From positions 1 through 42,119 of the forward strand of contig JAHDPQ010000009.1 of assembly GCA_018434245.1 (NCBI GenBank): a stretch of DNA of 42,119 nt, read 5' to 3'. This document shows, piece after piece, positions 1-42,119 of this stretch (positions within the stretch are counted from its first letter, which is position 1; every line of letters begins with the position of its first letter). Made by a program: the position numbers and the translations under genes. The notes below the pieces were generated by a model, which saw nothing but the letters and a program-made list of their open reading frames with translations, was not told where the DNA came from and made no database searches. The stretch comes from Oscillospiraceae bacterium (GTDB lineage: Bacteria > Bacillota > Clostridia > Oscillospirales > Ruminococcaceae).

Positions 1-31
1 ATTTTTATATGGAACGCTAAAGCTTTTTTAG

Positions 32-102
32 AACCTCCGGCACAGCCGGAGGTTTTCGTATACAATCAAACAGCCTTCGTCACCAATAGGGACGAAGGCT
101 GT
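32..102. terminator. Two tandem terminator-like hairpins
   Basis: A 9-bp stem (32-40 with 46-54) is followed by TTTTCG on the plus strand. A perfect 12-bp stem (70-81 with 91-102, loop 82-90) is followed by CTTCTTCT on the plus strand. Neither has a long T-tract, so the direction is uncertain. They could end a convergent gene lying left of the window. With the hairpin at 134-167 they make three stem-loops in about 140 bases. Confidence 0.5.
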
Positions 103-133
103 CTTCTTCTCTCCAACAGGAGGCAGCATATAC

Positions 134-168
134 AAAAACACGATAGCAGCTGCGCTACCGTGTTTTTT
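134..168 (-). terminator. Terminator of the ATP synthase operon (bidirectional)
   Basis: The stem pairs AAAAACACG (134-142) with CGTGTTTTT (159-167), with a further inner helix around the AGCTGC loop. A-tract and T-tract flank both sides, so it can work in either direction. It lies about 55 bases beyond the atpC stop and is the best candidate for the end of the minus-strand atp transcript. Confidence 0.7.
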
Positions 169-220
169 TACTCTGTGGCGGAGAGCACGGAGCTTTGCCT
201 ATCACAGGTGGAAAAAGCAC

Positions 221-631
221 TCACTTTTGTTTATAGATGCTCTCCTTGACCTGTAACCTGCGCAGGGCACGCAATAGGGCCACGGTGGAACGCCCAGCGT
301 CGTTGTGGCTGCTCAGACGCTCCTGGGCCCTCTTGGCGGCGCCCTGAGCCCGCCTTGCGTCAATCTCCTCTGGCCATTCGCAGGTTTGGGCCAGAAGGGT
401 TACCTCATCCCGGGCCACCTGCATAAAGCCCTGGGAGTGAAAGGCAACGTGCTCCCCCTTAGAGTCCTCAATCTGCAGCACCCCCGCGGTCAGAGCCGTC
501 ACCATGGGGATGTGATCGGCCAGCACACAAAGCTGACCGTCGATGCTTTCCACCGTCAGGGAATAGACATCGCCCTTGAAAAACTCCCGCTCGGGAGTCA
601 GAATCACCAGCGGATACGTCTTTGCCATCAC
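221..631 (-). CDS. atpC: F-type ATP synthase epsilon subunit
   Basis: This is the central-stalk epsilon subunit of F1, which couples gamma rotation to the c-ring and can inhibit ATP hydrolysis. The 136-residue length is normal. The N-terminal beta-sandwich shows the family pattern (LVILTPEREFFKGDVYSLTV, then GQLCVLADHIPMVTAL near 32-47). A C-terminal helical hairpin rich in Ala, Arg and Glu follows from about residue 90, so the regulatory C-terminal domain is kept. It is the last gene of the operon and abuts atpD without a gap (atpD stop at 632). The start at MMAK or MAK is not distinguishable. The identification is secure from sequence pattern and operon position. Confidence 0.95.
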   Translation of the reverse strand: MMAKTYPLVILTPEREFFKGDVYSLTVESIDGQLCVLADHIPMVTALTAGVLQIEDSKGEHVAFHSQGFMQVARDEVTLLAQTCEWPEEIDARRAQGAAKRAQERLSSHNDAGRSTVALLRALRRLQVKESIYKQK

Positions 632-2945
<2,314 letters not shown>

Positions 2946-2948
2946 ACC

Positions 2949-4472
2949 TTACACCTTTTGACCAACAGAAGCCACATACCGCTTAATGCCGGACTCCAGC
3001 CCCTTGCGCAGGTCATCGGTCAGCTCGCCGGTGGTGTCAATCTCCTTCATACCAGGACTCCACTGCTTATGGAGAAAAGCCAGCAAGCCTTTGCCGAACT
3101 CCCGCACTCTGCTCACCTCCACCCCGTCGGTGTACCCGCCGGAAACCAGGAGGAGCAGAACCACCTGCTCGCTCAGGGAATAGGGGGCCCCCTGGGGCTG
3201 CTTGAGAATCTCAGTCAGGCGGTTGCCGTAAGCCAGCAGCCTGCGGGTGCTCTCATCCACATCGGAGCCGAACTGGGCAAAAATCTGCAGCTCCCGGTAT
3301 TGGGCCAGACTCAGCCGCAGCTTGCCAGAAACATCCCGCATGGCCTTCTTCTGAGCAGCCCGGCCCACCCGGGAAACGGAAAGCCCCACATTTACTGCTG
3401 GGCGCACCCCGGCGTGGAACAGCTCGGTTTCCAGGTAAATCTGGCCGTCGGTGATGGAGATGACGTTGGTGGGGATATAGGCGGAAATGTCGCTGGCCAT
3501 GGTTTCCACAATGGGCAAAGCGGTGAGGGAACCACCCCCCAGCTCCTCCTTGAGGCGGCCGGCCCGCTCCAACAGTCTGCTGTGGAGATAGAACACGTCT
3601 CCGGGATAGGCTTCCCGCCCCGGGGGACGGCGCAGCAGCAGGGACATGGTCCGGTAGGCCACGGCGTGTTTGCTTAAATCGTCGTAGATGATGAGAGTGT
3701 CCTGGCCCTGAACCATAAAGTGCTCAGCGATGGCGCATCCCGCATAAGGGGCGATATACTGCATGGCGGCGCAGTCACCGGCGGTGGCTGCCACAATGAC
3801 GCAGTACTCCATGGCTCCCGCCTGCTCCAAGGTTTCCCGGACTTTGGCCACATCGGCGGCCTTTTGACCGATGGCAACGTAGACGCAGAGGACATCCTTC
3901 CCCTTTTGATTGAGGATGGTGTCTACGGCGATGGTGGTTTTTCCCGTTTGGCGGTCCCCGATGATCAGCTCCCGCTGGCCCTTGCCGATGGGGATCATGC
4001 TGTCCACCGCAAGAAGCCCCGTCTCCAAAGACTGGGACACATTTTGCCGATGAATGATCTGGGGGGCAGGACCTTCAATGGGGCGCAGGGTTTCGGCATC
4101 CAGAGATTTGCCGTCCAAGGGCATCCCCAAGGGGTCGATCACCCGGCCGATGAGCTTGTCACCCACCGGAACCTCCACCACCCGGCCGGTGCTTTGGGCA
4201 AAAGCGCCCACCCGCAGTTCGTTGACTCCGTTGAGGAGCACGGCGCCCACACCTTCTTCGGAAAGCTCCATGGCCATGGCGTAGATGTCTCCCGGAAAGG
4301 CGATCAGTTCCCCGTAACGGCACCGGCCTAGACCGCTTAGGTGCAGGACGCCGTCCCCTACCGAGAGGACCACGCCGCAATCGTACAGAATGGCCTGTTC
4401 CTGATACCCGGCAAGGCGCTGGCGCAACACATCGCCCACCGTGGTAGAAAAGGGTTGCTGCATATTTTTCAC
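2949..4472 (-). CDS. atpA: F-type ATP synthase alpha subunit
   Basis: This is the non-catalytic nucleotide-binding subunit of F1, 507 residues. It shows the Walker A segment GDRQTGKTTIAVDTI, the PGREAYPGDVFYLHSRLLERA segment typical of alpha, and ISITDGQIYLETELFHAGVRPA(V)NVGLSVSRVG with the conserved SR arginine-finger region. The N-terminal about 25 residues, which in other species bind the N-terminal domain of delta, are still present (QQPFSTTVGDVLRQRLAGYQ). That is of interest because delta here has lost that domain. The gene abuts atpH. Either M1 or M4 may be the start. Confidence 0.97.
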   Translation of the reverse strand: MKNMQQPFSTTVGDVLRQRLAGYQEQAILYDCGVVLSVGDGVLHLSGLGRCRYGELIAFPGDIYAMAMELSEEGVGAVLLNGVNELRVGAFAQSTGRVVEVPVGDKLIGRVIDPLGMPLDGKSLDAETLRPIEGPAPQIIHRQNVSQSLETGLLAVDSMIPIGKGQRELIIGDRQTGKTTIAVDTILNQKGKDVLCVYVAIGQKAADVAKVRETLEQAGAMEYCVIVAATAGDCAAMQYIAPYAGCAIAEHFMVQGQDTLIIYDDLSKHAVAYRTMSLLLRRPPGREAYPGDVFYLHSRLLERAGRLKEELGGGSLTALPIVETMASDISAYIPTNVISITDGQIYLETELFHAGVRPAVNVGLSVSRVGRAAQKKAMRDVSGKLRLSLAQYRELQIFAQFGSDVDESTRRLLAYGNRLTEILKQPQGAPYSLSEQVVLLLLVSGGYTDGVEVSRVREFGKGLLAFLHKQWSPGMKEIDTTGELTDDLRKGLESGIKRYVASVGQKV

Positions 4473-4694
4473 CTATTTCGTCAGATGCTGTTCCAGACGC
4501 CCCAGCCGGGACAGGATGCTGGAATCGTAAAGCTTGTTATCCACAATGGCGGTAAAGCCGCCGATGAGACTGTCGTCCCGGCTGACGGAAAAGGTCACCT
4601 CGGTACTGAGTAGGGCAGAAAAGTGCCCGGTGATGTTCCGGATGGTATCCTCATCATAGGGCCCTGCAATCCGCAACGTTCCCGTTAGCGCCAT
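4473..4694 (-). CDS. atpH: F-type ATP synthase delta subunit, C-terminal domain only
   Basis: Delta joins the peripheral stalk (b dimer) to the top of F1; the family is normally about 175-185 residues. Here only about 73 residues are encoded. They match the C-terminal, b-binding domain: VTFSVSRDDSLIGGFTAIVDNKLYDSS followed by ILSRLGRLEQHL. The globular N-terminal six-helix domain that binds alpha is absent. There is no room for it: the atpF stop is at 4698-4700, directly upstream, and the Shine-Dalgarno AAGGTGG lies in the last atpF codons. Start is ATG at 4694 or the in-frame GTG at 4697. Downstream atpA abuts. It is either a genuine short delta or a deletion. Confidence 0.8.
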   Translation of the reverse strand: MALTGTLRIAGPYDEDTIRNITGHFSALLSTEVTFSVSRDDSLIGGFTAIVDNKLYDSSILSRLGRLEQHLTK

Positions 4695-4697
4695 CAC

Positions 4698-5174
4698 TCA
4701 GCCCACCTTGCTAAAATAATCTTCGATCAGCCGCTGGTTATCCGCCGCGCTGACCTCCCGGCCCAAAATACGGGCGGCCAAATCCACCGCAAGAGCTGCG
4801 GTTTCCCGCACCAGCTCTTCCCGGGATTCCTTGCGCTCTTCTGCGATTCTGGAGCGTCCTTCCTCCACGATCTGCCGGGCTTCCACCCTGGCATCCTCCA
4901 GCAGGTGGGATGCCATCTGCCGGGCGTATTCCAGCTTGGAGTCGGCGTCCTGCTGAGCGGTTTGATGCGCTTCTTCCAGTAGCTTTTGGCTTTGAGCCTT
5001 GAGATCCTCAGCGTCCTTCCGATACTGGTCTGCCTCGGCCCGCTGCTGTTTGAGGGCTTCTTCCCGGGCCAGCATGTAGCTGCGCACCGGCCGATACAAA
5101 ATCGCCCGCAGTATGACATAAAGCACCACCACATTGAGGATGTGCTGCACAATATCCAGTAGATTAAACTCCAT
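4698..5174 (-). CDS. atpF: F-type ATP synthase subunit b
   Basis: This is the peripheral-stalk subunit, 158 residues. One N-terminal membrane helix (about residues 7-28, LDIVQHILNVVVLYVILRAI) is followed by RPVRSYMLAREEALKQQRAEAD and a long Ala/Glu/Arg-rich coiled coil to about residue 125, then a C-terminal part ending RILGREVSAADNQRLIEDYF. The start is ATG at 5174, preceded by GGGAGAAGC. It is 20 bases after atpE and overlaps atpH translation signals. Length is normal, so the missing delta N-terminal domain is not fused here. Confidence 0.95.
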   Translation of the reverse strand: MEFNLLDIVQHILNVVVLYVILRAILYRPVRSYMLAREEALKQQRAEADQYRKDAEDLKAQSQKLLEEAHQTAQQDADSKLEYARQMASHLLEDARVEARQIVEEGRSRIAEERKESREELVRETAALAVDLAARILGREVSAADNQRLIEDYFSKVG

Positions 5175-5194
5175 GTTGCTTCTCCCGGTATTTT

Positions 5195-5416
5195 TTATGA
5201 CTGAAAGATGATGATCAGCGCCGTAACAAAACCATAAATCGCTGTGGATTCCGTCAGAGCCAGCCCCAGCATCAACAGGGAGTTGATTTTACCCGAGGCT
5301 TCCGGCTGTCTGCCCACTGCTTCTGCCGCCTTGCTGGTGGCGATTCCCATGCCGATTCCTGCGCCCAAGCCGGTGAGTACCGCCAGTCCTGCGCCAATTG
5401 CTACCATTCCGTCCAT
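5195..5416 (-). CDS. atpE: F-type ATP synthase subunit c (rotor ring)
   Basis: This is the c-ring proteolipid, 73 residues with two hydrophobic helices (about 5-27 and 47-71) joined by the polar loop GRQPEASGKI. The ion-binding carboxylate is Glu56 in ALTESTAIYG. The Ser57, Thr58 and Tyr61 pattern resembles sodium-binding rings, but the position matching the Gln32 ligand of the Ilyobacter ring (33 residues before the Glu) is Met23. Ion specificity is therefore ambiguous and more likely proton. Start ATG at 5416 follows GGAGGTCAAAACA. It lies between atpB and atpF. Confidence 0.95.
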   Translation of the reverse strand: MDGMVAIGAGLAVLTGLGAGIGMGIATSKAAEAVGRQPEASGKINSLLMLGLALTESTAIYGFVTALIIIFQS

Positions 5417-5460
5417 TGTTTTGACCTCCGAACTTCAAGATTAAAATGTGAATGATAAGC

Positions 5461-6348
5461 TTATTCTGCTGCTTCGCCGATAAAGGTAAGGGACAGGGTG
5501 ACAAAGATAAACACCTGTATCAGCGGATGGAATGCGTTGAAATACAGTCCCAGTACGGCGGGGATTCCCACGCCGAAGGTTCCCAAGGCCATGTAGACCA
5601 AGTGCATGACAATCATGCCGCCCAGCATGTTTCCGTAAAGACGGCAGGCCAGGGAGACCGGCGTTGCAATGTCCGAAAGGAGCTTAAAGGGAAACACAAT
5701 GGGGGTTGGCTTGGCAAAGCTCTTGATTCTTCCCCCAACGCCCTTATGCCGCAGCCCGAAATACTGGATCATCCCAAAGGTAATCAAAGCGATGGAGCCA
5801 GTCATCACCAAATCGGCGGTGGGGGGCCTTAGGCCAAACAGCTCGGTGATGGCGCAGGCGGCAAGGTACAGGGCGATGGTCAGCATGTAGGCGCTGAGGG
5901 GCTCGCTGACAAAGCCTGCCTTTTCCTGTGTGTACTCCCCAAAAAAGCCCACCATTCGTTCTAGTGCCAGCTGGAGACCTTCCGGCTGCTCCTGAAACTT
6001 GGGGATCACAAAGATGCGAACCCATAGCGCCGCCAAAGTCACCAGCGCCATGGCGATCCAGCCCACCACCACCGAGGAGCTGACCTCAAAGCCTAGCAGA
6101 ATCATCCGGGGGGCAAACACGTTGACGTGAAGCTCCGCCTGCTGGGGAGGGGCCAGCATTCCCAACCCAAGGCCACAGCCCAGCCAGAGGGCCAGCACCC
6201 CCAGAATCAGATGCTTTTTGTAACGCTTTTGAAGATCAGCCTCCTGTTCGCTGCCTCGGGCCGCGATCAAAGCACGGCGGCGCACCAGCAGCAACAACCC
6301 GCCGACAATCAGCGCAGCAGCGCTTTCCACTGCGGGAATCAGATTCAT
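5461..6348 (-). CDS. atpB: F-type ATP synthase subunit a
   Basis: This is the membrane stator subunit forming the ion half-channels, 295 residues with five to six hydrophobic segments. The essential stator arginine is in the helix VSLACRLYGNMLGGMIVMHL, and the C-terminal helix reads LGLYFNAFHPLIQVFIFVTLSLTFIGEA. The ATG overlaps the atpI stop (ATGA), so the two are translationally coupled. The N-terminus carries a hydrophobic segment (LIVGGLLLLV) and a basic, soluble stretch before the core. The identification is secure. Confidence 0.95.
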   Translation of the reverse strand: MNLIPAVESAAALIVGGLLLLVRRRALIAARGSEQEADLQKRYKKHLILGVLALWLGCGLGLGMLAPPQQAELHVNVFAPRMILLGFEVSSSVVVGWIAMALVTLAALWVRIFVIPKFQEQPEGLQLALERMVGFFGEYTQEKAGFVSEPLSAYMLTIALYLAACAITELFGLRPPTADLVMTGSIALITFGMIQYFGLRHKGVGGRIKSFAKPTPIVFPFKLLSDIATPVSLACRLYGNMLGGMIVMHLVYMALGTFGVGIPAVLGLYFNAFHPLIQVFIFVTLSLTFIGEAAE

Positions 6349-6629
6349 GCTTCATCACCTTCTGCTTGCTGTTTTCCTTGGTCAGAGGACATAAAAAAGC
6401 ATAGAAAAGCGCCTGCAATTAAGGATACAGGCATACCGACGGCACACCAGAGCAGGCTGTCTCGAAGGAACAGGATCACGGGAGCAAAAGCGGTGGTCAA
6501 TACCAAAATTTTAAGCAGTGCGTACAACACCACCCGGCGGCTATTCCCTGCTTGCACGGCAGCAACCAAGCGCCCAAGCAAGAAAAGCTCTATCCCTCCG
6601 CCAAGCAGGCCAATCAAAAAACTGAGCAA
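6345..6629 (-). CDS. atpI: ATP synthase subunit I-like membrane protein
   Basis: This is a small hydrophobic protein in the usual atpI position, first in the operon, with an ATGA overlap into atpB. Four membrane segments are visible (LLSFLIGLLGGGIELFLLG, YALLKILVLTTAFAPVIL, LLWCAVGMPVSLIAGAFLCFF and a shorter part), ending in a charged tail. AtpI proteins are thought to help c-ring assembly. The frame is open back to a TTG at 6698, but that codon has no ribosome binding site and a consensus promoter lies across it. I chose the TTG at 6629 (94 residues), which follows AGAAGG by eight bases. The start is uncertain; family assignment rests on topology and position. Confidence 0.7.
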   Translation of the reverse strand: MLSFLIGLLGGGIELFLLGRLVAAVQAGNSRRVVLYALLKILVLTTAFAPVILFLRDSLLWCAVGMPVSLIAGAFLCFFMSSDQGKQQAEGDEA

Positions 6630-6680
6630 AACAAAGACCTTCTCTCCCTGTTTTTGGAATTCATAGATTTTGTGGTGTTC

Positions 6681-6708
6681 ATTATACTCCGATTCCAATG
6701 AAATTCAA
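6681..6708 (-). promoter_or_regulatory. Promoter of the atp operon
   Basis: On the minus strand TTGAAT (6708-6703) and TATAAT (6686-6681) are separated by 16 bases. Transcription should start near 6674, which lies downstream of the TTG at 6698 and supports the later atpI start at 6629. Confidence 0.75.
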
Positions 6709-6849
6709 GTATATTTCAGAAATTAATCTGGCTGAAATAGCAGGACGAATCAGATAGTTTTTTTGCAAAAACCAGAAAATCCATTAAAAATAGGGTGCCC
6801 ACTACAGAGGTAGTTACTCCACACAGCAGGGTTTTCTATCAAAGCGGCG

Positions 6850-7452
6850 GTAGGCCTGCTCAAAGAGGAGGAAGGAAAGATCTTGCTGGAGGATCAGGAG
6901 ATTACCAACTTTACCCCCAGAGAGGTAATGGACTGCGGAGTTTCCCACATTCCCGAGAACAGGCAGACGGAGGGCCTTGTGCTAGAACTGAATATCGAGA
7001 AAAACTTTATTCTCGACCGCTATCACCATGCCGAGGTTAAGAAAAATCGCTGGATGCTTTCGTGGGACAGGATTCAAAAGATGTCGGCAGAGCTGATTGA
7101 AAAGTATAACATCAAAATTCCGTCCGGCAAGGAAAAGGCCTCCTCCTTATCGGGGGGAAACCAGCAGGAGGTGGTCATCGCCAGAACCCTCAAGAAAAAG
7201 GCCAAACTGCTGCTGGCTGTCCACCCCACCAGAGGGGTAGACGTGGGTGCCATAGAATTTATTCACCAGTCCATTCTGGAGGCAAAAGAAAATGGCTGCG
7301 GAGTCCTTCTGTTTTCTGCCGATTTGGACGAGGTGCTGTCTCTCAGCGACAGAATCGGGGTCATGTATAGTGGCAAACTAATGAAAGAGTTTTCCAAGGA
7401 CCAATTCAATGTGGATGAAATTGCCAAGGCTATGCTGGGTTCGGTATCCTAG
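6850..7452 (+). pseudogene. Remnant of nucleoside/sugar ABC transporter ATPase (C-terminal half-domain)
   Basis: The sequence encodes only the last about 200 residues of a duplicated RbsA/NupO-type ATPase (about 510 residues when complete). Recognisable are GLLKEEEGKILLEDQEIT, VSHIPENRQTEGLVLELNIEKN, the signature SLSGGNQQEVVIARTL and LLLAVHPTRGVDVGAIEFIH. The last form, with His replacing the Walker B Glu, is usual in the second domain of nucleoside-type importers. The Walker A motif and the whole first ATPase domain are missing, and homology begins at about 6850. No permease or binding-protein gene lies next to it. It is read as a deletion remnant stranded between the atp and eut operons. 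A short expressed product from 6883 is possible but could not power transport. Confidence 0.8.
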
Positions 7453-7589
7453 AAGGGAACCTGCCGCAAGCTGTGCAAATTGCCGGAGCCGTCCCCCGGA
7501 GATGTGCCGGACTGGATTCAATTGAGGATTCTGCTCGAACGAAAGCACATTCTTGGCAGTATTGGATCTTGAATACCACAAACCCCAAG

Positions 7590-7621
7590 AAAAATTCCCG
7601 GCTACGGCCGGGAATTTTTTT
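7590..7621. terminator. Bidirectional terminator between ABC remnant and eut operon
   Basis: A 13-bp stem (7590-7602 with 7607-7619) closes on a TACG loop and has A-tract and T-tract flanks on both sides. It ends the minus-strand eut transcript, 25 bases past the last stop, and can stop plus-strand transcription through the ABC remnant. The 7453-7589 stretch holds no gene I can support. Confidence 0.9.
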
Positions 7622-7646
7622 GTGTGTGAGGGGTAGAAGCACCCTC

Positions 7647-8195
7647 TCAAATCAACTGATGGAACAACTCCTCCGACGGCGAGGGGATGACGCAGTTGGA
7701 AATGACGTGGCCTTTTTCCTGGGCTTCTTCCAGCCCGGCCTCCACCGCCGCCTGCACAGCGCTGACACTGCCGCAAAGGGTCACGAAGGATTTTCCCCCG
7801 ATGCCCATCCCCAGACGCATTTCGATCAGCTCAATCTGGGCGGCCTTGGCGGCGGCATCGGCGCAGGTAATGGCAGAGGCGATGCTGAAAAACTCCATGA
7901 CGCCCAACGCGTCCCGGCTCTGCACCTCCCGGGTGCCGTTGATAGCCGGTATCAGCTGGGGATGCACGCTGGACACCACCAGGTGGTTGACCATAAAGTG
8001 CCCGGCGCACTGCATTCCCGCCTGTACCGAGGCTTTGACTGCACCCACATCTCCCGCCACCAGCACAATGAATTTGCCCGGGCAGGCAGCTTTGGAAAAC
8101 AGCAGCTGAACCTGTGCAGCCTTGATCATACAGTCGGTTGTCTCGATTCCCTTGGCGATGCTGTTCAGCTCGATTAGTCCAACGGTGGTAATCAT
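7647..8195 (-). CDS. pduT: Tandem-BMC shell protein, PduT-like, with Cys pore motif
   Basis: This is a trimer-forming (BMC-T) microcompartment shell protein of 182 residues with two BMC folds. The first begins ITTVGLIELNSIAKGIETTD and the second ALGVMEFFSIASAITCADAA. The first domain contains KAACPGKFIVLVAGDVGAV, like the PduT motif whose Cys residues hold a 4Fe-4S cluster at the trimer axis. ATG at 8195 overlaps the pduS stop (ATGA) and follows GGGGGAA; the open frame starts 15 bases earlier at a TTG. It is the last gene of the locus. Coupling to PduS suggests electron transfer across the shell. The PduT assignment is from motif and context. Confidence 0.85.
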   Translation of the reverse strand: MITTVGLIELNSIAKGIETTDCMIKAAQVQLLFSKAACPGKFIVLVAGDVGAVKASVQAGMQCAGHFMVNHLVVSSVHPQLIPAINGTREVQSRDALGVMEFFSIASAITCADAAAKAAQIELIEMRLGMGIGGKSFVTLCGSVSAVQAAVEAGLEEAQEKGHVISNCVIPSPSEELFHQLI

Positions 8196-9538
8196 TGCCC
8201 ATTCCCCCAATCCGCCTGAATTTGAATTCGCCCATCCACCCCTGTCACCTTACCGTCCACAGGGGCGTGGAGCTTGCTGCCCAAATCAGAAAAGTCTACC
8301 GTGGCGATGCACTGTCCCTTCTTCACCACATCCCCCACCGCCACCACCGGAACCGCCTCTTTGCCGATTCCGTGGCGCAGGGCGACACAAACAGCAGCGG
8401 GACGGCATTGGGTTTCCTCCAACACCTGACGGGGATAGGGGAGCAAATCCAAACGCTGGATCAGGCGGCCCTGCTCGATTTGCCGTCCCTCCCGCATGTA
8501 GGAGTGGTGGGGGTGAACGGCTTTATCCCGCACCTTGGCTCCGCCCCGGCGCAACAGATTCTTGACGTAGATATTGATGCGGCGGGGGGACAGGTGCATA
8601 GGGCATGCGTACAGCTCGCAAATACCGCACTCGCAGCACAGCAGAGCATCCTCCAAAAATTCCGCGTGGGTTCCCGTGGCGATGGACCGCATGACCCGAT
8701 GGGGGCGCATGTTGTGTCCGATCAAATAGCGGGGGCAAAGTTCGGTACAGTAGGAGCACTGAATGCAAACAGATTTTGCCTGATTGATAATGTGCTCCAC
8801 CGGTATGTTGGAAAAGACGTTCAGGTAATGCCCTTTTTCCAGCACCACCACGCCACCATCGGACTTGGTGATGTGCAAATCCTCCAGCTGAGCGCTGGAA
8901 TACTGCCGGCCCATCATGGGCCCGCCCATAATCACCATGTAATCCGGTACGGAAGCTCCTCCGGCCGCCGCGATGCAGTCGGCCACCGGGGTACCCACCG
9001 GCACGCGGACAATGACCGGATGTTCCACCGCTCCGGTCACAGTGATGTATTTGTCGGTGACCGGCTTGCCTTCCAGAGCATCATGGATGTGGAGTATGGT
9101 CATGACGTTGGACACTACAATCCCCAGTTCCAGAGGGATTCCCCCCGGGGGAACCGTCTGCCCCGTCACCTCGTAGATGAGAATCTGCTCATCTCCGGCG
9201 GGGTAATAGCTCCCCGAACCGTGAATTTCAATGTCGGCCCCCTGCTGGTCGATGGACTGCTTCAGCGCCCGAATTTCTTCGACATACTTTGCCTTGGTAC
9301 CGATCACCACCCGCTTGATGGCAAGCTCCTGCCGGATCTGGCAGAGAGCCGCTACAATTTCATGGCTAAAATGCCGCATGGCAAAGCGGTCGGAGCTGAG
9401 CAGAGGCTCGCATTCTGCCGCGTTGATCAGGAGCAGCTCCGCATTTTGTACCAGCTTTTTATGGGCGGGGAATCCGGCACCTCCGGCACCGACAATCCCT
9501 GCTTCCCATATGCGTTCCAGAAGCTGCAAGCCCTTCAC
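8192..9538 (-). CDS. pduS: PduS / RnfC-like NADH-dependent flavo-iron-sulfur reductase
   Basis: The protein has 448 residues. The Gly-rich GIVGAGGAGFPAHKK (about 15-28) and INAAECEPLLSSDR (39-51) match the NADH/FMN-binding part of RnfC/Nqo1 proteins. Two ferredoxin-type clusters follow: Cys258, 261, 264, 268 and Cys301, 304, 307, 312. The C-terminus has a lipoyl-like fold (VAVGDVVKKGQCIATVD). In propanediol compartments PduS reduces cobalamin and partners PduT; related proteins in eut loci may reoxidise NADH. Here it lies between two Cys-pore tandem-BMC genes, and no alcohol dehydrogenase is present in the locus. Start is GTG at 9538 or TTG at 9529; both lie close to GAGGTGAAGG. Confidence 0.9.
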   Translation of the reverse strand: MKGLQLLERIWEAGIVGAGGAGFPAHKKLVQNAELLLINAAECEPLLSSDRFAMRHFSHEIVAALCQIRQELAIKRVVIGTKAKYVEEIRALKQSIDQQGADIEIHGSGSYYPAGDEQILIYEVTGQTVPPGGIPLELGIVVSNVMTILHIHDALEGKPVTDKYITVTGAVEHPVIVRVPVGTPVADCIAAAGGASVPDYMVIMGGPMMGRQYSSAQLEDLHITKSDGGVVVLEKGHYLNVFSNIPVEHIINQAKSVCIQCSYCTELCPRYLIGHNMRPHRVMRSIATGTHAEFLEDALLCCECGICELYACPMHLSPRRINIYVKNLLRRGGAKVRDKAVHPHHSYMREGRQIEQGRLIQRLDLLPYPRQVLEETQCRPAAVCVALRHGIGKEAVPVVAVGDVVKKGQCIATVDFSDLGSKLHAPVDGKVTGVDGRIQIQADWGNGQ

Positions 9539-9554
9539 CTCATTTTCGTTTTCT

Positions 9555-10145
9555 TTACTGCTGAGCGGAATCTGTATCCTGATAGCCTTCCAGAAGCATG
9601 GTCAAAGTGAGCCGGTCGGGGGAGGGGATGACCTCCATCCCCACAAAATCCTGCTCCGGCAACACGCCCTGCCCGTGGACAAAGGCCTGCTGCACATCGC
9701 TGACTGTTCCGGTTAAGAGAAAGTAGCACTTGCCGCCGATGAACTGCCCCATCCCCAGCCTGAGGAGGGTGACGTTCCCATGCTTGAGGGCGGCGTCCAG
9801 GGCAAAGAGGCCGCAGGCAATGGTTCTCGTCTCAAAGATGCCTATGGCCTCTACAGGGTAGCGGAGGCTGCCCCGCCTTTGGGGTCCGGAAAGATACTCC
9901 AGGATGTCCCGGTGAGCCGCTGTCAGCAAAAAGGTGTTGACCAGCTGCTCCCGGCCTACCGACTGTAGGACTCCCTGAGATTCCCGCAGGTTTTCCACAT
10001 CCCCGGAAAAGATCATGACATACTTTCCGATGCAGATAGGCTTTGCGTACAAGGGCACAATCACCGACTGTTTGACCAGACGGTCCAGCATGCCCATACC
10101 GCAGCTGATGCTGCCATACTCTGCAATTAAAAGCGCGTGATTCAC
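9555..10145 (-). CDS. Second tandem-BMC shell protein with Cys pore motif
   Basis: The product has 196 residues with two BMC-type halves. The first half is divergent (LIAEYGSISCGMGMLDRLVK, then AKPICIGKYVMIFSGDVENL) and the second is typical (VEAIGIFETRTIACGLFALDAAL, then QFIGGKCYFLLTGTVSDVQQA). The ICIGKYV motif sits where PduT has its CPGKY cluster-binding loop, so a metal cluster at the trimer axis is possible. The first BMC half is too divergent to place in a named subfamily with confidence. GTG start at 10145 follows GGAAGG; it lies between the pduL fusion and pduS. The arrangement suggests it works with PduS. Confidence 0.8.
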   Translation of the reverse strand: MNHALLIAEYGSISCGMGMLDRLVKQSVIVPLYAKPICIGKYVMIFSGDVENLRESQGVLQSVGREQLVNTFLLTAAHRDILEYLSGPQRRGSLRYPVEAIGIFETRTIACGLFALDAALKHGNVTLLRLGMGQFIGGKCYFLLTGTVSDVQQAFVHGQGVLPEQDFVGMEVIPSPDRLTLTMLLEGYQDTDSAQQ

Positions 10146-10149
10146 ACAA

Positions 10150-11226
10150 TCAACCTTCCTTGAGCAAGGTCAGTCCCCGATCTCGGATCAGATCGGCTGC
10201 CAGCGACGTGATGATGGCCCGGCGGCCGATGCGCAAAGTTTTGATGTTGTGAGTGCAGGCTTCGGCCAGTTCCCGTTCGTGAATCAGCTTCTTCTCCGAC
10301 CAATCCAGCACACTGTCCGGACAGGGCTCGGCTTTCGTCTTTTCCGGTGACGGTAGGGCAGAGAGCGACGCCACACAGTTGGTGCAAAAGACATCGTACC
10401 TTGCCCGGGGAACCAGCACGTAATCGTAGGCCTGCCGGTTATCGGCATCCGGGGCACAGGTAACCTCATACTCCGGCTGGAGCAGAGGGGTAACCGGGCA
10501 ATCCGGCTCCAGAACCAGTACCGATGGCCGGGTATCCTGCTCCTGCAGCCTGCGCATAATCTCTTTGGTGACGGCGTCTACCAGTTTCTCCAAATCCATA
10601 CAAACACCTCCCCCTTGGTTTGTGTGTTCCGGGCCGATAATCTGCCCGCGCATTCCCTTCTCAAAGCCGATGGCGTTGGCTTCGTCGTAATCGATATGCA
10701 TGTAGGTGGAATACTGTGGCGAAACACGGACCAATATATGGCCCATGGTGGCACCCCGGGGACCACCCACCACCACCCGAACAAGGTCCCGATCTTTGAT
10801 TCCAAAGCGCCGGGCATCTTCGGGGGTGGTGTGGATGTGCCGCTGGGCCACAATCACCCCTTGGGCGATGCTCAGGCGCTGGTCACCCACGGCAAGAATA
10901 GCGCCGGGGGTATCGTCAATTTGGCCGCTTTCCCGCACCGGAGCAGGGATTCCCAGAGTTACGGCATCGGTGCGGGAAATTTCCACCTGCACCGAAGGCC
11001 GCTCCGGACCCAAAATCACCACATTGTTCAGGGAGCCTTTGGGTCCGATTAAGGTGACCCGCTCTTTGCAGACAAACTGCCCCGGCTGGGAAAGATCGGA
11101 CACCTTGGTAAGCTGATACCCCTTGCCAAACAGAGCATCCACCGCAGACCGGGTAAGATGCACGTGCCGCCCCGAGGCTTCCAGCTGGATGGCGGGCACA
11201 GTATAATCGATTTGCTCTCTACTCAT
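10150..11226 (-). CDS. pduL: PduL-type phosphotransacylase fused to an EP-helix / BMC-associated C-terminal domain
   Basis: Residues 1-209 are a PduL phosphate acyltransferase, which makes acetyl-phosphate from acetyl-CoA. The metal-site histidines are visible in GRHVHLT (H21, H23), AQRHIHTTPEDA (H130, H132) and YMHIDYDEANA (H177). Residues 210-358 are a different domain. It starts with an amphipathic helix (MDLEKLVDAVTKEIMRRLQE) like a microcompartment encapsulation peptide, continues with a Rossmann-like part (SVLVLEPDCPVTPLL, YDYVLVPRARYD) and ends RIGRRAIITSLAADLIRDRG, similar to the TPSARAYL motif in EutT. Codon 210 is an ATG preceded five bases upstream by a near-perfect Shine-Dalgarno (10605-10614), which is translated here as Gly-rich linker. 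PduL alone is about 210 residues, so this looks like two genes merged by loss of a stop codon. ATGA overlap with eutT. Confidence 0.85.
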   Translation of the reverse strand: MSREQIDYTVPAIQLEASGRHVHLTRSAVDALFGKGYQLTKVSDLSQPGQFVCKERVTLIGPKGSLNNVVILGPERPSVQVEISRTDAVTLGIPAPVRESGQIDDTPGAILAVGDQRLSIAQGVIVAQRHIHTTPEDARRFGIKDRDLVRVVVGGPRGATMGHILVRVSPQYSTYMHIDYDEANAIGFEKGMRGQIIGPEHTNQGGGVCMDLEKLVDAVTKEIMRRLQEQDTRPSVLVLEPDCPVTPLLQPEYEVTCAPDADNRQAYDYVLVPRARYDVFCTNCVASLSALPSPEKTKAEPCPDSVLDWSEKKLIHERELAEACTHNIKTLRIGRRAIITSLAADLIRDRGLTLLKEG

Positions 11227-12020
11227 TCCTTGTACTCACCTGCCAACCACTGAAACATCATGACATACAGCAGGGAAGACAGCCGGTTGAGGCCCAGAAT
11301 AAGGTCGGGCCGGGTGGGGATACCGTATTCGTCCCGCAGGGCACTGTATGCCGCCAGCTCTGCTTCCCGTACCTGTGTGCGCAGGTAATTGAGTCGGACA
11401 ATGGCCTCACCATAGGTGTAATCGGGGAAAAAGTGATTGACCCCGTAATGCTTTTTGGGAAAGTGGGAACGGCTGCGAATTTCATCGGGGTCCATGCCCA
11501 GCAGCCGAATGTCGGGCAGCTCCTTGCGCAGCACCTCACACCGCATGATCTCTTTGACAAAGGCAAGCACCTCGTCCAAAGCGGCCGCCAGCTTTGCCTG
11601 ACCCCGTTGATGCAGGTTCCACTGGGCCATGATGATGCTTGCTTCCAGACTATCCAGCTTCCCCCGGAGCAGGATGGTTTTATGATCCTTGTAGACCAGC
11701 TTGTGGCCATACAGGGCGGTCATGTGCTCCGGCTTCTCTTCAAAAAAGCCGCCGTACAGGCTTTCGTACTGCTTGGGGGCGGTAAAGGCCGGAAGATTGC
11801 TGGGAGCATCCTGCTTTTCCGGCTTCTGCTCTGTCGTGGAGCCGGATGCTCTTTCCCCCTGTTCCGCCGTTTCAAACACCAGCTCCACCCTGTGGTCGGA
11901 AAGGTAGGCCCTTGCAGAAGGGGTGACGATGGTTCCCGGGGGAACACGGTACTCCTTCATGACCTCCAGCTGATCCGCCTGAAACTGCTGCCGAAGAGCA
12001 GCCTCGGTTAATACGCCCAT
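11223..12020 (-). CDS. eutT: EutT cobalamin adenosyltransferase
   Basis: EutT makes adenosylcobalamin from cob(I)alamin, the cofactor for EutBC. The chosen start, ATG at 12020 (265 residues), follows AAGGAAGTG; the open frame begins at 12050. The N-terminus has the BMC-associated motif GTIVTPSARAYLSDHRVELVF. The helical adenosyltransferase core runs from about residue 105 (KTILLRGKLDSLEASIIMAQ) to YGEAIVRLNYLRTQVREAEL. No CCxxC motif is present, so it resembles the metal-free class of EutT as in Listeria rather than the iron-dependent Salmonella type. ATGA overlap with the pduL fusion. The acidic linker at about residues 55-80 is low complexity. Confidence 0.9.
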   Translation of the reverse strand: MGVLTEAALRQQFQADQLEVMKEYRVPPGTIVTPSARAYLSDHRVELVFETAEQGERASGSTTEQKPEKQDAPSNLPAFTAPKQYESLYGGFFEEKPEHMTALYGHKLVYKDHKTILLRGKLDSLEASIIMAQWNLHQRGQAKLAAALDEVLAFVKEIMRCEVLRKELPDIRLLGMDPDEIRSRSHFPKKHYGVNHFFPDYTYGEAIVRLNYLRTQVREAELAAYSALRDEYGIPTRPDLILGLNRLSSLLYVMMFQWLAGEYKE

Positions 12021-12079
12021 GCCTGTCACTTCCTTTTCTGCCAGATTCAAACCCTTACAGGCGTGTTATTGTTGGCAGG

Positions 12080-12124
12080 CCGGGCTTTCCGACCACCAAA
12101 GGCTGTCGGTGGCCGGAAAGCCGG
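12080..12124 (-). other. Large intergenic stem-loop between eutM and eutT
   Basis: The arms 12080-12097 and 12108-12124 form about 16 pairs with one bulge and one A-C mismatch. There is no U-tract, so it is unlikely to be an intrinsic terminator. It follows the abundant shell gene eutM and precedes eutT. Likely roles are mRNA 3-prime protection or setting the shell-to-enzyme ratio; that is inference. Confidence 0.7.
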
Positions 12125-12148
12125 ACTCTGCCGGAACAGGACACAAAA

Positions 12149-12439
12149 CTATTCGGCAGTATTCAGGCGGGGCAGAATGAACTCCACTTCCTGATGGGGG
12201 CGGGGAATCACATGGACCGAAACAAGCTCACCTACACGTTGGGCAGCGGCTGCGCCTGCGTCGGTGGCGGCTTTGACAGCGCCCACATCACCGCGGATCA
12301 TCACGGTGACCAGCCCTCCGCCTACGTGCTCTTTGCCAATGAGGGTGACATTGGCGGCTTTGACCATGGCGTCGGCCGCCTCAATGGAGCCGACCAGACC
12401 TTTGGTTTCGATCATACCCAGTGCATTCATGTTGGACAT
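12149..12439 (-). CDS. eutM: BMC hexameric shell protein EutM (copy 1)
   Basis: This is a single-BMC hexamer-forming shell protein of 96 residues. It has the canonical pattern [40 protein letters not shown] and [15 protein letters not shown] at 12439 follows GGGAGG; the open frame from 12475 lacks a signal. The 77 residues from ALGMIETK to PRPH are identical to the copy at 21442-21723 while the DNA carries many synonymous changes. It is placed between eutE and eutT, followed by a large stem-loop. Small metabolites pass the hexamer pore. Confidence 0.95.
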
Positions 12440-12488
12440 ACTATATTCCTCCCAATTGATTAGTGATGGAAACAAATCGCTTTAACCT

Positions 12489-13943
12489 TTATACGTTGAG
12501 CTTTTCCATAACGGCTTTTAGGATAGCCTGCACCAGTGCTTCCTGCCTGGCGCAGTCCAAGGGGGTGGAAGCAGGCTGCAAATCCTCCAGCTCCCGCAGG
12601 CCGTATCCCACCCTGCGGATGTTGATGAGATGCTCCGGCCCGATGTTGTCGGAGGAGGAGCTGCCTCCTATCGCGCCGCATCCCAGCGTCAGGGAGGGAA
12701 TCAGGCCGGTGGTTGCGCCGATTCCGCCCAGTGCTCCGGGGGTGTTGACCAGCAGGCGGCTCACCGGCTTCTTGAGGGCAAACTCCCGGATGACCTCCTC
12801 GTCGCTGGAGTGGATCATCATGGTGTGGCCTACACCCTCGTGATGCAGAATCTCAATACAGCGTTTACAGGCGGTTTTCCAATCGGATTCGGTGTAAAAG
12901 GCCAGTACGGGGCAGAGCTTTTCTTTGGAGAAGGGATACTTGGCTCCCACCTTGGTTTCGTGGGCTACCAGCACCCGGGTGCCCGGGGGGATCTCGATTC
13001 CCGCCAGCTGAGCCACCACCTGAGGGGGACGGCCCACTACCTGGGGGTTCATGGTCCCGTTTTCCCGCATCAGCACCGACGCCACCTTTTTCTTGGACAC
13101 TTCATCCAAAAAGTAGGCGCCCTGCCGGGTGAGCTCGGCAATCACCTGATCCTGGATGCATTCCTCCGTGACGATGGACTGCTCGGAGGCACAGACGGTA
13201 CCGTTATCAAAGGTTTTGGAATCCAGAATGCGCTTGACTGCCATGGGGATATCGGCGGTCCGCTCGATAAAGGCCGGGCCGTTGCCGGGTCCTACTCCAA
13301 TGGCCGGGTTGCCGGAAGAATAAGCTGCCTTGACCATGGCTGTGCCTCCGGTTGCCAGAATCAGAGCCACATCGGGATGCTTGAGCAGCTCCTGGGTGCT
13401 CTCCATGGTCAGCAGCTCCATGCAGCCGATGGCCCCGGCGGGGCAACCGGCCTGTACCGCCGCTTCCCGCAGGATGCCCACCGTTTCCAGAATACACCGT
13501 CGGGCACTGGGATGAGGCGAAAACACAATAGCATTCCCGGCCTTGAGGGCAATCAGCGCCTTGTAAATGACGGTAGAGGTGGGGTTGGTGGAGGGAATCA
13601 AGGCGGCGATGACCCCCATGGGAACGGCGATCTCCATCACCTTTTTCTCATGATCCTCTTTGATGACCCCCACGGTTTTCATATCCCGGATATACTGGTG
13701 GACCATTTGGGCGGCAAACTGATTCTTAACGGTTTTGTCATCGGCGCGGCCAAAGCTGGTTTCCTCCTGAGCCATCTTGCCCAGCTGCCGGGCGTTGTCC
13801 CGCCCGGCTTGGGCAATGGCCGCCACAATGGCGTCGATCTGTTCCTGGGAAAAGGTAGCCAGCTCCTGTTGGGCCGCTTTTGCCTCCCGAATTAAATGGC
13901 GGACAGTCTGTATGGAAAGCAAATCTCTGTCTGTCAATTCCAT
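12489..13943 (-). CDS. eutE: Acylating acetaldehyde dehydrogenase EutE
   Basis: EutE converts acetaldehyde, NAD+ and CoA to acetyl-CoA and NADH inside the microcompartment. The protein has 484 residues. The catalytic Cys is Cys251 in [17 protein letters not shown]-binding segments include [22 protein letters not shown]-like sequence (about 108-130) and [27 protein letters not shown] near 195-221. The N-terminal about 20 residues ([20 protein letters not shown]) form an amphipathic helix that could be an encapsulation peptide, followed by the aldehyde dehydrogenase fold. Start ATG at 13943 follows AAGGAG. It lies 19 bases after eutC. Confidence 0.97.
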
Positions 13944-13962
13944 AAAACAGTCTCCTTGCTTC

Positions 13963-14859
13963 TTAAAGTTTTAAATCAATCCCCGAGACTTTTTTATCCA
14001 AAATGGTCTTGAGCAGGTCAGCGATATGTGCGCCCGCCTCGGCCGGGGGAGTACCTCCCTTGTGGATGTTGGAGACCACGGTTCTTCTCGCTTCCGGCAT
14101 GTTGACGGTGGGCTTGTAGGCGATGTAGGCGCTCATGGACTCGGCGGTTACCAGTCCCGGCCGCTCGCCGATGAGGCAGCAGACCACGTCGGCTCCGGTC
14201 AGCTCGCCCACCTGATCCATAGCCCCTACCCGGCAGTACTTGACAAAGGCGATGGGCCCGGTTTCGATGCCATGTTGGTGCAGTCCCTGCATAATTGCCG
14301 GAATCACGTCGGGGATGTTGGCTTCAATGGCGGCGGAACTCAGGCCATCCCCCACCATGATCTGCACCTTGGCGCCGATTTTCAGCACTTTTTTAAAGTG
14401 CTCTGCCGTTTCTGCCGAAAGGGTGCGGCCAAAATCGGGGCGAGTGATGTACTCGTCCTTGTCGGCGCAGCTGGTCACGCCCTCTACAAACTGGTTGGCC
14501 TTTATAAACTCCTCGGAAACATCGGAGAACACCGAGTCCTGAGCGGTGGCGTGGTCGGCACGAAACCGCAGGGAGGTGATGGTGTTGTAGCGGGGCCCTG
14601 CTCTCCACACGCCCAGACGGGCGGGGGTAAACTGCTTCATCTGCATGTAGCCGTCCCGATCTACGGGGTTGGGAACATAAAACAGCTCCTTTAAATCCTG
14701 AGCGGTGATATCGTCGATATAGCCGTCCTCAAATGTGGTGGCGCAATCGGACGCACCGTCGCATCCGGCGGATGGGGCAGCCTGTGATGCTGACTGGGAA
14801 TGCAGCATTTCTGCCAGAACTTTTTCTACCATCTGTCTCACATCGTTTTCCTGTAGCAT
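13963..14859 (-). CDS. eutC: Ethanolamine ammonia-lyase small subunit EutC
   Basis: With EutB it forms the adenosylcobalamin-dependent enzyme that splits ethanolamine to acetaldehyde and ammonia. The product has 298 residues. The N-terminus ([20 protein letters not shown]) is an amphipathic helix of encapsulation type, followed by an Ala/Ser/Asp linker to about residue 45. The core shows [34 protein letters not shown] and the conserved [21 protein letters not shown], then [18 protein letters not shown]-like C-terminal sequence. ATG at 14859 follows GGGAGG. It starts 16 bases after eutB. Confidence 0.97.
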
Positions 14860-14875
14860 TGCGCTAACCTCCCGT

Positions 14876-16240
14876 CTATTTTAAGAATATGGAAGCATCT
14901 CCGAAACGCTTGGTGATCTTGCCGTTTTGGGTGATGCCTATGCGTTCCATCCACTGGGCAAACTCGGGAATGGGCTTGAGCCCCCACAGCTCCCGCAGGG
15001 ACATGGCCTCGTGGTAGCCGGTGCACTGGTAGTTGAGCATGACGTCGTCGCCGTGAGGCACACCCATGACATAGTTGCACCCTGCCGCTACCAGCAGGAC
15101 CGCCAGATTTTCGATGTCGTTCTGGTCGGCCTTCATGTGGTTGGTGTAGCAGGCGTCGCAGCCCATGGAAATACCGGTGAGCTTGCCCATAAAGTGGTCT
15201 TCCAGCCCGGCACGGATTACCTGCTTGGAGTCGTACAGGTATTCCGGGCCGATGAATCCCACTACCGTATTGACCAAGAAGGGCTGATACTTTTTGGCAA
15301 AGCCGTAGCATCTGGCTTCCAACGTCACCTGGTCGGCTCCGTGGTGAGCGTCGGAGGAAAGCTCCGACCCCTGGCCGGTCTCGAAGTACATCACGTTGGG
15401 GCCGACGGCGGTTCCTTGGGTGAGCATCAAGTCCCGGGCCTCCTGCAGAAGGGTCCCGCTGATGCCAAAGGCCTCGTTGCCCTTTTGCGATCCGGCAATG
15501 GACTGGAAGATCATATCGGCGGGAGCACCCTTTTGAATGGCCTCCATCTGAGTGGTGACATGGGCCAGCACACAGGTTTGGGTGGGAATTTCCCACTTCT
15601 TGCGGAAGTCTGCAAACAGGTGGAGAATCCGGGAGACACTGGCGATGGAATCATCCACCGGGTTGAGGCCGATGACAGCGTCTCCCACACCGTAGCTTAG
15701 GCCCTCCATGGTGGAGGCGATGACTCCGTCGGGGTGATCGGTGGGGTGGTTGGGCTGCAGCCGGGTGGAAAAGGTGCCGGGCACACCGATGGTGGTGTTG
15801 CAGGTGGCGGTCACCACGATTTTGCTGGCGCCGTAAATCAGGTCCAGGTTGGACATCAGCTTGGCGACTCCGGCAATCACCTCGGAGGTAAGGCCTCGGG
15901 AAAGGCGGTGGATATGGGCGGCGGTTGTGTTTTCGTCCAGAATATACTCCCGCAGCTGGGCGATGGTCATATTCTTAAACTCGCCGTAAATTTTTTCGTT
16001 CACCTGATCCTGAATGATGCGGGTGACCTCATCCTGATCGTAATCCACCACCGGGTTGTTGCGCAGATCCGCAACGGTGGCCTCGGACAGTACAACCTTG
16101 GCGGCAATGCGCTCCTCAGCGCTTTCCGCAGCGATTCCCGCCAGCTTATCGCCGGTTCTCTCTTCATTGGCCTTTGCCAAAACTTCTTTGATGCTATGGA
16201 ATTCGTAGGTTTTTCCATACAATCTGGTTTTGAGTTTCAA
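14876..16240 (-). CDS. eutB: Ethanolamine ammonia-lyase large subunit EutB
   Basis: This is the substrate-binding TIM-barrel subunit, 454 residues from the chosen start. Conserved stretches include [95 protein letters not shown] and [16 protein letters not shown]. The open frame runs from a GTG at 16249 that overlaps the ribosome binding site. The TTG at 16240, eight bases after AAAGGAG, gives the normal N-terminus [10 protein letters not shown] and is preferred. It lies between eutA and eutC. Confidence 0.97.
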
Positions 16241-16260
16241 ACCCAGCACTCCTTTACTTT

Positions 16261-17694
16261 TTATTTGAAAACAAGAGTTTTTATCACCACCGGCAGAACA
16301 CTGCCGTTTGCAATGGGTTTGCCAATGTCGATATAGTCGCCGTTGTCCACCCGAATGGCGTCGATGCAGATGGTGGGGTAGCGGTAGTCCAGCAGATTAT
16401 TGATGCTCTGGCCCAGTACCTTTGCCATATCCTGCTCCACCACCACCACCAGGGGCATCCCATTTTGGTAGAGGGGGGCAGCACCTTCTGCAATGCCCTT
16501 GGCGATCTCGGTAATCTCGGCAAAGCTGGGGCTGCGCCTGCCGGTCATGGCGATGGCGGCAAGCAGGACCCCTTCCACCTCAAACCACTGCAGCTTGTGG
16601 GCAATGGCCTGAGCAATGCTTTGACGGGAAGCCTCCTCCTCGGGCAAGAGCTTTAGGATGGGCAGGTTCTTGATGGGCAGGATGGAATCATCGTAGTCGA
16701 TGGTGCTGCCGCTGATTTCGGTGATATGGGAACCGGCTCCCACCACGGTAGCCCGAATGGTCTCGTTGGACGCAATCCGTTGGATTTTGGCAAGAGCGGG
16801 GGAGGTGGCGATGGCCCACCCCAGCAGGATGCCGATATCCCCGTAGCGAAAGACGTCCTCTCCGGCGCTGTCGCCGTAGATGTAGTCGGCGACTCCCCCC
16901 GAAAAGCATAGGTGCTTAATAGGCACAGGCAAGCCGAGATGGTGGCCTTCCCGGGTGAGGATGGTGGGGTAGAAGGCATCCTGCTCCATCAGCCCCAGAG
17001 ACATGGCTAGCAAATCGGCCATGGCCTGTGCCGCCTGCTCCAATTTGGGCAGATCGGCGGCGTCGCCTTCGGCCAAAGGAATTTTGTTCCACTGGAGCAG
17101 CTTTTGGATTTTAGGCGCTATGTAGGTGATCCGCTTGGCAGCAGGATCCACCTTGATCAGCCGCCCCCCAATGTCCAGACATCCGGTGCCCAGAAGGTTG
17201 CCGTTGGAAAAGAGAACAAAGTTGGAGGTTCCCCCGCCGATATCGTAGTTGGCCGCCGTGGTGCTGTGCTGTTTGGAGTAGACGTCGGCTCCGGCCCCCC
17301 GGCCTGCAATGATGCTTTCCAGATCGGGGCCTGCCGTTGCCACTACAAAATCTCCGGCAAAATCGCTGAGGTGCAGCAGCACTTCGCCTGCGTTTTCCTT
17401 GCGGGCCGTCTCTCCGGTAATGACCACGGCTCCGGTTTGGATTTGCCGCTTGTCGATGCCTGCTTTGGCATACTCGGCGGCCACCATATCCCGCACCCCC
17501 GCCATGTCGATCTGAGTGGGGGAGAGGAGGGGGGTAAAGTAAATATCGCTGCGGTAGATGATTTGTTTGTCCACAATCTCAATGCGGGGAACGGTAAAAT
17601 CCGAGGCCAGATTCTCCACCGTGATGTTGGAAAACACCACCTGGGTGGTGGAGGTGCCGATATCGATCCCCACACTGAGGACAACTTCTTTCAA
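16261..17694 (-). CDS. eutA: Ethanolamine ammonia-lyase reactivating factor EutA
   Basis: EutA uses ATP to release damaged cobalamin from inactivated EutBC. The product has 477 residues of the ASKHA ATPase fold. It shows the phosphate-1 loop [15 protein letters not shown] near residues 8-22, [18 protein letters not shown] as phosphate-2, and [12 protein letters not shown] near the adenosine loop. It starts at TTG 17694, overlapping the eutP stop (TTGA), with GGAGAG upstream. It is followed by eutB after about 20 bases. Confidence 0.95.
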
Positions 17695-18176
17695 AACAGC
17701 TCTCTCCTTTCTACGGGAGCCTCCCTCGGACAGGAAGCGGTCATCCCCAGATACCGGGAAAGCTCTCCAATGCCGTCTCCCCGCACTGCGGAAATTTCAA
17801 AGATCCCTGCGGCTCCGGCTTGGTTCAGCCGTGTCCGAGCTGCCCGAATCTGCCCGGGGTCCCTTGCAAGATCTGTTTTGGTGATAATTCCGATAACTTC
17901 TTTGGCAAATGTCGAGGCAAAGGCTGGAGGCAGCCACGCTTCATCGCCGGTGCAGTCCTCCACCAGTCCGATCAGGTCGGCATCGGCGGAGGTGACGATC
18001 AGGGCGCTGTAATACTGGCGGTTTTCCAAATACTCTCCCGGTGTGTCGATAAAGTGGAGGGAAAACTCAATGGTCTGGGTTTTTTGGTAGATCAGCTCCC
18101 GCGCTTCCAGCTTTTGAATCAGAGTGGTTTTGCCGCTGCCCGTTTTGCCGATTAGAATAATCTTTTTCCGTTTCAC
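17691..18176 (-). CDS. eutP: EutP small P-loop GTPase/ATPase-like protein
   Basis: The product has 161 residues. It carries the Walker A motif GKTGSGKT (10-17), DTPGEYLEN (44-52) as the G3 region, and TKTD (99-102) as the G4 region, ending with a weak SAVRGDG G5 motif. Enteric EutP/PduV proteins are Ras-like; some have acetate kinase activity reported, and here EutQ is also present. The start is GTG at 18176, since the nearby ATG is out of frame. It is 13 bases after eutS and overlaps eutA. Confidence 0.93.
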
Positions 18177-18189
18177 TCATATTCCCTGC

Positions 18190-18537
18190 TTATGATCTGG
18201 TTATTTTGGTGGAGGTAAACCGCATTTTGCCGCTGAGCAGATCCAGCACTGCCTGAAGGGCCGCTTCCACCGAAGCCACGTCCCCCGTCAGCACAACAGA
18301 ACCGCTGAACCGGTCCACAAACCCGATTTCCACCGCCGCTGTTTTGGTTGCAATATCCGCCGCTATCATGGCGGCTTCGCTGGGTGTGATGGTTAAAATA
18401 CCGATAGCGGTCCGGTATTCGCCGGTAAGCCCCAGCTTTTTGTACAAGTCCCCGGCGGGATGGGCGATTAGATGGGCAAGGGTTATTTGTTTGCCGGGTA
18501 CATATTCCTGTATCATGCGCTGTGTTTCTGCAACCAA
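18190..18537 (-). CDS. eutS: BMC shell protein EutS (bent hexamer)
   Basis: The product has about 115 residues with the EutS/PduU pattern: [39 protein letters not shown], and [23 protein letters not shown]. EutS is a circularly permuted BMC protein whose hexamer is bent and closed by a beta barrel. TTG at 18537 follows GGAAGGTG by about five bases and gives the usual N-terminal length; an alternative TTG is at 18552. A small hairpin (18557-18578) lies just upstream in the gap after eutQ. Confidence 0.9.
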
Positions 18538-18601
18538 TCTATCACCTTCCAATCCCCACGTCCTGTCGGAGTGGGTAAACTAACGGTCCGCTACAGCTTC
18601 T

Positions 18602-19054
18602 TCAGTTGCAGGAATCCGCCCAGGTAGCGGGGTATACGACGTATAAAAAGCGGGTTTTGTTGGGAGTGGAAAAGTGGATTTTGGTATCTTTGGGAATCAA
18701 GATAATCTCCCCTGCATTGGCTGTCACCTTGCGCCCATCAATGATGATCTCAAGGGTTCCGTCAATGACATAGTCCACCTCATCGTAGGTCAGGGTCCAC
18801 TCAAAGGAGGTTTCTTCCATCTCCATTATCCCGCAGCCCAGCCGAGGGCTTTCCTCCACCGTGAGCACGTCCTTTAAAAAGACCCGGTCGCTCTCAATGG
18901 GGAAGGGGAACTTCTCGCACTCCACCTTGGGAGCGGAGATGGCGATGACGCCGGAGCGGTCCTCCTGCCGCCACGGCTGGGAGTTCCCCTTGGCTATACT
19001 CTCCGCAACAATCCGGCGGACCACTTGTTCCAAAGTCTCTGCATCTATTTTCAT
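18602..19054 (-). CDS. eutQ: EutQ cupin-type acetate kinase
   Basis: EutQ makes ATP and acetate from acetyl-phosphate. The chosen start, ATG at 19054, gives 150 residues; the frame is open to 19123 but that part lies in eutH. The N-terminus (KIDAETLEQVVRRIVAESIA) is an encapsulation-peptide-like helix. The cupin core includes LGCGIMEMEETSFEWTLTYDEVDYVIDG, then GEIILIPKDTKIHF. This is shorter than the about 230 residues of the enteric protein, as in other Firmicutes. It lies five bases after the eutH stop. Confidence 0.92.
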   Translation of the reverse strand: MKIDAETLEQVVRRIVAESIAKGNSQPWRQEDRSGVIAISAPKVECEKFPFPIESDRVFLKDVLTVEESPRLGCGIMEMEETSFEWTLTYDEVDYVIDGTLEIIIDGRKVTANAGEIILIPKDTKIHFSTPNKTRFLYVVYPATWADSCN

Positions 19055-19058
19055 GGCG

Positions 19059-20153
19059 TTACACTTCCACTGTTTTGTGAGATGTTTTGGCCACCAGACT
19101 GGCAATAACAATAGCCACCACACCGCCTGCGATTTTGCCCAGAATCATCGGCATAATCACCTGGGGGTCCTGTGCCGATGCATAGCCCAGATGGTCGCCC
19201 AAGGCAAAGGAGGCACAAACCGAGAAGGCTACGGACAAAATCTTGCCCCGCTCATCCATCCGCTTGAGCATGCCGAACATGGGAATGTTGTTGGCCAGAC
19301 AGGCAATCATTCCGGCGGCAGCCACATCGTTGACGCCCATCAGCTTGCCCAGCTTCATCAAAGGCTTAGAAAACACCGTGGTGATGAAGTGAACCAGAGG
19401 ATAAGCTCCCGCCAGCGTGATGGCGATGATTCCTACCGTTTCCAGCTGAGGGCCGATGGGGTCCATGCCGGGGATGATCACGATACCGGTCAGTCCTTCA
19501 ATGATGGCGGCGCCCAGACAAACGGTGATAACAATGGTGATAAACCGGGCAAAGACGTTAAAGCCCTTGAGCATACTGTCGGGAATTTTCCAAAGGCCCA
19601 GGGCAAACAGGATGGACAGCACGATGGAGGGCACCAGGTTGATGATAATCACGCCTACCGCAATGCCACTGAGCAAGCCGGAAACCAGTGCGCCAAAGGG
19701 GATGGCAATAAAGCCTGCCAGCATTCCCTTGGCCAGAAACGGCTTGTCTTCCGCCTCGATGATGCCCAGGGAAACCGGGATGGAAAACACAATGGTAGCG
19801 CCCATCATAGCGCCAATGTAAATGCCGGAAAGATGCTGAATCTTCACATTTTCCGTCATCACCTTGGCTAGAGGATACCCTCCCATGTCGATGGCCAAAA
19901 AGGAACCGGCCACCATGGCGGGGTCGGCACCGATCATCTTGTACAAGGGGCTGATTACCGGTGTGAGCAGGTTGCCCAAAACCGGCGCAAAGCACATGAT
20001 ACCGACCATGGCGATGGCCAGCGAGCCCATAGCCATAATACCTTCTTCAAACTGGGAGCCGTAGCCGTATTTATTGTTAAAAAACACACGGTCCAGAACG
20101 CCGATCACCATAAATAACAGCATGATGTAAATAATAATCGTACTAATTGACAT
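19059..20153 (-). CDS. eutH: Ethanolamine permease EutH
   Basis: This is an inner-membrane protein of 364 residues with about 10-11 hydrophobic segments. Family sequence is clear: ISTIIIYIMLLFMVIGVLDR, FEEGIMAMGSLAIAMVGIMC, GADPAMVAGSFLAIDMGGYPLA and GNIPMFGMLKRMDERGKI-like segments. EutH imports ethanolamine when it is scarce or protonated. The open frame begins at GTG 20171; ATG 20153 follows AAGGAG by nine bases and is preferred. It lies 53 bases after eutN. Confidence 0.96.
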   Translation of the reverse strand: MSISTIIIYIMLLFMVIGVLDRVFFNNKYGYGSQFEEGIMAMGSLAIAMVGIMCFAPVLGNLLTPVISPLYKMIGADPAMVAGSFLAIDMGGYPLAKVMTENVKIQHLSGIYIGAMMGATIVFSIPVSLGIIEAEDKPFLAKGMLAGFIAIPFGALVSGLLSGIAVGVIIINLVPSIVLSILFALGLWKIPDSMLKGFNVFARFITIVITVCLGAAIIEGLTGIVIIPGMDPIGPQLETVGIIAITLAGAYPLVHFITTVFSKPLMKLGKLMGVNDVAAAGMIACLANNIPMFGMLKRMDERGKILSVAFSVCASFALGDHLGYASAQDPQVIMPMILGKIAGGVVAIVIASLVAKTSHKTVEV

Positions 20154-20205
20154 AGTGAGCCGCTCCTTCACAATTCAATGTTGTACCGAAGGTACGGGAT
20201 GAGAA

Positions 20206-20478
20206 CTACTCCTCCTGTAGGTCGATCTTGTCGATAATTCCCACAATGGTGTGGTCGATGGGGCTGGTTTGATTACCTGCACCCAGCCGGGCCGAGCTGC
20301 CGGAAACCACCAGAACCATTTCGCCGATGCCAGCGCCTATAGTATCCACCGCCACCACAGGGTACTTGCGGGAATGTTTTTTGTACTCGTAGGGCTCCAC
20401 AATCATCAGCTTGTAGCCGCTCAGGCTTTCGCTTTTTCGGGTGGCCCATACGTTGCCGATAATTTTGCCGATTAACAT
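20206..20478 (-). CDS. eutN: BMC vertex protein EutN (pentamer)
   Basis: The product has 90 residues of the EutN/CcmL/BMC-P fold: MLIGKIIGNVWATRKSESLS, LMIVEPYE, VAVDTIGAGIGEMVLVVSGSSAR and DHTIVGIIDKID. BMC-P proteins form pentamers that cap the vertices of the polyhedral shell. ATG at 20478 follows GAGGAGG by ten bases. It lies between eutJ and eutH. Confidence 0.96.
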   Translation of the reverse strand: MLIGKIIGNVWATRKSESLSGYKLMIVEPYEYKKHSRKYPVVAVDTIGAGIGEMVLVVSGSSARLGAGNQTSPIDHTIVGIIDKIDLQEE

Positions 20479-20561
20479 GGGGATGCTTCCTCCTCGCTGT
20501 CCAAAAGGCGGCTGTCGGTTAAGACGTTTCCGCCTGCCCGGACGCCGGATCTTGGGTGATG

Positions 20562-21392
20562 TTACATCTGCTGCGCACAGCCAAGAGCAATGCCCAGAGG
20601 GGTCACCAGCAGGGGGTTTTGGGGCTTGTAGGTGGGGATACCAAGCTCCCGGGCAAAGACCTCCTCAATTCCGGGCAGGCAGCAGGTTCCGCCTACCAGA
20701 TAGACGCAGTCCACCTCAAACCCCTGAATGTTGGCCTGTACAATGGAGGCCATCTTTTGCAGGACAGGCAGCACCGCACGCAGAACTTCCTGCTGCAAAG
20801 CGGAGTTCTTCTTCATTTCCTCCGCCTGCTCAAAGCTCACCTTGCGCCCGCCCATCAGTACAAGGCTGATGTGTGTTCCTCCGGTGGCCTCGTCGGCGGT
20901 AAAGACAACCTTGCCGTCCCGAATCACGGAAAGCCCTGTGGTTCCGCCGCCGATGTCTACAATCACGCCGCTTTCAATCTGCAGAACGGCATTGGCGGCA
21001 ACCGGCTCCTCCAGGATACAGACCACATCCATGTCGCAGGCCTCCACAATGTACCGGTGGGTCTTTTGGTCGGCGGGAGCCGTGCCGGGGGGAACGGCAA
21101 TGGCCGCTCTGTGAAGGGTGACTCCCAAACGGTCCTCGATTCGCCCCTTGAGCCGCTTGACCGTCTCTACCGCTCCCATGTAATCCACCACCAGACCATC
21201 CCGGAGAACCTGAGAAGCTTCCATTTCGCAGGCCACCGGCTTTCCAGAGGGATCCAGAACCACCAGCACTACATATGCCGTGCCCAGATCTACCCCCACC
21301 AGCAGCTCCTGCTCTTGGGAAAACTCACCGTTTTGCTCCATGGACCGGGCGGCTTCTGACAACAGATAATCGATTCGCCGGGGATCAAACAT
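20562..21392 (-). CDS. eutJ: EutJ Hsp70-like chaperone protein
   Basis: The product has 276 residues of the ASKHA (Hsp70/actin) fold, with LLVGVDLGTAYVVLVVLDPSG as phosphate-1, GVIVDIGGGTTGLSVIRDGK as phosphate-2 and VYLVGGTCCLPGIEEVFARE near the end. EutJ is thought to assist ethanolamine enzyme assembly; its exact role is not settled. ATG at 21392 follows GGAAAGGGTG; the open frame extends 16 codons upstream without family similarity. It lies between the second eutM and eutN. Confidence 0.94.
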   Translation of the reverse strand: MFDPRRIDYLLSEAARSMEQNGEFSQEQELLVGVDLGTAYVVLVVLDPSGKPVACEMEASQVLRDGLVVDYMGAVETVKRLKGRIEDRLGVTLHRAAIAVPPGTAPADQKTHRYIVEACDMDVVCILEEPVAANAVLQIESGVIVDIGGGTTGLSVIRDGKVVFTADEATGGTHISLVLMGGRKVSFEQAEEMKKNSALQQEVLRAVLPVLQKMASIVQANIQGFEVDCVYLVGGTCCLPGIEEVFARELGIPTYKPQNPLLVTPLGIALGCAQQM

Positions 21393-21441
21393 AGACGCAC
21401 CCTTTCCTGCTGCGCATAGCCTGTAACCGTGCTGCGCCATA

Positions 21442-21723
21442 TTATCCGATCCGAGGCAAAACTCCCTCTACTTCGTCGTGGGGGCGGGGGATGACATGGA
21501 CCGATACCAGTTCGCCCACCCGCTGGGCCGCCGCTGCACCCGCATCGGTTGCCGCCTTGACGGCGCCTACATCTCCGCGGATCATAACAGTGACCAGTCC
21601 ACCGCCTACATGCTCTTTGCCGATTAGGGTGACGTTGGCCGCCTTTACCATGGCGTCGGCCGCTTCGATCGAGCCGACCAATCCTTTTGTTTCAATCATT
21701 CCCAGTGCTGTTGTAATGGCCAT
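21442..21723 (-). CDS. eutM: BMC hexameric shell protein EutM (copy 2)
   Basis: This is a single-BMC shell protein of 93 residues. From ALGMIETK to PRPH (77 residues) it is identical to the protein at 12149-12439; only the N-terminal few residues and the tail ([11 protein letters not shown]) differ. ATG at 21723 follows GGAGG. It lies between the SAP-tailed BMC gene and eutJ. Two near-identical EutM proteins in one operon suggest dosage rather than functional difference. Confidence 0.95.
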
Positions 21724-21740
21724 TATGATACCTCCATTCG

Positions 21741-22502
21741 TTATTGACGATCTTGGGTTTCATAAGCTTTGTAAATATCCTGCAAAAGCGCTTCCCGATT
21801 GGCATATTTGATTTCTTCGGGAGCGAGGGTTTTGTGGGGAAGCTTGCGCAGCAGGGAGCGGAGCTGTGTCACCTTCATGGATTCTAGTTCCTCCCGAGTT
21901 TTACGCACCCGTGCATCCCCCAAGGTTTGAGTCCAAGGCGCGGGATCCTCCCCGTCAGCTTCTGCCGGTGTCTCCTGTGGCTCCTCCACAGCTAGGGGAG
22001 CTTCCAACGGGGCTGTTAACAGCTCTGGTTCCGGTTGGGCCTGCGGGAGTAAATCCGGTACAGGTTCCACTTCCGGCTCGACCTGTGGGGCTAAGTCCGG
22101 CACAGGTTCCACTTCCGGCTCGACCTGTGGGGCTAAGTCCGGCACAGGTTCCACTTCTGGCTCGGACTGCGGGGCTAAGTCCGGTGCAGGCTCTTCCACC
22201 GCCAGAACTTCCTCTAAGGGAGGAGAGCTTGCTCCTTTTTCCCGGAGCATGGTGGCTACTTCGCCGTGGAGCCGGGGAATTACGTGGGAGGAAAGCACCG
22301 TTCCCACCCTGGCAGCCGCTGTTCTTCCGGCATCCACCGCGGCCTGAACAGCGCCTACATCTCCGGTAACCAGAACGGTCATTAAACCGCCGCCGGTTCG
22401 CTCCTTGCTCAGCAAGGTGACGTTGGCTGCCTTTAACATAACATCCGCAGCTTCAATCGAAGCTAATAGGCCGTTGGTTTCAATCATTCCTATCGCTTCC
22501 AT
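21741..22502 (-). CDS. BMC shell protein with repeat linker and SAP-like C-terminal domain (EutK-like architecture)
   Basis: The product has about 253 residues in three parts. Residues about 1-90 are a BMC domain ([52 protein letters not shown]). Residues about 95-195 are an acidic, Pro-rich linker with a 14-residue repeat of the form [14 protein letters not shown], three to four copies. Residues about 200-253 are a small basic-helical domain ([20 protein letters not shown], then [18 protein letters not shown]), which resembles SAP or Rho N-terminal nucleic-acid-binding folds. Enteric EutK has a BMC domain plus a winged-helix-like tail. ATG at 22502 follows AAGGATG; ATG at 22511 is also possible. 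It lies 11 bases after eutL. Confidence 0.85.
22049..22195 (-). repeat. 42-bp in-frame tandem repeat encoding the acidic linker
   Basis: Units start at 22049 (degenerate), 22091, 22133 and 22175 (truncated/degenerate), spaced exactly 42 bases. The two central units are almost identical. Each encodes 14 residues of the pattern [14 protein letters not shown]. Length can change by slipped pairing without breaking the frame. Confidence 0.92.
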
Positions 22503-22513
22503 AGGCGGCATCC

Positions 22514-23167
22514 TTAATATTTAATGGGGTTGGAGGCAACGAACTTGACGGCGTCCGCAAAGGCGTCGCAGGCGGCTTTGCAGGCGGACTGGCTGCCGGT
22601 TAACAGAGCGCCGCCAAAGTTGGTCTCGGAGGGAGGCCCAAAGAAGGAGACCATCCGAACTTCGGCCGCCTTGAGGGCCGCATCGACGGCGTACATGGCT
22701 TCCAGTGGGGGAGCAATCAGGTAAGCAAGGGGCTCGCCTTCCGGAATGCCTGCCATATCCGACAGGTACGAGCCGGTGCGGGAAATGCAGTGTGCATAGT
22801 AAACGATGGTGTCGTCCTCGTTGGCGCTGACGAAATGAGCCTCGTTTTCCACAACGTTGACAATGGCATCCATGCCGCTGCGTACCTCGGCCGGAGTGGG
22901 GCCCGAAATAATTCCAATGACTTCACCGGCCAGCTTGGTGTTGGCATTGGCCGCGCCGCCATAGAAGGACCGGCCGTATACCACACGCACGTCCGCTTTT
23001 TTGGTGGCTTCGTCCAATGCCGTGTACGAAACGTCGTCGCAATCCGAAGTAAACATGCCGACGCTGCGGTGCCCTGCCGGAAGGCTTAGCTCTTTGATCA
23101 GGTCCTCGTTGACATTGGGAATAATCTTAATACTTAGGATGTTACTTTTTAACGCATCGTTGGTCAT
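22514..23167 (-). CDS. eutL: BMC shell protein EutL (tandem-BMC trimer with gated pore)
   Basis: The product has 217 residues with two permuted BMC domains. Family patterns are [59 protein letters not shown] and [19 protein letters not shown]. EutL trimers have a gated pore. ATG at 23167 follows GGAAGGTG. It is the first gene downstream of the antitermination element and is followed by the BMC-SAP gene. No clear promoter was found in the 23168-23335 gap, so expression appears to rely on read-through. Confidence 0.96.
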
Positions 23168-23335
23168 ATTAGCACCTTCCTGTCTGTCGTATTTGTTTTA
23201 GGGCTAACTTGCGGTTTTGCGCGTCTTTGCGCCAACCATAAAACCGGACTGCTTCCCCCCGCCCTATCCACTCCCTTCCTCAGGCCTGCACCGCCCCGGT
23301 GAAAAAGGGCCTGTCATCTTGGCGTAAATTTATAC

Positions 23336-23380
23336 AAAAAAGCCCAAGGAAAAATCCAAACGTGGATTTTCCTTGGGCTT
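23336..23380 (-). terminator. Intrinsic terminator downstream of eutW, part of antitermination element
   Basis: On the minus strand, AAGCCCAAGGAAAATCC (23380-23364) pairs with the complementary arm 23357-23340 around a short ACGTTT-type loop, followed by a TTTTTT tract. The 17-bp helix is strong. The 5-prime arm overlaps the second ANTAR hairpin, so the two structures exclude one another. Confidence 0.92.
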
Positions 23381-23418
23381 CGTTGCCTTTTCTTCCAATA
23401 TACGCCGTTGCATATTGG
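23376..23418 (-). promoter_or_regulatory. Paired ANTAR-binding hairpins (P1/P2) for EutV antitermination
   Basis: P1 (23418-23395): arms CCAATATGC and GTATATTGG form nine pairs (one G-U) around loop AACGGC. P2 (23387-23376): GGC and GCC close loop AACGAA. Both hexaloops have A at position 1 and G at position 4, the rule for ANTAR RNA targets. The spacer is seven bases. P2 shares bases with the terminator 5-prime arm, so EutV binding should prevent termination into eutL and the rest of the locus. Confidence 0.88.
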
Positions 23419-23423
23419 CGACT

Positions 23424-24893
23424 CTATTCCATTGTCAAAGCTTCCGTGTCGTTGATAAAGTCAAAGAAGATGCTGGTTCCCTGAGAGGAGCTGTCGATCT
23501 TCATGGTTCCACAGAGCTTATCCTTGACCAGACTGCGCACCAGCTTGAGGCCTAGGCTTTCCTCCCGCTGGGTGTGATTTTGTCGAAGGCCGACGCCGTT
23601 GTCGGCAATTCGGATGGCTGCGTAACGCCCCTCGCAGGAAATCAAGATGGTGATGCGGCCTTCTTTTCTGCCCACAAACCCGTGCTTGATGGAGTTTTGC
23701 AGCAGCTCGTTGACAATCATGGCAATGGCTGTTGCGATATCGGACCGGGAGTAAAAGCTGTCCCCCCGCAGCTCAATTTCCAGATCAAAGCCTTCGGGCA
23801 TGCTGTAGTTTTTGGTGTTGTTGATCATCCGCCACAGCATTTCCTTCATATCAATGAGATCTACACCTTTTTGCACCATAATTTCGTGGGTGAGGGAGAT
23901 GCTGAAGATGCGGCTGATGATTTCGTGGCAGACCCGGCGCACTTCCGGGTGGGCGGAGCGCCGCGCCTGCAATCGAATCAGACTGACAATGGTTTGCAGG
24001 TTGTTTTTTACCCGGTGATGAATTTCATCGATGGCGGCGGACTTGAGAATAAGCTCCTTCTCTTTAATTTTATTCTCGGTTGTGTCTTTTATGAGTAAAA
24101 CAACACCCAGACACTGGTCATCCTCTTCGATGGTGGCGGCCACTACGTTTAGGATGTACTTGCCGATGGTGACTTCCTTGTGGTCGATGTGACGCTGCTG
24201 CATCACATCATCCATGGTGTATTCCCCTAGGACCAGATTGTCGAAGGACATGCCCACAATGTCGTCCTGATAGCCGATGTTTTTATACAGCCGCTTTGCG
24301 TTTTCGTTGGCGAAGATAGAAATCCCCATGGTGTTGAAGTGGATCATCGCTTCGTTGATGTGGGCGGCGATGTTGTACAGCTCTTTTTTGCTGCTGGTGT
24401 GGGGCAGAGCATTTGGGGCAAAAGGCGGTTCCGTTACATGGCTGTTGCCCCGCATACTGCGCTCCATAATCAAAACGCCAATGATTCGGTTGTCATCACT
24501 TTTGATGGCGCTGACGTTTTGCCGGATGAGGATGTTCTCGCTGACCACTGCCTTCAGCTCCCGGGAGGGCACGCCGATTTCCAGTGTGCGGAACACCCCC
24601 GGCTCATTGTGGCGGTACATGAACTCCCCCAAAATATCCCGGCTGTAGAAGGTGTTTTTCGGGGGGCTGCACTGGGCTACCACCACGGCATACCGGTTGT
24701 CCCGGGTGAGGCAATCGATAAAAATATCGCAACCTTCCAGTTCGCTGATGACAGGTAGGGTATGACTTACCTCAATCAGCTTTTGAATGTCACTGTCGCG
24801 AATGTTGGTATGTTTTTTGCAAACCTGCGATAATCTCTTATCGTTCAGCGATAAGACAGAATGATAGTTTGGGCAATCCGGGCTATTGTACAC
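23424..24893 (-). CDS. eutW: EutW ethanolamine-sensing histidine kinase
   Basis: The product is a 489-residue soluble kinase of the HisKA_2/HWE-like type. Residues about 40-150 look like the ligand-sensing domain, about 175-275 like a PAS domain (IHFNTMGISIFANENAKRLY), and from 287 the dimerisation segment DEIHHRVKNNLQTIVSLIRL carries the phosphoacceptor His292/293. An ATPase domain follows with the N-box IVNELLQNSIKHGF and a G-box IRIADNGVGL. EutW phosphorylates EutV when ethanolamine is present. The frame is open from a GTG at 24893 within eutV (49-base overlap); no ATG occurs near, so the start is uncertain. It ends five bases before the P1 hairpin. Confidence 0.93.
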   Translation of the reverse strand: MYNSPDCPNYHSVLSLNDKRLSQVCKKHTNIRDSDIQKLIEVSHTLPVISELEGCDIFIDCLTRDNRYAVVVAQCSPPKNTFYSRDILGEFMYRHNEPGVFRTLEIGVPSRELKAVVSENILIRQNVSAIKSDDNRIIGVLIMERSMRGNSHVTEPPFAPNALPHTSSKKELYNIAAHINEAMIHFNTMGISIFANENAKRLYKNIGYQDDIVGMSFDNLVLGEYTMDDVMQQRHIDHKEVTIGKYILNVVAATIEEDDQCLGVVLLIKDTTENKIKEKELILKSAAIDEIHHRVKNNLQTIVSLIRLQARRSAHPEVRRVCHEIISRIFSISLTHEIMVQKGVDLIDMKEMLWRMINNTKNYSMPEGFDLEIELRGDSFYSRSDIATAIAMIVNELLQNSIKHGFVGRKEGRITILISCEGRYAAIRIADNGVGLRQNHTQREESLGLKLVRSLVKDKLCGTMKIDSSSQGTSIFFDFINDTEALTME

Positions 24894-25414
24894 TCCTGAT
24901 CCATGGCCACCTTTCTCATATAGCTGTACGCTTCCAGCTCGCTCATCTTCTTCGTTTCCATCAGGATTCCCTTTGCCCGGTCTATGTACTTCCGCGATTC
25001 CAGTGCCGTGCGGGTCTTTTCGAACTCACGGTTCATTTTTTCGATTTTGCTCTGCTTGGCCAGCGCGATCTCGATGGCGGGAATGAGAGAGTTCTCATCC
25101 ACGGGTTTGATCAGATACCCCATGACATCGGCGTTTTTTGCCTGTTCCAGCATACTTTTTTCGTTGTAGGCCGTCAACATCAGCACACAGCGGGCCAACT
25201 TTTGTTCATGGATGATTTCTACCGCCTTCAAACCGTCCAAAACCGGCATCTTAATATCCATCAGAACCAAATCCGGTAGGGTGTTACGGCAGACTTCAAT
25301 GGCCTCGACCCCGTCCGAGGCTTCACCCACTACGCTGTATCCGTTGAGCTCCAGAATCTCTCTGACATCCATTTTGATAATGGGTTCGTCATCTGCAATT
25401 ACTATTCTGAACAT
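24845..25414 (-). CDS. eutV: EutV response regulator with ANTAR RNA-binding domain
   Basis: The product has 189 residues. The receiver domain (1-120) carries acidic D8/D9, phosphoacceptor Asp53 (VLMDIKMP), Thr81 and Lys103. A helical linker follows (about 115-138), then the ANTAR domain from about 140 (SRKYIDRAKGILMETKKMSELEAYSYMRKVAMD). Phosphorylated EutV binds paired hairpins to block terminators. ATG at 25414 follows AGGGGAAG by five bases. Overlap with eutW suggests coupled translation. Its own promoter lies about 70 bases upstream. Confidence 0.96.
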   Translation of the reverse strand: MFRIVIADDEPIIKMDVREILELNGYSVVGEASDGVEAIEVCRNTLPDLVLMDIKMPVLDGLKAVEIIHEQKLARCVLMLTAYNEKSMLEQAKNADVMGYLIKPVDENSLIPAIEIALAKQSKIEKMNREFEKTRTALESRKYIDRAKGILMETKKMSELEAYSYMRKVAMDQECTIARIAQTIILSYR

Positions 25415-25482
25415 GTTATCTTCCCCTTTTGCAGATTCTTGGAAGGGGGCTTAGGGCTTAAAAACTATACAAAATTTATAAT

Positions 25483-25513
25483 ATTATAGTATCATAAAAT
25501 ACAAACATGTCAA
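25483..25513 (-). promoter_or_regulatory. Promoter of eutVW
   Basis: TTGACA (25513-25508) and TATAAT (25488-25483) are spaced 19 bases on the minus strand, longer than ideal. A -10 on the overlapping GATACT-type sequence is an alternative. It lies downstream of a terminator, so eutVW is separate from the riboswitch gene. Confidence 0.65.
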
Positions 25514-25575
25514 GAAGTTTCAATATACTAGCAAAAAATTAGGATAAATTATCCTGCCGAATTAAGGATCTGAGG

Positions 25576-25634
25576 GAAAAAAAGAACAGCTGATTATGCG
25601 AAAAATCAAAGGATTTTCCAGCATAATCGGCTGC
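25576..25634 (-). terminator. Terminator after the riboswitch-controlled gene
   Basis: On the minus strand CAGC and GATTATGC (from 25633) pair with GCATAATC and GCTG (to 25587) around an inner GAAAATC/GATTTTTC helix, followed by TTCTTTTTTT. It ends the 25671-26150 transcript before eutVW. Confidence 0.85.
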
Positions 25635-25670
25635 TTGTTAGTATTTTCTGATTCGAAACGGCTGGGTCCC

Positions 25671-26150
25671 TTAGCTGATGAAACAGAGAAGCTGTACGTC
25701 TTGTGCGCTTTGCTGGGCTTTTTCCAGCAGACAGGTTTGGATTTTGCGGCACAGAACATCGGCTCGCTCCTCTACGGCGGAGGGGTTGCCTGCCGAGGCG
25801 GAATCCTGTGGCGTGACAAAGTTAAACATATGGGTTGTCTTGATAGCCCGGGGAATGACTGCCTGAGAAGGGTCGATGCCGATGTACATCACCGGCAGCT
25901 GAGTGGGGCCCGATAGCATGTTGACCACCACGTCGGCCTGCTCCAGACAGGCGTTAAAATCCAGCTGGTTGTGGATGGAAAGGGGAAGCACATTGGTAAA
26001 ATTGCGCAACCGGCTCACCATGTGCTGAACTGTCGCAGGTACTTCGGAAGAGGCATGTTCCGTATATAAAACGACTGTTGTAAAGCTGGTGTCTGCCTCT
26101 GCAGGCACAAGGATTCCGCTGCTTAGGGCTGCCACGGTTGGACGAGACAT
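25671..26150 (-). CDS. Unrecognised 159-residue protein under cobalamin riboswitch control
   Basis: I do not recognise this protein. It is soluble in appearance, with no signal peptide or membrane helix. It has alternating beta/alpha character: TTVVLYTEHASSEVPATVQH, ADVVVNMLSGPTQLPVMYIGIDPSQAVIPRAIKTTHMF, then a helical tail (AVEERADVLCRKIQTCLLEKAQQ). Two Cys residues lie in the tail. ATG at 26150 follows AGGAGGG, which is part of a sequestering hairpin of the upstream cobalamin riboswitch. The gene has its own consensus promoter and terminator, directly upstream of eutVW. In Listeria and Enterococcus a B12-riboswitch RNA with ANTAR hairpins sits in the eut locus; here a protein-coding gene is controlled instead. 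The function is unknown; a B12-linked role in eut control or cobamide handling is inference. Confidence 0.85.
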   Translation of the reverse strand: MSRPTVAALSSGILVPAEADTSFTTVVLYTEHASSEVPATVQHMVSRLRNFTNVLPLSIHNQLDFNACLEQADVVVNMLSGPTQLPVMYIGIDPSQAVIPRAIKTTHMFNFVTPQDSASAGNPSAVEERADVLCRKIQTCLLEKAQQSAQDVQLLCFIS

Positions 26151-26155
26151 AAAAA

Positions 26156-26444
26156 ATCCCTCCTGAATCTACAATCCGGCAGGAAGGATTTGCAATATAT
26201 GCATAATGATATAACCGGCTACAGACCTGCCGGTTACACACACCCTCCATACACCGTAGAGTTTTGCGGTGACCAATAACAGGCAGGTCTTCTGACTCCG
26301 GGATCAACACAACGCTACAGCCTTCCCAAGCTAGCTCAGTGGCAGATGTAGCAGCTCCCCCAATACAGCGGCGGGACCGTTCAGGAATTACACCTGATTC
26401 CCTTTTCATCTTTTGTTTTCATCAAACAAAAAGAACCTGTTATT
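26156..26444 (-). ncRNA. Cobalamin (AdoCbl-type) riboswitch with translational expression platform
   Basis: The aptamer spans about 26444-26275. A perfect 8-bp P1 (AATAACAG with CTGTTATT) closes it. Conserved pieces follow in order: AAAAGGGAATCAGGTG, ACGGTCCCGCCGCTGT, GCCACTG, GGGAAGG and GAGTCAGAAGACCTGCC. In the platform, ATCCTTCCTG (26189-26180) can pair over all ten bases with CAGGAGGGAT (26165-26156), which holds the Shine-Dalgarno. A competing stem around TAACCGGC...GCCGGTTA contains GGCAGGTCT, complementary to the aptamer AGACCTGCC. This indicates control of translation, presumably off when cobalamin is bound. Confidence 0.93.
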
Positions 26445-26457
26445 TTTAGTTTTGTAT

Positions 26458-26487
26458 ATTATAGCACAAAGTTTTGGAATTTGTCAA
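26458..26487 (-). promoter_or_regulatory. Promoter of the riboswitch transcript
   Basis: Perfect TTGACA (26487-26482) and TATAAT (26463-26458) with 18-base spacing. Transcription should start about seven bases downstream, right before P1 of the aptamer. Confidence 0.88.
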
Positions 26488-26598
26488 ACATGAATCTAAT
26501 TTTTTGGAATAATAAGCAAGATTTATATATATGTAAAAAATATTTTGGAATATAACCGTTGCGTTTGATGTTGATGCATGAGGCGGCAGAGACCCCCA

Positions 26599-27684
26599 TT
26601 AAATCCGGATGGACTGCCGAACATCCTTGAGGTTGGCCACAGAATTGCGGGCCACCAGAACAGGTGCCACAGATAGGGTGACCTGATTTCCGCTTTCGTT
26701 GGACTCGTAGGCATCGATGATCATCTGGGTCGCCCGCTGGCCCACTAGGTATCCCGATAACCGAACGGTGGTCAGCTGAGGGGTTACCATCATAGCAATG
26801 GGGATGTCGTCAAACCCCACGACAGAGATGTCTTCGGGAACCCGCACTCCGCTCTGGACCAGTCCCGCGATGATACCGCAGGCTATCAAATCGTTTAAAG
26901 CGATAACTGCCGTATACTGTTTGCTGTGGAGCAACATCTTTTTGGCTAGCACCATGCCGATGTTGTATTCGTAAAGTCCCTCATCCACATCGTTTTCGTA
27001 GGGGACTGAGATGACGTCGTCGGCACCGAATTCCAGCCCGTGCATCGCCATGGCAAAACGGCAACCGTCCACCCGCTGATGCCGGGAGGATCGGCTCAGG
27101 GGAGGGGTGAGAAAGGCGATCTGCTGATGCCCCTGAGAGATCAAATATTCCGTTGCGATTTGCGCCGCCTTAAACATATCCGCCGACGCGTTGAGTGCGC
27201 TTCCTAATGGGGGGAAGTTGGATTCAAAGACACAGGCGTGACCGCCTTTTGCGATATACTGCTCCACCACATCGGAGTGGTCGTCCACCGAGCAGAGCAT
27301 CAGGCAGCTGATCCGCTTGTTCATCATGTCCCGGATGTATTTCCGCTCCAGGCTGGGGTCCCGCTGGGAGGCAAAAACCATGGGTGTGTACCCCCGCTTG
27401 CTGGCAATGTGCTCGATTCCCATGACGATCGGGCTAAAAAACGGATTTTGAAAGGAGGTGATGATGATGCCGATGGATGGGTTGATGTTGGTCCGCAAAA
27501 TCCGTCCATAAGGATTTGGGGAGTAGCCCAGCTTCTGGACAGCATCCAAAATCCTTTGGCGAAGCTCGTCGCTCACCGGATAATCGCTGTTACTCAGCAC
27601 CCGCGAAACGGTGGCGGTGGAACATTGTGCGGTTTTTGCAACATCGTTGATGACAATTTTGCCACAGCGATTGGGTTGCTTCAT
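26599..27684 (-). CDS. LacI-family transcriptional regulator
   Basis: The product has 361 residues. The N-terminal helix-turn-helix and hinge read VINDVAKTAQCSTATVSRVL and LDAVQKLGYSPNPYGRILRT. The periplasmic-binding-like core begins SIGIIITSFQNPFFSPIVMG and includes VIALNDLIACGIIAGLVQSG and ISVVGFDDIPIAMMVTPQLTTV. The start is ATG at 27684 after AGGGTGTGA; the open frame begins 11 codons upstream. It is divergent from the plus-strand transporter operon, the likely target. A perfect inverted repeat on its own -35 suggests autoregulation. The ligand is probably a sugar or sugar phosphate of the operon; that is inference. Confidence 0.93.
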   Translation of the reverse strand: MKQPNRCGKIVINDVAKTAQCSTATVSRVLSNSDYPVSDELRQRILDAVQKLGYSPNPYGRILRTNINPSIGIIITSFQNPFFSPIVMGIEHIASKRGYTPMVFASQRDPSLERKYIRDMMNKRISCLMLCSVDDHSDVVEQYIAKGGHACVFESNFPPLGSALNASADMFKAAQIATEYLISQGHQQIAFLTPPLSRSSRHQRVDGCRFAMAMHGLEFGADDVISVPYENDVDEGLYEYNIGMVLAKKMLLHSKQYTAVIALNDLIACGIIAGLVQSGVRVPEDISVVGFDDIPIAMMVTPQLTTVRLSGYLVGQRATQMIIDAYESNESGNQVTLSVAPVLVARNSVANLKDVRQSIRI

Positions 27685-27740
27685 TGCAATCACACCCTGC
27701 ATTGATTGATTTTGCACTTTTTGCAGATAATATTTTATAA

Positions 27741-27779
27741 ATTATAACACAGCCATTCCGACGATGCAAGAAACTTGCA
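27741..27779 (-). promoter_or_regulatory. lacI-type gene promoter with overlapping palindrome
   Basis: TTGCAT (27769-27764) and TATAAT (27746-27741), spacing 17, precede the regulator gene. The perfect inverted repeat TGCAAG-AAA-CTTGCA (27765-27779) covers the -35, a good position for repression by the LacI protein itself. Confidence 0.7.
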
Positions 27780-27857
27780 GAAAAATGATAGAAACTTTTC
27801 TACAGAACTTTCTACTCCGATTTAAGAAATTTGTGCAAAAAGAATTAATTAAAAGTA

Positions 27858-27887
27858 TTGACAAGAAGTCAGGTGATTCAGTATAAT
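27858..27887 (+). promoter_or_regulatory. Promoter of the transporter/catabolic operon
   Basis: TTGACA (27858-27863) and TATAAT (27882-27887), spacing 18. It lies on the strand opposite the regulator promoter and about 515 bases before the first gene. Confidence 0.8.
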
Positions 27888-27893
27888 AGTCGC

Positions 27894-28408
27894 ATCAAGA
27901 TAAAATCACAAATGTTGGAAGCATCCAAATTGTGCTAATCTACTATAAAATATTGCTAATATTACTTTGGCGGCATTTACTGCGGCGCTCGTCGTTTTCG
28001 ACGGCACATTTTAACAGAAGAGTTAGCACAAAGGGAAAATAAGACTGTATGTCTGCTTTCTAATAGAAATCGATTACTAATTTATGGTGATACGAGAATG
28101 AAGTTGCACAAAAACTCAGAAGTTCCTGCAGTAGGTTTTTCAAAAAAAATTCGAACCTAATAGCCTGTTTTGTTTGTCACTTCTATAACAATGGCAATTC
28201 ATAATTGCTTTACGCTTCTACTATTTCTACTATTAAAGTGTGAAGCGTAGAAGGCTCCCAGAGAGTATCTTTCACGATTACCCAGAAAGGACAGGCATTC
28301 TTCGTCTGAAAAGGCGATCAACGATCTGCGTTCCATGCTTGTATGCAAGACCGACCTGTTTACGCTTGAGTTTGGCATAAGCCAAAACAAATAAAGGAGG
28401 ACTCTACT
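27894..28408 (+). other. Long untranslated leader of the transporter operon
   Basis: No gene is supported here. Structures seen are TGTGCTAA (about 27930) complementary to TTAGCACA (about 28022), enclosing a CGTCG-TTTT-CGACG stem, and TACGCTTC paired with GAAGCGTA (about 28210-28250). A palindrome AATCGATT (28068-28075) within an AT-rich context could be a LacI-type operator. No known riboswitch class was recognised. An alternative promoter further downstream cannot be excluded. Confidence 0.45.
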
Positions 28409-29524
28409 GTGAACAAAAAGCTTTTTGCGCTAATTAGCCTTGCGCTGGTATTGGCCATGGCACTGGGCGCCTGCGGATCCAAACCCGCTCAACCTGCCCC
28501 GTCCCAAGCACCGGCTTCTGCGGCAGAACCTGCCCCCGAAGCATCTGGTGATCAGCCCGCCGCAGAACCTGAGCTGGAAAAAACCAACCGCCTGGTTGTC
28601 TATAGCGCCGGTGCAACTGATCAGAACGAAATGATTCAGAAGATGTGGTCCGAGCTTCACCCCGACATTGAGCTGGAAGTAGTTTCTGCCGGCAGCGGTG
28701 AGCTTCAGAACCGGATCGTCGCCGAAGCGGGCAACCCCCAGGGCGATGTGATGATGGGCGGTTCCTACGCTGTTTACATGGCGCTGGAAGATCAGCTCAC
28801 CCCTTACGTTTCTCCCAACGCCGCCAATTGTCTGGAGGAGTTCGTCTCTAAAAACGATAAGTTTACCGCCATTCAGATCAACGTCAACACCATCATCGTC
28901 AACAACGCTATGCTCAAAAATCTGGGCGTGGAAGTGACCGGCTGGAACTCCCTGCTGGACGAAAAACTCAAGGGCAACATCATCTTTGCCGATCCCTCTT
29001 CCTCTTCCTCCGGCCGGGAGCACGTGGTCAATATGTTGGCTGCCATGAACACTACCGGCAACCTTGACGATGGATGGGAGTTCGTTGAGAAATACGTGAA
29101 GAATCTGGACGGCAAGGTATCCTCCAGCTCTTCTGCCATCTACACCGGCGTGGCAAACGGCGAATATGCCGTGGGCATCACCAACGAAGAAAAAGTGATC
29201 CAGAACATGGTGGCCGGCGCTGATGTCAGTGCTGTTTATGCCGAAGAAGGCATCACCCTGCGCACCTCTTACATGGGCATCATCAACGGATGTGCCAACG
29301 AATACAATGCCCGCCTGTTTGTGGATTTCATGACCTCCAAGGAGTACCAGCAGGCCGCTACCGACGAGCTGTACCAGCGCTCGGTACACAAGGACGTTGC
29401 GTTTAATGTCGATGGCATTGCTCCTACCAGCGAGCTGAACTCCATCGAATATCCCACCGAGTGGGTGAACGCCAACGCGGACAACCTGAAAACTAAGTTC
29501 CAGGATCTGCTGACCAACGTGTAG
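28409..29524 (+). CDS. ABC transporter substrate-binding lipoprotein, family 1 (FbpA/AfuA-like)
   Basis: The product has 371 residues. The signal peptide ends with the lipobox ALGAC (Cys about 23), followed by a Pro/Ala/Glu linker to about 58. The binding core starts RLVVYSAGATDQNEMIQKMW, with EVVSAGSGELQNRIVAEAGNPQGDVMMGGS and, later, EYAVGITNEEKVIQNMVAGA. This class binds ferric ion, aminoethylphosphonate or hexose phosphates. Iron-ligand tyrosine pairs are not obvious, and the operon context favours a phosphorylated sugar. GTG start at 28409 follows AAAGGAGG by eight bases. It is first in the operon. Confidence 0.9.
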   Translation: MNKKLFALISLALVLAMALGACGSKPAQPAPSQAPASAAEPAPEASGDQPAAEPELEKTNRLVVYSAGATDQNEMIQKMWSELHPDIELEVVSAGSGELQNRIVAEAGNPQGDVMMGGSYAVYMALEDQLTPYVSPNAANCLEEFVSKNDKFTAIQINVNTIIVNNAMLKNLGVEVTGWNSLLDEKLKGNIIFADPSSSSSGREHVVNMLAAMNTTGNLDDGWEFVEKYVKNLDGKVSSSSSAIYTGVANGEYAVGITNEEKVIQNMVAGADVSAVYAEEGITLRTSYMGIINGCANEYNARLFVDFMTSKEYQQAATDELYQRSVHKDVAFNVDGIAPTSELNSIEYPTEWVNANADNLKTKFQDLLTNV

Positions 29525-29554
29525 GCTAAAACCCATTATAAATCGTGATTGCCT

Positions 29555-29581
29555 GTCCGCCGCCCTACAAGGGCGGCGGAC
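29555..29581 (+). other. GC-rich stem-loop between binding protein and ATPase genes
   Basis: GTCCGCCGCCC and GGGCGGCGGAC form a perfect 11-bp stem with a TACAA loop and no U-tract. Such elements often protect the upstream binding-protein mRNA and lower downstream expression. Confidence 0.85.
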
Positions 29582-29599
29582 GCTATGGAGGGGGATACA

Positions 29600-30703
29600 A
29601 TGGCTGTTGCTATCCATGTTAACCATGTCAAAAAACAATACGAAGATAACGTTGTAATACATAATCTTTCTGTGGACATCCAAAAAGGGGAACTGTTTAC
29701 CCTGCTGGGGCCCAGCGGCTGCGGAAAAACAACTCTGCTACGCATGATTGCCGGCTTTAACTCCATCGAAGCCGGAACCATTGCCTTTGACGACAAAGTC
29801 ATCAATAACATTCCCGTTCACAAGCGGAACTTTGGCATGGTATTCCAGAGCTATGCAATTTTCCCGAACATGACGGTCTATCGCAACGTGGAATACGGAC
29901 TCAAGAACAAGAAGCTTTCCAAGGAAGAAATCCAAAAGCGGGTGGAAGAAGTTCTGGAGATCGTGCAGCTCACCGAGTACAAAGACCGCTATCCCGACAA
30001 GCTTTCCGGCGGTCAGCAGCAGCGGGTGGCTCTGGCCCGGGCCGTGGTGGTCCGCCCTCAGGTGCTGCTGATGGATGAGCCCCTTTCCAACCTGGACGCC
30101 AAGCTCCGTCTGGAAATGCGCACGGTGATCAGCCAGCTGCAAAAGGACCTGGGCATCACCACCGTATACGTCACCCACGATCAGGAAGAGGCCCTTGCCA
30201 TTTCTGACCGCATTGCCGTGATGAACAAAGGGGATATCTACCATTGCGATACCCCGGAGCGCATCTATTCCCGCCCCTACAACACCTTTGTGGCCAACTT
30301 TATCGGCAGTTCCAGCATGATTGACGGCGTGGTGTCGTCGGTGGGAGAAACCACCAAAATCCGCATGGAGACCGGGCTGGAAATCGAGATGAACAATTTG
30401 GTTCCTCTGGAAGCAGGCCGGGAAGTTCTGGTGGCCGTCCGCCCCGAAGAATTCGTCATCGTCGAAGAAGGCCAGGGGATGAAGGGAACCGTAAAGCTCA
30501 AGCAGTTCCTGGGCAAGTGCATCCAGTACGAGGTGTGCTTTGACAACGGAATCGTCTGCGAAGTATCCTCCGACACCAACTCCGCCCCCAGAATCTACGA
30601 GGCAGGGGAGACGATCTACATGTCGGTTAACACCAAGCGCATCAATGTATTTGATAAAACCGCCAACACTACTTTAATTGAAGGAGTGTACAGCAATGTT
30701 TAA
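29600..30703 (+). CDS. ABC transporter ATP-binding protein (FbpC/PotA/AfuC-type)
   Basis: The product has 367 residues. It has Walker A GPSGCGKTT (37-45), the Q-loop in NFGMVFQSYAIFPNMTV, signature KLSGGQQQRVALARA, Walker B VLLMDEPLSNLD and the switch His in VYVTHDQEEALA. A C-terminal TOBE-type domain follows from about 240 (LVAVRPEEFVIVEEG). ATG at 29600 follows GGAGGGGG; the longer open frame from 29549 runs through the hairpin. It overlaps the permease start by eight bases. It energises import with the flanking genes. Confidence 0.95.
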   Translation: MAVAIHVNHVKKQYEDNVVIHNLSVDIQKGELFTLLGPSGCGKTTLLRMIAGFNSIEAGTIAFDDKVINNIPVHKRNFGMVFQSYAIFPNMTVYRNVEYGLKNKKLSKEEIQKRVEEVLEIVQLTEYKDRYPDKLSGGQQQRVALARAVVVRPQVLLMDEPLSNLDAKLRLEMRTVISQLQKDLGITTVYVTHDQEEALAISDRIAVMNKGDIYHCDTPERIYSRPYNTFVANFIGSSSMIDGVVSSVGETTKIRMETGLEIEMNNLVPLEAGREVLVAVRPEEFVIVEEGQGMKGTVKLKQFLGKCIQYEVCFDNGIVCEVSSDTNSAPRIYEAGETIYMSVNTKRINVFDKTANTTLIEGVYSNV

Positions 30704-32354
30704 GAAAGGCGTCCGCGTAGACTTCTGGAGCTTTATTACACTGATCTCCCTGATCTTTTTTGGCATGTTTTTGGTTTACCCGGTCAGCAGGTTGGTGATC
30801 AATGCCTTTCAGACGCAGGAGGCGGCGGGCGTATTTTCCCTGGATAACTTTGTCAAATTCTTTTCCAGAGCCTATTACCGCAAGTCCATCTGGCAGAGTG
30901 TAGTGGTCACCTTTTCCGCTACGGCACTGGTTATTGTCATCGGGGTGGCGCTGGGATACATTACCACCACCTTCCAGATTAAGGGCATCAAGCTCATCAA
31001 CATCTTAATCATCATCTCTATGTTCTCGCCCCCCTTTATTGGCGCCTATTCCTGGATTCTGATGCTGGGGCGGGCAGGAGTCATCACCAAGTTCTTCAAT
31101 AACGTGTTGGGCATCCAATTGCCGTCCATCTACGGATTCCGGGGAATCCTGCTGGTCTTTACCCTCAAGCTCTTTCCCTACATCTATATGTATACCAAGG
31201 GAGCCCTGAAAAAGGTGGATAAGTCCTTGGGAGAAGCCGCCGAAAGTCTGGGTTATTACGGACTGAAAAAGGTGCTGAAGGTCAGCTTGCCTCTGATTAC
31301 CCCCACCATTTTGGCAGGCGGCTCCATTGTGTTTCTGCGGGCCTTTGCAGACTACGGAACTCCCCGCCTCATCGGCGAAGGATACACCGTCATGCCGGTT
31401 CTGGTCTACAACGAGTGGCTGAGCGAAACCGGATCCAACGCATATTTTGCGTCCACCATCGCCTTTATTATGATTATGGTTGCCATTGTGGTCTTTGCCC
31501 TGCAAAACTTTTTCAGCCGCAAAAACTACAATATGAATATGCTCAACCCGCCCACGCCCAAGAAGATTACAGGCATCGGCGCGTTTTTTGCCCACTTCTA
31601 CGTCTATGCCCTGACTTTTCTCTCTGTGTTGCCGACTATTTACATCACCGTAATTTCTTTCCGCAATTTTACCAACGGCTCTATCTTTGCCGAAGGTTAT
31701 TCCTTTGCCAACTACGCCGCCGCATTGGAAAAAGCAGGCGCGTCCATTGCCAACACCTTTAAGTTTGGCATTGCCGCTATTATTGTGATGGTTCTGCTGG
31801 GCACTATGTTTGCATACATCACCGTGCGGAGAAGAAACGTCTTTTCCCGCTTTCTGGATGCCTGCGTCCAGCTGCCCTACGTCATTCCCGGAACCATCTT
31901 TGGTTTGATGCTGCTGATTTCGTACAACTCCGGCTTCCTGGTGCTCACCGGCGGATCGACTCTGATCATCATCGCCTACATTGTGCGCAGAATGCCCTAC
32001 ACCGTGCGTTCCAGCGCCGCCATTTTGCGGCAGATCAACCCCAGCATTGAAGAAGCTTCTCTTTCTCTGGGATATGCGCCCATGGCCACTTTCTTTAAAG
32101 TCACCATGCCTGCCATGGTTTCCGGCATTGTCTCGGGAGCTATCCTCAGCTGGATCACCACCATTCAGGAGCTGTCTTCCACCCTGATGCTGTACACCAG
32201 CAAAACCTCCACCATGTCCACCGCCATTTTTTCAGAGGTCAACCGGGCGGCCTACGGCACGGCGTCGGCCCTTTCCACCATTTTGACGGTGACCATGGTT
32301 GCATCCCTGCTGCTGTTCTTTAAGCTGACAGGCAATGCGGATATTGATATGTAA
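30696..32354 (+). CDS. ABC transporter permease, fused two-domain type (FbpB/AfuB-like)
   Basis: The product has 552 residues with about twelve membrane segments in two homologous halves. Each half has an EAA-type loop: LGEAAESLGYYGLKKVLKVSLPLITPTI near 180 and IEEASLSLGYAPMATFFKVTMPAMVSGI near 450. Such fused permeases accompany family-1 binding proteins for iron, phosphonates or hexose phosphate. ATG at 30696 follows GAAGGAG by nine bases. It is followed by the HAD phosphatase after 35 bases. Confidence 0.95.
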   Translation: MFKKGVRVDFWSFITLISLIFFGMFLVYPVSRLVINAFQTQEAAGVFSLDNFVKFFSRAYYRKSIWQSVVVTFSATALVIVIGVALGYITTTFQIKGIKLINILIIISMFSPPFIGAYSWILMLGRAGVITKFFNNVLGIQLPSIYGFRGILLVFTLKLFPYIYMYTKGALKKVDKSLGEAAESLGYYGLKKVLKVSLPLITPTILAGGSIVFLRAFADYGTPRLIGEGYTVMPVLVYNEWLSETGSNAYFASTIAFIMIMVAIVVFALQNFFSRKNYNMNMLNPPTPKKITGIGAFFAHFYVYALTFLSVLPTIYITVISFRNFTNGSIFAEGYSFANYAAALEKAGASIANTFKFGIAAIIVMVLLGTMFAYITVRRRNVFSRFLDACVQLPYVIPGTIFGLMLLISYNSGFLVLTGGSTLIIIAYIVRRMPYTVRSSAAILRQINPSIEEASLSLGYAPMATFFKVTMPAMVSGIVSGAILSWITTIQELSSTLMLYTSKTSTMSTAIFSEVNRAAYGTASALSTILTVTMVASLLLFFKLTGNADIDM

Positions 32355-32389
32355 AGCTATGCAAAAATAATGTTTAGAGGACGGTATCA

Positions 32390-33229
32390 ATGGATATTAA
32401 GGTTCTGTTTTTCGATTTTGACGGCACGGCTCTTCAGCGGGATCAGGTGTTTATATCGCCCCGCAATATGCATGCGCTGCGTCAGGCTATGAAACGGGGG
32501 ATTATCTGCATCCCCTGTACAGGCCGCAGCGCCGACATGTTCCCGCCTCAGATTGAGGCGGAGGAAGGCTTCCGCTACTGGGTTTCCGCCAGCGGCTGCC
32601 GCATCATCGATCGAAAAACGGGTGAAGTAATTTTTGACGGCGACTGCTTTACACCGGAGCAAAGCGCCGAAATCTGTAAGATTTATGAGGGCCAGCAAAT
32701 TTACAGCGAGATTGCGGCTCAGGGCAAACTCTACTTCGAAAAAGAAGTCAACGATGCCCTTTGGAATTACTCCGTGCCCCCCCACCATGTGTGGTACGTG
32801 GAGACCGGCCGCCAGATTGCCGTGGAGGGCAAGCTTTCCGACTTTTTCCTGAGCAACCGCATCAGCGTGGAAAAATTCAACCTCTACGGTGTGCCGGAAG
32901 AAAAGCAGGCTCCCTTTATGAAGCAGCTGGAAAGCATGGACTATGTCAACTTCCTGGACGGAACCCCCAAGAACATGCAGTTCACCTCCTCCAAACTGGA
33001 TAAAGTAGCTGCCATTGAGGTGTTGCTCAAGCGTTTGGGCGTTACCTACGATCAGGTGATGAGCATTGGAGATTCCCCGGGAATGGACGGCTGCATCATC
33101 CGCCGCTCCAAGGTGGGAGTCGCTATGGGCAACGCTCCCCAGGAGCTGAAGGATATGTCCACCGATGTCACTGCCCCCCATGATGAGGACGGCATGGCTC
33201 TGGCCATCGAAAAGTACCTGCTGAAGTAG
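32390..33229 (+). CDS. HAD-superfamily (Cof-type) sugar phosphatase
   Basis: The product has 279 residues. The nucleophile motif is LFFDFDGTAL (Asp at 9 and 11), motif II is PCTGRS, the cap is of the Cof (C2) type, and motif IV is MSIGDSPGMDG. A Lys lies in FTSSKLDKVAAIEVLLKRLG. These enzymes remove phosphate from sugar phosphates and related metabolites. ATG at 32390 follows AGAGGACGG. In this operon it may dephosphorylate the imported compound or a breakdown product; the substrate is unknown. Confidence 0.9.
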   Translation: MDIKVLFFDFDGTALQRDQVFISPRNMHALRQAMKRGIICIPCTGRSADMFPPQIEAEEGFRYWVSASGCRIIDRKTGEVIFDGDCFTPEQSAEICKIYEGQQIYSEIAAQGKLYFEKEVNDALWNYSVPPHHVWYVETGRQIAVEGKLSDFFLSNRISVEKFNLYGVPEEKQAPFMKQLESMDYVNFLDGTPKNMQFTSSKLDKVAAIEVLLKRLGVTYDQVMSIGDSPGMDGCIIRRSKVGVAMGNAPQELKDMSTDVTAPHDEDGMALAIEKYLLK

Positions 33230-33334
33230 CGCTGCCACATTTTGGCAGCAAGCATAACATCATAAACCTGCAGACGAAGAAAGCATCGAGCCGGTCTGCT
33301 CCGGGCAGTCCGGTATGGAAAGGAGCTTTTTACC

Positions 33335-34096
33335 ATGGTTGAAGGAACGGTAATGGATCTTTATTATAAAGCGGTGATCGCTATACTGGAGGAGGTTCGG
33401 GGAACAGAGCGGGAGAACATCCTCAAGGCTGCCCACATTGTAGCGGAGCAGGTCAAGCAGGATAGAATTGTGTACGTGTTCGGCCCCGGCGGCCACTCTA
33501 ATCTAGCGGCCATGGAGGTATTCTTCCGGGCGGGAGGCCTGATGCATGTCAGCGCCATCCTCAATCAGGACACCATGCTCAGCACCGGCTGCCTCAAATC
33601 CATGGCAGTGGAGCGTTTGCCCGGTTACGGCAAAATTGTGGTGGAAGATTACGGCATCGGCGAGGGAGACCTGCTGATTGTCTGCAACGCCTACGGAATC
33701 AACTCCGCCACCATCGACGCGGCCCTAACCGCCAAAGCCCGGGGAGCAAAGGTGATTGGGGTAAGCTCCCACGAGCATGCCGACAACTGCCCCAAGGATC
33801 ACCCCGCCCGCCATCCCTCCAAGCACAACCTCCACGATATTGTGGACTGCTCGGTGGACTGCAAGGTCAAGCTGGGCGACGCTGTTCTGGAGCTGGAAGG
33901 ATTCCCCCAGAAGATCGGTGCTTTGAGCACCTTTGCCAACGCCTATGTCATGAACAGCATCGTCATTGAGGCCATCAACATTCTGGTCAACCAGGGCGTG
34001 AATCCCCCTGTGTGGCGCAGCGGCAACTGTCCCGGCGGCGACGAGTGGAACAACCAGTTCCTAGACCGCTTCCGCGACCGGATTCGCTGCTTATAG
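33335..34096 (+). CDS. SIS-domain (sugar isomerase-type) protein
   Basis: The product has 253 residues. The phosphosugar-binding SIS fold is visible in RIVYVFGPGGHSNLAAMEVFFRAGG, then GDLLIVCNAYGINSATIDAALTAKARGAKVIGVSSHEHAD. This resembles the family related to YckF/UPF0309, where SIS proteins bind or isomerise phosphosugars. A His/Asp/Cys-rich loop (HADNCPKDHPARHPSKHN) might hold a metal. ATG at 33335 follows AAGGAG by nine bases; an ATG six codons later is less well placed. It is 18 bases before the amidohydrolase gene. Confidence 0.87.
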   Translation: MVEGTVMDLYYKAVIAILEEVRGTERENILKAAHIVAEQVKQDRIVYVFGPGGHSNLAAMEVFFRAGGLMHVSAILNQDTMLSTGCLKSMAVERLPGYGKIVVEDYGIGEGDLLIVCNAYGINSATIDAALTAKARGAKVIGVSSHEHADNCPKDHPARHPSKHNLHDIVDCSVDCKVKLGDAVLELEGFPQKIGALSTFANAYVMNSIVIEAINILVNQGVNPPVWRSGNCPGGDEWNNQFLDRFRDRIRCL

Positions 34097-34113
34097 GATA
34101 GGAGAAGGCAGCT

Positions 34114-35007
34114 ATGATTGTACCTAAAATAGACCTACATGCCCACAACGTGGAAAGCAGAATGTACCCCTGTATGGGCAACGGCAAGCTCCATCCCCCC
34201 ACCATGGAGGAAATCCGCGCCATGTACGATGCGGTGGGGGTGGAAAGAGGAGTCCAGCTTCCCTTAGTTTCCCCGGAGCATCACTGCGATGTCCTGGGCA
34301 ACAAGGATGCCAAACTGCTGGTGGAAAAATACCCGGAAACCATGGGCTGGTGGTTCTGCAACATCGACCCCCGGTGGCTGACCCACACCCCCGACGCAGA
34401 CCTTTCCGTTCCCATGAACTACTATAAATCCCTGGGCGCTAAGGGAATTGGAGAGCTGACCGCCAATCTCTACATCGATGACCCCATGATGCAGAACCTG
34501 TTCTATCATGCGGAACGGTGTGAGCTTCCCATTCTATTCCACATCGGAAAAGCGGGAGGAGACGACTACGGCATTGTAGATGATTTAGGGCTTCCCCGAC
34601 TGGAACAGTCCCTGAAAAAGTTCCCCAACCTTCGCTTCATCGGCCACTCCCACAAGTGGTGGTCGGAAATCAGCGGAGACTGCACCGAGGAAAACCGGGC
34701 CGGCAATCCTAAGGGGCCGGTGGTCCCCGGCGGACGTGTGGTGGAGCTAATGCGCAATTACCCCAACATGTACGGCGATCTGTCGGCAGGCTCCGGAGAA
34801 AATGCCATCATGCGGGACCCGGAGTTTGGCTATCGTTTTTTGGAGGAGTTTCAGGATAAGCTTTACTTTGGTCTGGACTATTGCGCCAGCACAAACTATC
34901 GGAATCTGTCCCGCTTTTTAGACGATGCAGTGGAGTCGGGAAAGATTTCCCAAAAGGCGTACAACAAAATCTGCCGCGAAAACGCATTGCAGCTGCTGGA
35001 GGGTTAG
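34114..35007 (+). CDS. Amidohydrolase-2 family metal-dependent hydrolase
   Basis: The product has 297 residues of a TIM-barrel amidohydrolase. Likely metal ligands are the His pair of IDLHAHN (8-12), His of LPILFHIGKAGG, His of FIGHSHKWW and Asp of LYFGLDYCAS. The fold resembles decarboxylase/lactonase-like amidohydrolase-2 proteins. ATG at 34114 follows AGGAGAAGG. Its role next to a SIS protein and NagA-like gene may be lactone or amide hydrolysis; the substrate is unknown. Confidence 0.85.
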   Translation: MIVPKIDLHAHNVESRMYPCMGNGKLHPPTMEEIRAMYDAVGVERGVQLPLVSPEHHCDVLGNKDAKLLVEKYPETMGWWFCNIDPRWLTHTPDADLSVPMNYYKSLGAKGIGELTANLYIDDPMMQNLFYHAERCELPILFHIGKAGGDDYGIVDDLGLPRLEQSLKKFPNLRFIGHSHKWWSEISGDCTEENRAGNPKGPVVPGGRVVELMRNYPNMYGDLSAGSGENAIMRDPEFGYRFLEEFQDKLYFGLDYCASTNYRNLSRFLDDAVESGKISQKAYNKICRENALQLLEG

Positions 35008-35025
35008 GCTTTGGTGGGATTTGGT

Positions 35026-35364
35026 ATGGTCGGTTGCGGATCAATTGCAGATAAATATCTGGGTGCCATAGCGGATCTGCCAAACGCCCGGATTGTTACA
35101 GCGGCCTCTGCCCAACCGCACAGGAGTTTATGGAACGAGAGGATGTAAGCGCAGTTATCATCGGCTCACCGAGAGGTGTTCATGGTGAGGCTGCGCTTGC
35201 GGCCGCTTACGCCAAAATATGGGGCCGGTTAGCCATTCCATAACCCAAAGCGGTTGCCTTTATGACCGGTTGCCAAAGGCTCTGTTCCAAGTGCTGTACT
35301 CCCACCGGACAGCAGTGGCAGCAGAAAGGGGTATCCCTATACATCTTTGGCTTAAGGGAGGATG
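35026..35364 (+). pseudogene. Decayed Gfo/Idh/MocA-family oxidoreductase
   Basis: ATG at 35026 starts a normal Rossmann beginning (MVGCGSIADKYLGAIADLPNARIV) after a GGTGGGA signal, then fails by frameshift after about 30 codons. In another frame QEFMEREDVSAVIIGSPRGVHGEAALAAAYAK matches the next family segment, and this also stops. From about 35280 a third frame gives ALFQVLYSHRTAVAAERG, like the family C-terminus. The middle, including the catalytic EKP motif region, is deleted. A complete gene is about 330-350 codons; only about 110 codons of sequence remain. It suggests the operon once contained a dehydrogenase step. Confidence 0.85.
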
Positions 35365-35367
35365 CAT

Positions 35368-36555
35368 ATGTTAAAAAAACTGATTGTCAACGGAAGGATT
35401 CTTCTTCCCCAGCGCATCATCCACGGCGGTATTTTGGTGGAAGGGGATAGAATTGCCGCCGTCTATCCCGGAATCCCCCCCGATATTGAGGGGGCGGAAA
35501 TCATCGATGCCGGGGGCAAGTATGTGTCTCCGGGATTTATCGAGCTTCATGCCCATGGCGCCGGGGGCTCGGATTTTATGGACGGCACCCCCGAGGCCTT
35601 TCTCAGCGCCTGCAGAACTCACCTTGTCCACGGCACCACTACCATTTACCCCACCACCCTGTCGGCGGGATTTGAGGAGATGTACCAGGTCATCGACAGC
35701 TTGCGAAAAGCGCGGAAGCTCCTTGGCTGCGGGCCCTATCTGCCGGGGTTGCATTTGGAAGGGCCCTACTTCAGTATGGAGCAGCGGGGAGCACAGGACC
35801 CCAGATACATCAAGAATCCCGACCCGCAGGAATATCGGGAGATCGTTGCCTATGCCCAGGGGGATATCAAGCGCTGGAGTGTAGCGCCGGAACTGGATGG
35901 TGCCCTGGAAATGGGGGATTACCTTGATGCCCACGGCATTTTGCCCAGTATCGGCCACAGCAACGGGGAGTATGCTCAGGTCAAGGAGGCAATGGCCCAT
36001 CATTACACCCATGTCACCCACCTGTATTCGGGGATGTCCACCATTGTTCGCCGGGGAGGCTTCCGCTTTTTGGGGGTGGTCGAAAGCTCTTATGCTTTGG
36101 AGGATTTGACGGTGGAGGTGATTGGGGACGGCTGCCACATTCCCCCGGAGCTGCTGCGGATGGTGTACCGGCTCAAAGGGCCGGATAAAACCTGCCTGAT
36201 CACCGATTCCCTGCGCTGTACCGGGCAAGACGTAACAGAAACCATTACCGGCAGCCGGGAAAACGGCCAGCGGGTCATCATCGAGGACGGTGTGGCAAAG
36301 CTGCCTGACCGCACTGCCTTTGCAGGCAGCATTGCTACAGGGGATCGTCTGGTGCGGGTGGCAAACCAGCTGGCGGGCATCCCTTTGGAGGACAGCGTGC
36401 GGATGCTCACCCTGACTCCGGCGCAGATCATGGGGATCGGGAATGAGCGGGGCAGTCTGGAGGCGGGCAAAATAGCGGACATCCTCATCTTTGATGAAGA
36501 GATTCATATTTCCAGGGTGTTCTGCGGCGGCAAAGAGGTAGACCTTGCAGGCTAG
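35368..36555 (+). CDS. N-acetylglucosamine-6-phosphate deacetylase-like amidohydrolase (NagA-like)
   Basis: The product has 395 residues. It has the NagA/COG1820 pattern GGKYVSPGFIELHAHGAGGSDFMD with the HxH, GLHLEGPYFS with the metal Glu, PSIGHSNG and THLYSGMS with His residues, and CLITDSLRCTG with the catalytic Asp. The usual substrate loop with NAM and HHR is replaced by SGM and VRR, so the substrate may differ from GlcNAc-6-phosphate. ATG at 35368 follows GGGAGG by six bases; an ATG at 35362 overlaps that signal. It is the last gene before a terminator. Confidence 0.87.
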   Translation: MLKKLIVNGRILLPQRIIHGGILVEGDRIAAVYPGIPPDIEGAEIIDAGGKYVSPGFIELHAHGAGGSDFMDGTPEAFLSACRTHLVHGTTTIYPTTLSAGFEEMYQVIDSLRKARKLLGCGPYLPGLHLEGPYFSMEQRGAQDPRYIKNPDPQEYREIVAYAQGDIKRWSVAPELDGALEMGDYLDAHGILPSIGHSNGEYAQVKEAMAHHYTHVTHLYSGMSTIVRRGGFRFLGVVESSYALEDLTVEVIGDGCHIPPELLRMVYRLKGPDKTCLITDSLRCTGQDVTETITGSRENGQRVIIEDGVAKLPDRTAFAGSIATGDRLVRVANQLAGIPLEDSVRMLTLTPAQIMGIGNERGSLEAGKIADILIFDEEIHISRVFCGGKEVDLAG

Positions 36556-36589
36556 AAGGACTGCCTTTTGCCTGCGGAAAACAAGAGTG

Positions 36590-36628
36590 GAAGGGCTGCT
36601 CCTGTCTTTGACGGGGACAGCCCTTTGT
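36590..36628 (+). terminator. Terminator of the transporter/catabolic operon
   Basis: AAGGGCTG (36591-36598) pairs with CAGCCCTT (36618-36625), with further inner CC/GG pairs, followed by TTTGTC. It lies about 35 bases beyond the NagA-like stop. Confidence 0.7.
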
Positions 36629-36654
36629 CATGCGGGAACAGGGCTTTCTTAATA

Positions 36655-36830
36655 TCACCGGCCCGGTGGCCCAACAAGCCCAATAGGCCCGACGGGCCCT
36701 CTGCAAACGATTCGATTAGGACAACAATTATGGCAATTGCCGGAAAAATCTCCAGAACATAAATTGTAGTTTGGAATTGTACTTCTCCACCTTATCGATT
36801 GTTTTACACTTATATGGTAGATGTCTGTGT
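36655..36830 (-). pseudogene. Possible collagen-like (Gly-X-Y) gene fragment
   Basis: The minus-strand frame ending at TGA 36657-36655 reads GPVGPIGLVGPPGR just before the stop, preceded by a Cys-rich stretch (GNCHNCCPNRIVCR). Bacterial collagen-like proteins often show Cys-rich then G-X-Y repeats. There is no good start codon or ribosome binding site and only four to five triplets remain. It may be a remnant or chance. Confidence 0.3.
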
Positions 36831-36903
36831 TATACTAGTATATATAGTGCGCGGCATTGTAATTGGCCAAAATTCCCCCAGTGACAGGGCGGCCCCATCC
36901 AAG

Positions 36904-36946
36904 AACGCCACCGGAGCCTGAAATCATCTCAGGCTCCGGTGGCGTT
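36904..36946. terminator. Strong bidirectional terminator-like hairpin
   Basis: The perfect 18-bp stem AACGCCACCGGAGCCTGA (36904-36921) pairs with its complement (36929-36946) around a short ATCATC-type loop. It lies 39 bases past the endolysin stop and probably ends the minus-strand lysis transcript. It could also end a short plus-strand RNA. The 36660-36900 stretch otherwise shows only AT-rich promoter-like sequence (TTATACT near 36833). Confidence 0.8.
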
Positions 36947-36984
36947 TGTTGCGGCTTCCCAACCCTGTTAGCCGGAATATGGGG

Positions 36985-37572
36985 CTACAGAATCTCGGCG
37001 ATGGTTCGGTCTTCCCCGCGGATAAACAAATTCCGGGCGGTGGTGTACCGCTGGTTGTCGGGCGGGGACACCTTACAGTGGAGCCAGCTGATGGGGTTAT
37101 CCAGAGTGGAGTCGACGGCTCCGTAGTTTTTACCCAGAAATCGCGTGCTTCGCCCGGAGAGAGTGGGGGTGTAGTAGGGATACGTCAAATCCCGGTCCAT
37201 CTCCAAATGCAGATGAGCTCCGGTGCTGCAGGCTCCGGTATTTCCATAGTAGCCCAGCTTGCTATCCTTGGTCACCCGCTGTCCCCCGCGGACCAGAAGA
37301 GAAGAAAAGTGGAACATGCGGCAGATCACCTTTCCGGTAAAACCGGGGCGGCGGGCGGCATCGTACCGGATCACCAGATAGTTGCCCAAGATATTGTCAA
37401 AGCCCGAGGCCAATACGGTCCCGTTGCCGCTGGCGTACACCAGACTCTGCCCGGTGGAGGAAACCATATCCACACCGTAGTGCTCAAAGCCAAAGCGGAT
37501 ACGGTAGCTTAGGGTTTTCCAGCTGGCGGTGAGCTTTGCATCATTGATGGGCAAAATCAGCTGCTGGCTCAT
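36985..37572 (-). CDS. M23-family peptidase, phage-type endolysin
   Basis: The product has 195 residues. The LytM/M23 zinc site is shown by HYGVD and GAHLHLEM, with FGFEHYGVDMV and GYYGNTGACSTGAHLHLE in the expected order. It should cleave peptide cross-links of peptidoglycan. ATG at 37572 follows CAGGAG by eight bases and overlaps the holin stop. There is no signal peptide, so release would depend on the holin. A short C-terminal extension follows the catalytic domain. Confidence 0.9.
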   Translation of the reverse strand: MSQQLILPINDAKLTASWKTLSYRIRFGFEHYGVDMVSSTGQSLVYASGNGTVLASGFDNILGNYLVIRYDAARRPGFTGKVICRMFHFSSLLVRGGQRVTKDSKLGYYGNTGACSTGAHLHLEMDRDLTYPYYTPTLSGRSTRFLGKNYGAVDSTLDNPISWLHCKVSPPDNQRYTTARNLFIRGEDRTIAEIL

Positions 37573-37835
37573 GGCTTTCGCTCCTGCTTCACGCATTGAT
37601 TGGCTCCGGTGGCGGCCCACCCGCTGATGGCTCCCACCGCCGCGGCGGCAAAGACGTTTTCAGCCACCGGAAACCCCGGCAGGAAAAAGTACCCCACCAA
37701 TCCCAGCAATGCCCCCACCAAGCCGCACAGAGCCGGGATGTGTTTGTAAAATGCTTCGGGAACGAGGGCCTTGTACAGCTCTGCAGCCAGATAGCAAAGC
37801 ACCGTAATAGCTGGAATCGCAATGAATTCTTCCAT
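37569..37835 (-). CDS. Holin
   Basis: The product has 88 residues with two hydrophobic segments (about 5-22, IAIPAITVLCYLAAEL, and 33-52, IPALCGLVGALLGLVGYFFL), an Ala/Gly-rich third (about 59-75, VFAAAAVGAISGWAATGA) and a charged C-terminus. This matches phage holins of Clostridia. ATG at 37835 follows AAGGAG by eight bases. The stop overlaps the endolysin ATG, the standard holin-endolysin order. Confidence 0.87.
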   Translation of the reverse strand: MEEFIAIPAITVLCYLAAELYKALVPEAFYKHIPALCGLVGALLGLVGYFFLPGFPVAENVFAAAAVGAISGWAATGANQCVKQERKP

Positions 37836-37847
37836 AAAAGCTTCTCC

Positions 37848-38171
37848 TTACTGTTTGAGAGAGCCGTGCTCCCGCACGAGATGTTCATCCAGCCGCCGGT
37901 GAGCACTGCGGGAGGTCTCCACCGAGCGGGAGACATCCTTGCCCAGAGCGACGATCTGTATGCTCACTTCGTCGGCGCGGTCCTCCAATTTGCCAATATC
38001 GCAATCCACCCGCCGCTCGATGCGGGTGATGCTCTCCTTAATATACTTGATGTCAGTGACAAGGCTTCCGGTTTCCTTTCCGGCCAGATTGCTGGCGCTG
38101 ATCCGGCCGATGAAAAAGGTGGCTAAAGCCAGGGACACACTAATCAAGGTTGCTATGGCAGACAGTTCCAT
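37848..38171 (-). CDS. XhlA-like membrane-anchored coiled-coil protein
   Basis: The product has 107 residues. One N-terminal membrane helix (about 3-24, LSAIATLISVSLALATFFIG) is followed by a coiled coil (about 35-90) and a charged end. XhlA-type proteins often accompany holin and endolysin in Gram-positive phages. In XhlA itself the membrane helix is C-terminal, so the homology is uncertain. ATG at 38171 follows GGAGG. It lies between the Kelch and holin genes. Confidence 0.65.
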   Translation of the reverse strand: MELSAIATLISVSLALATFFIGRISASNLAGKETGSLVTDIKYIKESITRIERRVDCDIGKLEDRADEVSIQIVALGKDVSRSVETSRSAHRRLDEHLVREHGSLKQ

Positions 38172-38183
38172 CACTGCCTCCTA

Positions 38184-39014
38184 TCACAGGATATTCTTTG
38201 TCCCCCGGTACTGCCACAGACAAATTCCGTCGGTGACCAGCAGGCGGCCATCCAAAGCAAACAACTGCGCTCCGGGGATCGCCTGCGGCAGCATCGGTCC
38301 GGGGACACACCGGGCCCCTTGAAGATGCAGCTGCCGCAGCTGCTTTTGACCAAAGCTTGCGTAGAGCAGCCCCTTTCCCCAGAGGGCAGTGCTGCCGCTC
38401 CAGCCGGGGGAGGGCAGAATCCCCCACCTCTCCCAGACTCCGGTGATGGGGTCCCGCCGCTCGATAGGCTCCGCTGCTCCCGGGCCTTGGGTAAAGGAGC
38501 CCCCCACACAGTAGACAGTATCTCCCAGAGTTTGGCAGCTGTGTCCTCGGCGGGGTATGCGCAGAGGGGGATAAGGCCTCCAGTGGGAACCGCTTTGATG
38601 CAGGCCCCACACCTCATCCAGAGCTTTGCCCTCCCTCACTCCGCCCAGGCAGAGGAGCTCATCCTCCCAGGCGGTAGCACAGTGCTGCCAGACCGGACGG
38701 GGCAGGGGGTCCGCAAGCCGCCACTTGTTGGTGAGGATGTGGTACACTTGAACGGCATCAGTGGGGCCGCCAAGGCTTCTCCCGCCGACGCAGAAAAGCT
38801 CTTCCCCCAGTAGGGTGCAGCTGTGCCGGGAAACGGCAAGGGGCAGGTGGGAGCCCTGGCTCCAGCGGCCTTCTCCGGGGCGGTAAATCCAAAGAGAAGC
38901 GCCGGGGTTTCCCCGCTCGTCATCGCCCCCCGTCCAGAACAGCGCCCCCCTCCCGGATGCACCTGCACCCCAACGGCATGAAAACGGCATTGTTACACGG
39001 CTCCAATTCCGCAT
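38184..39014 (-). CDS. Kelch-repeat beta-propeller-like protein
   Basis: The product has 276 residues with five or so Kelch-type blades. The repeats show di-Gly, Tyr and Trp positions: FWTGGDD...WIYRPGEGRW, FCVGGRS...YHILTNKW, LCLGGVR...LHQSGSHW and YCVGGSF...RRDPITGVW. No signal peptide is present. ATG at 39014 follows GGGAGGAGCGAC. A Kelch-like gene immediately before a lysis cassette is unusual. It might be a released effector, a fibre-like protein or an unrelated gene caught in the operon. Confidence 0.8.
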   Translation of the reverse strand: MRNWSRVTMPFSCRWGAGASGRGALFWTGGDDERGNPGASLWIYRPGEGRWSQGSHLPLAVSRHSCTLLGEELFCVGGRSLGGPTDAVQVYHILTNKWRLADPLPRPVWQHCATAWEDELLCLGGVREGKALDEVWGLHQSGSHWRPYPPLRIPRRGHSCQTLGDTVYCVGGSFTQGPGAAEPIERRDPITGVWERWGILPSPGWSGSTALWGKGLLYASFGQKQLRQLHLQGARCVPGPMLPQAIPGAQLFALDGRLLVTDGICLWQYRGTKNIL

Positions 39015-39218
39015 GTCGCTCCTCCCGGTTGTCTTTGATGGTATGGGTCAAGGGTTCTATCACCTCATGGATACCATTATAGAACAAACGTTTAATACAA
39101 GAAAGAGCAATCTGGCAGCAAGAGCCGCTGTTCTCTTGCCATTGCTTTGTTTTTCTCCCTCAGGGACAGGTTCTTGTAAATAGCATAAAATATTTGCACA
39201 AAGATAATTGAATGTATG
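39015..39218 (-). promoter_or_regulatory. Intergenic region before the Kelch gene with a consensus -10
   Basis: No gene is seen. TATAAT at 39081-39076 lacks a good -35 (TTTCTT at about 17 bases), which would suit an activator or alternative sigma factor. A stem GCAAGAG/CTCTTGC (about 39119-39140) lies further upstream without a U-tract. Confidence 0.5.
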
Positions 39219-39566
39219 TTATTGATGCTCAGATTCCTGCTGCTCCATGGCCTTAAACACTTCCACGCAGAACTCTACCTGAAGCCGCAGGATATTCAGG
39301 GCGGCGGCAATGCGCTTGGAAACCGTCGGCCCGGTGATACCCAGCTCCCGGCCGATTTCTGCCACCGGCATTCCCAGCCAAAACCGCATGTGAATCACCC
39401 GGCTTTGCTCCGGCGTGAGGGTGTGGTCCATGGCAAGGCGCAGGGCGGTGCGGTAGCAGGCGGCCTCCTGCCGGTTATCCTCCCGGCGCATCCAAGGGGG
39501 GAGCAGCCGGGGGTCGGTATTGGGGTCGGGCAGAAGCTCCAAAGAGGGGTTACGCAATAAATTCAT
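39219..39566 (-). CDS. Sigma-70 region 4-like regulator
   Basis: The product has 115 residues. From about residue 52 it has region-4-type HTH sequence (LTPEQSRVIHMRFWLGMPVAEIGRELGITGPTVSKRIAAAL). The first about 35 residues are a Pro-rich, Arg-rich leader, and no region 2 is present. Similar short proteins in phages of Clostridia act as late regulators. ATG at 39566 follows AAAGGA by eight bases. A palindrome matching the divergent operators lies just upstream (39589-39601). It probably activates the downstream lysis genes; this is inference. Confidence 0.75.
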   Translation of the reverse strand: MNLLRNPSLELLPDPNTDPRLLPPWMRREDNRQEAACYRTALRLAMDHTLTPEQSRVIHMRFWLGMPVAEIGRELGITGPTVSKRIAAALNILRLQVEFCVEVFKAMEQQESEHQ

Positions 39567-39588
39567 GGCAAGAATCCTTTCGGAGTAA

Positions 39589-39601
39589 ACGCTTAAAGCG
39601 T
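39589..39601. promoter_or_regulatory. Operator-like palindrome upstream of the sigma-like gene
   Basis: ACGCTTAAAGCGT matches the pattern CGC-N5-GCG of the two sites in the divergent promoter region. It lies between the small HTH gene stop and the sigma-like gene, upstream of its ribosome binding site. Confidence 0.55.
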
Positions 39602-39602
39602 A

Positions 39603-39806
39603 CTAATCGGTCAGCTTGAGATACCGGCAATCGATGGAGTACACCTCCTGCATTTTTTGAATCAAATCCCACCGGGGAATGCGCCTTCCGCTTTCGTACC
39701 CCTGCAGGGTAGAGGTTCCAATCAACAAAAGGTCGGCAGCTTCTTTTTGGTTGAGCCCCGCGTTGATGCGGGCGGCACGCAATGAAATTTTAACATTGTG
39801 ATCCAT
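39603..39806 (-). CDS. Small Cro/CI-type HTH protein
   Basis: The product has 67 residues. The HTH pattern is LRAARINAGLNQKEAADLLLIGTSTLQGYESGRRIPRW. ATG at 39806 follows AGGAGGTGAC. It is transcribed from a consensus promoter divergent from the HTH gene at 39933. It resembles the Cro partner in a CI/Cro-type switch. It is followed by the sigma-like gene after 36 bases. Confidence 0.85.
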   Translation of the reverse strand: MDHNVKISLRAARINAGLNQKEAADLLLIGTSTLQGYESGRRIPRWDLIQKMQEVYSIDCRYLKLTD

Positions 39807-39826
39807 AAATGTCACCTCCTGATTGC

Positions 39827-39913
39827 ATTATACCATTGCTTCCTTCCCCTGTCAACGCCAAAAGCGGTAAAAATAATTCTATTATTGATATTTTATCGCT
39901 TATAGCGTATAAT
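39827..39913. promoter_or_regulatory. Divergent promoters with two operators (switch region)
   Basis: Minus promoter: TTGACA (39855-39850) and TATAAT (39832-39827), spacing 17. Plus promoter: TTGATA (39885-39890) and TATAAT (39908-39913), spacing 17. Palindromes CGCCAAAAGCG (39856-39866), abutting the minus -35, and CGCTTATAGCG (39897-39907), inside the plus spacer, share the CGC-N5-GCG form. Confidence 0.8.
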
Positions 39914-39932
39914 AAAAGACGAGGTGAGCAAA

Positions 39933-40298
39933 ATGCCCAACAATGCAAGGGAAGTATTTGCACAAAACCTGCGAGAGCTTTTGGACCGCACGGGACGAAC
40001 CCAAGCCGACCTGATTCGGGAGCTGGGGCTACGCCAATCCACGGTTTCTGATTGGATGAGCGGAAAAAAATATCCCCGGGTGGACAAAATACAATTGCTG
40101 GCCGATTTTTTTGGCGTCAACCGCTCGGCCTTGACCGAGGGGCAGCCGGCCCAGAGCCTACCCGGCACCACACAGTGGCTGCGGGCGGGACTTGTGGCCC
40201 GAGGATGCCCCGGTGCACAGGGGCTGGAGGACCGTCAACTTGTAACTATTTTGGAAAGCATGGACCTTCTGGCTCGGGCTCTTATGGAGAAAGACTGA
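39933..40298 (+). CDS. XRE/CI-type HTH repressor (no peptidase domain)
   Basis: The product has about 121 residues. The N-terminal HTH_3 domain (FAQNLRELLDRTGRTQADLIRELGLRQSTVSDWMSGKKYPRVD) is complete. The C-terminal about 55 residues are helical and lack a LexA/CI S24 peptidase, so induction would not be by RecA-type self-cleavage. ATG at 39933 follows GAGGTG; a GTG at 39924 is an alternative. It is the probable repressor of the divergent lysis module. Confidence 0.85.
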   Translation: MPNNAREVFAQNLRELLDRTGRTQADLIRELGLRQSTVSDWMSGKKYPRVDKIQLLADFFGVNRSALTEGQPAQSLPGTTQWLRAGLVARGCPGAQGLEDRQLVTILESMDLLARALMEKD

Positions 40299-40328
40299 TT
40301 TAAAATGATTGTAAAATCCTCCAAAAAG

Positions 40329-40357
40329 TTGAACAGCACAGTAAATAATGGTATAAT
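40329..40357 (+). promoter_or_regulatory. Promoter of the family-5 binding protein gene
   Basis: TTGAAC (40329-40334) and TATAAT (40352-40357) with a 17-base spacer. The start would be near 40364, leaving a leader of about 275 bases. Confidence 0.75.
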
Positions 40358-40413
40358 CTCTGACGGAACGGCACAGGTAAAGGATTTGGAGCATCTTACA
40401 AGTAAGGCTATCC

Positions 40414-40507
40414 CTGTCGCTTGCACCTTTCGCTGTAAAAAGCAACCTGCTCAGCCACCGATCGGAGCATCTGCCTTTGCTCCGGGTCCCATTGCGACAG
40501 CTTTTTT
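40414..40507 (+). other. Structured leader with terminator-like 3-prime end
   Basis: CTGTCGC (40414-40420) pairs with GCGACAG (40494-40500) and encloses a GGAGC/GCTCC stem (about 40464-40482). TTTTTT follows directly (40502-40507). A further GTTCCC/GGGAAC hairpin lies at about 40556-40574. The layout resembles an attenuator, but I recognise no known riboswitch or T-box class. Confidence 0.45.
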
Positions 40508-40640
40508 ATTACACTCCAAACCCCGAAGGAGTCTCACGTCACAGGCAGGTGCCGGGTTCCCAGCGTTGGGGAACTTCCGCCCGGCTTGACGGAACAGGGA
40601 CTTTCCCATCCTTCCGGGGCAACCAATCAGGAGGCATACC

Positions 40641-42119
40641 ATGAAATACCATCGATTAGCGCTAGTGCTGGTAGTTGTAATGCTGCTGGCAGGATGCGGA
40701 CAAACACCGCCGCCAGCATCCTCTGCCGGACCGGGGGAATCTTCCCAAACGCAGGTGGCCCCTCAGGAAGCCCCCGACCGTTTGGTCATCGGTATTGCTC
40801 AGGATTTTGACTCTCTGGATCCCGCCAAAATCGCCGCCGCCGGAACCTCCGAGGTGATGTACAATATCTATCACGGGCTGATCAACACCACCCCCGAGGG
40901 CCAAATCGTCCCCGAACTGTGCGAAAACTACGAGGTGAGCGATGATATGCTCACCTATACCTTTTACCTGCGAGGGGACGCTAAGTTCCACAACGGCAAC
41001 CCGGTACAGGCCGAGGATGTGGCCTACACCTATCTGCGGATGATGGGCCGGACTGAGGATCAAAAAGAACCTCTCAACGCCGAGCTGGCCAAGAACATCA
41101 AAGAGATTGTAGTGCAGGACGACGCCACCGTCCTCTTTGAGCTGAACCAGCCCAGCGCCGCCTTTATCTCCCTGTGCATGGCGGGGATCATTCCCCGGGA
41201 CAGCGGCGGAGACATCGGCACCCATCCTGTGGGGGCGGGGCCTTACCGGTTCGAATCCTACTCCCCCGGCGTGGGGATTTCCATGACCCGATTTGAGGAC
41301 TACTACGGCCAGAAGCCCTTCTTCCCGGCGGTGGACTTCAAAATCTTTACCGACAACACCACCGTCCAGCTGGCGCTGCAACAAGGTGAGCTCCACATCA
41401 TGAAGTTTGAGGAAAGCGTCTTTTCTTATGACGAAAGCAAACTCAAGCTGGTCAAGCAGCCCCAGAATATGGTGCAGATGCTGGCCTTTAACCACGAGTT
41501 TGAGCCCTTTACCCATCTGGAGGTGCGCCAAGCGGTCAACTATGCCATTGACAAGCAGAGCATTATCGACTTCCTGTCCCCCGGCTCCCTGAAAATCGAT
41601 ACCAACTTCAGTCCGGTGATGAGCTTTTATTACAATCAGGAGTTGGAAAACTTCTACCCCTATGATCCCGAGCAGGCTAAAACTATGCTGGCTCAGGCGG
41701 GGTATGCCGACCTCAGCTTTACCGTCAAGGTTCCCACCGAGTACAAGTTCCACATCGATACCGCTCAGATTATCCAGCAGCAGCTGGCTCAGGCCGGTAT
41801 CACCATGAAGATTGAGACCATCGAATGGAACGCCTGGCTCACCGAGGTGTATACCGAACACAAGCACGAGGCCACCATTGTGGGCTTGGCGGGAAAAATC
41901 GACCCCGGCTCGGTGATGATTCGCCCCACCAGCGGCTATAACCGCAACTTCTTCCACTACAGCAATCCGGAGTACGATGTTCTAGTGGCCCAGGCCGCCG
42001 CAGAGGGAGATCAGAACCACCGGGTCCAGCTTTACAAGGACGCCCAAAAGGTGGCCACACAGGATGCACTAATGGTTCCCCTCATGGACCCGGGCAACAA
42101 CCTGCTCATGGACAAGCAC
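40641..42119 (+). CDS. Family-5 (oligopeptide/nickel-type) ABC substrate-binding lipoprotein, partial
   Basis: The gene runs off the window; 493 codons are seen with no stop. The signal peptide ends with the lipobox LLAGC (Cys19), then a Pro/Ser linker to about 45. The family-5 core begins RLVIGIAQDFDSLDPAKIAA, with YNIYHGLINTTPEGQIVPEL, TYTFYLRGDAKFHNGNPVQAEDVAYTY, VGAGPYRFESYSPGVGISM and FTHLEVRQAVNYAIDKQSII. Only a little of the C-terminal part is missing. ATG at 40641 follows CAGGAGG. Partner permeases probably lie to the right. The ligand (peptide, metal chelate or other) cannot be told. Confidence 0.95.
   Translation, partial: MKYHRLALVLVVVMLLAGCGQTPPPASSAGPGESSQTQVAPQEAPDRLVIGIAQDFDSLDPAKIAAAGTSEVMYNIYHGLINTTPEGQIVPELCENYEVSDDMLTYTFYLRGDAKFHNGNPVQAEDVAYTYLRMMGRTEDQKEPLNAELAKNIKEIVVQDDATVLFELNQPSAAFISLCMAGIIPRDSGGDIGTHPVGAGPYRFESYSPGVGISMTRFEDYYGQKPFFPAVDFKIFTDNTTVQLALQQGELHIMKFEESVFSYDESKLKLVKQPQNMVQMLAFNHEFEPFTHLEVRQAVNYAIDKQSIIDFLSPGSLKIDTNFSPVMSFYYNQELENFYPYDPEQAKTMLAQAGYADLSFTVKVPTEYKFHIDTAQIIQQQLAQAGITMKIETIEWNAWLTEVYTEHKHEATIVGLAGKIDPGSVMIRPTSGYNRNFFHYSNPEYDVLVAQAAAEGDQNHRVQLYKDAQKVATQDALMVPLMDPGNNLLMDKH

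What the first reader, a model, noticed from the sequence alone, without database searches (positions are those of the whole stretch)
25671..26444. Cobalamin riboswitch controlling an unknown protein next to eutVW
The aptamer, a matching P1, a ten-pair anti-Shine-Dalgarno hairpin and a competing stem can all be drawn. The controlled gene encodes 159 residues I cannot place. In Listeria and Enterococcus the B12 riboswitch in the eut locus makes a small RNA with ANTAR hairpins that traps EutV. Here no ANTAR hairpins were found in the transcript; instead a protein is made only when B12 is low. It might be an anti-eut regulator or a cobamide-handling protein.
Basis: partly seen in the sequence, partly recalled or inferred. 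Interest (0 to 1): 0.72.

Follow-up and report, generated by a model that had tools for sequence, protein, structure and literature searches.

The report
B12 riboswitch, orphan gene, beside eutVW
Next to the genes that switch on ethanolamine use, this bacterium carries a vitamin B12-sensing RNA switch that controls one small protein with no recognised relative in our searches; the switch looks real, but what the protein does is open.

Summary
A full-length cobalamin riboswitch (RF00174, 124 bits) with a perfect sigma-70 promoter lies upstream of a coding-like 159-aa ORF. A strong terminator follows, then eutV with its own promoter, then eutW. One correction: the "anti-Shine-Dalgarno" hairpin ends in six U's and looks at least as much like the riboswitch's terminator; the three other Cbl riboswitches of this genome are also followed by terminator-like hairpins.

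EutV is an ANTAR response regulator. A canonical two-hexaloop ANTAR site overlapping a terminator lies between eutW and eutL and is conserved in a relative. No such site was found in the riboswitch transcript, so by that criterion it is not an EutX/Rli55 sponge; the scan is of limited sensitivity. The aptamer matches the class-I family, whereas EutX/Rli55 are reported as class IIb.

The protein is an orphan: no Pfam, NCBIfam, PHROG or PDB match, and no credible homologue in the genome samples, plasmids, phages or viral contigs searched. It looks soluble and acidic. Its link to eut can be neither confirmed nor refuted elsewhere. A protein made at low B12 that restrains EutVW is the boldest reading, but it rests on position alone.

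The parts
26458..26487 (-). sigma-70-type promoter of the riboswitch unit, TTGACA-18-TATAAT with TG before the second hexamer
   Evidence: 12 of 12 consensus matches; 18 promoter-like sites in the 6.5 kb against 6.8 in shuffles, so only the perfect ones carry weight
26265..26455 (-). cobalamin riboswitch aptamer, RF00174, complete model 1-189
26223..26239 (-). switching hub b: can pair with a (26290-26282, 3' side of the aptamer), c (26219-26209) or d (26183-26176)
   Evidence: duplex energies -16.3, -16.0, -15.8
26154..26191 (-). 12-pair hairpin d:e that holds the Shine-Dalgarno sequence (26164-26158) and is followed by six U (26156-26151): riboswitch terminator and/or SD-hiding hairpin
   Evidence: dG -15.2; 5 of 100 shuffles of the 320 nt gave any such hit
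25671..26150 (-). orphan gene, 159 aa, 17.2 kDa, pI 5.2, no transmembrane stretch predicted by hydropathy
   Evidence: no family
25577..25635 (-). strong hairpin with seven-U tract: terminator of the riboswitch unit
   Evidence: dG -25.1
25486..25513 (-). separate promoter of eutV, TTGACA-16-TACTAT
   Evidence: 10 of 12
24845..25414 (-). eutV: response regulator with ANTAR domain
   Evidence: Response_reg 2.9e-27, ANTAR 7.8e-20
23424..24893 (-). eutW: histidine kinase, GAF_PdtaS + HisKA_2 + HATPase_c
23336..23418 (-). ANTAR antitermination site: P1 hexaloop AACGGC (9 pairs), 7-nt linker, P2 hexaloop AACGAA (3 pairs) overlapping a terminator, upstream of eutL
   Evidence: 1 hit in the window, 0.15 per shuffled window; conserved in L007
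22514..23167 (-). eutL, first structural gene behind the ANTAR site
   Evidence: NF011934, 4e-113

Best explanation
A class-I-type cobalamin riboswitch with its own promoter controls a one-gene unit placed directly upstream of eutVW. When adenosylcobalamin is bound, the 12-pair hairpin over the Shine-Dalgarno sequence forms; it runs into six U's and stops transcription, and would also hide the ribosome site of any read-through RNA. When cobalamin is scarce, the RNA reads through to the strong terminator before eutV and a 159-residue soluble acidic protein is made. Shown here: aptamer, promoter, coding-like ORF, both terminator-like hairpins, separate eutV promoter, ANTAR site in front of eutL. 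Inferred: ligand, OFF direction, termination as the main mode (together about 0.8). Inferred from position only: the protein lowers EutVW output when the cofactor of ethanolamine ammonia-lyase is missing, doing as a protein what the EutX/Rli55 RNA does as an ANTAR decoy. The confidence given is for the whole chain including this last step.
For: Full RF00174 match; perfect promoter; codon usage of the ORF; terminator-like hairpin with U6 over the SD, and terminator-like hairpins after the three other Cbl riboswitches of the genome, two of which precede genes that look like cobalt transport (CbiM-like) and cobalamin synthesis (CbiD-like; both named by eye), as expected of OFF switches; EutV with ANTAR domain and an ANTAR site before eutL; no ANTAR pair in the riboswitch transcript; riboswitch next to eut genes also in G1023 and G139; review passages that EutX/Rli55 links B12 to EutV (PMC5821096; PMC8079631).
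Against: No homologue of the protein, so no conservation of riboswitch-gene-eutVW. A terminator and a second promoter separate the ORF from eutV. Minimum-energy folds are the same (b:c plus d:e) with and without the aptamer forced, and the forced fold is about 25-31 kcal/mol worse than the free one, so folding does not show a switch. No similarity of the protein to EutV, EutW or 21 other window proteins (hhalign probability at most 0.6 percent). G1023 and G139 show that eut-linked Cbl riboswitches need no such protein.
Confidence: 0.3

Rival explanations
1. The protein handles cobalamin or its precursors in the cytosol (trafficking, remodelling, supply to EutBC or the adenosyltransferase) and is made when cobalamin is scarce; its place beside eut reflects the B12 need of ethanolamine ammonia-lyase.
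For: The commonest use of Cbl riboswitches is control of cobalamin supply (passage in PMC11477304); the window holds a cobalamin adenosyltransferase gene (PF01923); the protein looks soluble.
Against: No match to any cobalamin family in Pfam or NCBIfam; not a transporter by hydropathy.
Confidence: 0.3
2. The ORF is a young or passing gene under a riboswitch, with a function unrelated to eut or none.
For: Found in no other genome searched; it lies at the edge of a block missing beside the same flank in a genus mate; codon score (0.138) is below that of 23 of the 24 training genes, the exception being the one entered out of frame.
Against: Good SD, correct frame, codon bias above all other frames, intact promoter and terminator.
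Confidence: 0.25
3. The working product is RNA: the read-through transcript, or read-through into eutVW, acts on eut, and the ORF is secondary.
For: EutX/Rli55 work as RNA; the unit points into eutVW; the scan for ANTAR sites misses sites (no hit in 9 of 12 and 7 of 11 eutV loci).
Against: No ANTAR pair even with relaxed loops [AG]..G..; a loop pattern without A1 gave 2 hits for 0.5 expected, one inside the aptamer and one in the ORF; strong terminator before eutV; no clear complementarity to the eutL leader, eutV or eutW start (6, 3 and 12 of 30 shuffles as strong).
Confidence: 0.12

Closest known systems
EutX (Enterococcus faecalis) / Rli55 (Listeria monocytogenes)
   Same: Cobalamin riboswitch unit with its own promoter beside eut genes under EutVW control; terminator-like hairpin after the aptamer and a second terminator further on; [quoted passage not shown]
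   Different: No ANTAR site found; the read-through RNA carries a 159-aa coding-like ORF; the aptamer fits RF00174 over its whole length, while EutX/Rli55 riboswitches are reported as class IIb (passage in PMC11477304).
Class-I cobalamin riboswitches (RF00174) before cobalamin or cobalt genes
   Same: Full aptamer, promoter, downstream terminator-like hairpin; three more in this genome.
   Different: The controlled gene belongs to no known family and sits beside eutVW.
AspocR of Listeria
   Same: A B12 riboswitch whose read-through RNA opposes a regulator (passage in PMC8079631).
   Different: AspocR acts as antisense RNA; here the opposite strand shows no coding-like gene under the unit.

Membership tests
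Cobalamin riboswitch RF00174 | covariance-model score above gathering, full length | tested here: met
   124.3 bits, 1-189 of 189; related clan families (e.g. the AdoCbl variant) are hidden by clan competition, so their scores were not seen
Cobalamin riboswitch RF00174 | binds adenosylcobalamin and lowers expression | not testable with these tools
   needs in-line probing and reporters
Cobalamin riboswitch RF00174 | expression platform that changes with aptamer state | tested here: inconclusive
   rival pairings exist, but minimum-energy folds do not differ
EutX/Rli55 ANTAR sponge RNA | tandem hexaloop hairpins with A1 and G4 in the read-through RNA | tested here: not met
   scan sensitivity limited
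EutX/Rli55 ANTAR sponge RNA | non-coding read-through RNA | tested here: not met
   159-aa ORF with SD and coding-like codons
EutX/Rli55 ANTAR sponge RNA | riboswitch-controlled terminator after the aptamer | tested here: inconclusive
   terminator-like hairpin present; B12 dependence not testable here
EutVW ANTAR two-component system | response regulator with ANTAR domain plus histidine kinase | tested here: met
EutVW ANTAR two-component system | dual-hexaloop site overlapping a terminator before eut genes, linker 5-12 nt | tested here: met
   linker 7 nt; 5-12 nt is from a passage of PMC3369931
Known cobalamin transport or synthesis protein (for the ORF) | family match | tested here: not met

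The most novel reading that the evidence does not exclude
A protein counterpart of EutX/Rli55: the riboswitch makes a small protein at low B12 that binds EutV or EutW and keeps ethanolamine genes off until the cofactor is present. The ANTAR decoy RNA would here be replaced by a protein.
Probability: 0.2. Interest if true: 0.75.

Novelty: new variant of a known kind. Interest (0 to 1): 0.42.

Why it matters
In the characterised Firmicutes, the need for B12 is fed into EutVW by a decoy RNA. A class-I riboswitch that instead makes a protein beside eutVW would be a second, independent solution to the same control problem, and would give a function to an orphan gene. If the protein is unrelated, the locus is an ordinary riboswitch with an orphan gene.

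Tried and rejected
Homologue hunts for the 159-aa protein, own genome counted where it was in the set: 1 of 41 relatives (own only); 0 of 8 and 0 of 19 genomes reached through EutV-like loci; 3 of 394 in the order sample at E 0.01 (own plus two); 1 of 396 family (own); 1 of 391 class (own); the samples overlap. The two weak order hits (E 0.002 and 0.004) hold stop codons inside the match, and the L105 one lies antisense to a 458-aa frame: taken as chance. Genome contigs: 61 pattern stretches, none a relative (needs a shared 8-residue word, so it reaches close relatives only). Viral contigs 7 stretches, none. Plasmids and phages none at E 0.1. PDB none at E 10.

AlphaFold2 on the single sequence: mean pLDDT 39.3, pTM 0.43, too poor to search with, so no fold search was run. 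hhalign of the single sequence against 23 window protein sets: best probability 0.6 percent. Antisense or trans-pairing to eut leaders: not above shuffles.

L5-L13 kissing loop: by eye, L5 UGUAAU can pair with AUUGCA (26198-26193), and GUAAUU with AAUUAC in L122, both just upstream of the terminator-like hairpin. No control was run, so it is not used as evidence.

Conservation of the order riboswitch-gene-eutVW: Rfam scan of 49 loci (36 of the 80 EutV-like loci kept, 11 of 11 other EutW loci of the class sample, 2 of 2 of the family sample) gave one Cbl riboswitch, in L122. Many loci are cut short by contig ends; L007, the closest (EutV 88 percent), has only 135 nt upstream of eutV. Whole-genome Rfam search found two Cbl riboswitches in L007's genome G415, neither next to eut in the stretches read.

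Full report
What is there. On the minus strand the window shows, in order: a LacI-type regulator (27717-26599); a consensus promoter (26487-26458); a complete cobalamin aptamer (26455-26265, 124.3 bits); a switching region; a 12-pair hairpin carrying the Shine-Dalgarno sequence and ending in six U's; a 159-aa ORF (26150-25671); a strong terminator (25635-25577); a second promoter (25513-25486); eutV and eutW; an ANTAR site and terminator (23418-23336); then eutL and further eut genes.

Is the gene real. The ORF frame scores 0.14 per codon with the window's own codon table, against -0.38 to 0.00 for the five other frames and -0.24 (sd 0.06) for 500 shuffles. One of the 24 training genes was entered out of frame, which blunts the table. 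The score is below the other 23 genes. The start has AGGAGGG 7 nt upstream. I take it as a translated gene, with less certainty than its neighbours.

How the switch may work. A hub at 26239-26223 can pair with the aptamer's 3' side (-16.3 kcal/mol), with 26219-26209 (-16.0) or with 26183-26176 (-15.8), and the last would break the hairpin over the SD (-16.6). That is the anatomy of a switch. But minimum-energy folds with and without the aptamer forced both end with the hub closed on itself and the SD hairpin formed; only intermediate lengths differ (hub on the aptamer at lengths 233-249 when free). Of 51 model pairs 43 were canonical and could be forced, and pseudoknot and ligand energy are not modelled. 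So folding leaves the direction open. It is inferred from the family: passages of PMC11477304 describe Cbl riboswitches as OFF switches. The hairpin has a U6 tract, and the three other Cbl riboswitches of this genome are followed by terminator-like hairpins 43 to 92 nt after the aptamer, the window's at 73 (3 to 8 of 100 shuffles of each stretch gave any hit). Hence termination is likely the main mode, with SD masking as a second lock.

The eut regulator. EutV has receiver and ANTAR domains. The site before eutL has hexaloops AACGGC and AACGAA and a 7-nt linker, with P2 overlapping the terminator, matching the description in passages of PMC3369931. In L007 (EutV 88 percent identical) both hairpins are kept. 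The strict scan hit 3 of 12 sources (window, L007, L015) and 4 of 11 others, of which L118, L124 and L127 hold convincing sites and L126 does not; it found none in L005, the eut locus of G139, and in L122 only a relaxed scan found one. So the scan misses sites, and 'no ANTAR site in the riboswitch transcript' (0 found with A..G.. and with [AG]..G.. loops) is good but not final. A looser pattern without A1 gave 2 hits for 0.5 expected, one inside the aptamer and one in the ORF.

Elsewhere. EutW relatives occur in 3 of 396 family genomes at E 1e-60 (own, G139, G116) and 12 of 331 class genomes at E 1e-50 (own and 11 more). Rfam scans of stretches around the 13 others gave one Cbl riboswitch: in G1023 (L122, 7215-7401), upstream of genes that look like eutS-eutP (by eye) and eutV-eutW, with no ORF of 60 aa or more on that strand between riboswitch and eutS. 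Its hairpin also ends in AUUUUUUAUG, and an ANTAR-like pair with one A-to-G change follows it (0.28 expected). A whole-genome search found a second case in G139, just after a eutQ-like gene, whose read-through has only short ORFs. So Cbl riboswitches beside eutVW-type eut loci recur in this class without the protein.

The protein. No match in Pfam, NCBIfam or PHROGs or PDB; no credible homologue in any set searched (counts in Tried and rejected). 17.2 kDa, pI 5.2, no hydrophobic stretch strong enough for a membrane helix. The single-sequence model is useless (pLDDT 39).

The block. In the genus mate G004 the flank from LacI into the transporter genes is 90.6 percent identical (window 26605-32324), but homology stops at the LacI stop codon and the contig ends 288 nt further on; the rest of the queried stretch (riboswitch, ORF) gave no match there, and EutW was not found in G004 (completeness 81). 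The unit thus lies on the variable side of that junction together with eut.

Comparison. Reviews (passages only: PMC5821096; PMC8079631) describe EutX/Rli55: a B12 riboswitch that ends transcription early with AdoCbl, and otherwise makes an RNA with an ANTAR site that traps EutV. PMC11477304 (passage) puts those riboswitches in class IIb. The window unit has a comparable place and layout but a full RF00174 aptamer, no ANTAR site found and a coding-like ORF. It works possibly like EutX, but is not a member. Four paper searches (listings) showed no report of a protein-coding riboswitch unit beside eutVW; the library lacks most subscription papers, including the 2014 Science reports.

Verdict. 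Real, modestly unusual, with an unproven and testable regulatory idea. Interest 0.42.

Noticed in passing
L122 (G1023) 7215-7775: Cbl riboswitch, terminator-like hairpin, then an ANTAR-like hairpin pair upstream of eutS-P-V-W: a possible class-I riboswitch version of EutX.
   Followed up: partly
L099 (G139) 7008-6821 and following: Cbl riboswitch just downstream of a eutQ-like gene, read-through RNA without ORFs over 49 aa and with two terminator-like hairpins; no ANTAR pair found.
   Followed up: partly
L096 (G000:C82) 4839-4543 (-): Another Cbl riboswitch of the same genome precedes a 98-aa ORF that holds only a DUF2179 domain, perhaps a remnant of a longer membrane protein.
   Followed up: partly
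window 26599-26605: Homology with the genus mate G004 (90.6 percent) stops at the LacI stop codon: edge of a block that includes the riboswitch unit and eut.
   Followed up: partly
window 6883-7452 (+): ORF matching only the latter part of an ABC transporter ATPase domain (PF00005 positions 68-133) between the ATP synthase genes and the eut block; maybe a fragment at the other edge.
   Followed up: no
window 21741-22511 (-): BMC shell protein with a long acidic, proline-rich repeat tail and a further C-terminal stretch.
   Followed up: no
window 12149-12475 and 21442-21723 (-): Two nearly identical small BMC shell proteins in one eut cluster.
   Followed up: no
L007 674-2126: The eutW frame appears split into two ORFs in the closest relative; may be an assembly error.
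   Followed up: no
window 27858-27887 (+): Second perfect TTGACA-18-TATAAT promoter, facing the transporter genes at 28409 onward.
   Followed up: no
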